The notes beneath the pieces were generated by a model. That model was not told where the DNA came from and made no database searches. It worked only from the letters and a program-made list of their open reading frames with translations. From the NCBI RefSeq assembly GCF_011089885.1, contig NZ_JAANBD010000029.1, positions 1-64,000 on the forward strand: a stretch of DNA of 64,000 bases, written 5' to 3'. Every line of letters begins with the position of its first letter. Positions within the stretch are counted from its first letter, which is position 1. Source of the DNA: Thioalkalivibrio sp. XN279 (GTDB lineage Bacteria; Pseudomonadota; Gammaproteobacteria; Steroidobacterales; XN24). Below are positions 1-64,000 of this stretch, piece by piece. The translations under genes were made by a program, and so were the position numbers.

Positions 1-1546
1 CGACGGCGGCCAGCGCCTCGTTGTGGCGCCGGCGCAGCCCGGCGAGCGCGCCCTCACCCGCCAGCGCGTCGTCCGGGTACGGCGCCAGCGCCTCGGGCCG
101 CGCCTGGTCGATACCCTCCAGGGCGCGCCAGCAGGCCCAGGCCAGGCTGGCCGCCTCGGCCTGCCGCTCGGCCTCGCCGTTGGCGCGGCGTCCATCCTCG
201 GCGATCTCGGCCAAGTAGCGCACGCGCCGCGGCGGGATCAGGGCGCCGTGGTCGGTGGACACCGGCAACTCCGGGGGTATCCACGCCGCCTCGTCCAGCC
301 CGCAGCGCGCCACCAGCGCCGTGCACAGGGCGCGAAAGAAGCGGTTTACCCCGGGGTCGTTGAACTGGCTGGCGATGGTCGGGTAGACGGGCACGCGCTC
401 GTCGGGCATGTCGAAGGCCTTGCGATTGCGCTTCCACTGCTTGCGCACGTCGCGCAGCGCGTCCTCGGCGCCGCGCTTCTCGAACTTGTTCAGCACCACC
501 AGCTCGGCGAAGTCGAGCATGTCGATCTTCTCCAGCTGGCTGGCGGCGCCGTACTCGCTGGTCATGACATAAACGGGCAGGTCCACCAGGTCGACGATCT
601 CGGTGTCGCTCTGGCCGATGCCCGCGGTCTCGACGATGACCAGGCCGAAGCCGGCCGCCTTGAGGAACTCGACGGACTCGGCGAGGGCCGCGCTGGTCGC
701 CAGGTGCTGGCGCCGGGTGGCGACGGAGCGCATGTAGATGCGCTCGTCGGCGAGGGAATTCATGCGGATGCGGTCGCCGAGCAGGGCACCGCCGGTGCGC
801 CGCCGCGTCGGGTCCACCGCCAGCACCGCGATGTGCAGTTCGGGGAAGGCGCGCAGGAAGCGGTTCAGCAGTTCGTCCGTGAGGCTGGACTTGCCGGCGC
901 CGCCGGTCCCGGTGATGCCGACCACGGGCACGGAGCGCGCGCCGATGCTGGCTACTGCGCCCTGCTGCCAGGCCCGAGCATCCTGGCCGCCGTCCGCGCC
1001 GTCCGCGCCCTCTTCGATCAGGCTCAGCGTGCGGCCGATGCGCAGGTAGTCCCGCGGCCCGTCCGCCCCGGGCGCCAGCTCGGGCCGGCGCGCGGCGCGC
1101 ACGCGCTTGAACACGTCCTCGATCATGCCCTCGAGGCCGAGCTTCATGCCCTCCTCGGGGCCGTAGACCCGCTCCACCCCGTAGGCTTCCAGCGCGCGCC
1201 GCTCCGCCGGGGCGATGGTGCCGCCCCCGCCCACCACCACGCGGATATGCTCGGCGTCGTGCTCGCGCAGCATGTCCACCATGTAGCGGAAGTACTCGTT
1301 GTGGCCGCCCTGGTACGACGAGACGGCGATGCCGTCGGCATCCTCCTGCAGGGCGGCGCGCACGATGTCGGCCACGCTGCGGTTGTGGCCCAGGTGCACC
1401 ACCTCCGCGCCGTGGGACTGCAGGATGCGGCGTATGATGTTGATGGCCGCGTCGTGGCCGTCAAACAGCGAAGCCGCCGTGACGAATCGCAGGGGGCGCC
1501 CCTCCGCGCCCGGCAGGACCTCGAGTTCGCGTGCTGCTGTGCTCAT
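1..1546 (-). CDS. icmF: Fused isobutyryl-CoA mutase IcmF (partial, C-terminus outside window)
   Basis: Coenzyme-B12-dependent mutase that interconverts isobutyryl-CoA and n-butyryl-CoA; characterised IcmF enzymes also slowly interconvert isovaleryl- and pivalyl-CoA. The reading frame is open from ATG 1546 to the window edge (about 515 codons). An N-terminal B12-binding domain carries the FDGHDAA motif with His31 as the expected lower cobalt ligand. It is followed by a MeaB/ArgK-type GTPase domain with a P-loop (GTGGAGKSS, near residues 210-220) and a VLNKFEK guanine-specificity motif. B12 domain, then G-protein, is the order found in IcmF and not in separate mutase subunits; the large substrate-binding domain (family length about 1090 aa) should lie beyond position 1. 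It is divergent from the leucine-degradation run, which suits a role in branched-chain acyl-CoA metabolism. Domain order is seen; substrate is inferred from the family. Confidence 0.93.
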   Translation of the reverse strand, partial: MSTAARELEVLPGAEGRPLRFVTAASLFDGHDAAINIIRRILQSHGAEVVHLGHNRSVADIVRAALQEDADGIAVSSYQGGHNEYFRYMVDMLREHDAEHIRVVVGGGGTIAPAERRALEAYGVERVYGPEEGMKLGLEGMIEDVFKRVRAARRPELAPGADGPRDYLRIGRTLSLIEEGADGADGGQDARAWQQGAVASIGARSVPVVGITGTGGAGKSSLTDELLNRFLRAFPELHIAVLAVDPTRRRTGGALLGDRIRMNSLADERIYMRSVATRRQHLATSAALAESVEFLKAAGFGLVIVETAGIGQSDTEIVDLVDLPVYVMTSEYGAASQLEKIDMLDFAELVVLNKFEKRGAEDALRDVRKQWKRNRKAFDMPDERVPVYPTIASQFNDPGVNRFFRALCTALVARCGLDEAAWIPPELPVSTDHGALIPPRRVRYLAEIAEDGRRANGEAERQAEAASLAWACWRALEGIDQARPEALAPYPDDALAGEGALAGLRRRHNEALAAV

Positions 1547-1887
1547 GGCTTTGGTGCGTATCCGGCGCCGCCCCGGGCGGCAAACAGCCCTTGATTATAG
1601 CGGCAAGCACCCGGTCACCGCGTTCCCGCCCGGATGCTGCAACGCGGCACAAGCGCACGGGAATGCACGGCTTTTCACCCGTCGCTATAATTGTCCGGCC
1701 CGACTCGCCGCCCGGCGGGACACGGAGGTCCGCCTCTCCTGTCAGCCCCGCGGCGCGACCAGCGTCATTGCAGACACTCGCGCGGCCCGCCCGGGTCCCG
1801 CCAGGCGTTGCGCACCAGAACAACGACCCAGAACAAGACTAAGGGGCGGACGCCCTGAACCGGACCAAACCCAGGAGGCATCCTCTG
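1547..1887. promoter_or_regulatory. Divergent promoter region between icmF and the leucine operon
   Basis: This 341-bp gap holds no credible gene. It contains two exact TATAAT hexamers facing opposite ways: 1594-1599 read on the minus strand (toward icmF, about 48 nt before its ATG) and 1686-1691 read on the plus strand (toward leucine dehydrogenase, about 197 nt before its ATG). I could not find a convincing -35 hexamer for either, so an activator or an extended element may be needed. A strong Shine-Dalgarno (AGGAGG, about 1872-1877) precedes the downstream ATG at 1888. The region is the natural place to look for an operator, since no regulator of the leucine operon lies nearby. Confidence 0.4.
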
Positions 1888-3009
1888 ATGAACCTGTTCC
1901 AGAAGCTCGAAGGCATGGGCCACGAGCAAGTCGTCTTTTTCCAGCACAAGGACAGCGGCCTGAAGGCCATCGTCGCCATCCACAACACCGCCCTCGGGCC
2001 GGCGCTGGGCGGATTGCGCATGTGGCCCTACGCGAGCGACGACGACGCGGTGAAGGACGTGCTGCGCCTGTCGCGGGGCATGACCTACAAGGCGGCGGTA
2101 TCCGGGCTCAACCTCGGCGGCGGCAAGGCGGTGCTCATCGGTGATCCGGCCAAGGACAAGAGCGAGGGCCTGTTCCGCGCCTTCGGCCGCTTCATCGGCT
2201 CGCTCGGCGGACGCTACATCACGGCCGAGGACGTCGGCACGACCGTCGACGACATGGACTACATCTACCAGGAGACGGATCGCGTGGTCGGCGTGCATCG
2301 CGTCCACGGCGGCAGCGGCGACCCTTCCCCCTTCACCGCCTTCGGCACCCTGCAAGGCATCAAGGCCTGCCTGCAGAAGAAATACGGCCACGACGACCCG
2401 GGCAAGGCGAGCTTCGCCATCCAGGGCGCCGGCAGCGTCGGCTACTACCTGGCCAAGTTCCTCTCCGAGGCCGGGGCCAAGGTGTTCGTGTGCGACATCA
2501 ACGCCGAGCGCGTGCAGCACATCGTGGACGAGTTCGGCGCCGAGGCCGTGAGCACCGACCAGATCTACGACGTGGACGCCAACGTGTTCGCGCCCTGCGC
2601 GCTCGGCGGCGTCATCAACGAGAACACGCTGCCGCGGCTGAAGTTCGACATCGTCGCCGGCAGCGCCAACAACCAGCTCGAGACCAACGACCACGGCACG
2701 GCGCTGGAAGAGCGCGGCATCCTCTACGCGCCTGACTACGCGATCAACGCCGGCGGCCTGATGAACGTCGCGATCGAGCTGCAGGGCTACGACCGCGACC
2801 GCGCCTACCGCATGGTTTCCAGCATCCGCGACATCATCAGCCGCATCTTCCTGCTGGCGGAGCGTGACGGCATCCCGACCTGGCAGGCCGCCGATCGCCT
2901 GGCCGAGGAGCGCATCGCCATGATCTCCAAGGTGAAGATCCCCTACACCAAGCGCTTCAAGGACCGCCTCTCGGGCCGCCGCAGCCACACCACGGAAATG
3001 ATGGGCTGA
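1888..3009 (+). CDS. ldh: Leucine dehydrogenase (Glu/Leu/Phe/Val dehydrogenase family)
   Basis: NAD-dependent oxidative deamination of leucine (and probably valine and isoleucine) to the branched 2-oxo acid, the first step of leucine breakdown. The 373 residues fit the usual 350-375. Visible family marks are the N-terminal GLRMWPY segment, the LNLGGGKAV motif with the catalytic lysine, and a Rossmann fold with the [10 protein letters not shown] dinucleotide loop. The C-terminal PDYAINAGG segment is also typical. The ATG at 1888 sits after AGGAGG. It is the first gene of a long same-strand run and ends 7 nt before isovaleryl-CoA dehydrogenase. The family also contains valine and phenylalanine dehydrogenases; leucine is favoured here by the downstream genes. 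Confidence 0.9.
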
Positions 3010-3016
3010 GCACCGC

Positions 3017-4189
3017 ATGAGCGTCTTCAACACCGGCCTGGGCGAGGAGCTGGACCTGCTGCGCGACTCGGTGCGCCGCTTCGCGGAGGAGCGCATCGCG
3101 CCGCGGGCCGAAGAGATCGACCGCAGCAACGAGTTCCCGCAGGACCTCTGGCCTGCGCTGGGCGAGATGGGCCTGCTCGGGCTGACCGTCGGCGAGGACT
3201 ACGGCGGCTCGGGCCTCGGTTACCTGGCGCACTGCGTGGCCATGGAAGAGATCTCGCGCGCCTCCGCCTCGGTGGGCCTGTCCTACGGCGCGCACTCCAA
3301 CCTGTGCCTGAACAACATCTGGCTTAACGGCACCGAGGCGCAGAAAGCCAGGTACCTGCCGAAGCTGTGCTCCGGCGAATGGGTCGGCGCGCTCGCCATG
3401 TCCGAGCCCGGCGCCGGCTCCGACGTCATCGGCTCCATGAGCTGCCGCGCGGAGCAGCGCGGCGAGGTGTGGGTGGCGAACGGATCCAAGATGTGGATCA
3501 CCAACGGCCCCGAGGCCTCGGTGCTGCTGGTCTACATGCGCACCGCCGACCCGGCCGCGGGCTCAAAAAGCATTACCGCGTTCATCGTCGAAAAGGGCAT
3601 GCCCGGCTTCCGCACGGCGCAGAAGCTCGACAAGCTCGGCATGCGCGGCTCCAACACCTGCGAGCTGGTGTTCGAGGACTGCGAGATTCCCGCGGAGAAC
3701 GTGCTCGGCGAGGTCAACGGCGGCGCCTACATCCTGATGCGCGGCCTGGACTCCGAACGGCTGGTGCTCTCGGGCGGGCCGATCGGCATCATGCAGGCCT
3801 GCATGGACGCGGTGCTGCCTTACCTGCACGAGCGCAAGCAGTTCGGCCAGCCCATCGGCAGCTTCGGCATCATGCAGGCCAAGGTGGCCGACATGTACAC
3901 CGCGCTGCAGTCGGCGCGTGCTTTCTCTTACCGCGTCGCGGGTCAGTTCGACCGCGGCGAACCGACCCGCTTCGACGCCGCCGCCTGCCTGCTGCTGGCC
4001 TCGAAATCTGCCGTCGAGGTGGCGCTGGAAGCAATCCAGGCCCTGGGCGGCAACGGCTACATCAACGAGTACCCGACCGGAAGGCTGTTGCGCGACGCCA
4101 AGCTGTACGAGATCGGCGCCGGCACCAGCGAGATCCGGCGCATGCTGATCGGGCGCGAGCTGTTCCGTGCCACCGGCGGCGCCGACTAG
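3017..4189 (+). CDS. liuA: Isovaleryl-CoA dehydrogenase
   Basis: FAD enzyme that oxidises isovaleryl-CoA to 3-methylcrotonyl-CoA and passes electrons to ETF. At 390 residues it is a full-length acyl-CoA dehydrogenase. The catalytic base that separates isovaleryl-CoA dehydrogenases from most relatives lies in the G helix; here it is Glu247 in [12 protein letters not shown]. Other family marks are [19 protein letters not shown] and the C-terminal [12 protein letters not shown]. The placement of this Glu plus the neighbouring methylcrotonyl-CoA carboxylase genes makes the substrate call strong. It lies 7 nt after leucine dehydrogenase and 16 nt before the thiolase gene. Its electron acceptor, ETF, is encoded downstream in the same run. 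Confidence 0.95.
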
Positions 4190-4205
4190 AACAGGGAGTC
4201 ACACC

Positions 4206-5384
4206 ATGAGCGACACATCCATCGTCATCGCCGCCGCGCGGCGCACGCCCATAGGGTCTTTCCAGGGCGCGCTGTCCGCGGTGCCCACCCCGGAGCTCGG
4301 CGCCGCCGCGGCGCGCGCGGCGCTGGCCGACGCCGGCCTCGAGCCGGGCGAAATCTCGGAAGTCATCATGGGCTGCGTGCTGCCGGCCGGACTGGGCCAG
4401 GCGCCCGCGCGCCAGGCGGCCCTGGCGGCCGGCCTGCCCGAGAGCGTCGGCTGCACCACGATCAACAAGGTCTGCGGCTCGGGCATGAAGGCCGCCATGT
4501 TCGCCCACGACCTGCTCCACGCCGGCTCCGCCCGCATCGTGCTGGCCGGCGGCATGGAGTCCATGAGCAACGCGCCCTACCTGCTGCCGAAGGCGCGCGC
4601 GGGCTATCGCATGGGCCACCAGCAGGTGCTGGACCACATGTTCTACGACGGCCTGCAGAACCCCTACGACGGCCACATGATGGGGCACTTCGCCGAACAG
4701 ACCGCGGGCAAGTACGGCTTCACGCGCGAGGCCCAGGACGCCTTTTCCATCGAGAGCGTGCGCCGCGCGCTGGCGGCCGGCGACGGCGCCTTCGCGACCG
4801 AGATCACCCCGGTGACGGTAAAGACGCGGCGCGGCGAAGAGGTCGTGGCGACGGATGAGGAACCCGGCCGCTGCGACATCGACAAGATCCCGAGCATGCG
4901 GCCCGCCTTCGCCAAGGACGGCACGGTCACCGCCGCCTCCTCGTCCTCGATCTCCGACGGCGCCGCGGCGCTGGTGCTGACCACGGCGGCGGAGGCGGAG
5001 CGGCGCGGCATGACGCCGCTGGCGCGCATCGTCGGCCACGCCGGCTACGCGCACGCCCCCGAATGGTTCACCACTGCGCCGGTGTCGGCAATGCACCACC
5101 TGCTGGATCGCATCGGCTGGACAGCCGACCAGGTCGACCTGTACGAGATCAACGAGGCCTTCGCCGTGGTGGCGATGGCGGCCATCCACGACCTCGGCCT
5201 GGATCCGGCTAAAGTCAACGTCAACGGCGGCGCCTGCGCCCTCGGCCATCCCATCGGCGCCACCGGGGCGCGCATCCTGGTGACCCTGGTGCATGCCCTG
5301 CGCGCGCGCGGCCTGAAGCGCGGCGTCGCCTCGCTGTGCATCGGCGGCGGTGAAGCGACGGCCGTGGCGGTCGAGGCGCTCTGA
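4206..5384 (+). CDS. atoB: Acetyl-CoA C-acetyltransferase (thiolase)
   Basis: Biosynthetic-type thiolase that would split acetoacetyl-CoA into two acetyl-CoA, closing leucine degradation after acetoacetate has been activated by the acetoacetyl-CoA synthetase of the same run. The protein is 392 aa. The nucleophilic cysteine is Cys90 in [11 protein letters not shown]. The GHPIGATGA histidine motif and the C-terminal SLCIGGGEA cysteine motif are intact. I chose ATG 4206 over an in-frame upstream ATG at 4167 because the latter lies inside the isovaleryl-CoA dehydrogenase gene and adds no conserved sequence, while 4206 gives the standard N-terminus ([14 protein letters not shown]). A short GGGAG element precedes it. 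Family members differ in chain-length preference; the acetoacetyl-CoA role is inferred. Confidence 0.92.
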
Positions 5385-5389
5385 GCCCG

Positions 5390-7000
<1,611 letters not shown>

Positions 7001-7010
7001 AGGCAGGCCC

Positions 7011-7840
7011 ATGGCCGACAATGTCTTGCTCGAAATCGACCGTCGCGGCGTCGCGACGCTGACGCTCAACCGCCCGGAGGTGCACAACGCCTTCGACGCC
7101 GCGCTGGTGCAGCGCCTCACCGAGCTGCTGGTGGGGCTGAAGTCGCGCGGCGATGTCCGCATCGTGGTGCTGACCGGCGCGGGGCGCTCCTTTTCCGCCG
7201 GCGCCGACGTCAACTGGATGCGCTCCATGGCGAGCTGCAGCGAAGAGGAGAACTTCGAGGACGCCCTGCATCTCGCGGACCTGATGGCGCTGCTGAATTC
7301 CATGCCGGTGCCGACCGTGGCCTGCGTCAACGGCCACGCCTACGGCGGCGGTGTCGGGCTGCTGGCCTGCTGCGACATCGTGCTGGCGAGCAACGAGGCC
7401 CGTTTCGCCCTGTCCGAGGTGCGCCTCGGCCTGGTGCCGGCCGTGATCAGCCCCTACGTGGTGGCGGCCATGGGCGAGCGCAATGCACGCCGGCTGTTCC
7501 TCAGCGGCGAGGCCATGAACGCCAAGCTGGCGCGCCGCGTCGGCCTGGTGCACGAGATCGCCAAGCCGAATAAGCTCGACGCCGCGCTGGAGGACCAGCT
7601 CGGCATGCTGCTCAAGGGCGGCCCCAACGCCCTGCGCGAGAGCAAGGAACTCATCTTCACGGTCGAGGGCGGCGCCATATCGGCGGACGCCGCGCTGCGG
7701 CGGCGCACCGCCCAGATCATCGCCCAGCTGCGCGTCTCGGCAGAAGGCCAGGAGGGCCTGGCGGCGTTCCTGGAGAAGCGCAAGCCGGCCTGGATCGACG
7801 CGGCAGCAGCGCCGCGGCGCGGAGAAAAAGAGGGCGCGGG

Positions 7841-7844
<4 letters not shown>
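7011..7844 (+). CDS. liuC: Methylglutaconyl-CoA hydratase (enoyl-CoA hydratase family)
   Basis: Crotonase-fold hydratase expected to convert 3-methylglutaconyl-CoA to 3-hydroxy-3-methylglutaryl-CoA. The protein is 277 aa. The oxyanion-hole segments are recognisable (SFSAGADVNWM and YGGGVGLLACCDI), and the active-site helix ALSEVRLGLVP is intact. ATG 7011 is preferred to an in-frame ATG at 6954 inside liuB; it starts 10 nt after the liuB stop behind an AGGCAGG element. The stop codon overlaps the GTG of liuD by 4 nt (GTGA), indicating translational coupling. General enoyl-CoA hydratases look alike; the assignment rests on its position between the two carboxylase subunits. Confidence 0.93.
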
Positions 7845-9847
<2,003 letters not shown>

Positions 9848-9848
9848 G

Positions 9849-10766
9849 GTGTCGCTGCCCGCGAGCGTGCGCATCGTCGAGGTCGGGCCCCGCGACGGAC
9901 TGCAGAACGAGCCGGCCGTGGTACCTGCGGCGGTGAAGATCGAGTTCATCCAGCGCCTGGCAGCGGCCGGGCTGCCGGCGGTGGAGGCCACCAGCTTCGT
10001 CAGCCCGCGCTGGATTCCCCAGCTGGCGGACGCCGACGAGGTCTACCGCGGCCTCGAACGCAGGCCCGGCGTGGCCTACCCCGTGCTCGTGCCCAACCTG
10101 CAGGGACTGGAGCGCGCGCTGGCGGCCGGCGTCAAGGAGATCGCGGTGTTCACCGCCGCCTCCGAGACCTTCAACCAGAAGAACATCAACGCCTCCATCG
10201 CCGAGAGCCTGGAGCGGATCCGCGCTCTCGCCGGGCCCGCACAGGACCGCGGCGTGCGTATCCGCGGCTACATTTCCTGCGTCCTCGGCTGCCCCTACGA
10301 GGGCCGCGTCACGGACGCGAAAGTAGTCGAGGTCGCCCAGGCGCTGTTCGCGCTCGGCTGCTACGAGGTCTCGCTGGGCGACACCATCGGCGTCGGCACG
10401 CCCGTGGCCGCGCGCCGCATGCTGTGGGCGGTGGCCGGTGAATGCGGCATGGAGCGCCTCGCGGTGCACTTCCACGACACCCGCGGCCAGGCGCTGGCGA
10501 ACATCTTCGCCTGCCTGGAAGCGGGCGTGAGCACGATCGACGCCTCGGTGGCCGGCCTCGGCGGCTGCCCCTACGCGCAGGGCGCCTCCGGCAACGTGGC
10601 GACCGAGGACCTGGCCTACCTGCTGCACGGCCTCGGCATCGAGACCGGCGTCGAACTCGACAAGCTCGTCGCCGCCGGCCGCTGGATCTGCGCGCAGCTC
10701 GACCGGGCGCCACGCAGCCGCCTGGCGCAGCTGCCCGAATACCTGGACGAATCAAGCAACGGATAA
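9849..10766 (+). CDS. liuE: Hydroxymethylglutaryl-CoA lyase
   Basis: TIM-barrel lyase that cleaves HMG-CoA to acetoacetate and acetyl-CoA, the last dedicated step of leucine degradation. 305 aa. The N-terminal EVGPRDGLQNE metal/catalytic motif, VLGCPYEG, and the C-terminal AGLGGCPYAQGASGN signature with the active-site cysteine are all present. I use GTG 9849, one base after the liuD stop, because it gives the normal start (SLPASVRIVEVGPRDG). An in-frame ATG at 9792 lies within liuD and adds a sequence without homology. No strong Shine-Dalgarno is visible, in keeping with coupled translation. The SDR gene begins 13 nt after its stop. Confidence 0.95.
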   Translation: MSLPASVRIVEVGPRDGLQNEPAVVPAAVKIEFIQRLAAAGLPAVEATSFVSPRWIPQLADADEVYRGLERRPGVAYPVLVPNLQGLERALAAGVKEIAVFTAASETFNQKNINASIAESLERIRALAGPAQDRGVRIRGYISCVLGCPYEGRVTDAKVVEVAQALFALGCYEVSLGDTIGVGTPVAARRMLWAVAGECGMERLAVHFHDTRGQALANIFACLEAGVSTIDASVAGLGGCPYAQGASGNVATEDLAYLLHGLGIETGVELDKLVAAGRWICAQLDRAPRSRLAQLPEYLDESSNG

Positions 10767-10779
10767 GGAAGAAGCCTCA

Positions 10780-11547
10780 ATGGAACTGTCACAGCTCAAG
10801 GCCGTCGTCTCCGGCGGCGCCTCCGGACTCGGCCACGCAGTGGCCCAACGCATCATCAATGAAGGCGGCAGCGTCGCCCTGCTCGACGTGAACGGGGCGC
10901 AGGGTCAACAGGCTGCCGCGGATCTCGGCGACCGTGCGATGTTCGTGCGCACCGACGTCAGCAACGAGGCCGAGGTCAACGCCGCCGTGGATGCGGCTGC
11001 CGGGGCTTTCGGCGGGATCAACCTGGCCGTGAGCTGCGCCGGCATCCTCGGCGCCGGGCGCGTGCTGGGCCGCGAGGGCCCGATGGAGGGCAGCTACTTC
11101 GCCAAGGTGATCATGGTGAACCTTGTGGGCACTTTCCTGCTCGCCAAGGCGGCGGCGGCGAAGATGCAGGAAAACGAGCCGAACGACCAGGGCGAGCGCG
11201 GCGTGATCGTGAACACGGCCTCGGTGGCAGCTTTCGAGGGCCAGGTCGGCCAGGCCGCCTACTCGGCCTCCAAGGGCGGCGTCGCCGCCATGGCGCTGCC
11301 GCTGGCGCGCGAGTTCGCCCGCCTCGGCATCCGCGTCAACACCATTGCCCCGGGCATTTTCCTTACCCCCATGATGGAAGGCATGCCCGAGCACATCCAG
11401 CAGTCGCTGGCCGCCCAGGTGCCCTTCCCGTCGCGGCTCGGCCGCCCGGAGGAGTTCGCCGACCTGGTGGCCTACATCTGCACCAACAGCATGCTGAACG
11501 CCGAGACCATCCGCCTCGACGGCGCCATCCGCATGCAGCCCAAATAG
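10780..11547 (+). CDS. SDR dehydrogenase, 3-hydroxyacyl-CoA dehydrogenase type II-like
   Basis: NAD-dependent short-chain dehydrogenase of 255 aa. It has the classical GGASGLG cofactor loop, an NTAS segment and the catalytic pair Tyr161/Lys165 in YSASKGG. The C-terminal EHIQQSLAAQVPFPSRLGRP segment resembles mammalian HSD17B10 and bacterial 2-methyl-3-hydroxybutyryl-CoA dehydrogenases. That enzyme acts in isoleucine, not leucine, breakdown, so its presence suggests the operon also serves isoleucine, with the thiolase upstream perhaps acting on 2-methylacetoacetyl-CoA. Start ATG 10780 follows a GGAAG element. The spacing of 13 nt from HMG-CoA lyase supports co-transcription. Exact substrate is inferred. 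Confidence 0.85.
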   Translation: MELSQLKAVVSGGASGLGHAVAQRIINEGGSVALLDVNGAQGQQAAADLGDRAMFVRTDVSNEAEVNAAVDAAAGAFGGINLAVSCAGILGAGRVLGREGPMEGSYFAKVIMVNLVGTFLLAKAAAAKMQENEPNDQGERGVIVNTASVAAFEGQVGQAAYSASKGGVAAMALPLAREFARLGIRVNTIAPGIFLTPMMEGMPEHIQQSLAAQVPFPSRLGRPEEFADLVAYICTNSMLNAETIRLDGAIRMQPK

Positions 11548-11601
11548 CCGGATGCCTCGGGTAAAATCACCGGTTCAGCCGCGCACGAGGACGAGTCGCC
11601 G

Positions 11602-13263
11602 ATGAGCGCACACGACAAGGACATCGAGCGCGATGTCATGGAGTACGACTACGCCATCGTGGGCGGCGGGCCGGCCGGCCTCGCCTGCGCCATCCGCCTG
11701 AAGGAGAAACTCCCGGAGGCGAACATCTGCCTGCTGGAAAAGGGCTCCGAGATCGGCGCGCACATCCTCTCCGGCTGCGTCATGGAGCCGGGGCCGCTGG
11801 ACGAGCTCATGCCGGCCTGGCGCGACAACCCGCCGGCCATCTGCGTCCCCGCCGGCGCGGACGAGTTCCGCCTCTACACCCGCAAGCGCTCCTACAAGCT
11901 GCCGACACCACCGCAGATGCACAACGCGGGGAATTTCATCGTTTCCCTCGGCGAGCTGTGCAAGCAGCTGGCTGCGCACGCAGAGTCGCTCGGCGTGGAG
12001 GTATTCCCGGGCTTCCCGGGCCGGCATCCCCTGCTCGAGGGCGAAGGCGATGCGGCGCGGGTGATCGGCGTGCGCTGCGGCGACATGGGCCGGGAAGCGG
12101 ACGGCACGCCCGACGGCCGCCCCGGCGACAACTTCGCCGCCGGCGTCGATATCCACGCGAAAGTCACCCTGTTCGCCGAGGGCTGCCGCGGCAGCCTTTC
12201 CAAGCAACTCATCGCGCGCTTCGGCCTCGACCGCGACGCCATGCCGCAGACCTACGGCCTCGGCTTCAAGGAGCTGTGGCAGCTCCCCGCGGGGCGCACC
12301 ACGCCGGGGCTGATCCAGCACAGCGTGGGCTGGCCGCTGGACAACGCCACCTACGGCGGCAGCTTCCTTTACCACCTCGACCAGGACCGCGTGTACATCG
12401 GCTACGTGGTCGGGCTCGACTACGCCGACCCGCGCTTCTCGCCCTTCGAGGCCTTCCAGCAGTTCAAGCACCACCCCGACATGCGCGCCCTGCTGGAGGG
12501 CGGCGAGATCATCTCTACCGGCGCCCGCACCATCATCGAGGGCGGCTGGCAGGCCTTGCCGAGAATGGACATGCCCGGCGCGCTGCTCATCGGCGACGGC
12601 GCCGGCACCCTGAACGTGCCGAAGATCAAGGGCGTGCACCAGGCCATCCGCTCCGGCATGCTCGCCGCCGACCACCTGGCGGCCACCGGTCAGCCCGCAG
12701 GCTACGACGCCGCCTTCCGTGCCTCCGCCGCGGGCGAAGAGCTGCGCAAGGTGCGCAATATCCGCCCCGGCTTCAACCGCGGCCTGTGGTTCGGCATGGC
12801 CAACGCCGCGCTGGAGACCGTGCTGGGCGGGCGCAGTCCCTGGACGCTGAAGACGCACTCCGACTGGGACAGCCTCAACTCGCTCGCTGCCGCGCGGGCG
12901 CACGACGGCCAGGCAGCGATGGCGGCAAACTGGGAAGCCGAGCGCACGCTGCCGCCGCGCGACCGCCTCGCCAGCGTGTATTTCGCCAACACCGCGCACG
13001 AGGAGGCCCAGCCGGTACACCTGCGCGTGGCCGACACCTCGATCTGCGCCACGCGCTGCGCGGAGGAATACGGCAACCCCTGCACCCGCTTCTGCCCCGT
13101 CGGCGTCTACGAGATGGTGGACGACGGCCAGGGCGGCCGGCAGCTGCAGATCAACGCTTCCAACTGCGTGCACTGCAAGGCCTGCGACATCAAGGACCCC
13201 TACCAGGTGATCAACTGGGTCACGCCGGAAGGCGGCAGCGGACCGAACTACCAGACAATGTGA
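11602..13263 (+). CDS. etfD: Electron-transfer flavoprotein-ubiquinone oxidoreductase
   Basis: Membrane-associated FAD and 4Fe-4S protein that accepts electrons from reduced ETF and reduces ubiquinone. 553 aa, near the usual 545-560. The N-terminal dinucleotide-binding loop is AIVGGGPAGLACAIRL. The C-terminus carries the cluster ligands in CTRFCPVG and NCVHCKACDIKDP and the conserved end (GGSGPNYQTM). Start ATG 11602 is preceded by GAGGACGAG; an internal Met at 11638 is a less likely alternative. The 54-nt gap from the SDR gene is one of the longest in this run and contains TAAAAT (about 11562), so an internal promoter is possible. It serves isovaleryl-CoA dehydrogenase through EtfAB encoded next. 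Confidence 0.96.
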   Translation: MSAHDKDIERDVMEYDYAIVGGGPAGLACAIRLKEKLPEANICLLEKGSEIGAHILSGCVMEPGPLDELMPAWRDNPPAICVPAGADEFRLYTRKRSYKLPTPPQMHNAGNFIVSLGELCKQLAAHAESLGVEVFPGFPGRHPLLEGEGDAARVIGVRCGDMGREADGTPDGRPGDNFAAGVDIHAKVTLFAEGCRGSLSKQLIARFGLDRDAMPQTYGLGFKELWQLPAGRTTPGLIQHSVGWPLDNATYGGSFLYHLDQDRVYIGYVVGLDYADPRFSPFEAFQQFKHHPDMRALLEGGEIISTGARTIIEGGWQALPRMDMPGALLIGDGAGTLNVPKIKGVHQAIRSGMLAADHLAATGQPAGYDAAFRASAAGEELRKVRNIRPGFNRGLWFGMANAALETVLGGRSPWTLKTHSDWDSLNSLAAARAHDGQAAMAANWEAERTLPPRDRLASVYFANTAHEEAQPVHLRVADTSICATRCAEEYGNPCTRFCPVGVYEMVDDGQGGRQLQINASNCVHCKACDIKDPYQVINWVTPEGGSGPNYQTM

Positions 13264-13303
13264 TCGCCGCGCCGGGGACGGCGCAGCACCTTAAGGAGAA
13301 GCC

Positions 13304-14050
13304 ATGAAGATCCTGGTCGGCATCAAGCGCGTCATCGACTACAACGTGCGCGTGCAGGTGAACCGCGATGGCACCGGCGTCGTCAAGGACGGCGTCAAGA
13401 TGAGCATCAACCCCTTCGACGAGATCGCCGTCGAGGAGGCGCTGCGCATGAAGGAGCGTGGCGAGGCCGAAGAAGTGGTGGTGGTGTCCATCGGCCCGGA
13501 CGCGGCGCAGCAGCAGCTGCGCACCGCGCTGGCCATGGGCGCCGACCGCGCCGTGCTGTACCAGGCCGAGGAAGAGATCCAGCCGCTGGCCGCAGCGCGC
13601 GCGCTTTTGAAGATCGTGCAGGCGGAAGAGCCGGGGCTGGTGCTGCTCGGCAAGCAGGCCATCGATGACGACGCCAACCAGGTGGGCCAGATGCTGGCGG
13701 CGCTGTGGGACCGCCCGCAGGCCACGTTCGTCTCCAAGCTGGAACGCACCGGCGACACGCTCAAGGCCACGCGCGAAGTCGATGCCGGCCTGGAGAACAT
13801 CGAGGTCGACCTGCCCGCCGTGGTCACGGTGGACCTGCGCCTCAACGAGCCGCGCTTCGTGAAAATGCCCGACATCATGAAGGCCAAGCGCAAGCCGCTG
13901 GACATCAAGCCGTTCGCCGAGCTCGGCGTGGAGATGCCGCCGCAGCTGGAAGTGGGCGCGCACGAGCCGCCGCCGAAGCGCCAGGGCGGCACCAAGGTCG
14001 AATCGGTAGCAGCGCTGGTCAAGGCGCTCAAGGACAAGGGGGTACTGTGA
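13304..14050 (+). CDS. etfB: Electron transfer flavoprotein subunit beta
   Basis: Beta subunit of ETF, the soluble FAD/AMP heterodimer that collects electrons from acyl-CoA dehydrogenases. The 248 residues match the family. It starts with [15 protein letters not shown] and contains the AMP-binding [11 protein letters not shown] segment and the acyl-CoA dehydrogenase recognition region around DARQ-type sequence ([14 protein letters not shown]). The gene has a good ribosome site (AAGGAGAAGCC) and overlaps etfA by one base (TGATG). Placing etfB and etfA directly after ETF-QO keeps the whole route from acyl-CoA to quinone in one operon. Confidence 0.97.
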
Positions 14051-15006
14051 TGAGCCGCGTACTGTTGATCGCCGACCACGACGGCAAGACCCTGAACACC
14101 GGCATCGCCCGCACGGTGGCCTGCGCCCGCCAGTTGGGCAACGTGCACGTGGCCGTGTTCCATGCGCCGGACGCGGATGCGGCCTGCGCTGCCGCGGCGA
14201 AACTCGACGGCGTGTCCCGTGTGCTGTCGGTCAGCCACGAGGCCAACGGCACGCCGCTGGCCGCGGTGCTGGCGCCGCAGATCGCCAGGCTGGCCGCCGC
14301 GCACGAGGGCGGCTACGACTACGTGCTCGCGCCCTCCACCACCTTCGGCAAGGACGTGTTGCCGCGCGTGGCGGCGCTGCTCGGCGTGCCGCAGGTGTCC
14401 GACCTGATGGAAGTCATCGACGCGCGCACCTTCAAGCGGCCCATCTACGCCGGCAACGTCATCACCACGGTCAAGGTGCCGGAAGGCATCCCGGTGCTGG
14501 CGACCGTGCGCATCGCCTCCTTCCAGGCGGTCGGCGAAGCCGGCGAGGCGCCCATCGTCGCGGCGCAGGCCGAGGCGGAACTGCCGGGCCACAGCCGCTA
14601 CCTCGGCCTCGCCGAGTCCGGCGGCAGCGACCGTCCCGACCTGCAGAGCGCGCCGCGCGTGGTCGCCGGCGGCCGTGGCGTGGGCAGCAAGGAGAACTTC
14701 GAGATCGTCTTCAAGCTCGCCGACAAGATCGGCGCCGCCGTGGGCGCCAGCCGTGCCGCGGTCGACGCCGGCTACGTGCCGAACGACATGCAGGTCGGCC
14801 AGACCGGCAAGATCATCGCCCCGGACCTCTACATCGCCGTCGGCATCTCCGGCGCCATCCAGCACATGACCGGCATCAAGGACGCCGGCTGCATCGTGGC
14901 CATCAACAAGGACGGCGACGCGCCGATCTTCGAGGCCGCGGACTTCGGGCTGGTGGGCGACTTGTTCACGCTGCTGCCGGAACTGGAGAAGGCGCTGGAC
15001 GCCTGA
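14050..15006 (+). CDS. etfA: Electron transfer flavoprotein subunit alpha
   Basis: FAD-binding subunit of ETF. 318 aa from ATG 14050, which overlaps the etfB stop by one base; the frame is open far upstream but that part is antisense-like shadow of etfB. The C-terminal FAD domain shows the family signature: [20 protein letters not shown], then the [13 protein letters not shown] segment and [18 protein letters not shown]-terminus [16 protein letters not shown] is standard. It is followed 11 nt later by acetoacetyl-CoA synthetase. Tight coupling to etfB implies equal production of the two subunits. Confidence 0.97.
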
Positions 15007-15017
15007 GGCGGGCGCTG

Positions 15018-16984
<1,967 letters not shown>

Positions 16985-16985
<1 letters not shown>

Positions 16986-18100
16986 TGTCGCCCACCGACG
17001 CCGACTCCGACCCCGCCACGCAGACGCCGCTGGCGCGCTACCACGCCGAGATCGAGCGCCTCGGCTGGGTGCGCGACCCGGCGCAGGAAGCGGTGGCCCG
17101 CCGGCTGGACGCACTCCATCGCACGCTCGTCGCCTGGCGGCCGCCGCGCCGGCGCCTCTTCCGCCGCCCGGAGCCGATCGTGCCGGTGCGCGGGATGTAC
17201 CTGTGGGGCGACACCGGGCGCGGCAAGACCTGGCTGGTGGACCTGTTCTACCAGTGCCTGCCGTTTCGCGAGAAGACGCGGCGGCACTTCCACCGCTTCA
17301 TGGCCGACGTGCACGACGGCCTCAGGCGTTACCGCGACTTCAAGGACCCGCTCGGGCCCGTGGCCGACGAGCTGGCGGCACGGGCGCGCGTGGTCTGTTT
17401 CGACGAGTTCTTCGTCTCCGACATCGCCGACGCCATGATCCTCGGCACCCTGCTGGAGAAACTGTTCGCGCGCGGCGTGACGCTGGTCGCCACCTCCAAC
17501 GTGCTGCCGGCGGAGCTGTACCGCGACGGCCTGCAGCGCGCCCGCTTCCTCCCGGCGATTGCGCAGATCGAGCGACACACCGAGGTGGTTTCGGTCGGCG
17601 GCGAGACCGACTATCGCTTCCGCCTGCTGGAGCGGGCCGAGATTTACCACGTGCCGCTGGACGACCAGGCCGAGGCCGGACTGCAGGCGCTGTTCGCGGA
17701 TGCGGCGCCCCAGGACACGCGCAACCGCGGCCCCCTGCGCGTGCTCGGGCGCGACATCCCGGTGCGCTGCCGCGCCGACGGCGTGGCCTGGTTCGATTTC
17801 GCCTCCATCTGCGGCGGGCCGCGTAGCCATGCCGACTACATCGAGATCGCGCGCAGCTTCCACACCGTGCTGGTGGGCAGGGTGCCGCAGTTCACGGCGG
17901 AGAACGAGAACGAGGCGCGCCGCTTCATCGCCCTGGTGGACGAGTTCTACGACCGCAGCGTGAAGCTGGTCCTCTCCGCGGCCGTCCCGACCGACGCGCT
18001 GTACCAGGGCCGGCGGCTGCAGTTCGAGTTCAAGCGCACCGCCAGCCGGCTGGAAGAGATGCGCGGCAAGCCCTACCTTGCGGCACCCCACCGGCCCTGA
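16985..18100 (+). CDS. zapE: Cell division protein ZapE (AFG1-like ATPase)
   Basis: AFG1/LACE1-family P-loop ATPase. In E. coli ZapE binds FtsZ and destabilises its polymers, mostly under low oxygen or heat. It is 371 aa with Walker A in LWGDTGRGKTWLVD, followed by the HFHRFM segment, Walker B VCFDEFFVSDIADAM and the sensor region VATSNVLPAELY. ATG 16985 overlaps the acetoacetyl-CoA synthetase stop (TGATG), so it is translated with a metabolic operon with which it has no known functional link. The 3' end overlaps the convergent crcB gene by 28 bp. Confidence 0.94.
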
Positions 18101-18510
18101 AGCCCCAGGCGATAGCCGGCCCAGGCAGCGAATATCCACAGCGGCGCCGAGCAGGCGACATAGGCCATGGCCATACCGGTGCGGCCTGCCTGCAGCAGCC
18201 ACAGCGTCTCCAGGCCGAAGGCGGAAAATGTCGTGAACGCGCCGCAAAATCCGGTCATCAGGAACAATTGTGCTGGCAACTGGCTGAGCGGGGCGCGGTG
18301 GCGCGCCACAAGCGCAGCCAGGATGCCGATCAGCAGCGACCCGGCGACGTTTACCGTCAGCGTGCCCCAGGGCCAGCCCGGGGCCATACCGGGCGCCCCG
18401 CTCCCGGCCATTACCTCCGCCACGGCCCAGCGGCCGAGCGCACCCAGGCTGCTGCCCAGGGCGACCCAGAGATAGAGCCTGCTGCGGGGGTGATCGTGGG
18501 CGTGGCTCAT
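18073..18510 (-). CDS. crcB: Fluoride ion channel CrcB/Fluc, second of a tandem pair
   Basis: Small four-helix inner-membrane protein of the Fluc family that exports fluoride. 145 aa. Conserved marks are GSSLGALGRW in helix 1, TLTVNVAGS in helix 2, and GFCGAFTTFSAFG in helix 3 with both phenylalanines of the TTFSxF box intact. The start ATG 18510 overlaps the stop of the other crcB gene by 4 nt, so the two are coupled. Fluc channels work as antiparallel dimers; a pair of diverged subunits suggests a heterodimer. No fluoride-riboswitch consensus was recognised upstream of the pair. Confidence 0.92.
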   Translation of the reverse strand: MSHAHDHPRSRLYLWVALGSSLGALGRWAVAEVMAGSGAPGMAPGWPWGTLTVNVAGSLLIGILAALVARHRAPLSQLPAQLFLMTGFCGAFTTFSAFGLETLWLLQAGRTGMAMAYVACSAPLWIFAAWAGYRLGLQGRWGAAR

Positions 18511-18896
18511 TTGGGGCCCCCGGCCGCCCAGCCCACCAGCGCCCAGCCCAGGCCCACGCCGCCCAGCGTGAGCAGCAGCGAGGCCATGATGTTCGCCGCC
18601 GCCTTCCCGGCCCGGCCGTCATGAAACAGGGCCAGCGTCTGCAGGCTGAAAGAGGACACCGTGGTGTAACTGCCGAGGAACCCCACCACGCCGAGCTGCC
18701 AGGCCAGCGAGCTCGCGAAGCCGGCTGCGCCGGCAGCCAGCCCGGCAGCCACGCCCGCCGCCAGCGCCCCGCTGGCGTTGACCGCGAGGATGCCCCACGG
18801 AAAATTATTGAGGCGCCCGCGGCTGAGCAGGTCCGCCAACCAGAAGCGGGCCATGCCGCCCAGCGCCCCGCCGGCGAGTACCGCGATCGCTTCCAT
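18507..18896 (-). CDS. crcB: Fluoride ion channel CrcB/Fluc, first of a tandem pair
   Basis: Second Fluc-family subunit, 129 aa from ATG 18896. I prefer this to GTG 18902 because GGAAGG lies 6 nt before the ATG and would abut the GTG. Motifs are GGALGGMARFW, ILAVNASGA and GFLGSYTTVSSFSL. Here the first phenylalanine of the TTFSxF box is valine, unlike its partner. Four hydrophobic helices are apparent. The stop overlaps the downstream crcB start (ATGA). Functional fluoride export would therefore most simply be by a heterodimer with the intact box in one subunit. A TTGACA hexamer occurs on the minus strand about 18930 but I see no matching -10. Confidence 0.9.
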   Translation of the reverse strand: MEAIAVLAGGALGGMARFWLADLLSRGRLNNFPWGILAVNASGALAAGVAAGLAAGAAGFASSLAWQLGVVGFLGSYTTVSSFSLQTLALFHDGRAGKAAANIMASLLLTLGGVGLGWALVGWAAGGPK

Positions 18897-18987
18897 GGAC
18901 ACCCTTCCGGTCGCCGTGCCGGGTTATTGTCAAATCCCGCTACGGGCGCGCCGCGAACCGGGAACTGAAGTATTGTATATGCGCGTA

Positions 18988-19006
18988 AACTGTTGTTTCG
19001 ACAGTT
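18988..19006. repeat. Short inverted repeat upstream of pilin cluster
   Basis: AACTGT (18988-18993) and ACAGTT (19001-19006) form a perfect 6-bp dyad around a 7-nt spacer in the gap between the divergent crcB pair and the pilin cluster. It could be an operator or a chance hairpin. It lies in the AT-richer part of the gap, near TATTGTATAT (18971-18980). Confidence 0.3.
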
Positions 19007-19033
19007 GCCTGCTTTGTGACGGACGTCGCGTTC

Positions 19034-19049
19034 TGGCAACTTGGCAGCG
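19034..19049 (+). promoter_or_regulatory. Possible sigma-54-type promoter for the pilin cluster
   Basis: TGGCAACTTGGCAGCG has GG and GC separated by exactly 10 nt, the invariant spacing of -24/-12 promoters. The -24 element (TGGCA) is good and the -12 element (CAGC instead of TTGC) is weak. Transcription would begin near 19060, about 80 nt before the first pilin gene. Pilin genes are sigma-54/PilR controlled in Pseudomonas, which gives the match some meaning, but this is a single weak site found by eye. Confidence 0.25.
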
Positions 19050-19140
19050 GTACACTAATGCTCGTTGAACTATATGCAGGGTCCGGGGCGAGCGCAGGCG
19101 CAGGCCCCCGTCCGACGCGGGTCAAAACCCGAGGATGAAG

Positions 19141-19773
19141 ATGAAGCGCGCGCAAGCGAGTCAAAGCCGGGGGTTCACCCTCATCGAGTTGCTGGTCACC
19201 ATTGGTGTGCTGACCATCCTCATCGTGCTTGGGACTCCATCGTTCTTTGACGCCATCGACCGCCGGCGCGTTGTCGATGCGACCGAGGCCCTCGGCAAGC
19301 AGGTAGAGCAGGCGCGGATGACGGCCATCGAGACCAACCGGCCGATCACTATGGTGTTCGATACAGGGGCCGACTGGTGCTTCGGCCTCACTGATGCCGC
19401 TACCTGCGATTGCTCCCTTGCCTCAGCGGATGTTTGCGAGATTCCGTTCAGCGTCGATATCAACCTAATTCCACAGGACTATGAAGAGGTGGCCGGCAAT
19501 GCTGGCCAGTTTCCGGGCTTGACCCTGGACTCAGCACCAGCCGCCATGCGGTTCGCACCAGGACGTGGAGTACGTATCGGCGCAATCAACCTGGGCGCGA
19601 ATCCGGCTGACCCAAGCGATGACTTCGTGGAGACCGTCAACCCCGTCGAGACCATCGAAATCACCTCCCCGCGCCATGTCGCCCGCGTCATGGTGAATGC
19701 GATTGGACGCGTATCGACTTGTTCTCCCCCGGGCGCAGGCAATATATCGGTGATGAAGACATGTCCCCCGTGA
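19141..19773 (+). CDS. Type IV minor pilin, FimU/FimT-GspH family
   Basis: Minor pilin or pseudopilin, 210 aa. The class-III leader is MKRAQASQSRG followed by FTLIELLVTIG: cleavage after Gly by the prepilin peptidase, N-methylated Phe+1 and Glu+5. A GspH-like domain follows (DATEALGKQVEQARMTAIET, typical of FimT/FimU). Two Met codons exist (19135, 19141); I take 19141 because GAGG at 19131-19134 has proper spacing to it. As first gene of the cluster it matches FimU's place in the fimU-pilVWXY1E operon, where minor pilins form the priming complex at the pilus tip. It overlaps the next gene by about 13 nt. Confidence 0.85.
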   Translation: MKRAQASQSRGFTLIELLVTIGVLTILIVLGTPSFFDAIDRRRVVDATEALGKQVEQARMTAIETNRPITMVFDTGADWCFGLTDAATCDCSLASADVCEIPFSVDINLIPQDYEEVAGNAGQFPGLTLDSAPAAMRFAPGRGVRIGAINLGANPADPSDDFVETVNPVETIEITSPRHVARVMVNAIGRVSTCSPPGAGNISVMKTCPP

Positions 19774-20447
19774 AGCGCATGAATCTCGAACGCAGTCGGG
19801 GCGTCACCCTGATCGAGTTACTCATCGGCGTGGCTGTGGGCGCGATTGTTACGCTTGCCGTCGTTGCCGCGTGGGGGATCTCCGTGCGCTCGGCCTCCTA
19901 TTCGCTCGAGTCAGCTCGGCTCAACAATGACCTGCGCAGCGCGATGCAGATCATGAGCCAGGACGTGCGCCGTGCGGACGGGGGGGTGGATATTCCGGAT
20001 GAGTTCGCCGTGCAGTTCGGCGGCGACGGCGACTGCATCACCTACTTCGTTGAAGGCCTGGGCCGGGGCTTCAGACTTAACGATGCAGGTCTGTTCCAGA
20101 TCTATTTCACTGAAAACCCCACCGACAGGCCGACATGTGTAGACAATAACAACTGGGTCGCTCTTTACGAGGACCTGTCGGAGGGCGGATTCAGCATCAC
20201 GGATTTCTCTGTCGCCTGGCGCGTGACCTGCTATCCGTTTGACGAACTCGATCCGATCGTCGAGAACGATTCTTCCGCGGATATTGCGGTATTCCCACGC
20301 TGTAGGGACGGCGGGGGACCCATGACAGATGTGACTGAGGTGCTTGAGGTGACGCTATCGCTCACGGGCGAGATCGGCACCAGCAGCGGCATAAAGAATA
20401 TGACTTTGAACGATGTAGTGATGGTCAGGAACCACGATGTACGCTGA
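19761..20447 (+). CDS. Type IV minor pilin, PilW-like
   Basis: PilW-type minor pilin, 228 aa. The leader ends SRG and the mature protein begins VTLIELLIGVAVGAIV, so residue +1 is Val where Phe is usual and Glu+5 is kept. The downstream helix (SARLNNDLRSAMQIMSQDVR) is typical of PilW/GspJ-like pilins. ATG 19761 overlaps the previous gene by 13 nt; ATG 19779 would remove the overlap and leave an 8-residue leader, so the start is uncertain. The C-terminal half is a globular domain with few close landmarks. PilX follows after 13 nt. Confidence 0.82.
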   Translation: MSPVKRMNLERSRGVTLIELLIGVAVGAIVTLAVVAAWGISVRSASYSLESARLNNDLRSAMQIMSQDVRRADGGVDIPDEFAVQFGGDGDCITYFVEGLGRGFRLNDAGLFQIYFTENPTDRPTCVDNNNWVALYEDLSEGGFSITDFSVAWRVTCYPFDELDPIVENDSSADIAVFPRCRDGGGPMTDVTEVLEVTLSLTGEIGTSSGIKNMTLNDVVMVRNHDVR

Positions 20448-20460
20448 CCGGAGGCATAGA

Positions 20461-21699
20461 ATGATGAACGCGAACTCCCGACCCGGGTGCCCGTCGATAC
20501 GCAACCGCCAGCGAGGCGCGGCGACACTGCTCATAACGGTCATCATCGTACTGCTGGTCAACATCCTTACTTACATGATGACCCGAACGACCACGCTGGA
20601 AAACCGCATGACCGCTGCGGAGCTGCGCTCCAAGCAGGCATTCCATGCGGCGCAGGCCGGGCTGGACTTTGCGCTGCAAAACATCATTTCGGAGTCTCTG
20701 GATACCCTGAATACAACCTGCGGCATCGAGCCCGTCGATGCGAGTGGCGATTCTCCGACTTTCCAATTGCTATACGGTCGTGAGGCGCCCGTCTGTCCAT
20801 CGCCCACTCTCGGGCTTCAAACCCGCAGCTTCGTGCGCTCGATCGGGCGCTCGGCGGACGGATCGGCCGTTCGGATTCTAGAGGTTGCGATCGACCTGGA
20901 GCGCGAGTGGATCAGTACGCCGCTGGAGGGGTCCGGGGGCACCGGAGGCACCCCCCCCGTGGTAAGTGCTGTCATCTCGAAAGGGAGCGTCAATTTTGAC
21001 GGCACCGCTTCTGCTGCACCCTGTGCTACCGCAGAACAGTGTCGCGCCTGGGCCGACCAGGGTCACGACTGGCAAAAAGAAGCGTCCAACGATACGTACG
21101 AGGGCGTGCTCGTTACGGCAGGCGGTACCGTCGATCCCCCTGGCGGAACCAAGAGCACCCAGCTGTATCCGGAATTAGGACAGATCGTTGAAGATCCGGC
21201 GCTCGCATCAATGTCAGACGATGCCTTTTTCAAAGAAATCCTCGGAGTGGAGAGAACTGACTTCCGCGCGGATGCCGAGCCAATTAGCCTGGATGGCACG
21301 CGCACCGACATTAACTCCAATCCGAACGTATGGATCGAAGCGACCGTAGGCGGCGAAGTCGGCACCTATACCGTGCCCAGCGACGGCGCTTGGGGCAGTC
21401 CTGAGAAGCCTATCGTCATGGTCGTCGACGGCAACCTCGAAATCGGTGCCAATACCGTCATCTGGGGGGTCGTTTACGTCACTGGTGAGGTCACCAAGGG
21501 AAGCGGCACGGCAAAGGTCGTCGGCTCCCTCGTTACAGAAGAACCGATCGTCAAGGGCACAGGCAATATCGCCGTGTTCTACAACGAGAATGTTGCCAAG
21601 CAGCCTGTCCTTGGCGGACCCACGGGCGAAAGCGGTACCGAGGTCGGCGAGGTCCTGGCCAGCTTCGATGCAACCTCCTGGCGCGAGGTTTTCTTCTGA
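20461..21699 (+). CDS. Type IV pilus assembly protein PilX-like (extended)
   Basis: PilX-type minor pilin of 412 aa, about twice the length of Pseudomonas PilX. The basic N-terminus ends RQRG, followed by the hydrophobic helix AATLLITVIIVLLVNIL without Glu+5, as in PilX. Next is the conserved stretch ENRMTAAELRSKQAFHAAQAG of the PilX N-terminal domain. The C-terminal 150 residues have short repeated beta-strand-like segments (VDGNLEIGANTVIWGVVYV, then GEVTKGSGTAKVVGSLV) suggesting a small parallel beta-helix. The start is ATG 20461 with GGAGG seven bases upstream, not the ATG at 20437. The function of the extension is unknown to me. Confidence 0.8.
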   Translation: MMNANSRPGCPSIRNRQRGAATLLITVIIVLLVNILTYMMTRTTTLENRMTAAELRSKQAFHAAQAGLDFALQNIISESLDTLNTTCGIEPVDASGDSPTFQLLYGREAPVCPSPTLGLQTRSFVRSIGRSADGSAVRILEVAIDLEREWISTPLEGSGGTGGTPPVVSAVISKGSVNFDGTASAAPCATAEQCRAWADQGHDWQKEASNDTYEGVLVTAGGTVDPPGGTKSTQLYPELGQIVEDPALASMSDDAFFKEILGVERTDFRADAEPISLDGTRTDINSNPNVWIEATVGGEVGTYTVPSDGAWGSPEKPIVMVVDGNLEIGANTVIWGVVYVTGEVTKGSGTAKVVGSLVTEEPIVKGTGNIAVFYNENVAKQPVLGGPTGESGTEVGEVLASFDATSWREVFF

Positions 21700-21745
21700 T
21701 TACGGCGACAGTTAAGCCGGTCCGGACCAGGAGAGGGACGAGATC

Positions 21746-24244
21746 ATGAAAATGCATTTACCAACACAAACGGATAGCGCACAGGCCGGCTCGCGCGAGT
21801 CCGGCTTTACCCTGGTAGAGGCCCTGATCTCCATCGCGATACTGGGCTTCGGCTTTGCAACCACCATGGCCATCCATGGCGAGCTGCTCGGCAGCGCGGG
21901 TGAAAACCGGCTCCGGTCCACCGCCATGTCGCTGGCTGAAGCCAAGATAGAGGAACTGCGGGCGAGCCAGTTCGACTCCATCACAACCGATGACGATCCG
22001 CTGCTTGAGCTCGACGGGTTCGGCTTCTTCTCGCTGCGCCCCGTCAGCCTGAAGAGGTGCTGGATCGTCACGGAGGTGGAGACCGACGTGATGAAGCATG
22101 TGCAGGTTGCCGTTTCAAGGGCCAGTGATGACTGCAGCCCCTACGGGGCTGACGTGCTCGTCACCCTCTCCTCTCGCATTGCCAGGAACGACTTCGGCCG
22201 CGCTGGCACCAAGGCTTTCGCGGACGCCCTGTACAGCCCAGACGGCCGCGGTGAACTCGTCCCGCGGCCTCCTGAGGATGAGGTGACTTTCTTCAAACCA
22301 GCACTCAACCTGGCTCCGGGCGGCTTCGATGTAATTAACCATCCCAGCGGCTTCGCTTTGTGTGATTCGAGTGTCTGCCTCGTGCCGGATGTGGAAGATG
22401 GTGTCCAGAACTTCGCCACAATCAACGGGAATATTTTCCTGTCGGGCCGGACCTGCGGCGACGGCGCTACCATCCAGGAGCAGTGCGACGTCGACATCTT
22501 CGTTGAGGGTAATGCGCTCTGTCGCTTGCACTACCCGGGCGATGCCGTGCCCGTGATCCCGGCAGCAACTGATGTCGAATCGTTCGCTTATATCAGTTAC
22601 AGCTGCGTTGTCGCCAACCAGTGGCGCCGCTCCATCACCGTCCTTTCCAACTATGAGACGGAAGAGGAGAAAGTCTGCGTCGGCAATCCTGCCCTGGTGC
22701 TCGCCGATGGAGATCCCAACGACCAGCTGCGCACGCCAACCCGGTTTTATGACGGCAGGCAGCCCCCCACGACTGTCGAGGGAGACACTGTCGTTCGGGA
22801 CTTGCCGCACGGAGTAAAAGGCGGCCCGCTCGAAGGCGAGCTGCAGGCCAACATTGGCACCGTCTGCACGGATGGCCTTGATGAACTTGGTGAACCTGCT
22901 GCTTGCTGGGCGGACACCGATGCGCGCGGTCTTGTGCCGGGCGGACACCACTTCCTGTTGATGCGCGATGATGTAGGCGGTGCCACGTGCTCCGCTCGCA
23001 TGCAGGAACTGCAGGTTATCGATGAGGAAGTGGGTACGTATTACACCGATCTCTTTGGGCGCAACCCGGATATCTTTTACTGCACCAGCTCCAAGGATTA
23101 CCAGGGTGACTTCTGCACGAGCTATACCCGGGTCAGTGGCTTCATAGCGAATGAAGCCTCCATGGCGGTAAGTGGCGCAGACGTGGACATCTATGCGATT
23201 GGTGGCGGGCTGTTCCAGGCCTGCAGGCACTTCGGTGCATTTGGCGAAGCCGGCGGCGGCTACGTCTGCGGCGTCCGGAATGGCGCCCTTGCTCCTGAAG
23301 TAACCGGAGAGGCACTGAATCCGCTTCTCGACTTCGCAGACCCGGTTGCCTATTCATTCACCCGGGCGCTGGGTGAAGCAGGCACGGACGATTACATGCC
23401 AAGCGTTTTCCCTGCGGATATCGTGGCGCGAAACTTCGAACTGATTGACGCCGCGGTACCGCCGACCGCGCTCTTCACGGCGGTGTGTCCGGAAGGCACA
23501 TTAAGCTGCGAGTTCAATGCCAGTGCCTCAACTGGCGGCGATGGAAGCATTACCGAATACATTTGGTCGTTTGGCGATGGCAGCGAGTCCGTCACAGGAG
23601 AGGCCGTCGTGACATACGTGTATGGGGCCGCCTCGACTTACTCCGTGACCTTGACGGTGCGGAGCGATATCGGCCTGGCCGATACCCTGACCCAGTCCGT
23701 GACCGTGACGGGCGACGAAGGTTCTGGCAATGCTCCGATTCCGCTCTTCACCGTAACGTGTGACGAACTGACTTGTAACTTCGATGCCGGGGATTCGTTC
23801 CACCCCGATGCATCTGAAGGGAGCACAATCGAGTTGTACGCGTGGGACTTTGGCGATGGCAGCGATCGTGTCGAAAGCGCCGACCCAACCGTTTCTCATC
23901 CTTACGCAGTTCCCGGTGAATACATCGTCGAGCTCACCGTGACTGACGATAAGGGCGTGTCTGCAGTCCTTCCGAAGGAGGTGCAGCCGGTAATCACCAG
24001 GACCTGCAACATTTCGGTCAAGGGCGCCAAGGCAACCAACGAGAAGGTCGATATTTTCTACGACAACAATTTGACCAAGTGTGCGACAACCAAAGAAACC
24101 TACACTTGCGAGTTGAGCAACGTGCTGGATGGAAGCGACGTAGAGATTATCTGGACGCAAGGGAGCAACAATCCGTCGCAGATTCTTACGGTAAATTGCG
24201 ATGCCCCAGACACTACTGGCTTTAACAAGCAACCCGAACCGTAG
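21746..24244 (+). CDS. Giant PilV-type pilin with two C-terminal PKD domains
   Basis: An 832-residue protein with a true prepilin leader: the leader ends RESG and the mature part starts FTLVEALISIAILGFGF, like PilV. A PilV-like helix follows to about residue 75. Residues about 150-570 form a large Cys-rich region that I do not recognise. Two PKD (polycystic kidney disease) beta-sandwich domains lie near 570-750, each with the diagnostic core: IWSFGDGSES and AWDFGDGSDR, ending in TYSVTLTV and EYIVELTV. A short Cys-containing tail closes the protein. PilV proteins are usually below 200 aa. The gene sits where pilY1, the tip adhesin, is normally found. A role as tip adhesin or sensor is inferred only. 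AGGAGAGG precedes ATG 21746. Confidence 0.82.
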   Translation: MKMHLPTQTDSAQAGSRESGFTLVEALISIAILGFGFATTMAIHGELLGSAGENRLRSTAMSLAEAKIEELRASQFDSITTDDDPLLELDGFGFFSLRPVSLKRCWIVTEVETDVMKHVQVAVSRASDDCSPYGADVLVTLSSRIARNDFGRAGTKAFADALYSPDGRGELVPRPPEDEVTFFKPALNLAPGGFDVINHPSGFALCDSSVCLVPDVEDGVQNFATINGNIFLSGRTCGDGATIQEQCDVDIFVEGNALCRLHYPGDAVPVIPAATDVESFAYISYSCVVANQWRRSITVLSNYETEEEKVCVGNPALVLADGDPNDQLRTPTRFYDGRQPPTTVEGDTVVRDLPHGVKGGPLEGELQANIGTVCTDGLDELGEPAACWADTDARGLVPGGHHFLLMRDDVGGATCSARMQELQVIDEEVGTYYTDLFGRNPDIFYCTSSKDYQGDFCTSYTRVSGFIANEASMAVSGADVDIYAIGGGLFQACRHFGAFGEAGGGYVCGVRNGALAPEVTGEALNPLLDFADPVAYSFTRALGEAGTDDYMPSVFPADIVARNFELIDAAVPPTALFTAVCPEGTLSCEFNASASTGGDGSITEYIWSFGDGSESVTGEAVVTYVYGAASTYSVTLTVRSDIGLADTLTQSVTVTGDEGSGNAPIPLFTVTCDELTCNFDAGDSFHPDASEGSTIELYAWDFGDGSDRVESADPTVSHPYAVPGEYIVELTVTDDKGVSAVLPKEVQPVITRTCNISVKGAKATNEKVDIFYDNNLTKCATTKETYTCELSNVLDGSDVEIIWTQGSNNPSQILTVNCDAPDTTGFNKQPEP

Positions 24245-24326
24245 GGCTGAAACGCAATGCCTCAATGGCCCGTAGATTGCAGTCACGTGTTTGGCGACTT
24301 CAAGCGGATCTGCGTCATCACTAGAG

Positions 24327-24755
24327 ATGTGTAGTCAATTGGCGAAAACGACACGCGGTTTCACGCTGATCGAGCTGATGATCACGATCGCGGTCGTGGC
24401 CATCCTCGCGGCCATCGCCTACCCGTCCTACAACCGCTTCATCACCAAGGCGGCGCGGGACGAGGCCAAGAGCACCCTGCAGCAGATTGAGCTGCTGCAG
24501 GAGGCCTGGCGCCGTGACAACGGGGTGTACGCAGACGCTACCGCCCTGGCGGCGCAGCTCACCGCGCTCGGTGAGACTGACAAGTACTCATACACCATCA
24601 CGGCAGCTGGCCGGACCAGCTACGAGGCAGTCGCCACGGCTGTAGGCAAGCAGGCGGCGCGCGAAGCGGCGCAGTTCAGCGGGGCAGGATGCGAAGAGCT
24701 TACGATCATCGTCAATCTGGCCGGCGTGACGAGGGAGCCAGAGGGCTGCTGGTAG
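24327..24755 (+). CDS. pilE: Type IV pilin, PilE-like
   Basis: PilE-family pilin, 142 aa. The leader MCSQLAKTTRG is followed by FTLIELMITIAVVAILAAIA and the usual YPSYNRFITKAARDEAKS helix. The N-terminal helix and length fit PilE, which closes minor-pilin operons. The C-terminal part has a Cys pair (GAGCEEL and the final GCW) that would make the D-region disulfide. ATG 24327 is preferred to a TTG at 24291, which would give an atypically long leader; the ribosome site is poor in both cases. An 82-nt gap separates it from the PKD pilin. A perfect terminator hairpin follows 25 nt after the stop. Confidence 0.86.
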   Translation: MCSQLAKTTRGFTLIELMITIAVVAILAAIAYPSYNRFITKAARDEAKSTLQQIELLQEAWRRDNGVYADATALAAQLTALGETDKYSYTITAAGRTSYEAVATAVGKQAAREAAQFSGAGCEELTIIVNLAGVTREPEGCW

Positions 24756-24780
24756 CTGAGCCCTCAGCCATTTAGAAGAC

Positions 24781-24809
24781 GCGGCCGGGCCTGAATCAGG
24801 CCCGGCCGC
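24781..24809 (+). terminator. Rho-independent terminator after the pilin cluster
   Basis: A perfect 13-bp GC-rich stem (24781-24793 with 24797-24809) closes a 3-nt AAT loop and is followed by TTTGCATTT. It ends the pilin cluster and lies 57 nt from the stop of the convergent M14 peptidase gene. The T-run is short, so efficiency is uncertain. On the other strand the stem is followed by GTCTTCT, so it may also act on the convergent gene. Confidence 0.8.
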
Positions 24810-24865
24810 TTTGCATTTGGCGGGAGTGATAGCGCCCCGCCGCTGCTCGGCTTGAGGGAGCCCCC

Positions 24866-27772
24866 CTAAGGCAACGGCACCGGCTGGCTCGTCCCCATGC
24901 CCGGCCCCAGCACCAGCACGTTCTCCAGCACCCGCATCGCCCCGAGCTGCGCGGCGCGGAAAGCCGGCGCGCTGGCGAACAGGATCACCTGGCCGCGGCC
25001 GACGCTTTCGCGCGTGACCCAGGCCGCGGACGCGATGCGCGTGCGCGCCTCGGGCCACAGCAGGCCGGACATGCGTACCCGCACTTCCTGTCCGGCCGGC
25101 ACCGGCGCCCAGTTCAGCGTCGCGGCCCCGACATCGGCGGGGTCGTAGACGCCGATGCGGAACGGCGCCTCGACCGGCGGTGACGACATCAGCACCGGCG
25201 AGTTGGAGAACAGCACCGGCAGCACGTCGCCCGTGCCCGCTGCCAGCCAATGCGCCGTGTCCACGCGCGTGGCGACGATGGCGCCCGAAGGCATCAGCAT
25301 GGACTGCCAGCTGTCGACGCGCTTGCGCGCCTCCGGCTCGGGCAGCTCGCCGGCGCCGTCCCAGGGGTACTCGGCGGCGGTCACGGCCGCCCGGCCCCAG
25401 GTGGACTCGGCCGCCGGCAGCGGCTGCGCCGCCAGCCACTCGCGGTAAATCGCGTCCTGGTACTCGGCCAGCTCCTCGCCGATCACGGCCTCGATGGGTC
25501 GGGTGTTCACCAGCGGCTCGTCGCCGCTCATCAGCGCGCGCGCCGAGTTGCCCACCGCGATCAGCGTGCCACCGGCGCGCACCCACTCCTCCAGCGCGCC
25601 GGACAGTCCGGCTGGCAGGCCGTCGCGGCTCCAGCGCTCGGGCAGGTAGATGACGTTGTAGCGCCTGAGGTCGAAGGCGCCGATGCGCCCCTCGTCAAGG
25701 TGGCTGTGGCGGATGCCGAGGCGGTGGTCCAGCGCGTACCAGGTGGCGCCGTAATCCAGCATGTTGGTCATGCCGCGCGACACGAGGGCGATGTTGGGCT
25801 TCACCAGCAGGCGCCACTGCTGTCCGCCAAGATCGGCAAGCTCGCCCGGCGCGCGCCCATGGCTAATGGCGTGCAGCGCGAGCCCGAGTTCCCGCGCCAC
25901 CGTGCGCGCGTCGGCCTGCCAGTCCGACTTGCCGCGGTTGTCATCCAGCGTCACGGCGATGGAGCCGATGGGCAGGTCGATGTCGTCGAGGCGCGAGGCC
26001 TTGCGGCTGGCACGCACGAAATAGCCCCGCTCCATCATGCGCCCGGCGAAGGCGAGCGAACGGTCGTCAGCCCCGGAGACCGCCAGCGCGATCGCGGCCG
26101 CGCTGTCGGCCGGAACGGCCGCGGTCGCGGACGGCGCCTCCAGGTCGACGCGCTCGAGCCCGCTGTCGAGATGCTGCGGCACTTCCAGCGCCTCCAGCCC
26201 GAACATCATGCTGATGTTCCAGCCGGTGGTGTCGTAGATGGTGCTGCGCCCTTCCTTGAGGATGCGCTCGCGCTCGTTGGCCAGCGCGGTATCGGACATG
26301 CGCGGGTCGAACTCGAACATCGCCGCGAGCAGCCGGCCCTCGGGCTGGCGGTTGCGCAACACGAGACTGCCGGCCGGCAGGTCGACGCTGCGCAACTCGC
26401 GCCCAAGCTGGTCGGTGGCGCTGCCGACGCGCAACTCGCGCGTGAGGCGGTGCACCTCGAAGCCCTGCACCCGCGCCAGGTCGAGCAGGTCGTCGAGACG
26501 CCCCTGGTTGTCGGTCGGGAGGATGACGAAGCTGCGGTTGCCGTATGGCCCGCGCGCCGAGGCCACCTCGGCCCGGTCGCTGCTGAAGGCCTCGAGCAGG
26601 TTCTGGCGCTCGCGGCGCAGGGTCTCGAGGTTGGCGAAAGAGGATATGACCTGGTGGTGCACCGACTGGCGGTAGCTGATCAGCTGCGAATGGCGCTGCA
26701 CGCCGTCCTCTGCCAGGCGCGCCTGTTCGTACAGGATCCCTTGCGCACCGCGCAGCGCGGCCCACGCATCGCTGTAGCCCGGGTACCAGTCCTCGTGCCA
26801 CTCCCCGGAGTAATAGGGGTAGCCGTAGCGGTCGAACGCCGCGGCCTGGTCGTCGGCGAAGACATTCCCCATGGGGCGGCGGTAGGGCGGCAGGTGCGGG
26901 TTGTGCGGCTCGCGCGCCGGCGAGAACAGGTAGGTGTCCTGCGCGCCCATCTCGTGGGCGTCGACGAACAGCAGCGGCCGCCACGCCGCGATCTCGGGAA
27001 TGCGGCCGCGCGTCTCGGGGTGGCGCGCATAGATCCAGTCGCGGTTCAGGTCGAAGAGATAATGGTTGCCGCGCCCGTAGGGCCAGTAGCCGGTGTGCAG
27101 CACCGACTGGTCGTCCACGTTCGGCTGCGTGCCACGCGACTCGGTGAGCCCCTTGACGAAGCGCGCGCGCCCGTCCGGGTTCATGCTCGGGTCGACAATG
27201 ATCACCAGCTCCTCGAGCAGCGCGCGCGTGGCCGCGGAGCGGTCCGCCGCGAGATGATGAATCACCGCCAGCGAGGCATCCGAGCCGGAGCTTTCGTTGC
27301 CGTGAATGGAATACGCCAGCCAGGCCACGCCGGGCAGGCTCTCGACCAGGCGCGCGCGCTCCGCGGCGCTGGTGTCGCGCGGGTCGGCCAGGGCCTGCAT
27401 ACCGGCCTTGATCTCATCCTGGCGCGCCAGGTTGGCGGGGCTGGAGATGACGAGATAGACGAGCGGGCGGCCCTCGTAGCTACGCGTGTACTCCACCAGC
27501 TCGACCCGCGGCGAGGCCTCCGCGACGGCACGCGCATAGGCCACCACCTGCTCGGGCGTGGCGGTGCGCTGGCCCACCGGGAAGCCGAGGAAGGCGTCGG
27601 GGTTCGGAACTTCGGGATCGTGGTCGGCACCGGCGGGGTAGATGTCGCGTCCGTATTCCAGGCCCGGCAGCGGCGAGGGCGCCAGGGCGGGATACGGGGT
27701 CTGGGCGCCGACAGACAGGCCGGCCAGCAGCAAAACGGCGGCCAGCACGGCCGAGGGGATGACTCGGGTCAT
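24866..27772 (-). CDS. Secreted M14-family zinc carboxypeptidase
   Basis: Exported metallopeptidase of 968 aa. The N-terminus (MTRVIPSAVLAAVLLLAGLS, cleaved near VGAQT) is a Sec signal peptide. The catalytic domain lies about residues 70-400: zinc ligands His157 and Glu160 in HGNESSG, and His273 in VDAHEMGAQD, with M14-type spacing of 113 residues between the last two. DPSMNPDGRARF and FDLNRDWIY are also M14 hallmarks. The long C-terminal part (about 550 aa) includes a glutamine-amidotransferase-like segment typical of the large bacterial M14 subfamily (LPERWSRDGLPAGL, then WVRAGGTLIAVG). It probably trims peptides outside the cytoplasm for the amino-acid pathways encoded around it. Confidence 0.9.
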   Translation of the reverse strand: MTRVIPSAVLAAVLLLAGLSVGAQTPYPALAPSPLPGLEYGRDIYPAGADHDPEVPNPDAFLGFPVGQRTATPEQVVAYARAVAEASPRVELVEYTRSYEGRPLVYLVISSPANLARQDEIKAGMQALADPRDTSAAERARLVESLPGVAWLAYSIHGNESSGSDASLAVIHHLAADRSAATRALLEELVIIVDPSMNPDGRARFVKGLTESRGTQPNVDDQSVLHTGYWPYGRGNHYLFDLNRDWIYARHPETRGRIPEIAAWRPLLFVDAHEMGAQDTYLFSPAREPHNPHLPPYRRPMGNVFADDQAAAFDRYGYPYYSGEWHEDWYPGYSDAWAALRGAQGILYEQARLAEDGVQRHSQLISYRQSVHHQVISSFANLETLRRERQNLLEAFSSDRAEVASARGPYGNRSFVILPTDNQGRLDDLLDLARVQGFEVHRLTRELRVGSATDQLGRELRSVDLPAGSLVLRNRQPEGRLLAAMFEFDPRMSDTALANERERILKEGRSTIYDTTGWNISMMFGLEALEVPQHLDSGLERVDLEAPSATAAVPADSAAAIALAVSGADDRSLAFAGRMMERGYFVRASRKASRLDDIDLPIGSIAVTLDDNRGKSDWQADARTVARELGLALHAISHGRAPGELADLGGQQWRLLVKPNIALVSRGMTNMLDYGATWYALDHRLGIRHSHLDEGRIGAFDLRRYNVIYLPERWSRDGLPAGLSGALEEWVRAGGTLIAVGNSARALMSGDEPLVNTRPIEAVIGEELAEYQDAIYREWLAAQPLPAAESTWGRAAVTAAEYPWDGAGELPEPEARKRVDSWQSMLMPSGAIVATRVDTAHWLAAGTGDVLPVLFSNSPVLMSSPPVEAPFRIGVYDPADVGAATLNWAPVPAGQEVRVRMSGLLWPEARTRIASAAWVTRESVGRGQVILFASAPAFRAAQLGAMRVLENVLVLGPGMGTSQPVPLP

Positions 27773-27829
27773 GTAAGGGTTCCTTGGACAGATGAGCGGG
27801 GTAATTCTAGCGGCACGGGCCGCGCTCGG

Positions 27830-29341
27830 CTAACCGGTGAAAGGGCCCGCGACCTGGCCCGTGCAATGGTCCAGGAAATGGCGCCAGCGCTCGTAGCGGG
27901 CGCGCAGCCCGGGCCACGCCTGCGGCGCGAACGTCTCCGGCGTAGCCGGCTGTCCCACCCGGGCGCCGAGGAGCCAGGCCAGCCCGCGCGCCGTGGCCTC
28001 CACCTCGCCCGGGCGTTCGACCGGCAACCCGGCGAGCGACGCCAGCCGCCGGCACAAGCCGTCCAGCCTCGACAGCCCCCCGGTGACGACGATGCGTCGC
28101 GCCGGGACTCCCTGCTCCGTGCCGCCATTGAGGCGCTCGATGTTCGCCTGCAGCAGGAACACGATGCTCTCGATCACCGCCACCGTCTCGGCAGCAAGCG
28201 GCGCGTCCGTGCTGAACTCCACCGGGCAATCGGGGCACCAGAACGGGGCGCCGAGACCACCCACACCGTTGATGAACAGCGGCGGCTCAGGCACCTTTTC
28301 GAGCCAGCGCGGCGCGGCGCCGACCAGCCGCTCCACGTTGGTGTCGCGCGCCGCGGCAAGCCAGGCCAGCGCGGCACCGGCGCCGTTCACCGTGCCCTCG
28401 GAAACATAGAGCCGCCGCGCGGCGTCGCTCAGCACGACACCACGCAACATGCCCTCAGCCTGTGGTGGCGTATCGGCGCCGACCCGTTGCACGAAAGCCC
28501 CGGTGCCGATGTTCACGAACAGCGCCTCCGGCGCCGGCTCGCCCCAGGCGAACAGCGCCGCGGGCTGGTCGCCGGTGAGCACGCGCAGCGTCGCCGCGCA
28601 GTCGCCATGGCCACTGCCCTCGCCCTCCGCCTCACTCACTGCCAGCGTGCCGAAGCGATACCGGCTCGGCACGCAGCGTGGCAGGCACGTGCGCGGAATG
28701 GCGAAGGCTTCCAGCAGCTCGTCCGACCAGTCTCCGGCATCAATGTCATACAGCAGCGTGCGTGCGGCATTCGCCGGGTCGGCCACGCACGGCCGCTCGT
28801 CCAACAGGCGAAAGGCAAGGAAGCTCGCCAGCGGGCCCATGCACAGGCGTCCGGCGCGCGCCGCGGCGCCAACCTCGGGCAGCTCGTCCAGGCACCAGCG
28901 CAGCTTGCTGGCGCCGTAGTGCGGCGAAACGACGAGGCCGGTGATTTCACCGACGCGGCCAGGATCGAGCGCCTGGCGGGCCAGCCAGTCGGCATGGCGT
29001 CGGTCCTGCCACGACAGCACCGGCGACAAGGCGCGCCCGCTGTCGCGGTCCCAGCACACTACGCTGGAGCGCTGCACGGCGAGGCCGGCGACCAGCGTCC
29101 CCGACGGCATTGCGGCGCCATCCAGGTCGGCGTTGGCCAGCGCCGTGTCGATCGCCCCGCGCAGCGAGGCCAGCACCGCCTCGGCGTCGTGCTCGACCCA
29201 GCCCTCGTGCGGATGGCGCGTCGCCAGGGGCTCCTCGCCCGCACCCAGCACCCGGCCGTGGCCATCGAACAGGAAGGCCTTGCTGGCGTGGCTGCCCTGG
29301 TCCAGGGCCAGGAAAAAACTCGGGGTCGGATCCGGCATCAA
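27830..29341 (-). CDS. FGGY-family carbohydrate kinase, glycerol-kinase-like
   Basis: Sugar/polyol kinase of the FGGY fold, 503 aa. The N-terminal half starts with the phosphate-binding LALDQGSHASKAFLFD loop and contains EGWVEHD, as in glycerol kinase. The RVLTGDQPAALFAWG segment matches the glycerol kinase catalytic-Asp region (GDQ). The C-terminal ATP-binding half includes VNIGTGAF, NGVGGLGAPFW and RRIVVTGGLSRLDGL. The WQDRRHADWLARQ region differs from true glycerol kinase (WQCRRTAE), so the substrate may be another polyol. No transporter or dehydrogenase for a sugar lies beside it. Start could be ATG 29341 or 29338. Confidence 0.85.
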   Translation of the reverse strand: MMPDPTPSFFLALDQGSHASKAFLFDGHGRVLGAGEEPLATRHPHEGWVEHDAEAVLASLRGAIDTALANADLDGAAMPSGTLVAGLAVQRSSVVCWDRDSGRALSPVLSWQDRRHADWLARQALDPGRVGEITGLVVSPHYGASKLRWCLDELPEVGAAARAGRLCMGPLASFLAFRLLDERPCVADPANAARTLLYDIDAGDWSDELLEAFAIPRTCLPRCVPSRYRFGTLAVSEAEGEGSGHGDCAATLRVLTGDQPAALFAWGEPAPEALFVNIGTGAFVQRVGADTPPQAEGMLRGVVLSDAARRLYVSEGTVNGAGAALAWLAAARDTNVERLVGAAPRWLEKVPEPPLFINGVGGLGAPFWCPDCPVEFSTDAPLAAETVAVIESIVFLLQANIERLNGGTEQGVPARRIVVTGGLSRLDGLCRRLASLAGLPVERPGEVEATARGLAWLLGARVGQPATPETFAPQAWPGLRARYERWRHFLDHCTGQVAGPFTG

Positions 29342-29394
29342 GAGGATGATGCCAGACCCGACCCCGATGGGGTTGCGCGATTACGCGCTGAAGA

Positions 29395-32055
29395 TCACTC
29401 GCTGATGGTGATCTCGTCGATCTGGTTGGCTGCGATGTCAGCCTCGCTGAACCAGAGCTGGCGGAAGTCCTTGTTGGAGTAGCGCAGGTTCTGGTCGTTG
29501 AAGAACGGCGAGGCCGGGTCCACCGACTGCGAGTAGCTCACGAGGCCGAAGCCGCGCGGGCCGTCGTCGGTGAACTCGAGGCCGAAGTGCCAGCTGGTGC
29601 CGCGGGCCATGTTCCAGCCCTCGCCCGGCGTGGTCGACAGTCCGGCCGTCTGCGGGATGGTGGGCGACGTGACGCGCGGCAGGCGCGTGTCCTCTGCTAC
29701 CGGCGAGCTGACCACGCCGATGGCATTGAAGGCGCCGTCCAGCGAGCCGTCACCGCCATGCCAGGGGAACGACGGTCCCAGGTTGACCGCCGTGCCGCCC
29801 GGAGGCGCCCCGCCGGAAGGCTGGAAGTACTGCACGGTGCCGAGCGGCGCGTCATAGGCGATCTGCGCCTGGTCGAGCCGCTCGAGGCCGTCGGCCAGCG
29901 ACACCAGCATGGGATCGTTGGCCAGGTCGCCCGCGTCCGCCGGCGCCGGCACGCCCGGCGTGGCGATCGGGTCGGCGGCGTCGAAGGGCACGGTCAGGTG
30001 GCTGCCGAACTTGTTGCGGTAGTCGACGATGAAGACGCGGAACACGTGTGCGCCGACGCTGTCCTGCTCGTAGACGCCGTCCCAGTTCGCCAGCACGCTG
30101 CAGGCCGAGGCCACGCTGCGGGTACCGCCTGCGGAGAGGTTGACCTCGCCAGCGCCGATGGCAGTGCAACGCGCGCGCAGCTCACCCAGGAATTCCTCGG
30201 CGTACCAGCTGCGGTTGTTGTGGATGACGTTGATCAGGTCCTCGGCGCCGAACTTACCGTCCTGCCCGGCCGGCGGGCTGTCGGCGAAACCGGGGTTGGC
30301 CGGGTTCAGCAGCATGAAGGTGCCGATGCGGGTGCGCGGGTTGAGCGCACTGCGCTCCGGGCCGTACAGCGGCGAGAAGCCCTCCAGCGGCGCATTCACG
30401 TTGGTCGACCAGTAGCTGTCGTTGGAGTTCTGGGTGAAGTCGCTGCGCACCAGCTTCGGCTTCCCTTCATAGGGCACCAGGCCGATGCCGCAACGCCCGG
30501 CGATCCAGTCGTCGCGGATGCTGTCGCCGTCGAGCAGCGTCAGGCCGCCATTGAATAGCGCGTTGTAGGCCGGGCTGGCGGCTCGCTTCGCCGCGATCAC
30601 GCCGAGCGCGATCGGCGACAGGTTGGGCACGGAGCTGCTGTCGATGTAGAAGGCGTTGCCCTGGTCGTCGGCGTAGGTGGTGTTCACCCACAGCGTGCCA
30701 CGGCACTCCTTGAACACGGTCTGGAACTCCTCGAGATTGCTCGCCTGACCCATGCGCAGCCAGGTATCGAGCAACCCGTTGGTGTCGGCGTTGGCGTCGC
30801 GATAGCTGTAGGCCGCGGGCACGCCCTTGGTGCCGACACCGCCCCACGCCGGCAGCCCGCCGCTGGTGACCGCGTCGGCGGCGAGCATCGGGCCGTACTC
30901 GGAGAAGTAGAAGTCGCGCGAGACGGTGATCGGCTCAGGCGCGCCGACGTTCACCTGGATCTCGAAGGTCTCCACGGTGATCGGCTTCTCCTCGCCACCC
31001 TTGATGTAGGTGAGCGGGTCGCCGTCCTTCAGCGTGAGCTCGTAGAGGGTGAAGCGGCGGCTGGTGCTCACGGTGTGCGACCAGCCGAGGTTCTCGTTGA
31101 AGCCGATCAGCGGGATCGGCGTGCCATGCAGGCCGGCGCCGCGGTAGTTGATGAAATCAGGCACCGTGACCTGGCTCTCGTAGAAGCGCCGCACGCCGGT
31201 GTAGGGGAAGTGCGGGTTGGCCAGCAGCGCGCCGCGGCCGTTCTCGCTCATCTCGCTGCCGATGCCCCAGGCGTTGCTGGCGAGACCGGTGTCCACGTAA
31301 TCCTCGCGCTCGCCGGCATGCTGGCGCGCCAGCATCGGCGTCTGCTCGAAGATGTCCATGACCGCGCGGTCTTCCACCGCCGCGACCGGGACCGGGGTCG
31401 GATCGACGCCCGGCGGCACGGCGATGAACACCGCGCCGGTGGCGAACAGGTCGCCGCTGGCGTACTGCGCCACGATGCGATAGTGCGCCACCAGGTCCTC
31501 GGGCCCGATCTCCTTCACCCACGGGCCGTTGCGGCACTCGGGCGGCAGGTCGGCGGGATCCGTCTCGCGCACGTACTTGTTGTAGCCCGCGGTGAAGCCC
31601 ACCACCATGGCGCGCGACTCGTCGGTCATGGCGGCAAAGTCGGCGGCCGCGCCGCTGCGGATGCGCTGCGCCAGGTAGCTGAAGTCGTTGATGATGTGGA
31701 TGTTGCCGGGGCCGGGGCCGAAGTACTTCGCCCGCTCGCTGCGCGCCTTCACAAAGGCGTCGGCCAGGTGGCAAACGAGGTCCTGTGCCTGGGAATAGCC
31801 CATGCCGAAAGCGGCCGACTCCAGGTTCTCGGCGCGGATGTGCGGAATGCCGTTGGTGGTGCGACGGATGGTCGCCACCGGGCCGTCAGGACCCGCGTTC
31901 ACCAGGTCGGGCGGCGGCGGCGGCTCTACGACCGGAGGTGAATTGTTGCTGCTGCCACCGCAGCCGGTGAGGACCAGGGCGGCGACGAGATGCGCCGCGC
32001 CGAGCCACCGGACGCGACGACTACGCGCATGCGCGCGCGAGTTGTCTGGATTCAT
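29395..32055 (-). CDS. Penicillin-amidase family (S45) acylase lipoprotein
   Basis: Ntn-hydrolase acylase of 886 aa, related to aculeacin-A and acyl-homoserine-lactone acylases. The N-terminus has a lipobox (LVLTGC, Cys near residue 32), followed by a Pro-rich linker, so it should be a lipid-anchored periplasmic or outer-membrane protein. The alpha part (RTTNGIPHIRAENLESAAFG) is typical of S45. Autocleavage before the beta subunit is expected at Ser260 in TGLASNAWGIG. The beta part has GNAFYIDSS and NNRSWYAEEFLGEL segments. The substrate cannot be read from sequence: lactams, N-acyl amino acids or quorum-sensing lactones are all possible. Confidence 0.9.
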   Translation of the reverse strand: MNPDNSRAHARSRRVRWLGAAHLVAALVLTGCGGSSNNSPPVVEPPPPPDLVNAGPDGPVATIRRTTNGIPHIRAENLESAAFGMGYSQAQDLVCHLADAFVKARSERAKYFGPGPGNIHIINDFSYLAQRIRSGAAADFAAMTDESRAMVVGFTAGYNKYVRETDPADLPPECRNGPWVKEIGPEDLVAHYRIVAQYASGDLFATGAVFIAVPPGVDPTPVPVAAVEDRAVMDIFEQTPMLARQHAGEREDYVDTGLASNAWGIGSEMSENGRGALLANPHFPYTGVRRFYESQVTVPDFINYRGAGLHGTPIPLIGFNENLGWSHTVSTSRRFTLYELTLKDGDPLTYIKGGEEKPITVETFEIQVNVGAPEPITVSRDFYFSEYGPMLAADAVTSGGLPAWGGVGTKGVPAAYSYRDANADTNGLLDTWLRMGQASNLEEFQTVFKECRGTLWVNTTYADDQGNAFYIDSSSVPNLSPIALGVIAAKRAASPAYNALFNGGLTLLDGDSIRDDWIAGRCGIGLVPYEGKPKLVRSDFTQNSNDSYWSTNVNAPLEGFSPLYGPERSALNPRTRIGTFMLLNPANPGFADSPPAGQDGKFGAEDLINVIHNNRSWYAEEFLGELRARCTAIGAGEVNLSAGGTRSVASACSVLANWDGVYEQDSVGAHVFRVFIVDYRNKFGSHLTVPFDAADPIATPGVPAPADAGDLANDPMLVSLADGLERLDQAQIAYDAPLGTVQYFQPSGGAPPGGTAVNLGPSFPWHGGDGSLDGAFNAIGVVSSPVAEDTRLPRVTSPTIPQTAGLSTTPGEGWNMARGTSWHFGLEFTDDGPRGFGLVSYSQSVDPASPFFNDQNLRYSNKDFRQLWFSEADIAANQIDEITISE

Positions 32056-32091
32056 GGGAAGCGGCCTCTTCTATTTATGTTGCAACGCAGT

Positions 32092-32104
32092 AGGAGTGAC
32101 TCCT
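32092..32104. repeat. Palindrome upstream of the acylase gene
   Basis: AGGAGTGACTCCT is a perfect 13-nt palindrome (6-bp arms, 1-nt centre) 37-49 nt before the acylase ATG on the minus strand. Its position in a 110-nt gap fits an operator or a 5'-leader hairpin. Because the arm carries AGGAGT/ACTCCT it could also be coincidence. Confidence 0.3.
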
Positions 32105-32165
32105 CACTCGATGCGTGAACATAGCCGAGGCCGCGGGCGCGGTCAAAGCGCCCGGCGACTATCGC

Positions 32166-32864
32166 TCAGCGCAGCGCGAACAGCGCGGCCGCGCTGCGCA
32201 CGCCATCCGACAGGGCGACCTCGAGCGCGCCATGTGGCGCCGTCACCGTCACTTCGCCATCGCGGTCCAGCGCCAGCACGGACCCTGTCGCCGGGTCGCT
32301 GAGCTGCAGCAGCGCAAACTGGTCCGCATCCCAGCGCACGCCGGTGCGGCCATCGGGCAGCGTAGAGATCTGCACGCCGGCCAGGGCGGCGCGCAGCTCC
32401 GCCGCAGTGCGGACCGCGCGGCGCGTGACGCTCGTCTCCCCGGCCTCCAGTACGACGCGCGCGAGCGCCTGCGCTCCGCCCGGATTTAGAAGCACTGCGG
32501 CAGCAAACTGGCGCTGCGCCTGCCCCGCCACCGCCACCAGCCCTGCCTCGCCAAGGCGCACATCGAACAGGGCTTCATCGTTGTCGGCAAAGCCTCGCAG
32601 CCGATATGGACCTGCAGCCTCACCAGCACTGGCCGGGGCCGTCGCCAGCGGGATCACCGGCTCGAGACAGGCGTCCGCCTCGCCGAGCCAGCCGCGCACC
32701 AGCACCGCGTCGCGCTCAAGGATCCTGCTCATCTCCATCCGGGCCGACTCGGCCTCGCGTGGCGGCAGGGACGTGCACCCGGCTGCCGTCACGGCGACCG
32801 CCAAGGCGGTCAGCACGGAGGCCGGCCAAACAGCGGCGCCGCCCGCCCGCCACCGGGACGTCAC
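32166..32864 (-). CDS. Hypothetical lipoprotein with C-terminal module shared with its neighbour
   Basis: A 232-residue protein I do not recognise by family. The signal peptide ends in a lipobox (TAAGC, Cys near residue 30), so it is probably lipid-anchored. The middle part is Ala-rich and without clear motifs. From Trp178 to the end (GVRWDADQFALLQLSDPATG, then DRDGEVTV and LSDGVRSA) it resembles the last 60 residues of the upstream metalloprotease (Trp726 onward), suggesting a shared beta-rich module. It overlaps that gene by 4 nt, so the two are co-translated and perhaps act together at the cell surface. Function unknown. Confidence 0.7.
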   Translation of the reverse strand: MTSRWRAGGAAVWPASVLTALAVAVTAAGCTSLPPREAESARMEMSRILERDAVLVRGWLGEADACLEPVIPLATAPASAGEAAGPYRLRGFADNDEALFDVRLGEAGLVAVAGQAQRQFAAAVLLNPGGAQALARVVLEAGETSVTRRAVRTAAELRAALAGVQISTLPDGRTGVRWDADQFALLQLSDPATGSVLALDRDGEVTVTAPHGALEVALSDGVRSAAALFALR

Positions 32865-35215
32865 CTGGTCTCCTGCGGCGGGTCGAGGCGGGTGCGCACC
32901 CCGTCCGGCAGCAGCAGCTCGGGCTCCAGCCCGGCGGCTGCAGCCCCGGGGATGCGCAGCTCGCCGCTGCGGCCGATGCCGATGATGTCGCCGGAACGAC
33001 GATCCCGCAGCAGCGCCACCGGGTTGCGGCCGGCATCCCAGCGGACGCGCAGTCCTCCGCCGGGCAGCCGCTCCGCTGCCGTGTCCGGCCCGGGTGCATC
33101 GGCCAGCGCAACTGGCGCCTGCGGCTCGATTCTTGCCGGCAAGGACTGTCGTGCAGTGCCCAGCGGGCTGGCCAGCTCGACCCGGTCGACCGAAGCCAGT
33201 TGCGCCGGCGCCAGCGGCACGAACCAGGCGAACTGTTCCTCGTCGGCATGCCGCGTATGCGGCACTCGCGCAGCGGCGAAGGAGAACTCGAATACGACGT
33301 TGCCATCAGCCCCCAGGCCGCGCAGCAGGTGCGGGCCAGGAGCGTCGGGCAGCAGCGGGCGCGCCTGAAGCACGAACGCGGGGTTCAGCTCGACGCCGCC
33401 GCCGTGCATCCGGCCCCACAGCAGCAGGCCGGACTCCATCGCAGCCGGCGCATCGGCCAGCGCCCCGGCCGGATCGCCGCTGTCGGCCAGCGTATCCGCC
33501 ACGCGCCACTGCAGTATGGCGCGATAGTTGTAATCGCTGGTCCAGCGCGGCCGGCAGTAGCCCATGTAGTCGAAGTAGCCGGCCGGGCCGCGCAGCAGCC
33601 CGTCGCCGATGCTGTAGCCGGGCACGCCGATGCCGCCGTCCGGATAGGGGAAATCCGGATCCTCGCCGTCGGCGTCGCCGCAGGGGGCATGCAGCCGGCC
33701 GAAATTGTGGGCGAGCTCGTGGGCCACCGTCTCTGCCGCGAAGGGCAGGCGGTCGTAGCTCAGGCCGACGCGCTCCGGACGGGAGGGTGAGCTCAGGACA
33801 TAGGCAATGCCCGCCACCGGGATGTCCTGCACGTCCGGCATGATGCCGTGGTAGTAGCGATCGCCGGCCGGCTCGGACGCGCGCACGGCGAGCAGGTCGC
33901 TGAGCAGGCCGCCGATCTCGTCCTGGTCGGTCAGGTCCCGGTCGGTCACGAAAGGCGTGCCGCGCACCTCGGCCTCGATAGAGTTCACCGGCAGCCAGCG
34001 GCGCGAGTTGAGCAGGAAGTCGTCGAGGTTCGAGGCGGAGATCTGCCCGGTGGCGCCGTGGCGCGAGGCCTCGATGGGAATGAACAGCACGCGCAGCGGC
34101 GGCGGCGCCTGCACCACCAGCGGCGCCTGGCCGGAACCGCGCGGGAAGCGCGTGTCTTCGCGCGACCCCAGCTCGATTTCCCCGGCCGGGTCAACGACCG
34201 CCTCGACCGCGACGCCGGGCTGCACCTCTGCGGGCGTCAGCTCGATGTTCCAGGTCTGGTCGAGCGAGGCGAGCGACGGCTCCATGGGCACGCCGACGGA
34301 CTGCGCAGGCAGAATGCGCTCCCACTGCTGTATGCCGTCGCGGAACAGGCGCACGCGCACGTCGGGAGCCAGCTCGTTCGGGCGCGAGGCGCTGACGATC
34401 ACCCGCAGCAGGCCCGGCCGGCCCGCCACGGCGGGAATATCACCGTCCGCCGTCTGGGTGGACTGGTTGAGCTGGATGCCGTCGATGGCAAGCGCCAGCG
34501 GCTCCAGGGCCACCGCCGTGAACGCCACGCTGCCGACGCTGTCGAGGGTGGCGCGCACCTCGTTCAGCCCCGCGGTGTCGCCGAGGGTCCAGGCTTCCAC
34601 GCGCGCGATCCCGCGGGCATCGCTGGTGGCATTGGTGCTGGAGAGGGTCCCGCCGCCCTGTACCACGGCAAACGTTACGCGGGCGCCGGCCACCGGGTTG
34701 TCGAAACGGTCGACCACGAGCACGGACGGCGGCCTGTCCACCGCCGCGCCGATATCGCCGAACTGCTCCTGGACACTGGCCGGCAGGACCTCCGCCGCGG
34801 GTCCGGCCTGCGCGGTGACGTTGAAACGCCGCTCGCTGCTGGTGCCCTGCAGGCCCGCGACCAGCGTGTTGACGCCGACACGGGTCCCGAGCACCCAGGT
34901 CGAAGGCCGGGCCCGCCCGTCGGCGCCTGTGGTCACGGTGGCGGGCGCTGCGGACGCGCCCGCCGGCTCCGCCCGGAACGTCACCACGGCGCCCGCCACG
35001 GGCGCGCCGCTGCCGTCGACGACCCTGACGACGGGCGTCTCGGCCACCGGCTGGCCCACCACGCCCGTCGCGCTGCCGGACGCATCGGCGACGAGCTGCC
35101 GCACCTCGCCGCCCCCGCTACCCCCGCCACAGGCGGACAGCAACAGGGCGAGTGCCAGCACGTTGAGCCGTGCCAGTCGTCTTGCCCCGGTCCGGACCGG
35201 TGTCGGGTTGTGCAT
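32861..35215 (-). CDS. Surface lipoprotein zinc metalloprotease with Ig-like domains
   Basis: 784-aa lipoprotein: signal peptide with lipobox LLSACGGG (Cys near residue 28), then a Gly-rich linker. Two Big-1-type Ig-like domains follow (about 45-130 and 135-235; VTTGADGRARPSTWVLGT and ATSDARGIARVEAWTLGD). A third beta domain around 250-350 resembles CARDB modules. The protease part holds a full metzincin site: His499, Glu500, His503 and His509 in HELAHNFGRLH, plus a Met-turn (YMGYC, Met551). The C-terminal 60 residues match the neighbouring lipoprotein. I use ATG 35215 because it directly begins the signal peptide; the frame is open to 35287. The metzincin zinc site is seen; the family (M66-like or other) is inferred. 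Confidence 0.85.
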   Translation of the reverse strand: MHNPTPVRTGARRLARLNVLALALLLSACGGGSGGGEVRQLVADASGSATGVVGQPVAETPVVRVVDGSGAPVAGAVVTFRAEPAGASAAPATVTTGADGRARPSTWVLGTRVGVNTLVAGLQGTSSERRFNVTAQAGPAAEVLPASVQEQFGDIGAAVDRPPSVLVVDRFDNPVAGARVTFAVVQGGGTLSSTNATSDARGIARVEAWTLGDTAGLNEVRATLDSVGSVAFTAVALEPLALAIDGIQLNQSTQTADGDIPAVAGRPGLLRVIVSASRPNELAPDVRVRLFRDGIQQWERILPAQSVGVPMEPSLASLDQTWNIELTPAEVQPGVAVEAVVDPAGEIELGSREDTRFPRGSGQAPLVVQAPPPLRVLFIPIEASRHGATGQISASNLDDFLLNSRRWLPVNSIEAEVRGTPFVTDRDLTDQDEIGGLLSDLLAVRASEPAGDRYYHGIMPDVQDIPVAGIAYVLSSPSRPERVGLSYDRLPFAAETVAHELAHNFGRLHAPCGDADGEDPDFPYPDGGIGVPGYSIGDGLLRGPAGYFDYMGYCRPRWTSDYNYRAILQWRVADTLADSGDPAGALADAPAAMESGLLLWGRMHGGGVELNPAFVLQARPLLPDAPGPHLLRGLGADGNVVFEFSFAAARVPHTRHADEEQFAWFVPLAPAQLASVDRVELASPLGTARQSLPARIEPQAPVALADAPGPDTAAERLPGGGLRVRWDAGRNPVALLRDRRSGDIIGIGRSGELRIPGAAAAGLEPELLLPDGVRTRLDPPQETR

Positions 35216-35348
35216 GGATCGGCCCTCGCTCTGCATCTCTGCGCGCCGGCGCTGGCGCCCGCTAAAATTTTCGCTGTGCGGACTCACGGGGATTCACCCC
35301 CGCAGCCTCGTGCCGGGGAGTATATCGGCAACCGGCGCGGGGCCGTGC

Positions 35349-35825
35349 TTAGGCGCGCAGCCGGGCCCGCAGCGCGCGCGTGGCGCGCAGGCCGAGCTGG
35401 GCCGGCAGCGGCAGCTGCTCCTCGTCGAGGCCGTCGAGGAAGTTCTTCACCCCGAGACCGAGCTCGGTGTCGCCCTCGATCACCAGCCGGCGCTGGAAAA
35501 ACAGCGTGTCCGGGTCTTCCAGGCCGGCCGCCATGAGGAAGAAATCCCATGACTGCCCGCGGATGGTGACGTCGGCGGGATGCGCCCGAGCGAGAACCTG
35601 GAGCCTCCTGTCGGCCAGCGCGACCGGCCAGCGCCATCCCGCGTCCGCCAGCTCCACCGCCAGGCACCGGCCCTCGAGGAAATCCAGCGCGCCTTCCGCC
35701 ACGCTGGCGCGGAACAGCTGTTCTAGGGCGAGCTCGAGGGGCCGCTGCTGCACGGGATGCGGCACCAGCCGCAGGGGCCTGGCCAGCAACGGCACGACGG
35801 TTTCGGGTCTCGGCAAGGGCAGCAT
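35349..35825 (-). CDS. ubiT: Ubiquinone biosynthesis accessory factor UbiT (SCP2-like)
   Basis: SCP2-fold lipid-binding protein of 158 aa. In E. coli UbiT (YhbT) is needed for oxygen-independent ubiquinone synthesis, probably by binding quinone intermediates. The sequence has the SCP2 pattern: ALEQLFRASVAEGALDFLEG, then DVTIRGQSWDFFLMAAGLED and DTLFFQRRLVIEGDTELGL, which is characteristic of UbiT. ATG 35825 is chosen; the open frame reaches 35876, but the added residues overlap the regulatory dyad. It is divergent from ubiUV with an FNR-type site between them, fitting joint anaerobic induction. Confidence 0.92.
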   Translation of the reverse strand: MLPLPRPETVVPLLARPLRLVPHPVQQRPLELALEQLFRASVAEGALDFLEGRCLAVELADAGWRWPVALADRRLQVLARAHPADVTIRGQSWDFFLMAAGLEDPDTLFFQRRLVIEGDTELGLGVKNFLDGLDEEQLPLPAQLGLRATRALRARLRA

Positions 35826-35875
35826 GAAGTCCTCCGCGCAGCCGCCCCAACATACCCCATCCCGGCGCCGCGGCA

Positions 35876-35889
35876 TTGACCTCCGTCAA
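35876..35889. promoter_or_regulatory. FNR/Anr-type dyad between ubiT and ubiUV
   Basis: TTGAC-CTCC-GTCAA is a perfect inverted repeat with the FNR/Anr spacing of 4 nt and one change per half-site from TTGAT-N4-ATCAA. A -10-like TATCCT lies at 35912-35917, exactly where a class II site centred at -41.5 would place it for ubiUV. On the other strand TATGTT (35849-35854) sits within one base of the same geometry for ubiT. One site could thus activate both directions under low oxygen. Confidence 0.75.
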
Positions 35890-35948
35890 AACGCCCGGCC
35901 TTTGCGGTGGCTATCCTGAGCGCCCTCGACCAGAACCCGGGGACCACC

Positions 35949-36944
35949 GTGGAACTGCTCTGTCCTGCCGGCAACCTGCCCTCGCTGCGCGCCGCCGTCG
36001 ATGCGGGCGCCGACTCCGTGTACCTCGGCTTTCGCGACGCCACCAACGCGCGGCACTTCGCGGGCCTGAACTTCACCGACAAGGACATCGTGCGCGGCAT
36101 CCGCTACGCCCACGACCATGGCTGCAAGGTGCTGATCGCCCTCAACACCTATCCCCAGCCCGACGGCTGGCCGCAATGGACGCGGGCAGTGGATCGCGCC
36201 GCCGAGCTCGGCGCCGACGCCCTGATCCTGGCCGACACCGGCTTGCTGGCCTACGCCGCCGAGCGCTGGCCCGACCTGGAGCGGCACCTGTCCGTGCAGG
36301 CCTCCGCCACCAGCCCCGAGGCGTTGAAGCTGTATCACCGGCTGTTCGGCATCAGCCGCGCGGTGCTGCCGCGCGTGCTCTCGGTGCGCCAGGTGACCCA
36401 GGTCGCCGCCCAATCCCCGGTGCCCGTCGAAGCCTTCGGCTTCGGCAGCCTGTGCGTCATGGTCGAGGGACGCTGCCTGCTGTCGAGCTACCTCACCGGC
36501 CGCTCGCCGAATACCTACGGCGCCTGCTCGCCCGGCTCACACGTGCGCTGGGAGGAGACGCCGCAGGGCCTCGAGTCGCGCCTGAACGGGGTGCTGATCG
36601 ACCGCTACGGCCCCGGCGAGAAGGCGGCCTACCCGACGCTGTGCAAGGGCCGCTTCTGCGTCGACGGCCACACCTACTACGCGCTGGAGGAGCCGAGCAG
36701 CCTGAACTCCATCGAGTTGCTGCCGGAGCTGTACCGCGCCGGCGTCGCGGCCATCAAGGTCGAGGGCCGCCAGCGCAGCCCGGCTTACGTGGCGCAGGTG
36801 ACAGCCGTGATGCGCGCCGCCATCGACGCCTGTGTCGCCGACCCCGACAACTTCCGCGCCACGCCTGCCTGGCAGGAAGCCCTCGCCGCCGTCTCCGAGG
36901 GCACGCAGACCACGCTCGGCGCCTACCACAGGTCATGGCAATGA
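35949..36944 (+). CDS. ubiU: Oxygen-independent ubiquinone hydroxylation factor UbiU (U32 family)
   Basis: Peptidase-U32-family 4Fe-4S protein that with UbiV hydroxylates ubiquinone precursors without O2. The 331 residues equal E. coli UbiU. The sequence begins (M)ELLCPAGNLPSL and keeps the U32 signature region EAFGFGSLCVMVEGRC with cluster cysteines. The later cysteines in YGACSPG and TLCKGRFCVDG are also present. I take GTG 35949, which reproduces the E. coli N-terminus and lies 3' of the predicted transcription start near 35924; an upstream GTG at 35907 would precede that start. The last bases overlap the ubiV start (ATGA). Confidence 0.95.
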   Translation: MELLCPAGNLPSLRAAVDAGADSVYLGFRDATNARHFAGLNFTDKDIVRGIRYAHDHGCKVLIALNTYPQPDGWPQWTRAVDRAAELGADALILADTGLLAYAAERWPDLERHLSVQASATSPEALKLYHRLFGISRAVLPRVLSVRQVTQVAAQSPVPVEAFGFGSLCVMVEGRCLLSSYLTGRSPNTYGACSPGSHVRWEETPQGLESRLNGVLIDRYGPGEKAAYPTLCKGRFCVDGHTYYALEEPSSLNSIELLPELYRAGVAAIKVEGRQRSPAYVAQVTAVMRAAIDACVADPDNFRATPAWQEALAAVSEGTQTTLGAYHRSWQ

Positions 36945-37867
36945 AACTCGCCCTCGGCCCGGTACAGTATTTCTGGCCCCGCCAGCGCATGTGGGCCTTT
37001 TACGCCGCCGCCGCCAACTGGCCGGTGGACGTCGTCTATCTCGGCGAGGTGGTCTGTCCCAAGCGCCGCGAACTGCGGCTCGAGGACTGGCTCGAGATTG
37101 CGGCCTGGCTGGAGGAATCCGGCAAGGAAGTCGTGCTTTCCAGCCTGGCCCTGCTCGAGGCCGGGTCCGAGCTCGGCGTGCTGCGACGCCTGTGCCGCAA
37201 CGGCCGCTTCATGGTCGAGGCCAACGACATGGCGGCCGTGAGCATCCTGGCCGAGGAATGCGTGCCCTTCGTCGGCGGCCCGACGCTGAACATCTACAAC
37301 GCCCGCACGCTCCAGGTGCTGGCGGCACAGGGCATGCGCCGCTGGGTCCTGCCCTTCGAGCTGTCCGGCGCCACCGCGGCGGGCCTGGTCGCCGCGGCGC
37401 CGGCGGACTGCCCCTGCGAGGTGCTGGGCTGGGGACGGATCCCGCTGGCGTGGTCGGCGCGCTGCTACACCGCGCGGGCCGAGGATCGCCCCAAGGACCA
37501 TTGCGACCTGGCCTGCCTCGAGGACCCGGACGGCCGGCTCATGAGCACGCGCGAGGGCGAACCCTTCCTTGCGCTCAACGGCATCCAGACACAGTCGGCC
37601 CTGACCCAGGACCTGGCCCCGCTGCTCGGCGAGATACGCGCGGCCGGCGTGCAAGTGCTGCGGCTCAGCCCGCAAGCACAGCACATGGACCAGGTCGTCG
37701 AGCATTTCGCGGCCCTGCTCGCCGGCGATCCCGATCCCGCCCGGCTGGAAGCGCTCGCCGCGCTCGCGCCCACCGGTACCTGCGACGGCTACTGGCGCGG
37801 CCTGCCAGGCTTTACCGGCGCCCGCCACGCGGGCACGGTGCCCACGCCCGCCCCCGCGCCGGCCTGA
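36941..37867 (+). CDS. ubiV: Oxygen-independent ubiquinone hydroxylation factor UbiV (U32 family)
   Basis: Partner of UbiU in a heterodimer that carries one 4Fe-4S cluster per subunit. 308 aa; E. coli UbiV is about 292. It opens MKLALGPVQYFWPRQRM. Expected cluster ligands are visible: the Cys in EVVCPKRRE, and three in ARCYTARAEDRPKDHCDLAC. LNGIQTQSAL and CDGYWRGLPG are also typical of UbiV. ATG 36941 overlaps the ubiU stop by 4 nt, so the subunits are coupled. The product ends 7 nt before the stop of the convergent phosphoribosyltransferase gene. Confidence 0.94.
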   Translation: MKLALGPVQYFWPRQRMWAFYAAAANWPVDVVYLGEVVCPKRRELRLEDWLEIAAWLEESGKEVVLSSLALLEAGSELGVLRRLCRNGRFMVEANDMAAVSILAEECVPFVGGPTLNIYNARTLQVLAAQGMRRWVLPFELSGATAAGLVAAAPADCPCEVLGWGRIPLAWSARCYTARAEDRPKDHCDLACLEDPDGRLMSTREGEPFLALNGIQTQSALTQDLAPLLGEIRAAGVQVLRLSPQAQHMDQVVEHFAALLAGDPDPARLEALAALAPTGTCDGYWRGLPGFTGARHAGTVPTPAPAPA

Positions 37868-37874
37868 GCGCGCC

Positions 37875-38525
37875 TCAGGCGGGCACCGCCTCCGGCCGCA
37901 GCAGGCGGCGCACCTCCTCGTCGGAGACGGCGCCGAAGTCCTGGTACCACGAGCCCACAGCGTAGAACGGCTCGGGCGTGGCCAGGCACACGACCTCCTC
38001 CGCATGCGCTTCCAGCTTTTCCACGACCTCGGCCGGCGCCACTGCGAAGGCGGCAATCACCCGCTCCGGGTCCAGCTGGCGCGCTGCTTCCACGGCCGCA
38101 TCCATGCTGGCGCCGGTGGCGGCGCCGTCGTCGACGATGATGACGCAACGATGAGCCAGCGCCGGGCGCGCGCGATCGCCCCGGTACAGGCGCTCCCGAC
38201 GCTCCAGTTCGCGCGTCGCCATGGAGACGACCTCTTCCAGCGCGTCGTGCCCGATGCCGGCACGGCGAATCACGTCCGGGTTGAGCACGCGAATGCCGCC
38301 GCTGGCGACGGCGCCCATGGCCAGCTCGGGATTGAACGGCACGCCCAGCTTGCGGATGTTGAGGATATCCAGCGGCGCATCGAGGGCGCGGGCCACCTCG
38401 GCGGCCACGGGCACGCCGCCGCGCGGCAGCCCCAGCACGATCACGTCACGGTCGCGATACTTGTCCACCAGCAGCCCGGCCAGCGCGCGGCCGGCGGCAA
38501 TGCGGTCCTTGATGGGGAGTTTCAT
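37875..38525 (-). CDS. Phosphoribosyltransferase-family protein
   Basis: Type-I PRTase fold, 216 aa. The PRPP-binding motif is VIIVDDGAATGASM and the upstream loop is GLPRGGVPVAAEVA, with LNIRKLGVPFNPELAMGAVA between them. This arrangement is characteristic of a group of stand-alone predicted phosphoribosyltransferases often found beside hydrolases or ubiquitous stress genes; the acceptor base is not known and no salvage function should be assumed. Its start ATG 38525 follows GGAGG (revealed on the minus strand as CGGAGGTCTGCC), a strong ribosome site. The stop is 7 nt from the convergent ubiV stop. Confidence 0.87.
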   Translation of the reverse strand: MKLPIKDRIAAGRALAGLLVDKYRDRDVIVLGLPRGGVPVAAEVARALDAPLDILNIRKLGVPFNPELAMGAVASGGIRVLNPDVIRRAGIGHDALEEVVSMATRELERRERLYRGDRARPALAHRCVIIVDDGAATGASMDAAVEAARQLDPERVIAAFAVAPAEVVEKLEAHAEEVVCLATPEPFYAVGSWYQDFGAVSDEEVRRLLRPEAVPA

Positions 38526-38988
38526 GGCAGACCTCCGGGTGCGGAAGGTTCACCTCAAGCTTGGACCCTGGACGGGCAAAAAGACAGCCAGAGTTCCGCT
38601 GCCCGGGCTGCGGAAAATCCCTAGCGACAGCCGTCGCGGCGCGGCCTATGTTCAAGCTGCACGCGAACGGATTCCAAGGCAGTGTGCAGCCCGGCCCGGT
38701 GCCGGTAGCCGACCCAGATCGGGTCCCGCGCACACGCAAGACCTGCAGCGCCCGGCGCTGGTCCGATTGCGGCACCGGTGCACGGCCATGCGCCCGGACA
38801 CCGCGCCGAGAACAGCCGCATAGCGGCCTCCGGCGCACCGCGGAGACATTCCGCGACAAGGTGAACCGAACGGCACGCATGGGGCCCGCACACCGCGAGC
38901 GAAAGGGGTCGGCGTGCCGGCCCCTTTCTTTATGGCCGGGCCGTAACCCTGCGGTATCCTGCAGGCCGTGTCGCACAAGGAAGCCCAG
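38526..38988. other. Gene-poor interval with possible small RNA
   Basis: This 463-bp gap separates the divergent phosphoribosyltransferase and slyX genes. I found no ORF with protein-like composition on either strand. It contains a small hairpin (GACCC 38711-38715 with GGGTC 38721-38725) and a strong plus-strand terminator at 38901-38928. Since nothing coding on the plus strand precedes that terminator, an unannotated small RNA ending near 38932 is possible. I could not match the sequence to 6S, tmRNA, RNase P or SRP RNA. Confidence 0.35.
38901..38928 (+). terminator. Isolated intrinsic terminator upstream of slyX
   Basis: GAAAGGGGTCGG (38901-38912) pairs with CCGGCCCCTTTC (38917-38928), one G-T wobble, loop CGTG, followed by TTTAT. 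The direction is plus: the other strand has no T-run. The only genes nearby on that strand lie downstream (slyX), so it must end a transcript that starts in the preceding 370 bp or comes from antisense transcription of the phosphoribosyltransferase gene. Confidence 0.7.
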
Positions 38989-39198
38989 ATGGCTGACGAC
39001 CCACGCTTCGACGAGCTCGAGCTCAAGCTGGCGTACCTGGAGCGCGCCAACCAGGAGCTGAGCGACGTGATCTACCGCCAGCAGCAGTCCATCGACCAGC
39101 TCGAGGCGCGGCTGGCCCGCCTCGCCGACCGGCTGCAGGCCCTCGAGCAGCGGCCGCGTGATTACGTGGCGGAAGAAGAGGCGCCACCGCACTACTGA
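38989..39198 (+). CDS. slyX: SlyX family protein
   Basis: Short coiled-coil protein of 69 aa. It has the SlyX pattern of a single amphipathic helix (DELELKLAYLERANQELSDV, then IYRQQQSIDQLEARLARL) and a polar tail ending in HY, as in E. coli SlyX. The molecular role of SlyX is unknown. ATG 38989 is chosen over GTG 38968 because AAGGAAG stands five bases before it. It stands alone on the plus strand, convergent with uup. Confidence 0.88.
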   Translation: MADDPRFDELELKLAYLERANQELSDVIYRQQQSIDQLEARLARLADRLQALEQRPRDYVAEEEAPPHY

Positions 39199-39247
39199 AG
39201 CGGACGCACCCGGCCGGCACGCTCAACGTGCGCCCTCGACCGGCGGG

Positions 39248-41167
<1,920 letters not shown>

Positions 41168-41290
41168 GGGGAATGTACGCAGTTTCGTGGACGATGGATT
41201 GTGTATTCTACCTTGACGACATTCCGGCCAGCGGTGGTGCCGGGGTCTTCGTGCGTCCCGGACAACGGAGCCCAGCCCAGGAGGCAAGTC

Positions 41291-41989
41291 TTGAGAACAG
41301 AGCTGACGCCCCTCGAAGCCCGCGTCATCGGCTGCCTCGTCGAGAAGGAAATCACTACGCCGGACCAGTACCCGCTGTCGCTCAATGCGCTGGTCACGGC
41401 CTGCAACCAGAAAAGCAACCGGGATCCCGTGCTGGACCTGGATGCAGCCGCCGTCCAGGGCGTGGTGGACGGCCTGATGAAGAAACACCTGCTCACGGAC
41501 CGCAGCGGCGGCGTCGGCGGGCGGGTCACGCGCTACCGGCACCGCTTCTGCAACTCGCATTTCAGCGAGCTCCAGCTGCAGCCGCAGGAGCTGGCCGTGC
41601 TGTGCGAACTGTTGCTGCGCGGCCCGCAGACGCCCGGGGAGCTGCGCAACCGCGCGGCCCGCATGGCTCCGTTCGCGGACGTGAGCGAAGTGGACGCGGT
41701 GCTGGCGCGGCTCGCCGCGCGCGAGGAACCGCTGGTCGCCTGCCTGCCGCGCCAGCCCGGCAAGCGCGAAAACCGCTGGATGCAGCTGTTCACGGGCGAG
41801 GCGCCGGAGACCGTCGCGCCGCCCCCGCCGCCCGAGGCGCACCGCACGCCCTTCGCCCCAGGCCCCGACGCCACCGACCTGGAAGCGCGGGTGGCCGAAC
41901 TCGAGGCAGAGGTCGCACGGCTGCACGCCCGCATCGACAGCTTCACCGGCGCTGCGCCCGCACAGCCGCAGCGGGACAGGGACGCGTGA
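41291..41989 (+). CDS. YceH family protein (DUF480), TTG start
   Basis: DUF480/YceH protein with two winged-helix domains, 232 aa. Residues 1-80 (LTPLEARVIGCLVEKEITTP, then QYPLSLNALVTACNQKSNRD) and about 95-165 (ELAVLCELLLRGPQTPGELR) match the family; a C-terminal coiled coil is near 200-220. The family's function is unknown; a DNA-binding role is suggested only by fold. No ATG or GTG fits the conserved N-terminus. TTG 41291 does, and has AGGAGG six bases upstream (41279-41284), so a TTG start is well supported. It is divergent from uup and overlaps the next gene by 4 nt. Confidence 0.88.
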   Translation: MRTELTPLEARVIGCLVEKEITTPDQYPLSLNALVTACNQKSNRDPVLDLDAAAVQGVVDGLMKKHLLTDRSGGVGGRVTRYRHRFCNSHFSELQLQPQELAVLCELLLRGPQTPGELRNRAARMAPFADVSEVDAVLARLAAREEPLVACLPRQPGKRENRWMQLFTGEAPETVAPPPPPEAHRTPFAPGPDATDLEARVAELEAEVARLHARIDSFTGAAPAQPQRDRDA

Positions 41990-42735
41990 GCGAAACACCC
42001 GCCACGGCGCTGCGCAGCGTCACGGTCGCGCGCCGCTTCTGCGGCCCGCCGGACTCGGGCAATGGCGGCTACACCTGCGGCCTGGTGGCCGCAGCGCTCC
42101 GGGGTGTCGTGGAAGTGACGCTGAAGCGTCCGCCGCCGCTCGAGCGCGAGCTGCAACTCCTGCGCACGCCGGATGGCGTGGCCTTGCTGGACGGCGAACT
42201 CACCATTGCCGAGGGGCGCCGCGCCACGCTGGCACTGCAACCGCCGCCCTGCCCGGGCCTCGCGGCCGCCACCGAGGCGTCGGCGCGCTATCACGGCCTC
42301 GAAGAACATGCCTTCCCGAGCTGCTTCGTCTGCGGCACCGGCCGCTCACCCGGCGACGGGCTGCGCATCTTCGCCGGTGACGCGCACGTCGACGGTCTCG
42401 TGGCCTGCCCGTGGAAGCCCGGCCCGGAACTGTGCGACGCCGACGGTCACGTACGCCCCGAATTCGTATGGGCGGCGCTGGACTGTCCCGGCGCCTGGGC
42501 CTGGCTCGAGGAACTGGAGCGACCGCTGGTGCTGGGCAAGCTCACCGCAGCGCTGGACGTGCCGCTGCAGGCCGGCCGGCCCTACATCGTCGGCGGCTGG
42601 CGGCTGGCGCGCGACGGGCGCAAGCACGGCGCCGGCACCGCCATCTGGAGCGCCGACGGGACCGTATGTGCCCGCGCGCAGGCCACCTGGATCGAGATCG
42701 ACCGGGCCCGCTTCGCGGCCGCGGGCAAGCAATAA
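41986..42735 (+). CDS. Unrecognised protein, probably hotdog fold
   Basis: 249-aa cytoplasmic protein starting at GTG 41986, which overlaps the yceH stop (GTGA). I do not recognise a named family. The N-terminal FCGPPDSGNGGYTCGLVA segment resembles the start of hotdog-fold thioesterase-like proteins, where the GNGGY-type loop precedes the long helix. A CFVCGTGR pair follows in the middle (about residues 113-120) and could bind a metal. The second half (RPEFVWAALDCPGAWAW, then GWRLARDGRKHGAGTAIW) looks like a second hotdog unit. A double-hotdog acyl-CoA thioesterase is a reasonable guess, but no substrate can be stated. Confidence 0.75.
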   Translation: MSETPATALRSVTVARRFCGPPDSGNGGYTCGLVAAALRGVVEVTLKRPPPLERELQLLRTPDGVALLDGELTIAEGRRATLALQPPPCPGLAAATEASARYHGLEEHAFPSCFVCGTGRSPGDGLRIFAGDAHVDGLVACPWKPGPELCDADGHVRPEFVWAALDCPGAWAWLEELERPLVLGKLTAALDVPLQAGRPYIVGGWRLARDGRKHGAGTAIWSADGTVCARAQATWIEIDRARFAAAGKQ

Positions 42736-42763
42736 GAGTTGACGTCACCCTGGGGGATAAGGA

Positions 42764-44437
42764 ATGAGCTCAATCGCTTTGTTGTTGGTCGGGCTGGGGA
42801 TGCTGACCGCGGGCTACCTGTTCTACTCGAAGTTCATCGCTGAGCGGATCTACCAGCTCGACCCTGACTTCCGCACGCCGGCGCACGAGTTCCGCGACGG
42901 CGTGGACTACGTGCCGACCAACAAGTTCGTACTCTGGGGGCACCACTTCACCTCCGTGGCCGGCGCCGCGCCCATCGTCGGCCCGGCCATCGCCGTCATC
43001 TGGGGCTGGGGCCCGGCCTTCGCCTGGGTGATCCTCGGCACCATCTTCTTCGCCGGCGTGCACGACTTCGGCGCCTTGTGGGCCAGCGTGCGCAACAAGG
43101 GCAAGTCCATCGGCACGCTCACCGGCAACGTCATCGGCAACCGCGCGCGCAACCTTTTCCTGGTGGTGATCTTCCTGCTGCTGCTGATGGTCAACGCCGC
43201 CTTCGCCGTGGTGATCTCCAACCTGCTGGTGGCGCGGCCGACTGCAGTGATCCCGACCTGGGGCGCGATCGTGGTGGCGGTGATCATCGGCCAGCTCATC
43301 TACCGCTACAAGATGAGCCTGCTGTGGGTGTCCATCGTCGGCGTGGTGGCGCTGTATGCGCTGATCTTCGTCGGCTACGCCTATCCCATCGTGCTGCCCG
43401 AAAGCGTCCTGGGCCTGGGGCCGCGCTCGCAGTGGATCCTGCTGCTGTTCGTCTACGCCGGCGTCGCCTCCATGCTGCCGGTGTGGGTGCTGCTGCAGCC
43501 GCGCGACTACATCAACGGCCTGCAGCTGTTCCTCGGCCTCGGACTGCTCTACGTGGCGGTGCTGATCGGCGCGCCGGACATCGTCGCGCCGGCCTTCAAC
43601 GACAACGTGCCCGCCGGCACGCCCAGCCTGGTGCCGCTGCTGTTCGTCACCATCGCCTGCGGCGCCATCAGCGGCTTCCACGGCCTGGTCTCCTCGGGCA
43701 CCACCTCCAAGCAGCTGGACAAGGAAACCGACGCCCGCTTCGTCGGTTACTTCGGCTCGGTGGGCGAAGGCATGCTGGCGCTGGCGGCGATCATCTGCAC
43801 CACCGCGGGCTTCGCCACGCTGGCCGACTGGGAGGCCATGTACTCCAAGTTCGGCGGCGGCAGCCTGGCGGCCTTCGTGCAGGGCGGCGGCGCCATCCTC
43901 GCCGGCGGCTTCGGCATGCCTGAAGACCTCGGCGCCACCATCCTCGCCGTGATGGCGATCCTGTTCGCCGCCACCACCATGGACACCGGCCTGCGCCTGC
44001 AGCGCTTCGTGGTGCAGGAGGCGGCGGAGATCGCCGGCTTCAAGGTCAACGTGGTGTTCAGCACGCTGATCGCTCTGGGCTTCTGCCTGGCGCTGGCCTT
44101 CGGCGCCGGCGCGGACGGCGCCGGCGGCATGATCATCTGGCCGCTGTTCGGCACCACCAACCAGCTCATGGCCGGCCTCACGCTGTCCATCATCTCGGTG
44201 ATCCTGATCCGCCAGGGACGCCCGGCGGTGTTCACCGCGGTGCCGCTGGCCTTCCTGCTGACCATGTCGATCTACGCGCTGCTGGTGCAGCTGGGCCAGT
44301 TCTACGCGCAGAAGAACTGGCTGCTGCTGGTGATGGACATCGTCATCCTGCTCGCTGCACTGTGGGTGGCGCTGGAAGCCGCCATCGCCATGGGCCGCGG
44401 CGCCAAGGGCACGGCGCCGGTGGCGGCGAAGCGCTGA
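42764..44437 (+). CDS. cstA: CstA-family transporter (carbon starvation protein A)
   Basis: Inner-membrane protein of the CstA family, 557 aa, with about 14-16 hydrophobic helices. Conserved marks include the YVPTNKFVLWGHHFTSVAGA segment and PIVGPAIAVIWGWGPAF near the N-terminus, and SGFHGLVSSGTTSKQL in the middle. E. coli CstA and the paralogue BtsT import peptides or pyruvate. Length is short compared with E. coli CstA (701 aa), matching a shorter subfamily. It begins a three-gene unit with a small Cys-Cys-ending protein and an ArsA-like ATPase. A GGGGGATAAGG ribosome site precedes ATG 42764. Confidence 0.94.
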   Translation: MSSIALLLVGLGMLTAGYLFYSKFIAERIYQLDPDFRTPAHEFRDGVDYVPTNKFVLWGHHFTSVAGAAPIVGPAIAVIWGWGPAFAWVILGTIFFAGVHDFGALWASVRNKGKSIGTLTGNVIGNRARNLFLVVIFLLLLMVNAAFAVVISNLLVARPTAVIPTWGAIVVAVIIGQLIYRYKMSLLWVSIVGVVALYALIFVGYAYPIVLPESVLGLGPRSQWILLLFVYAGVASMLPVWVLLQPRDYINGLQLFLGLGLLYVAVLIGAPDIVAPAFNDNVPAGTPSLVPLLFVTIACGAISGFHGLVSSGTTSKQLDKETDARFVGYFGSVGEGMLALAAIICTTAGFATLADWEAMYSKFGGGSLAAFVQGGGAILAGGFGMPEDLGATILAVMAILFAATTMDTGLRLQRFVVQEAAEIAGFKVNVVFSTLIALGFCLALAFGAGADGAGGMIIWPLFGTTNQLMAGLTLSIISVILIRQGRPAVFTAVPLAFLLTMSIYALLVQLGQFYAQKNWLLLVMDIVILLAALWVALEAAIAMGRGAKGTAPVAAKR

Positions 44438-44444
44438 GGCGGCC

Positions 44445-44717
44445 ATGGGCGAAGACCGCCGGTCGGGTCGCTGGCGTGAAATTTCCGCAGGCCTGCGGGA
44501 GTTCTACGTCGCGCCCTACCGGCGCACCTTCGCCCGCGCGCAGCGCGAGGAGGACGACCTGTTCATGCTGCTGGTGTTTGCCGAGACGCTCGGCGTGCCC
44601 AACCCGGCGGCCTGGTACACGCTGGAGTTGATGCCGCTCCTCTACGAACGCTTCCACGACTGGCACCGGCGCATGGGCATGGAGCATTCGCCGCTGGACC
44701 ACCTGCGATGCTGCTGA
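44445..44717 (+). CDS. Small cory-CC-star-type protein ending in Cys-Cys
   Basis: 90-aa soluble protein whose last two residues before the stop are Cys-Cys (HLRCC). Its central YVAPYRRTFARAQREEDDLF and LFMLLVFAETLGVPNPAAWY segments resemble a small family named cory-CC-star after its C-terminal CC-stop. Function is unknown. It lies 7 nt after cstA and overlaps the ArsA-like ATPase gene by 10 nt, so the three are translated together. The C-terminal Cys pair, placed next to an ArsA/Get3-type ATPase, may serve metal or thiol transfer or be a recognition tag; that is speculation. The family name is from memory and should be confirmed. Confidence 0.75.
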   Translation: MGEDRRSGRWREISAGLREFYVAPYRRTFARAQREEDDLFMLLVFAETLGVPNPAAWYTLELMPLLYERFHDWHRRMGMEHSPLDHLRCC

Positions 44718-45709
44718 GCCTTGCGCGCGAGAAACGCGTGCTGTTTTTCGGCGGCAAGGGCGGCGTCGGCAAGACCACCGTGTCCACCGCCGTGGCCCTG
44801 GCCGAGGCCGACGCCGGGCGGCGCGTGCTGCTGGTGTCCACCGACCCGGCACACAACCTCGGGCACCTCTGGGGCCGTGCGGTGGGACCGGACCCGGTCC
44901 GGCTGGCGCCGGGTCTTGACGGCATGGAGCTGGATCCGGACGTGGTCGTCACGCGCCACCTCGACGAGGTCGGCGCGGCGCTGCGGCGACTGATGCCCGA
45001 GCGCCTGCAGGGCGAGGTGGACCGGCACATGGCGCTGTCGCGGGACGCGCCCGGAATGCAGGAGGCGGCCCTGCTCGAGCGCATCGCGGAGACCGTGCAG
45101 GCCGGGCTCGAAGATTACGAGCTGGTGGTGTTCGACACCGCGCCCTCGGGCCATACGGCGCGCCTCATGGCGCTGCCGGAGATGATGACGGCGTGGACGG
45201 AGGGACTGCTGACGCGGCGCGAGCAGAGCGCGCGCTTCGGCGCCGCGCTGGCGGGCTTGGGGAAGGAAGACCGGGCGCTCGGCGACCGGGTCGTCGGCGA
45301 GACCCCGGGGGGCGGGGAAGAGCGCGACGACCGCATTCGCCACCTGCTTTACCGGCGGCGCGAGAAACTCGCGCTGCTGCGCGACACCCTGGCCGACGGT
45401 GCCCGCACCGCCTTCGTCATCGTGCTCGCAGCGGAACGCCTGCCGGTACTGGAGACCATCGAGTTGGCGCAGAAACTGCAGCGCGCCGGCGTGGCACTGA
45501 GCGCGCTGGTGGTCAACAAGCGCAGTCCCGCGGAGGCAGGCGAGTTCTTCGCCGCTCGCCGTGGCCAGGAAGAGACGCACCTGGCGACCCTGTCGGCGTC
45601 GCTGGGCGACGTGCCACGCCTCGACCTGCCGCTGGTGGCGCGCGACGTCGTCGGGGCCGAGGCCTTGCGCGAATTCGCCGCCCTGCTCAGGGCGCGAGAC
45701 GCTCGATAA
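44708..45709 (+). CDS. ArsA/Get3-type ATPase
   Basis: Deviant-Walker-A ATPase of the ArsA/Get3 (TRC40) family, 333 aa, a single-domain version. FFGGKGGVGKTTVST carries the signature lysine, followed by LLVSTDPAHNL and the switch motif DTAPSGHTARL. No Cys triad for arsenite binding is visible and there is no arsB or arsR nearby, so arsenic resistance is unlikely. Family members either energise ArsB or deliver tail-anchored proteins; with cstA and the small CC protein in the same unit, a role in assembling or controlling that transporter is plausible but untested. Its 3' end overlaps convergent pdxH by 23 nt. Confidence 0.88.
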   Translation: MLLSLAREKRVLFFGGKGGVGKTTVSTAVALAEADAGRRVLLVSTDPAHNLGHLWGRAVGPDPVRLAPGLDGMELDPDVVVTRHLDEVGAALRRLMPERLQGEVDRHMALSRDAPGMQEAALLERIAETVQAGLEDYELVVFDTAPSGHTARLMALPEMMTAWTEGLLTRREQSARFGAALAGLGKEDRALGDRVVGETPGGGEERDDRIRHLLYRRREKLALLRDTLADGARTAFVIVLAAERLPVLETIELAQKLQRAGVALSALVVNKRSPAEAGEFFAARRGQEETHLATLSASLGDVPRLDLPLVARDVVGAEALREFAALLRARDAR

Positions 45710-46322
45710 CCCAGGCGTCGTCCACGCGGCGGTAGCGCAGGCGGTCGTGCAGGCGCGAGGCGCGCCCCTGCCAGAACTCGATCTCCGCCGGGCGGATGCG
45801 GTAGCCGCCCCAGAAGGACGGCAGCGGCACGTCGCCCGTCGAGAACTTGCGCTTCATCTCGTCGAGTTTCATCTCCAGCACCGAGCGGTTGGTGATGACG
45901 CTGCTCTGCTCCGACACCCAGGCGCCGAGCTGGCTGCCGCGGGGGCGGCGGGCGAAGTAACGCAGCGCCTCGGTGGTGCTGATCTTCTCGGCCACGCCGC
46001 GAATACACACCTGGCGCTCCAGCGTCTGCCAGAAGAACAGCATGGCGACGGCGGGATTCTCCGCGATCTGCTGCGCCTTGTGGCTGTGGGTGTTGGTAAA
46101 AAACACGAAGCCGTCGGCGTCGAAATACTTCAGCAGCACCGTGCGCGCGCTCGGGCGGCCGTCGATGCCGGCGGTGGCCAGGGTGCAGGCGTTCACCTCC
46201 GGCTGCGCGACCTCGCGCGCCTGCTGGAACCAGTGCGCGAACTGCTTCACCGGATCCGGGTCCAGGTCGCCGCGGCGAAAGGGTTGCCCGCTGTATTCGC
46301 TTCTCAGGTCTCCGATGTCCAT
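45687..46322 (-). CDS. pdxH: Pyridoxamine 5'-phosphate oxidase
   Basis: FMN enzyme that oxidises pyridoxine/pyridoxamine 5'-phosphate to pyridoxal phosphate with O2. 211 aa, full length. FMN-binding residues lie in RTVLLKYFDADGFVFFTN, and the C-terminal PdxH dimerisation motif has FWGGYRIRPAEIEFWQGR and ending RLHDRLRY. The start ATG 46322 follows AGGAG-like sequence. The product supplies PLP for aminotransferases, in line with the amino-acid catabolic theme. The 3' end overlaps the ArsA-like gene on the other strand; both stop codons are inside the neighbour. Confidence 0.96.
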   Translation of the reverse strand: MDIGDLRSEYSGQPFRRGDLDPDPVKQFAHWFQQAREVAQPEVNACTLATAGIDGRPSARTVLLKYFDADGFVFFTNTHSHKAQQIAENPAVAMLFFWQTLERQVCIRGVAEKISTTEALRYFARRPRGSQLGAWVSEQSSVITNRSVLEMKLDEMKRKFSTGDVPLPSFWGGYRIRPAEIEFWQGRASRLHDRLRYRRVDDAWVIERLAP

Positions 46323-46393
46323 GCGCGCTCCTTTCTGCCGGATTTCTCCCAGACCGTTATTCTAGGACGCGAATGCGCCGAAGGGAGGACCCG

Positions 46394-47968
46394 ATGCGTC
46401 CGGGAAAGATACTGCTCCAATTACTCGCCGCCTGCAGCCTCGCCACGCCCGCGGCGGCCGAGGTGCTGAAAGTCGCCAACCCCGGCCACCCCGCGTCGCT
46501 CGACCCGCACCGCATCACCGGCGTGTGGGAGAACCGTATCGTCGGCGACATGCTCGTCGGGCTGACCACCGAGGGCCGGGGCGGCGCCGTGGTGCCGGGC
46601 GCAGCCGAATCCTGGACGGTGTCGGACGACGGGCTGCACTACGAGTTCGCCCTGCGCGAGCATGCCTGGTCCGACGGTACGCCGGTCACCGCCGACGATT
46701 TCGTGTTCGCATTCCGCCGCATGATGTCGGGCGAGACGACCTCACCCTACGCGCAGTTCTTCTGGGTCATCGAGAACGGCCGCGCCGTCACCTCGGGCGA
46801 GATGCCGCCCCAGGCGCTCGGCGTCGCCGCCCCCGCGCCTGACCGGCTGGTGATCCGGCTGGATCGCCGCACGCCCTATTTTCCCGGGCTGCTGATGCAC
46901 TTCGCCGCCTTCCCGGTGCCGCGGCACGCCGTGGCGGAGCATGGCGAGGACTGGACGAAGCCGGGCAACATGCCCGCCAACGGCGCCTTCCGCCTCGCGG
47001 CCCGCGTGCCCAACGACCACGTGCTGCTGGAAAAGAACCCGGCGTTCTGGGACGCGCCCGCCGTCCGTCTCAAGGGGGTGCAGTATTTCGGCCTCGAGGA
47101 CCGCGACGCGGCGCTGCTGCGCTTCCGCGCCGGCGAACTGCACGTCTTGCGCGACTTCCCGGCCAGTCGCACGGCATGGCTGCGCGAGCGCATGCCCGAC
47201 GCGGTGCACACGGCGCCTTACCTGGGGCTGTCCTTCCTCGCCGTCAACCACCAGCGCGCGGCACTCGGCGACGCGCGCGTGCGCCGGGCGCTGTCCATGG
47301 CGCTGGATCGCGCCACCATCACGGAGAAGGTGCTGGGCAGCGGCGAGCGGCCGGCCTTCAGCCTGGTGCCGCCCGGCACCGCCGGCTACCCCGATCCGGC
47401 GCGCCCTGCGTGGCGCGACCACTCGATGCAGGCGCGACGGGAGGAGGCAAAGGCGCTGATGCAGGCCGCCGGCTTCGGTCCGGGCCAGCCGCTGCAACTG
47501 CGGCTGCGCTATCCCCAGTCTGAGAACGAGCGGCGCGTCGCCATCGCGCTGCAGTCCATGTGGCGCGCGATTCACGTCGACGCCGAGCTGCAGCGGGCCG
47601 AGACCGCGATCCACTACGCCGCCCTGCAACAGGGGGACTTCGACCTTGCCCTCGCCAGCTGGCTCGCGGTGTACGACGACGCGCAGACGTTCACGCTGCT
47701 GCTGCAGACCGAGAGCGGACCGAACAACCTCGGCAACTACAGCAACGCGGAATACGACCGTCTCACCGCGGCGGCCTCGCGCCAGCCCGATCCCGCGGCG
47801 CGCGCGCGCCTGTTGCGCGAGGCCGAGGCGCTGGCCGTGGGCGAACAGGCACTGATCCCGCTCTACCACCACGTCTCGCGCAACCTCGTCAGCCCGCGTG
47901 TCACCGGCTGGGAGGACAACATGCTGGACGTCAACCGCAGCCGGTACCTCGGACTCCGGCCGGAGTGA
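46394..47968 (+). CDS. Oligopeptide ABC transporter substrate-binding protein, OppA-type
   Basis: Periplasmic SBP_bac_5 family protein of 524 aa. A Sec signal peptide (MRPGKILLQLLAACSLATPA, cleaved near AAAEV) is present. The domain starts ASLDPHRITGVWENRIVGDM and has the family region YEFALREHAWSDGTPVTADD, then FRRMMSGETTSPYAQFFW. This is the OppA/MppA branch, which binds oligopeptides. Its permease and ATPase genes are not here, so it must use a transporter encoded elsewhere. ATG 46394 is behind GGGAGG; a Met at 46373 would put charged residues in front of the signal peptide. Confidence 0.9.
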   Translation: MRPGKILLQLLAACSLATPAAAEVLKVANPGHPASLDPHRITGVWENRIVGDMLVGLTTEGRGGAVVPGAAESWTVSDDGLHYEFALREHAWSDGTPVTADDFVFAFRRMMSGETTSPYAQFFWVIENGRAVTSGEMPPQALGVAAPAPDRLVIRLDRRTPYFPGLLMHFAAFPVPRHAVAEHGEDWTKPGNMPANGAFRLAARVPNDHVLLEKNPAFWDAPAVRLKGVQYFGLEDRDAALLRFRAGELHVLRDFPASRTAWLRERMPDAVHTAPYLGLSFLAVNHQRAALGDARVRRALSMALDRATITEKVLGSGERPAFSLVPPGTAGYPDPARPAWRDHSMQARREEAKALMQAAGFGPGQPLQLRLRYPQSENERRVAIALQSMWRAIHVDAELQRAETAIHYAALQQGDFDLALASWLAVYDDAQTFTLLLQTESGPNNLGNYSNAEYDRLTAAASRQPDPAARARLLREAEALAVGEQALIPLYHHVSRNLVSPRVTGWEDNMLDVNRSRYLGLRPE

Positions 47969-48032
47969 GCTGCCGGGACCATTGCGGTAGTTGCGCTATG
48001 CTTGGCGCGCCAAGTCCCCAAGGAGCCAGGCC

Positions 48033-48665
48033 GTGAAGCTTTACGACATGCGCGTCGCCCCCAATCCGCGCCGGGTGCGCATCTTCCTTGCCGAGAAAGG
48101 CATCGAGATCCCGACGGTGGAAATCAACATCCGCGCCGGAGAGAACCTGCAACCCGGCTTTCTCGCCGTCAATCCGCGCGGCGTGCTGCCCGCGCTGGAA
48201 CTCGACGACGGCACCGTGATCGACGAGTCGACCGCCATCTGCCGCTACTTCGAGGCGCTGCAACCCGAGCCGCCGCTGCTCGGCACCACGCCGCTGGAGA
48301 TCGCCCTGGTGGAGTGCTGGAACAGGCGCATCGAGTTCGACGCCGGACAGGCCGTGATCGACGCCTTCAGGAACAGCTATCCGCCGTATGCCGACCGGGC
48401 CGTGCCCGGGCGCAGCGGGATGCCCGCCATCCCCGCCCTGGTGGAGCGGGGGCGCGTGCGCCTGGCCGAGTTCTTCCCGGTCATCGAACAGCGGCTGCGC
48501 GAGTCGGAGTTCGTCGCCGGCCCGAAGTTCTCCCTCGCCGACATCACCCTGCTGTGCATCACGGACTTCGCCCGCGCGCTGAAGATGACGGTACCGGAAG
48601 ACGACGTGCCGAATTTCCTGCGCTGGCACGCCACGGTCTCGGCGCGGCCGAGCGCGACCGCCTAG
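48033..48665 (+). CDS. Glutathione S-transferase family protein
   Basis: GST of 210 aa. The thioredoxin-fold N-terminal domain starts (M)KLYDMRVAPNPRRVRIFLAE, with a Pro-Asn-Pro in place of the catalytic Ser/Tyr/Cys context, and the cis-Pro/ESTAIC motif of the glutathione site (LDDGTVIDESTAICRYFE). The C-terminal helical domain contains FSLADITLLCI, the usual N-capping segment. GTG 48033 has AAGGAG about 8 nt upstream. Class and substrate are uncertain. A perfect 22-bp palindrome follows the stop and precedes the convergent gene. Confidence 0.9.
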   Translation: MKLYDMRVAPNPRRVRIFLAEKGIEIPTVEINIRAGENLQPGFLAVNPRGVLPALELDDGTVIDESTAICRYFEALQPEPPLLGTTPLEIALVECWNRRIEFDAGQAVIDAFRNSYPPYADRAVPGRSGMPAIPALVERGRVRLAEFFPVIEQRLRESEFVAGPKFSLADITLLCITDFARALKMTVPEDDVPNFLRWHATVSARPSATA

Positions 48666-48679
48666 CGCGACGTAGCGCG

Positions 48680-48701
48680 GGCGCGACGCCGGCGTCGCGC
48701 C
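48680..48701. terminator. 22-bp perfect palindrome between convergent genes
   Basis: The two 11-nt arms 48680-48690 and 48691-48701 are exact inverted copies (GGCGCGACGCC/GGCGTCGCGCC) with no loop spare. The palindrome fills the 36-bp space between the GST stop and the stop of the convergent gene. No T-run follows on either side, so it may only stall polymerase or protect RNA ends; a bidirectional terminator is the simplest reading. Confidence 0.5.
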
Positions 48702-49178
48702 TCAGTCCTTGCTGGCCAGGCGCCGCTCCAGCTCGGCGACCTTCTCCTTGAGCTCATAGACGCTGCGCGCCAGCGCATCCAGCGTCTGCGGCACGAAGCT
48801 GCCGGCGGGCGCGCCGCGGAACAGCTGCTCCATGGACTTGACGAACTCCCGGTCCTCGAGCGCGGCCTCGCCTACCTTGGACAGCGAGAAACGCGGGTGC
48901 TCGACCGGGGCCAGCACCTCGATGGCGACCCAGCGCGCGGCAGTGCGCCGATCCTCATCCGCCAGCGCGGGATGCTGCCACCAGGAGATCTCCGTGACCT
49001 GCTCCGGGTGTGCGGTCATCTGGCGCAGCGCCTCGCTCGGCGCCGTGAAGGCGAACAGGTGCTCCTCGGCCAGCTGGCGCAGGTTGGCGGCCGAGCCGAC
49101 GGTGAGCGCCTGCTGGTGTTCGTAGAGCGCGTAGACGCCCGGTCCATCCGGGAACTTGTTCAGGCTGAAACGGCTCAT
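48702..49178 (-). CDS. Protein with degenerate GIY-YIG-like N-terminus and coiled-coil end
   Basis: 158-aa protein of unknown function. The N-terminal DGPGVYALYEHQQALTVGSA followed by ANLRQLAEEHL has the layout of a GIY-YIG nuclease core: GVY for GIY, TVG for YIG, and then NLR with a helix. The second tyrosine is replaced (LTVG), and the catalytic Arg/Glu cannot be located with certainty, so it is probably not an active nuclease. The C-terminus (LDALARSVYELKEKVAELER) is a coiled coil. ATG 49178 is preceded by AAGGGAAG. The stop touches a 22-bp palindrome shared with the convergent GST gene. Confidence 0.75.
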   Translation of the reverse strand: MSRFSLNKFPDGPGVYALYEHQQALTVGSAANLRQLAEEHLFAFTAPSEALRQMTAHPEQVTEISWWQHPALADEDRRTAARWVAIEVLAPVEHPRFSLSKVGEAALEDREFVKSMEQLFRGAPAGSFVPQTLDALARSVYELKEKVAELERRLASKD

Positions 49179-49248
49179 GGTGTCTTCCCTTTCTGCTACA
49201 CCCCAATTCTAGTCCGTCCGGTGCGGGCGGTATCGGGGCTTGCCGCAG

Positions 49249-49926
49249 TCAGGGGGCGGGTGCGGCGTCCGGCTGGCGCTCCGGCACCGCGGCCTGGAAC
49301 GCGTCCAGCTCACCGCAGGCCGCCTCGATGCGCAGCAGCGTCGGGCAGGCATCCAATGGGCACTCGTAGCGCCGCGCGTTATAGAGCTGCGGCACCAGGC
49401 AGCAGTCGGCCAGCCCGGGGGCGTCGCCGTGGCAGAAACGACCGGTCTCGGCGTCGCGCGCCAGGCGGGTCTCCAGGGCTTCGAGCCCCACCCTGACCCA
49501 ATGGCGGTACCACGCCTGCCGCTGCGCCTCCCCGGCACCCATGTGTGCGTCGAGATATTGCAGCACGCGCAGGTTGTTGAGGGGGTGCAGGTCGCCTGCC
49601 ACCAGCTGGGCCAGGCTGCGCACGCGCGCCCGACCGGCGGCGTCGGCTGGCAGGAGCGCGGGTGCGGGGCGGGTCTCCTCGAGATACTCGATGATCGCCA
49701 GCGACTGGCTCAGGAGCTGGCCGTCGATCGCCAGCGCCGGCACCAGGCCCTGCGGGTTCAGGCGCAGGTAGTCGGGACGCCGCTGCTCACCGCCGTCGCG
49801 CAGCAGGTGCACGGCCCTGGAGGTCCACGCCATGGCCTTCAGGTTGAGCGCGATCCGGACGCGCCACGCGGCGGTGCTGCGCCAGTAGCCGTAGAGCGTG
49901 GCCGGTTCAGCGCCGGTAGGGCTCAT
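49249..49926 (-). CDS. maiA: Maleylacetoacetate isomerase (zeta-class GST)
   Basis: Glutathione-dependent isomerase that turns maleylacetoacetate into fumarylacetoacetate in tyrosine breakdown. 225 aa. The zeta-class start LYGYWRSTAAWRVRIALNLK is present, with STAAWR at the place of the catalytic SSCSWR motif: the Cys is replaced by Ala, as in several bacterial zeta enzymes. LNPQGLVPAL and SLAIIEYLEETRP follow. ATG 49926 overlaps the end of the fumarylacetoacetase gene by 20 nt. It closes the hppD-hmgA-fahA-maiA operon, read from the minus strand. Confidence 0.92.
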   Translation of the reverse strand: MSPTGAEPATLYGYWRSTAAWRVRIALNLKAMAWTSRAVHLLRDGGEQRRPDYLRLNPQGLVPALAIDGQLLSQSLAIIEYLEETRPAPALLPADAAGRARVRSLAQLVAGDLHPLNNLRVLQYLDAHMGAGEAQRQAWYRHWVRVGLEALETRLARDAETGRFCHGDAPGLADCCLVPQLYNARRYECPLDACPTLLRIEAACGELDAFQAAVPERQPDAAPAP

Positions 49927-50890
49927 AGGCATGCTCGATGGCGCCGAAAATCGAATGCCCCGCACGGTCGAACATCTCCACCCGCACGCGCGCCCCGAAA
50001 GACAGGAACGGCGTCGTCGGCTTGCCGTCGCGGATGATTTCCAGCATGCGCTTCTCCGCCATGCAGGAGGCCCCCAGGGATTCGTCCTGGTTCGCCACCG
50101 TGCCGGAGCCGATGATGGTGCCCGCGGCCAGCGGCCGGGTCTTCGCCGCATGGGCGATGAGCTCGAAGAAGGAAAACTGCATGTCCACACCGGCCTCGGG
50201 CGCGCCGAAGCGCTCGCCGTCGAGCGTGGTCACCAGCGGCAGGTGCACCTTGCCGTCGCGCCAGGCGTCGCCCAGCTCGTCGGGCGTGACCATGACCGGC
50301 GACAGCGCCGAGCGCGGCTTGCTGTGCAGGAAGCCGAAGCCCTTGGCCAGCTCGGCCGGGATCAGGTTGCGCAGCGAGACGTCGTTCACCAGGCAGACCA
50401 GCTGCACGTAGTCGCCCGCCTCCTCGGCGCCCACGCCCATGGGGACGTCCGAGGTGACCACGCAGACCTCGGACTCGAAGTCGATGCCGTAGTCCTCGCT
50501 GGCCACCGGGATGGTCCCGACCGGCGGCAGGAACCCGTCGGACGCCGCCTGGTACATCAGGGGATCGGTGAGGAAGCTGGGCGGCATCTCGGCGCCGCGG
50601 GCACGCCGCACGCGCTCCACGTGCGCGAGATAGGCGCTGCCGTCGAGGAACTGGTAAGCGCGCGGCAGCGGTGCGGCCAGGTCGCCGACGGCGAGGTCGA
50701 AGGCATCCCCGGCCTCGCCCTGCTCCAGCGCCTCCGCCTGCGCGCGCAGCAGCGGGCTGCAGCGATCCCAGTCGTCCAGCGCCGCCTGCAGGGTCGGCGC
50801 CGCCGCCGCCCGCGCCGCACGCGACAGGTCGCGGCTGACGACGACCAGGGCGCCGTCGCGCCCCCCGTTCTTGAGGCTGGCGAGCTTCAC
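49907..50890 (-). CDS. fahA: Fumarylacetoacetase
   Basis: Hydrolyses fumarylacetoacetate to fumarate and acetoacetate. 327 aa, the short bacterial form. FAH-fold metal ligands are recognisable in the segment VASEDYGIDFESEVCVVTSD, and downstream in GTIIGSGTVANQDES and GFGFLHSKPRSALSP. The start is GTG 50890 inside the stop of hmgA (GTGA, 4-nt overlap); the frame is open further upstream but only as shadow of hmgA. The acetoacetate produced can be activated by the acetoacetyl-CoA synthetase at 15018-16985. Confidence 0.94.
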   Translation of the reverse strand: MKLASLKNGGRDGALVVVSRDLSRAARAAAAPTLQAALDDWDRCSPLLRAQAEALEQGEAGDAFDLAVGDLAAPLPRAYQFLDGSAYLAHVERVRRARGAEMPPSFLTDPLMYQAASDGFLPPVGTIPVASEDYGIDFESEVCVVTSDVPMGVGAEEAGDYVQLVCLVNDVSLRNLIPAELAKGFGFLHSKPRSALSPVMVTPDELGDAWRDGKVHLPLVTTLDGERFGAPEAGVDMQFSFFELIAHAAKTRPLAAGTIIGSGTVANQDESLGASCMAEKRMLEIIRDGKPTTPFLSFGARVRVEMFDRAGHSIFGAIEHAYEPYRR

Positions 50891-52017
50891 GCGGCACCCC
50901 CCTTCCAGCTGTCGACGTAACCGTGCCATTCGACCCCGGCCGCGGCCTCGCCGACCTCCAGCGCATCGCGCGTATCCAGCATGACGGCGACCTCGTTGGT
51001 GCCGGGCGCCTTCTGCTCCAGCATGTTCTTTAACGCTTTCGGGTGCGGCCCGTGGGTGAAACCGCAGGGGTGCATGGTGATCATCCCGGGGTGGATGTTG
51101 TCGCGCGAGAAGAACTCGCCGGCGTGATAGAAGATCACCTCGTCGAAATCGTCGTTGTTGTGGAAGAACGGCACCTTGAGCGCGCCGGGGTCGGACTCGA
51201 ACGGCCGCGGCACGAAAGTGCACACCACGAAGCGGCCGGCCAGGAAGGTCGTGTGCACCGAGGGCGGCAAGTGGTAGCGGTGCGACATCAGCGGCCGGAT
51301 GGCGCGCCAGTTGATGCGCACCGGCACCAGGTCGCCTTTCCAGCCGACCGCGTCCAGCGGGCTGTAGGGATAGGTGATGACGGACACCTGGTCGCGTCGC
51401 TTCACCTCGACGCGCCACTCGCGCTCGTCCTGCTGGGCGAGAAAGCCTTCATCGATGGCCGGTGTGTCGAGCATGGCCTCGTCGAAGATGGCGTGCGGGC
51501 CCAGCATGCCCTTGTCGGGCAGCCGGAAACTGTCGTTGGTGGCCTCGATCAGCAGGGCGGACACCGGTGCCTCGATCTCCAGGCGCCACATGGTGCCGCG
51601 CGGCAGCAAGAGGTAATCGCCCTCGACCAGCTCCAGGCGCCCGTAGTCGCAGAACAGGACGGCGCTGCCCTGGTGCAGGAACAGCAGCTCGTCGCCGTCG
51701 GAGTTGCGCGCCAGCGCCGGCATGCTGCGCGCCAGGCGCCAGTGGCGGAACTTCACCGCGGCGTTGTGCAGCAGCAGCGCGGCCTGCCAGGGCGAATCCG
51801 CCGCGATGGCGAGCTTCGTGGTGTCGAAAGCGCGCGGCCGCAGCGGCCCCTCGAAGCTGCTCCACCCGGTCGGCGGGCGGCGGTGGTACATGTGCGTGGC
51901 CGGGCCGAAGAAGCCCTCCTTGCCCAGCTCGCGCTCGAACGTGCCCGGCGGCAGGTCGGCGTGCGCCTGGCGCGACGCCGTGCCCTCCACCCGCGGAAAG
52001 GAAATCCACTTCTTCAT
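50887..52017 (-). CDS. hmgA: Homogentisate 1,2-dioxygenase
   Basis: Non-haem iron dioxygenase that opens the ring of homogentisate to maleylacetoacetate. 376 aa, shorter than the 430-440 aa of the Pseudomonas/human type and typical of the compact bacterial subfamily. Cupin-type ligand regions are visible: FHNNDDFDEVIFYHAGEFFS and HPGMITMHPCGFTHGPHP contain the expected His-Glu-His set. The N-terminal GFFGPATHMYHRRPPTGW is also family-specific. ATG 52017 lies 12 nt downstream of the hppD stop. It overlaps fahA by 4 nt. Confidence 0.93.
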   Translation of the reverse strand: MKKWISFPRVEGTASRQAHADLPPGTFERELGKEGFFGPATHMYHRRPPTGWSSFEGPLRPRAFDTTKLAIAADSPWQAALLLHNAAVKFRHWRLARSMPALARNSDGDELLFLHQGSAVLFCDYGRLELVEGDYLLLPRGTMWRLEIEAPVSALLIEATNDSFRLPDKGMLGPHAIFDEAMLDTPAIDEGFLAQQDEREWRVEVKRRDQVSVITYPYSPLDAVGWKGDLVPVRINWRAIRPLMSHRYHLPPSVHTTFLAGRFVVCTFVPRPFESDPGALKVPFFHNNDDFDEVIFYHAGEFFSRDNIHPGMITMHPCGFTHGPHPKALKNMLEQKAPGTNEVAVMLDTRDALEVGEAAAGVEWHGYVDSWKGGAA

Positions 52018-52029
52018 GTCGTGCCCCGG

Positions 52030-53088
52030 CTAGATCACGCCCCGGCGCATCTGGTCCCGCTCGATCGACTCGAACAGGGCCTGGAAGTTGCCCTCGCCGA
52101 AGCCCTCGTTGCCCTTGCGCTGGATGATCTCGAAAAAGATCGGGCCGACGCAGGTCTGGGTGAAGATCTGCAACAGCAGGCGCTTGCCGGTTTCGCGGTC
52201 GGCGTCGATCAGGATGCGGTTGCGGGACATGCGCTCCAGGTCCTCGCCATGCTCAGGCACGCGGCCGTCGACCATCTCGTAGTAGGTGTCAGGCACGTCG
52301 AGGAACTCGATACCGTCGCCGCGCAGGGCTTCGACCGAAGCGTAGATGTCGTCGGTGAACAGCGCGATGTGCTGGATGCCCTCGCCGTTGTATTCCTCGA
52401 GATACTCGGCGATCTGCGACTTGTCGTCGGTCGCCTCGTTGATGGGAATGCGGACCATGCCGTCCGGCGCCGTCATGGCGCGCGAGACCAGGCCGGTCTG
52501 GCTGCCCTTGATGTCGAAGTAGCGGATCTCGCGGAAGTTGAAGATGCGCTCGTAGAAGCCCGCCCACTTGTCCATGTTGCCCTGGTACACGTTGTGGGTG
52601 AGGTGATCGATGAAGGTCAGGCCAAAACCGGCCGGGTGCCGGTCCACGCCGTCGAAATACTCGAAGTCGGCGTCGTAGATCGAGGCGCGCTCGCCATAGC
52701 GATCGACCAGGTACAGGGCGCTGCCGCCGATGCCCTCGACCACCGGCGCGCGCACCGGCAGCGTCGCCGGCTTGTTGCTGAGCGCCGCCGCGCCATGATC
52801 GATGGCGTGGGCGCGGGCGCGCGCCGCGTCGGCCACGCGAATGGCGAAGCCGCATGCGCTCGGGCCGTGGGCGCGCGCGAAGTCCGCGGCAAAGCTGTCG
52901 GGCTCCTCGTTGACGAGGAAATTCACGTCGCCCTGGCGGTACAGCGTGACCTTGCGCTCGCGGTGGCGGCCCACCGCCGTGAAACCCATGTGACGAAAGA
53001 GGCTGTGCAACAGGGCGGCGTCGGGCGCCGCGAATTCGACGAACTCGAAACCGTCGATGCCCAGGGGGTTGTCCTGAACTTCGGTCAT
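52030..53088 (-). CDS. hppD: 4-hydroxyphenylpyruvate dioxygenase
   Basis: Fe(II) enzyme converting 4-hydroxyphenylpyruvate to homogentisate. 352 aa, two VOC-fold halves. The three iron ligands are in TFIDHLTHNV (first His), EGIQHIALFTDDI (second His) and GPIFFEIIQRKG (Glu), and the C-terminal GFGEGNFQALFESIERDQ helix that gates the site is intact. ATG 53088 is chosen; the open frame to 53160 runs through the promoter. First gene of the tyrosine operon, divergent from a MarR regulator across a 95-bp gap with two overlapping dyads. Confidence 0.96.
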   Translation of the reverse strand: MTEVQDNPLGIDGFEFVEFAAPDAALLHSLFRHMGFTAVGRHRERKVTLYRQGDVNFLVNEEPDSFAADFARAHGPSACGFAIRVADAARARAHAIDHGAAALSNKPATLPVRAPVVEGIGGSALYLVDRYGERASIYDADFEYFDGVDRHPAGFGLTFIDHLTHNVYQGNMDKWAGFYERIFNFREIRYFDIKGSQTGLVSRAMTAPDGMVRIPINEATDDKSQIAEYLEEYNGEGIQHIALFTDDIYASVEALRGDGIEFLDVPDTYYEMVDGRVPEHGEDLERMSRNRILIDADRETGKRLLLQIFTQTCVGPIFFEIIQRKGNEGFGEGNFQALFESIERDQMRRGVI

Positions 53089-53116
53089 GTCTGTCTCCGG
53101 AGTTGAAACGGCAGGA

Positions 53117-53143
53117 ACTTGAATAGTTACAAGTGAAACTATT
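53117..53143. promoter_or_regulatory. Overlapping dyads in the hppD/marR promoter region
   Basis: Two perfect inverted repeats overlap: ACTTG (53117-53121) with CAAGT (53130-53134), and AATAGTT (53122-53128) with AACTATT (53137-53143), both with 8-nt spacers. MarR proteins typically bind such 16-22 bp dyads. On the minus strand TTGTTG-N18-TATAAT (-10 at 53143-53148) would start hppD just before the dyads. On the plus strand TTGAAT (53119-53124) and TATAGT (53143-53148) with an 18-nt spacer could serve the regulator. One bound protein could block both. Confidence 0.6.
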
Positions 53144-53183
53144 ATAGTCCCGAGACGCATCGCCCAACAAGCTGCATCGCACC

Positions 53184-53645
53184 ATGACCGACAAGCCTTT
53201 CCTGCTCGACGCGTTCCTGCCTTACCGCCTGTCCGTGCTGTCGAACCGGCTCAGTGCGGCCATCGCCGAGTCCTATTCCCGGCGCTACGGCCTGTCCATA
53301 CCGGAATGGCGCGTCATCGCCGTGCTGGCGCACGCGCCGGGGGCCTCCGCCGCGGAGGTGGCCGAGCGCACGGCCATGGACAAGGTGGCAGTCAGCCGCG
53401 CCGTGCGCCGGCTGCAGCAGACCGGCCGGGTGTCGCGGCGCATGGCGGCCGGCGACCGGCGGCGCAGCATGCTCGACCTGACCGCGGAAGGACGCCGCAT
53501 CTACGACCGGATCACGCCCGCACTGCGCCGCTACGAGGAGCAACTCCTGGCTGTCTTGGACGTGGCCGAACGACGCACCATGGACACCCTGCTAAGCCGC
53601 CTCGAGCGCCGGGCGCGCGAGCTCGCCCCCCCGGTCATCGACTGA
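53184..53645 (+). CDS. MarR-family transcriptional regulator
   Basis: Winged-helix regulator of 153 aa. The MarR DNA-binding core is visible in YGLSIPEWRVIAVLAHAPG, the recognition helix in DKVAVSRAVRRLQQTG, and the wing in AGDRRRSMLDLTAEG. N- and C-terminal helices would form the dimer interface. It is divergent from hppD and shares its promoter region, so it probably controls the tyrosine operon and itself, perhaps responding to homogentisate or 4-hydroxyphenylpyruvate. The effector is inferred by position only. Confidence 0.88.
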   Translation: MTDKPFLLDAFLPYRLSVLSNRLSAAIAESYSRRYGLSIPEWRVIAVLAHAPGASAAEVAERTAMDKVAVSRAVRRLQQTGRVSRRMAAGDRRRSMLDLTAEGRRIYDRITPALRRYEEQLLAVLDVAERRTMDTLLSRLERRARELAPPVID

Positions 53646-53651
53646 CGGGAC

Positions 53652-53726
53652 GGGCGGCAGCTCGTGGGTGGCCACTCGAGGGCATCAAAAAACTAACCGA
53701 GAGTGGCCACCCACGAGCTGCCGCCC
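53652..53726. repeat. 26-bp perfect inverted repeat with 23-nt loop
   Basis: Arms 53652-53677 and 53701-53726 are exact inverted copies over 26 nt, separated by an AT-richer 23-nt loop (53678-53700) with a run of six A. The element starts 6 nt after the MarR stop and ends 6 nt before the stop of the convergent tryptophan dioxygenase gene. It can fold as a very stable hairpin in either RNA. It could be a bidirectional terminator or one copy of a dispersed palindromic element (REP/MITE type). No second copy was noticed in this window. Confidence 0.85.
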
Positions 53727-53732
53727 AAGCCG

Positions 53733-54572
53733 CTACTCGATCTCCGTCCGCACGTCGATGAGCTCCGGGAACAGCCGGATGTCGATGGCCTGGCGCAGGA
53801 AGTTCACGCCCGAAGAGCCGCCGGTGCCGCGCTTGAAACCGATGATCCGCTCCACTGTCTTGAGATGACGGAAGCGCCACAGCTGGAAGTTGGTCTCGAG
53901 GTCGACCAGCTTCTCGCACATGTCGTATGCGTCCCAGTGATTGCGCGTGTCCTCGTAGATCGTCTTCAGCACCGCCACCACGCCCGGATGCGACTCGCAG
54001 GGCTCGGACCAGTCCCGCTCGACACGCTCGGGCGGCACCGGCATGCCGCGGCGCGCCAAGAGGCGCAGGAACTCGTCGTAGATCGACGGCGCCTCGAGGG
54101 CGGCGCGCAGCCGGGCGGTCGCTTCCGGGTCGTGGGCGAACACGGCCAGGTAGCTTGCCTCCTTGTTGCCGAGCAGGAACTCCAGCAGGCGGAACTGTAC
54201 CGACTGGAAGCCCGAGGCCTGGCCGAATACGTGCCGGAAGCGCGCGTATTCCGCCGGCGTCAGCGTCTCCAGCACGCTCCACTGGTGATACATCTGCTGC
54301 TGCACCTGCTTCACGCGCGCCAGCACCTTGAAGCACGGCTCCAGCTGGTCGGCGCGGATCGACGCCATGGCCGCCTCGAGCTCGTGGATGATGAGCTTCA
54401 TCCACAGCTCGGTGACCTGGTGCTGCACGATGAACAACATCTCGTCGTGGTGTGCGGGGTCCGACAACGGCTGCTGCGCCGACAGCACGTGATCCAGGCC
54501 GAGGTAACTCGCATAGGTCATCCGGTCCCGCAGGTCGCGGTGGATTCCGGCTTCCATTTCTCTCTTCGCCAT
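53733..54572 (-). CDS. kynA: Tryptophan 2,3-dioxygenase
   Basis: Haem dioxygenase that opens tryptophan to N-formylkynurenine. 279 aa, bacterial length. Diagnostic segments are [16 protein letters not shown], the substrate-site [16 protein letters not shown], the [11 protein letters not shown] region and the C-terminal [18 protein letters not shown] with the proximal His region (FRHLKTVER) before it. ATG 54572 has GGAGAG 5 nt upstream; the open frame to 54608 adds a non-conserved peptide. No kynureninase or formamidase lies beside it in this window, so the rest of the pathway must be elsewhere. Confidence 0.96.
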
Positions 54573-54709
54573 CCGGCTCTCCTGCTGCGGCGGCGCAGCA
54601 TAAAACACGCTTCCGGGCCGGGCCGGCCCACGCGGAGGGAGTGTATAATGCCGCGCTATTTACGGTCCGGCCGTCCGGCCCGCGACCAGAATATCAGGAG
54701 GATCACCTG

Positions 54710-55792
54710 GTGAAGACCATCGCCGAATTTCGGATCCCGTACCGCCAGGTGCTGGATCCCGCAGGCGCGCTTGTGGCCGAGCTGCCTGAATTCGCCAAGG
54801 ACCCCGAGGAACTGTTGCGCCTCTACCGTCTCATGGTGCTGACGCGCACCTTCGACACCAAGGCCGTGAACCTGCAGCGCACCGGCAAGCTCGGGACCTA
54901 CGCCTCATGCCTCGGGCACGAGGCGGCGCACGTCGGCGTCGGCGCCGCGATGCGCCCCGAGGACTGCTTCGCGCCCATGTATCGCGAGTACGGGGCCCAG
55001 TTCTGGCGCGGCGTGCGCATGGAAGACGTGCTGCTGTACTGGGGCGGGGACGAGCGCGGCAACGACTTCGCCGGTCCGCGCCATGACTTTCCCTGGTGCG
55101 TGCCGATCGGGACGCAGTACCTGCATGCCGCCGGGGCGGCGCTGGCCTACAAGCTGCGCGGCGAGCCGCGTTGCGCGGTGAGCGTGATCGGCGACGGCGG
55201 CACTTCGCAGGGCGACTTCTACGAGGCCCTGAACCTCGCGGCGGTGCGCGACCTGCCGGTGGTGTTCGTGGTGGTCAACAACAAGTGGGCCATCAGCGTG
55301 CCGCTGGCGCTGCAGACCGCGTCGCGCACGCTGGCGCAGAAGGCCGTGGCCGCCGGCATGCCCGGCATCCAGGTGGACGGCAACGACGTCATCGCCGTGC
55401 GCCAGACCATGGAAGAGGCGCTCGAGCGCGCGCGCGGCGGCGAGGGCCCGACCCTGGTGGAGGCCGTCACCTATCGCCTCTCCGACCACACCACGGCGGA
55501 CGACGCCAGTCGCTACCGCGACAAGAGCGAGGTCGAGGACGCCTGGAAGACGGAGCCGATGATCCGCATCCGCAAGTACCTGGTGGACACCGGCGCCTGG
55601 AGCGAGGCGGACGAGGAGGCGCTGAAAGCCGAATGCGGCAAGCAGGTCGACGCCGCGGTCGCCAGCTACCTCGACACGGCCGTGCAACCCGTGGAGTCGA
55701 TGTTCGACTCCATGTTCGCCGAACTGCCCGAGGCCATGGAGGAGCAGCGCGAGACGGCCGTCCGTTTCCTCAATTCCGGGGGGCACCACTGA
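54710..55792 (+). CDS. 2-oxo-acid dehydrogenase E1 component, alpha subunit
   Basis: Thiamine-diphosphate E1 alpha of a pyruvate or branched-chain 2-oxo-acid dehydrogenase, 360 aa. The TPP motif is visible as VIGDGGTSQGDFYEALN through VVNNKWAISVP (GDG...NN). The phosphorylation-loop region has RLSDHTTADDASRYR. The start is GTG 54710 with AGGAGG seven bases before it. E1 alpha and beta types are used by both PDH and BCKDH. The N-terminal insertion pattern is PDH-like in some gammaproteobacteria, but the window is rich in leucine catabolism and lacks any other BCKDH. I leave the substrate open. It overlaps E1 beta by one base. Confidence 0.88.
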   Translation: MKTIAEFRIPYRQVLDPAGALVAELPEFAKDPEELLRLYRLMVLTRTFDTKAVNLQRTGKLGTYASCLGHEAAHVGVGAAMRPEDCFAPMYREYGAQFWRGVRMEDVLLYWGGDERGNDFAGPRHDFPWCVPIGTQYLHAAGAALAYKLRGEPRCAVSVIGDGGTSQGDFYEALNLAAVRDLPVVFVVVNNKWAISVPLALQTASRTLAQKAVAAGMPGIQVDGNDVIAVRQTMEEALERARGGEGPTLVEAVTYRLSDHTTADDASRYRDKSEVEDAWKTEPMIRIRKYLVDTGAWSEADEEALKAECGKQVDAAVASYLDTAVQPVESMFDSMFAELPEAMEEQRETAVRFLNSGGHH

Positions 55793-56769
55793 TGGCGCGC
55801 ATCACGCTCATCGAGGCCGTGACCATGGCGCTGGCCTGGGAGATGGAGCACGACGACAGTGTCATCGTGCTCGGCGAGGATGTCGGAGTGAACGGCGGCG
55901 TGTTTCGCGCCACCGCCGGCCTGCAGCAGCGCTTCGGGCCGGACCGCGTCATGGACACGCCGCTGGCCGAGTCCATGATCGCCGGCATGTCCATCGGCAT
56001 GGCGGCGCAGGGCATGAAGCCGGTGGCCGAGATCCAGTTCATGGGCTTCATCTACCCGACCGTGGACCAGATGATCAACCATGCCGGTCGCCTGCGGAAC
56101 CGCACGCGCGGACGGCTGCACGTGCCGATGGTGCTGCGCGCGCCCTTCGGCGGCGGCATCCACGCGCCCGAGCACCATTCCGAAAGCACCGAGGCGCTGT
56201 TCGCCCACATGCCCGGCGTGCGCGTCGTGATCCCCTCCTCGCCGCGGCGCGCCTACGGCCTGCTGCTGGCGGCGATCCGCGACCCCGACCCGGTGGTGTT
56301 CCTGGAACCGAAGCGAATTTACCGCCTGCAGAAGCAGGAGGTCGAGGACAACGGCGAGGCGCTGCCGCTGGACACCTGCTACATCCTGCGCGAAGGTGAA
56401 GACGTCACCATCGTGACCTGGGGCGCGATGACCTTCGAGACGCTCAAGGCCGCCGAGGAGCTGGACAAGGAGGGCATCAGCGCCGAGGTCATCGATCTCG
56501 CCACCATCAGCCCCATGGACCTCGACACCATCCTCGAGTCGGTGGAAAAGACGGGCCGGCTGGTCATCGTGCACGAGGCCGCGAAGAGCTGTGGCGTCGG
56601 CGCCGAGGTCGCCGCCGGCGTGGCCGAGAAGGGCATCTGGGACCTGAAGGCGCCCATCGTGCGCGTAACCGGCTACGATACGGTCATGCCGTTGTTCCGC
56701 CTGGAATACGAGTACCTGCCCAGCGTCGCGCGCATCATCGACGGCGTGAAGAAGACCTTCGAGGACTAG
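55792..56769 (+). CDS. 2-oxo-acid dehydrogenase E1 component, beta subunit
   Basis: E1 beta partner, 325 aa from ATG 55792 inside the E1 alpha stop (TGATG). Transketolase-like pyrimidine-binding domain with VLGEDVGVNGGVFRAT and the catalytic-region sequence DTPLAESMIAGMSIGMA, then a C-terminal transketolase domain with EAAKSCGVGAEVAAGV. FMGFIYPTVDQMINHAGRLR is standard for both PDH and BCKDH beta chains. It is followed 4 nt later by the E2 gene. The stoichiometric coupling to E1 alpha is what a heterotetrameric E1 requires. Confidence 0.92.
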   Translation: MARITLIEAVTMALAWEMEHDDSVIVLGEDVGVNGGVFRATAGLQQRFGPDRVMDTPLAESMIAGMSIGMAAQGMKPVAEIQFMGFIYPTVDQMINHAGRLRNRTRGRLHVPMVLRAPFGGGIHAPEHHSESTEALFAHMPGVRVVIPSSPRRAYGLLLAAIRDPDPVVFLEPKRIYRLQKQEVEDNGEALPLDTCYILREGEDVTIVTWGAMTFETLKAAEELDKEGISAEVIDLATISPMDLDTILESVEKTGRLVIVHEAAKSCGVGAEVAAGVAEKGIWDLKAPIVRVTGYDTVMPLFRLEYEYLPSVARIIDGVKKTFED

Positions 56770-56773
56770 TCGA

Positions 56774-58027
56774 ATGAGCGTCAAGACCTTCAACCTCCCC
56801 GACCTCGGCGAAGGCCTGCCCGAAGCCGAGATCGTCAGCTGGCTGGTGGCCGAGGGCGACACCGTCCAGGTGGACCAGCCGATGCTGTCGGTCGAGACCG
56901 CGAAGGCCGTGGTCGAGGTGCCGGCGCCCTACACCGGCCGCATCAAGAAAATCCACGCCCCGGACGGCACCATCCTGCCGACCCACTCGCCGCTGGTGGA
57001 CATCGACACCGACGCCGGAAGCGCAGCGGAAGAAACGCAGGGGGGAACGCAGGAAGAGGCGCAGGAAGCGCCCGCCGCGGCAAAAGCGCCGGCGAAAGAA
57101 GACGAAGACGCCGCCGGGCGCGAGGATTCCGGCACCGTGGTCGGCAAGATGATGAGCAGCGACGAGGTGCTGCAGGACGCCGACATTACCGGCCGCTCGC
57201 GGCGGCGCAAGGCGGGTCGCATCAAGGCCGCGCCCGCAGTGCGGGCGCTGGCGAAGCAGCTCGGCGTGGCGCTCGAGGACTGCAAGCCGACGGGACGGCA
57301 CGACCGCATCGTGGCCGACGACGTGCGCACCGCGGCCGGCAGCCGGGCGAGCGAGGCCGCACGCCACACCCCGCGCCTCGCGCTGCCGCCCGGCACCCCG
57401 GAGCCGCTGCGCGGACCGCGCCGCGCCATGGCGCAGAGCATGAGCGCCTCGCGCGACCATGTCGCGCAGTGCACGCTGTTCGACGATGCCGACATCCACT
57501 ACTGGGTGCCCGGCCAGGACATCACCGCCCGCCTGTTGCGAGCCATCGCGGCCGGCTGCCAGGCTGAGCCGGCGCTGAACGGCTTCTTCGACGGCGCCAG
57601 CATGAGCCGCCAGCTCGAAGAGCGCGTCGACGTGGCCATCGCCGTCGATACGCCGGAGGGCCTGATCGTGCCGGTGATCCGCGACGTCGCGCGCAAGTCG
57701 CCGCGCGAGCTGCGCGACGACCTCAACGCCATCAAGCAGGCCACGCGCGAGCGCAGCGTCAAGCCGGAGGACATGCGCGACTTCACCTTCACGCTGTCCA
57801 ACTTCGGCATGATGGCCGGACGCTACGCCACGCCGGTGATCGTGCCGCCGACCATCGCCATCCTCGGGGCCGGCGGCCTGCGCCACGACGTGGTGCCGGT
57901 GCTCGGCGGCATCGAGACCCATCGACGCATTCCCCTGTCGCTCACTTTCGACCATCGCTGCACGACGGGCGGCGAGGCCTGCCGCTTCCTCGCGGCGGTC
58001 ATAAAGGACCTGCAAAAGCACGACTGA
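56774..58027 (+). CDS. 2-oxo-acid dehydrogenase E2 acyltransferase
   Basis: Dihydrolipoamide acyltransferase core, 417 aa: one lipoyl domain (Lys44 in VETAKAVVEVP), an acidic Ala/Glu-rich linker, a peripheral subunit-binding domain near 150-185 (APAVRALAKQLGVALEDCKP), and the catalytic domain. The active-site motif reads FDHRCTTGGEACRF with His394; most E2s have DHRxxDG, so the catalytic Asp is replaced by Thr here. No dihydrolipoamide dehydrogenase gene follows; E3 must come from elsewhere. The next gene, NAD-glutamate dehydrogenase, starts 12 nt after its stop. Confidence 0.92.
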   Translation: MSVKTFNLPDLGEGLPEAEIVSWLVAEGDTVQVDQPMLSVETAKAVVEVPAPYTGRIKKIHAPDGTILPTHSPLVDIDTDAGSAAEETQGGTQEEAQEAPAAAKAPAKEDEDAAGREDSGTVVGKMMSSDEVLQDADITGRSRRRKAGRIKAAPAVRALAKQLGVALEDCKPTGRHDRIVADDVRTAAGSRASEAARHTPRLALPPGTPEPLRGPRRAMAQSMSASRDHVAQCTLFDDADIHYWVPGQDITARLLRAIAAGCQAEPALNGFFDGASMSRQLEERVDVAIAVDTPEGLIVPVIRDVARKSPRELRDDLNAIKQATRERSVKPEDMRDFTFTLSNFGMMAGRYATPVIVPPTIAILGAGGLRHDVVPVLGGIETHRRIPLSLTFDHRCTTGGEACRFLAAVIKDLQKHD

Positions 58028-58039
58028 CGGACCTGCTGC

Positions 58040-61000
58040 ATGCATCCACGCACTGCCGACGCACGTGAACGCTTCCTGGCCAGGGTGGCCGAGAGCGCCA
58101 TGGCGTCGGCCGGCGACCGCTTCGGCATCGACCTCGAGGCCTACGTCCGCCAGTACTACCGCAACACCGCGCTCGACGACCTGAAAGACCGCACCGTCGA
58201 GGACCTCGCCGGCGCCGCGCTGTCGCACCTCGAGCTGGGACGGCGCCGCACGCCGGGCCGTCCCGGCATCCGCGTCTACAACCCCGACGCCGGCCGCGAC
58301 GGCTGGCACTCGCCACACACCATCGTGCAGGTGGTGAACGACGACATGCCCTTCCTGGTCGACTCCACCAGCATGTCGCTCAACCGGCACGGGAACTACA
58401 TTCACCTCACGGTGCACCCGGTGCTGCAGGTGGTACGCGACGACGCAGGCCAGGTGCTGGACGTGCCGCCGCCGGACCACGCCGGTCCCGAGGCGCGCCT
58501 CGAGTCGTTCATGCACCTGGAGATCGACCGCGTCACAGCGCCCGAGGCGCTGCAGGCACTCACCGCGGGGCTGGAACGCGCGCTGGGTGACGTGCGCGCG
58601 GCCTGCGCGGACTGGGGCACCATGCGCGCCCGGGCGCGCGAGATCTGCGCCGAGCTGGAACAAAGCCCGCCGCCGCTCGATGCCGAGGTGGTCAAGGAGA
58701 GCCGGGAGCTGCTGGAATGGATGGCGGAAGACCATTTCACTTTCCTTGGCTACCGTGAGTACGACCTGGTGCCCGGCGAGGACGAGGACGAGCTGCGCCC
58801 GGTGCCGGACACTGCACTCGGCATCCTGCGCCGCCCGCCGCCGAGCGAAGCACGTGAAAGCACGCGCCTCGCCGGCCGGGAGATCCGTCGCCAGGCCCGC
58901 TCCCGGGACCTGCTCATCATCACCAAGGCGAACTCGCGCGCCACGGTGCATCGCAACAGCTACCTCGACTACGTCGGCGTGAAGCGCTTCGACGACGCCG
59001 GGCACGTCGTCGGCGAGCGTCGCTTCCTCGGCCTGTGGACCTCCGCGGCCTACAGCCGCAACCCGCGCGAGATCCCGCTGCTGCGCGACAAGCTGCGTCG
59101 CGTGGTGGCGAATTCCGGGCTGCGCCCGGACAGCCACGGCGGCAAGGCGCTGGTGCACATCCTCGACACCTATCCGCGGGACGAGCTGTTCCAGAGCTCG
59201 CTGGAGGAGTTGATTCGCATCAGCACCGGCATCTATTCCCTGCAGGAACGCCAGCGCACCAAGCTGTTCGTGCGGCGCGACGCCTTCCGCCGTTTCTTCT
59301 CCTGCCTGGTGTTCGTGCCGCGTGACCGCTACAACACGCAGGTGCGCGAGCGCATCCAGGACATCCTGCTCGAGGCGCTCGACGGCGTCGGCATCGAGTC
59401 CTCGGTGGAAATGTCGGAGTCCAACCTCGCGCGGGTGCATTTCATCGTGCGCACGCCGCAGGGCACCGCCCCGCGCGTGCAGGTGGGTGCAATCGAGCGG
59501 CGCATCGCGGACTCGGTACGCACCTGGGCGGACCTGTTGCGCGCCGAGCTCGTCGATCGTTTCGGCGAGGAGGAAGGACTCGCCCTGCTGCAGGAGTACA
59601 CCGACGCCTTTCCCGCCGCCTACCTCGAGGACGTCAGCCCGCGCGAGGCGACTTTCGACATCGAGCGACTGGAAGCGATCAAGGCCGAGCCGCGCCGGCT
59701 GCGCATGAGCCTCTACCGGCCGGAAGGCTTCGACGCGGACCAGGTGCGCTTCAAGCTGTTCCGCGCCGATGAGCCGCTGCCGCTCTCCGAAGTGCTGCCG
59801 ATGCTCGAGAACATGGGGCTCAAGGTCATAAGCGAACGGCCCTACCGGGTCCGTGGGGCGACCGAAGCGGGAGACTCCGGCAGCCATTGGGTATGGGTGC
59901 AGGATTTCGAGATGCGCACCGCGGACGGCCAGGCCATCAGCCCCGGCAAGGTCAGCGAGCTGTTCCAGCAGGCCTTTGAGCAGGTCTGGCTGCAGCGGGT
60001 CGAGAACGACGGCTTCAACCGTCTCATCCTCAAGGCCGGCCTGAACTGGCGCCAGGCCATGCTTCTGCGGGCCCTGTGTCGCTACCTGTTGCAGACGGGC
60101 CTGCCCTACTCCCAGGCCTACATGGAACAGGTGCTGTCGGACCACGCGCTGGTGGCACAGATGCTGGTGGAATTCTTCGAGGGCCGCTTCAACCCCGAAC
60201 TGCCCGAGAAGCGTCGGGAACGCATCGAGCTGACGGTCAACCAGGCCATCTCGCACGCACTGGACGAGGTCTCCAGCCTGGACGCGGACCGCATGCTGAA
60301 CGCCTTCCGCGCGCTCATCGCCGCCACGCTGCGCAGCAACTACTTCCAGCCTGACGATCACGGGCGCCCGAAGCCTTACCTGTCGCTGAAGTTCGACCCG
60401 CGGCGGATTCCCGACCTGCCGCTGCCGCGACCCATGTTCGAGATCTTCGTCTACTCGCCGCGGGTCGAAGGCGTGCACCTGCGCGGCGGCCTGGTCGCGC
60501 GCGGCGGGCTGCGCTGGTCGGACCGGCGCGAGGACTTCCGCACCGAGATCCTCGGCCTGATGAAGGCGCAGGCGGTGAAGAACGTGCTCATCGTGCCCGT
60601 CGGCGCCAAGGGCGGCTTCGTGCCGAAGAAGCTCCCTGCCGGCGACCGCGACGCCGTCATGAAGGAAGTCGTGTACTGCTACCGTACCTTCATCAACGGA
60701 CTGCTCGACCTGACGGACAACCTCCACGACGGCGTGCTGCTTCCGCCGCGCGACGTGGTGCGGCACGACGGCGACGACAGTTACCTCGTGGTCGCCGCCG
60801 ACAAGGGCACGGCCACCTTCTCCGATATCGCCAATGCCGTCGCTGCCGAGCACGACTTCTGGTTGGGGGACGCCTTCGCCTCGGGCGGCTCGATGGGCTA
60901 CGACCACAAGAAAATGGGCATCACCGCGCGCGGCGGCTGGGAGGCGGTGAAGCGCCACTTCCGCGAAATGGGCATCGACACCCAGGCCGACCCCTTCACC

Positions 61001-62893
61001 GCCGCCGGCATCGGCGACATGAGCGGCGACGTGTTCGGCAACGGCATGCTGCTGTCGCGCTCCATGCGGCTGGTCGCCGCCTTCAACCACCAGCACATCT
61101 TTCTCGACCCCGAGCCGGACGCCGGCAAGGCTTACGCCGAGCGCCAGCGCCTGTTCGAGCTGCCGCGTTCGAGCTGGAGCGACTACGACCCGGCGCTGAT
61201 CTCCGCCGGGGGCGGCGTCTGGTCCCGCAGCGAGAAGCTGATCAACTTGTCGCCACAGGCCCGCGCGCTCCTCGGGCTCGAGCGCGAGGGCGTCACGCCC
61301 GACGAGCTGATCCAGGCCATCCTGCGCATGCGCGTGGACCTGCTCTGGAACGGCGGTATCGGCACCTATGTCAAGGCGAGCTCGGAAACGCATGCCGACG
61401 TCGGCGACCGCGCCAACGACGCGGTACGGATCAACGGCGCCGAGCTGCGCTGCCGCGTGGTCGGCGAGGGCGGCAACCTCGGCTGCACGCAGCTCGGCCG
61501 GGTCGAGTACGCGCTCAACGGCGGTCGCATCAACACCGACTTCATCGACAACTCCGGCGGCGTGGACTGCTCCGACCACGAGGTCAACATCAAGATCCTC
61601 ATCAACGTCGCCAACCGGCACCGCGCGCTCACCCCCGCACGGCGTGAGAAGCTGCTGGTCGGCATGACCGAAGAGGTGGCCGCGCTGGTGCTGCGCAACA
61701 ATTACCTGCAGACCCAGGCCATCAGCATCGCCGAATCCTCTGCCGCGGAGCGCATCAACGAGCACGCCTGGTTCATCCGCCAGCTGGAGAAACGCGCCGG
61801 GCTCAACCGCGCCCTGGAATTCCTGCCCGACGAGGAAGGCATCGAGGCGCGCCGCAAGGCCGGACGCGGCCTGACCCGCCCCGAGCTCGCCGTGGTGATG
61901 AGCTACGCCAAGATGGCGCTGTACGCGGAAATGGTGGAATCGAACGTCCCGGAGGACGAATACCTTTCCAAGGAGCTGGGACGCTATTTCCCGGCGCCGC
62001 TGCAGAAACGCTACACCAGCTACCTGCGCGAGCACCCGCTGGCACGCGCCATCATCGCCACCATGATCACCAACAGCCTGGTGAACCGCATGGGCTCGGT
62101 GTTCGCCTTCCGCATGCAGGACGAGACCGGCGCCGACGTCGCTGCAGTGGCGCGCGCCTTCACCATTGCGCGCGAGGTGTTCGAAATCCGCGCCACCTGG
62201 GAGGCCATCGAGGCGCTCGACAACCAGGTCGCAGCCTCCGTCCAGCACGCCATGCTGCGTTCGACCCAGGCGCTGCTGAAACAGGCCACGCGCTGGCTGC
62301 TGGACCGCCGCGACGAGCTGCCGGACATCGCCGCCGCCGTGGCGCGCCTCAACCCCGGCATTCGCGAGCTCGCCGAGTGCCTGCCGGAGGTGCTCCAGGG
62401 CAGTCGCCTGGAGCGCTACGAGGGCGCCATGCAGCTGTACGCCGAGACCGGCCTGCCGGCGGCCCTGGCGCGGCGGATCGCAGCGCTGGCGCCGCTGCAC
62501 ACGGCGCTCGACATCATCGCCCTGGCCGAGAACTGCAAGGTCGGGGTGCGCCACGCCGCGGCGGTCTATTTCCGCGTCGGCGACGCGCTGCACCTGGACT
62601 GGATCGCCGACCAGGTCGATAACCTGCACGTCGAGGGCATGTGGCAGGCCAAGGCACGCGGCAGCCTGCGCGACAACCTGTTCGGGCTGCACCGCGCGCT
62701 GTGCGCGAACATCATCCGCTGCGGCGAGTCCGGGACGGACGCAGGCGCCGCCGTGGCGGCATGGATGCGGTCCGCCGAGGAGCGCACGGCGCACTTCAGC
62801 CAGACGCTGGAAGAAATGCGTGACGCGGCGCAGCTGGATTTTGCTACCCTGTCTGTTGCACTGCAGGAAATACGTCGCCTGGCGCAGGACTGA
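58040..62893 (+). CDS. gdhB: NAD-specific glutamate dehydrogenase, large 180-kDa type
   Basis: Oxidative deamination of glutamate to 2-oxoglutarate with NAD. At 1617 aa it belongs to the large class (about 1600 aa) known from Pseudomonas, Streptomyces and Psychrobacter. The N-terminal 700 residues are the ACT-like and regulatory segments. The catalytic part is near residues 800-1250, with GLRWSDRREDFRTEILGLMK, then VPVGAKGGFVPKK (glutamate-site lysines) and the NAD fold region around NGAELRCRVVGEGGNLGCTQ. This class often needs allosteric activators such as aspartate. The gene follows the E2 gene by 12 nt, so it could share its message. It fits the amino-acid-oxidising lifestyle of the window. 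Confidence 0.95.
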   Translation: MHPRTADARERFLARVAESAMASAGDRFGIDLEAYVRQYYRNTALDDLKDRTVEDLAGAALSHLELGRRRTPGRPGIRVYNPDAGRDGWHSPHTIVQVVNDDMPFLVDSTSMSLNRHGNYIHLTVHPVLQVVRDDAGQVLDVPPPDHAGPEARLESFMHLEIDRVTAPEALQALTAGLERALGDVRAACADWGTMRARAREICAELEQSPPPLDAEVVKESRELLEWMAEDHFTFLGYREYDLVPGEDEDELRPVPDTALGILRRPPPSEARESTRLAGREIRRQARSRDLLIITKANSRATVHRNSYLDYVGVKRFDDAGHVVGERRFLGLWTSAAYSRNPREIPLLRDKLRRVVANSGLRPDSHGGKALVHILDTYPRDELFQSSLEELIRISTGIYSLQERQRTKLFVRRDAFRRFFSCLVFVPRDRYNTQVRERIQDILLEALDGVGIESSVEMSESNLARVHFIVRTPQGTAPRVQVGAIERRIADSVRTWADLLRAELVDRFGEEEGLALLQEYTDAFPAAYLEDVSPREATFDIERLEAIKAEPRRLRMSLYRPEGFDADQVRFKLFRADEPLPLSEVLPMLENMGLKVISERPYRVRGATEAGDSGSHWVWVQDFEMRTADGQAISPGKVSELFQQAFEQVWLQRVENDGFNRLILKAGLNWRQAMLLRALCRYLLQTGLPYSQAYMEQVLSDHALVAQMLVEFFEGRFNPELPEKRRERIELTVNQAISHALDEVSSLDADRMLNAFRALIAATLRSNYFQPDDHGRPKPYLSLKFDPRRIPDLPLPRPMFEIFVYSPRVEGVHLRGGLVARGGLRWSDRREDFRTEILGLMKAQAVKNVLIVPVGAKGGFVPKKLPAGDRDAVMKEVVYCYRTFINGLLDLTDNLHDGVLLPPRDVVRHDGDDSYLVVAADKGTATFSDIANAVAAEHDFWLGDAFASGGSMGYDHKKMGITARGGWEAVKRHFREMGIDTQADPFTAAGIGDMSGDVFGNGMLLSRSMRLVAAFNHQHIFLDPEPDAGKAYAERQRLFELPRSSWSDYDPALISAGGGVWSRSEKLINLSPQARALLGLEREGVTPDELIQAILRMRVDLLWNGGIGTYVKASSETHADVGDRANDAVRINGAELRCRVVGEGGNLGCTQLGRVEYALNGGRINTDFIDNSGGVDCSDHEVNIKILINVANRHRALTPARREKLLVGMTEEVAALVLRNNYLQTQAISIAESSAAERINEHAWFIRQLEKRAGLNRALEFLPDEEGIEARRKAGRGLTRPELAVVMSYAKMALYAEMVESNVPEDEYLSKELGRYFPAPLQKRYTSYLREHPLARAIIATMITNSLVNRMGSVFAFRMQDETGADVAAVARAFTIAREVFEIRATWEAIEALDNQVAASVQHAMLRSTQALLKQATRWLLDRRDELPDIAAAVARLNPGIRELAECLPEVLQGSRLERYEGAMQLYAETGLPAALARRIAALAPLHTALDIIALAENCKVGVRHAAAVYFRVGDALHLDWIADQVDNLHVEGMWQAKARGSLRDNLFGLHRALCANIIRCGESGTDAGAAVAAWMRSAEERTAHFSQTLEEMRDAAQLDFATLSVALQEIRRLAQD

Positions 62894-62923
62894 GCCTGTG
62901 CCCGCGGCCGGAGGAACGCACCC

Positions 62924-63679
62924 ATGGCCACCGAACCGCTGATCGCGGTATTCATCGATTTCGAGAACCTCGCGCTCGGCGTACGCGACATGAAGGGCGA
63001 CAGCAAGTTTCGCGTCGAGCTCGTCATCAAGCGCCTGCTGGAAAAAGGCCGCCTGGTGTTCAAGCGCGCCTACTGCGACTGGAGTGGCTACCGCGATTAC
63101 ACGCGCGAGTTCCACGCCCACGGCATCGAGATGATCGACATCCCGCAAAGCCGCCACAGTGGCAAGAACAGCGCCGACATCCACATGGTCGTGGACGCGC
63201 TCGACCTGTGCTACGCCAAGCAGCACATCGACGTCTTCGCCCTGCTTTCGGGCGACAGCGACTTCTCGCCGCTGGTCTCCAAGCTGAAGGAGAACGACAA
63301 GCGGGTCATCGGCTGCGGCGTGAAAAGCTCCACCTCGGACCTGCTGATCCACGGCTGCGACGAGTTCATCTACTACGACGACCTGGCGCGCACCGCGGCC
63401 AAGCCGAAGCGCACGCGCAGCAAGGCCGAGAAGCCGGACAAAAAGACCGAGGCCATGGACAAGCTGGTGGAAATCGTCGATTCGCTGGACACCGACTACG
63501 ACCAGCTGTGGGGCTCGATGGTGAAGCAGACCATCAAGCGCGTGCACCCGGGCTTCAGCGAGAGCTACTACGGCTACAAGAGCTTCTCGGACCTGCTCAA
63601 GGACGCGGAGTCACGCGGCCTGATCCGGCTCGAGTTCGACGAAAACCGCGGCAATTACCTGGTGAGCGCGGCCGGCTGA
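62924..63679 (+). CDS. NYN-domain protein with C-terminal OST-HTH/LOTUS domain
   Basis: 251-aa predicted RNA-binding nuclease. Residues 1-155 are a NYN (PIN-like) domain with the acidic catalytic set in AVFIDFENLALG, KNSADIHMVVDALD and ALLSGDSDFSPLV. A Lys/Arg-rich linker (KPKRTRSKAEKPDKK) follows. Residues about 175-250 (MDKLVEIVDSLDTDYDQLWG, then SYYGYKSFSDLLKDAE and SRGLIRL) form an OST-HTH/LOTUS RNA-binding domain. The LabA/DUF88 group has this layout. The natural target RNA is unknown. It starts 30 nt after gdhB with GGAGG upstream of ATG 62924. Confidence 0.9.
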   Translation: MATEPLIAVFIDFENLALGVRDMKGDSKFRVELVIKRLLEKGRLVFKRAYCDWSGYRDYTREFHAHGIEMIDIPQSRHSGKNSADIHMVVDALDLCYAKQHIDVFALLSGDSDFSPLVSKLKENDKRVIGCGVKSSTSDLLIHGCDEFIYYDDLARTAAKPKRTRSKAEKPDKKTEAMDKLVEIVDSLDTDYDQLWGSMVKQTIKRVHPGFSESYYGYKSFSDLLKDAESRGLIRLEFDENRGNYLVSAAG

Positions 63680-63715
63680 GCCGTCGCCAGGGCCCTTCCA
63701 TCCGGAGCCTGAGAC

Positions 63716-64000
63716 ATGGGACATACGCTGATCCTCCTGCGCCACGGCCAGAGCGAGTGGAACCTGAAGAACCTGTTCACCGGCTGGGTGGACGTGGACC
63801 TGACCGACCAGGGCCTGGCCGAGGCCAGGGAAGCCGCCCGACTGATCAAGGCCGAGGGCCTCGACTTCGATCTCGCCTTCACCTCCACCCTGAAGCGCGC
63901 CATTCGCACGCTGTGGATCGTCATGGACGAGATGGACCGCATGTGGGTGCCGGTGACTCGCGCCTGGGAGCTGAACGAGCGCCACTACGGCGCCCTGCAG
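63716..64000 (+). CDS. gpmA: 2,3-bisphosphoglycerate-dependent phosphoglycerate mutase (partial)
   Basis: Only the first 95 codons lie in the window. The catalytic His motif [12 protein letters not shown] is followed by [17 protein letters not shown], then [20 protein letters not shown] and [14 protein letters not shown], all typical of dPGM (GpmA). It interconverts 3- and 2-phosphoglycerate in glycolysis and gluconeogenesis, which this amino-acid-using cell would need for sugar synthesis. Start ATG 63716 follows CCGGAG. Everything past position 64000 is unseen. Confidence 0.96.

Follow-up and report, generated by a model that had tools for sequence, protein, structure and literature searches.

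The window, by which we mean the whole stretch of 64,000 nucleotides analysed, carries ubiT on one strand and, diverging from it, ubiU and ubiV on the other. These identities had been proposed in an earlier note made from the letters of the stretch, and they are correct, all three products scoring above the NCBIfam equivalog cut-offs. The genes and the elements in the gap between them are as follows:

35349..35825, minus strand: ubiT, SCP2-domain factor of oxygen-independent ubiquinone synthesis (NF047962, 140 bits against a cut-off of 46.9)
35849..35854, minus strand: -10-like TATGTT for ubiT, 21 nt from the dyad; predicted +1 at 35842, with the dyad at -40.5
35876..35889, no strand assigned: FNR/Anr-type dyad TTGAC-CTCC-GTCAA (TTGACCTCCGTCAA), an exact match, centre 35882.5; presumed operator of both promoters
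35912..35917, plus strand: -10-like TATCCT for ubiUV, 22 nt from the dyad; predicted +1 at 35924, with the dyad at -41.5
35949..36944, plus strand: ubiU (NF047963, 551 bits against a cut-off of 440), start codon GTG
36938..37867, plus strand: ubiV (NF047965, 377 bits against a cut-off of 275), overlapping the end of ubiU

The gap between ubiT and ubiU (35826-35948) measures 123 bp and is 69% GC. In L019 and L022-L026, the six divergent relatives that look nearest, an ATG aligns with the ubiU start, and the ubiT start aligns with an identical ATG-CTG-CC in L022, L025 and L026. Since the starts of both genes match those of relatives, the bounds of the gap are right, as the note had them. Longer open frames, beginning at ATG 35876 for ubiT and at GTG 35907 for ubiU, are disfavoured, because in each case it is the shorter start that matches the relatives. 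GGAGG precedes the ubiT ATG, within the predicted ubiT leader. ubiU was found neither in the two congeners nor in four other members of the family, all of which were searched; the nearest UbiU found (79%) is that of L143, from another order, with at most 67% reached in the window's own order. The presence of ubiTUV (35349-37867) in this genome may reflect either transfer or repeated loss.

The palindrome lies between the divergent genes with exactly the sequence and coordinates first given for it, and both of its half-sites read TTGAC, which makes it a TTGAT-N4-ATCAA-like dyad of the kind seen at FNR-activated class II promoters. It is the single site of at least 8/10 in the 450 nt upstream of ubiU. 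Between the dyad and each start codon there is one hexamer with at least 4/6 agreement with TATAAT, TATCCT towards ubiU and TATGTT towards ubiT, each reaching just 4/6. Measured from the predicted starts, TATCCT does sit at the exact class II offset claimed for it, and TATGTT lies, as had been claimed, within one base of that offset. The predicted leaders are 25 nt (ubiU) and 17 nt (ubiT) long, and the predicted +1 positions are 82 bp apart. The gap holds one presumed operator with -10 candidates on both sides at an activating offset. No second ubiT promoter is visible in the gap, the ubiT flank being without any other hexamer of at least 4/6. A plain sigma70 -35 role for TTGAC was considered and rejected, because neither half of the dyad has a -10 of 3/6 or better at a distance of 15-19 nt. 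Among E. coli FNR-activated promoters with a known start, the site lies at -41.5 ± 4 in 19 of 23, and -40.5 and -41.5 each occur several times, according to the parts of that source consulted (PMC3688515). Consequently, the tested offset was not fitted to the locus in the window, and -40.5 on the ubiT side is a normal FNR position.

The layout was then compared across 140 UbiU-encoding loci, some of which represent one genome taken twice; the divergent arrangement, with ubiT upstream on the opposite strand, was scored in 14 of them. Nine of these 14, namely the window (L009), L019, L022-L026, L047 and L143, have a TTGAY-type dyad that scores 8.5/10 or more within 260 nt. When these nine loci, the window among them, are aligned on the dyad, agreement with TATAAT at 21 nt averages 4.11 on the ubiU side and 4.56 on the ubiT side, compared with 0.67-3.0 at the other offsets tested. 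The offset between dyad and -10-like hexamers, which fits -41.5/-40.5 in the window, is thus similar in the relatives, all starts being predicted ones. L019 and L022-L026 carry TAGAAT (TAAAAT in L025) towards ubiU and TATACT towards ubiT, both of which place the dyad at -40.5. The TATGTT of the window has the same offset as their TATACT, whereas on the ubiU side the window's hexamer lies at 22 nt and those of the six relatives at 21 nt. L143, the locus from another order with the closest UbiU, has a perfect dyad (TTGATATTTATCAA) 66 nt from ubiU, the same distance as in the window, and hexamers of 4/6 at -41.5 in AT-rich flanks. The hexamers of L047 and L143 are no better than those of shuffled flanks (0.13-0.28). 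A class-wide DNA pattern modelled on the double promoter of the relatives matched 12 of 369 genomes.

The five divergent loci without a TTGAY-type dyad of at least 8.5/10 are L104, L105, L156, L072 and L161. L104 and L105 have TTGCG-N4-CGCAA at -62 upstream of ubiU, and L156 has TTGCG-CTGG-CTCAA at -73; no dyad was found at L072, and L161 has its ubiT at a distance of about 1 kb. By eye, a CGCTAGCG-like stretch recurs near the dyad when L104, L105 and L156 are compared. Outside the divergent layout, dyads scoring 8.5 or more within 260 nt were counted by the position of ubiT: where it lies downstream, they occur at 16 of 46 loci when it is on the opposite strand and at 14 of 28 when it is on the same strand; where it lies upstream on the same strand, at neither of two; and where ubiT was not found in the DNA examined, at four of 50. 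Of the 138 usable UbiU rows, 77 were placed in a maximum-likelihood tree (midpoint-rooted for drawing), in which one clade (support 95/88) unites the window with L143, L156, L104, L105, L019 and L022-L026, while L047, L072 and L161 fall outside it. Every one of the 11 loci in this clade is divergent and carries a TTG-N8-CAA dyad at the corresponding place; eight of these dyads are of the TTGAY type, and the other three contain a TTGCG half. The clade spans several orders, the window's own (L104, L105) as well as others (L143, L156). In combination, the layout counts and the clade indicate that the dyad is the rule in the window's clade and not at every ubiU locus.

The proposal of FNR control called for an fnr or anr homologue in the genome, and two FNR-like proteins with C-x2-C-x5-C (L001 and L002) are encoded there. 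Compared with the solved A. fischeri FNR, L002 gives a match at 2.6e-53; it carries ETISR in addition to the cysteine motif, and its 217.3 bits with the NCBIfam Fnr model fall slightly below the cut-off of 228. The motif TTGAY-N4-RTCAA is enriched over its reversed control, with six places versus none in the window's own genome; across six genomes of the family the counts are 64 versus 10. A hexamer with 4/6 or better stands 21-22 nt from three of the six own-genome dyads: that in the ubi gap, which has one on both sides, one beside L002 and an OmpW-like gene, and one at a candidate small RNA. The remaining three have no -10 at 21-22 nt, and one of them lies inside a reading frame. The two further sites with a hexamer are:

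L101:1501-1514 (contig C27:265006): dyad TTGATCCAGGTCAA, between the L002 fnr gene, which it directly precedes, and the OmpW-like gene, with TAGAAT 21 nt away toward ompW
L098:1501-1691 (contig C6, ~158025-158215, outside the window): candidate FNR-driven small RNA, with dyad TTGACCCGGGTCAA and TATAAA at 22 nt (dyad at -41.5)

The OmpW-like gene scores 184.5 bits with the OmpW model, below the cut-off of 287, and the gene after it belongs to the COX1 family (ccoN by sequence). At the candidate small RNA, TATAAA is followed by about 140 nt without a gene start, and a hairpin and a T run were seen by eye at the end, where a terminator scan listed none. The folding z-score is -3.69. The element recurs in both congeners (84% and 81%), with the dyad, TATAAAT and an unpaired CACTCTCCTCTTGGTTT kept, and was found in none of 16 other relatives searched; in Rfam it gave three weak matches, all below the gathering scores.

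The central claim of the note, that one FNR-type site is placed for both directions, is supported by the geometry, by the genomic FNR with its other sites and by conservation in the relatives. Judging from these sequences, a single FNR dimer probably serves as class II activator toward both ubiUV and ubiT. An FNR/Anr-type oxygen-sensing dimer, presumably of L002, would occupy the dyad when oxygen falls and, from the middle of the gap, would recruit RNA polymerase either way, standing at -41.5 relative to the predicted ubiUV start and at -40.5 relative to that of ubiT. The site would in this manner drive both units, and the three genes of oxygen-independent ubiquinone synthesis would come on together. 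As the predicted starts are so close to each other and both polymerases would need the same dimer, these would be likely to compete or to fire alternately. El-Robh and Busby reportedly described, in 2002, one CRP site serving divergent promoters. For E. coli, 11 pairs of divergent promoters with one CRP site between them are given in the consulted parts of a further source (PMC3105977). The CRP layout resembles that proposed for the window in placing a single dimer, from the same superfamily of proteins, between divergent promoters, and differs in that CRP exerts carbon control whereas the window has FNR-type half-sites and presumed oxygen control.

The E. coli ubi genes offer the closer comparison. 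Fnr control of ubiUV in that organism, which the note had mentioned, is borne out by the parts of the E. coli study consulted, with two separate, independently acting sites: Fnr acts on ubiUV via F1 and on ubiT via F2, and mutating one leaves the other unit unaffected (PMC10470549). According to the same parts, the E. coli region shares with the window the divergent genes and, as predicted for the window, the regulator type and activation without oxygen; it differs in having two degenerate Fnr sites, whereas the window has one near-symmetric dyad for both units, and in an extra aerobic ubiT promoter, ubiTp1, which has no visible counterpart in the window's gap (PMC10470549). This provision of an own Fnr site for each unit, with an additional aerobic promoter for ubiT, would be in keeping with a dyad that drives one side only in the window, most likely ubiUV from -41.5, the opposite hexamer being coincidental and ubiT being read elsewhere or weakly; the 4/6 scores of the window's hexamers point the same way. 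However, the ubiT-side TATGTT shares its offset with the TATACT of six relatives, the ubiT side has the higher mean TATAAT match of the two sides over the nine divergent loci, and its flank offers no other -10 of at least 4/6. We consider one-sided activation unlikely.

The dyad could also have a different reader within the CRP/FNR family of this genome. Dnr-type proteins read sites similar to those of FNR, and the genome contains ten CRP/FNR-type helix-turn-helix matches, so that a Dnr-type NO sensor or L001 might bind the dyad, in which case nitrogen oxides would be the signal as much as low oxygen. About 2.9 kb separate the gene for L001, an FNR-like protein with C-x2-C-x5-C and ETVSR, from a COX1-family gene whose frame of 822 aa may, judged by its length, encode a quinol-type NO reductase. 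Conversely, L002 is closer to FNR than the more distant L001 (2.6e-53 versus 2.9e-31), a dyad of the same type lies directly upstream of the gene for L002 itself, and the cysteines of L001 also look oxygen-sensing, which makes control by such a protein quite unlikely.

The motif TTGAC-N4-GTCAA with at most one mismatch occurs once in the 64 kb versus 0.61 occurrences expected, and at least once in 44 of 100 shuffles; the window-wide count is therefore not significant by itself. TTGAY-N4-RTCAA arose in the gap alone in 20 of 200,000 dinucleotide shuffles. When the dyad was kept constant, a hexamer of 4/6 or better at 21-22 nt appeared on the right in 0.73% and on the left in 0.92% of 100,000 shuffles, and on both sides in 0.011%. 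A palindrome present by chance and devoid of any regulatory role, which the expectation per window would allow, is highly improbable given the conservation of the dyad at the corresponding place throughout the UbiU clade and the rarity of the two-sided class II geometry among the shuffles.

In the UbiU tree the window forms a five-member subclade (support 100/96) with G542, G595, G153 and G235, and in each of these four ubiV is followed by an FNR-like gene (L247, L248, L249 and L250). A further gene, encoding a protein of ~508 aa, separates ubiV from the FNR-like gene in G542 and G153; its product in G542 is a UbiD-family decarboxylase (TIGR00148, 480.9 bits, cut-off 244.85), which the G153 protein resembles by eye. 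The window has no FNR-like gene beside ubiV, and four FNR queries gave no match anywhere in its 64 kb, nor in the examined stretches of L019, L022-L026, L047 and L072. In G153 and G235 the recognition helix of the linked sensor shows TIGTVSR in place of the ETISR of FNR, and the ubi dyads of these two genomes read TTGCG-N4-CGCAA at the same place. It is possible, though doubtful, that ubiT, dyad and ubiUV constitute a portable cassette that has its own oxygen sensor in part of the clade, that sensor and site drift together into a private code, and that the window has lost the linked sensor and relies on a global FNR. This idea is weakened by G595, whose sensor keeps ETVSR though one half of its dyad is TTGCG, and by the full switch being seen in just two loci. 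It is weakened further because the linked sensors are not a supported clade and no clear enrichment of TTGCG dyads is seen: among 11 FNR-like proteins placed in a tree, the four ubi-linked ones do not form a clade, the fork being weak (74/83) and including a second G595 protein, and TTGCG-N4-CGCAA totals 55 versus 50 for the reversed control over eight genomes (9 versus 11 in G153, 8 versus 5 in G235 and 6 versus 2 in the window's genome). The linked sensor of G153 has matches at 1e-10 in 34 of 107 genomes of its family; apart from G153 itself, its one close relative is the G235 protein (54%), the rest reaching at most 33%. Loci that combine a linked FNR-like gene with a changed dyad provide a natural test of how sensor and DNA code change together.

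A survey of Pseudomonadota predicted an FNR site between divergent ubiT and ubiUV at 96% of such loci, and the parts of it consulted do not specify one site or two per pair, or describe -10s on both sides (PMC11707229). A shared dyad with class II -10 candidates on both sides was not found for ubiTUV in the literature searched, as far as the consulted parts of those sources extend. The predicted FNR control of ubiTUV in the window fits the published pattern, and what is added is a refinement, namely one shared dyad with -10 candidates on both sides, kept in the clade. Such a layout of one site and two promoters would couple all three ubi genes, unlike the separate sites of E. coli, and, if the one-site model is true, a single mutation would silence both sides.
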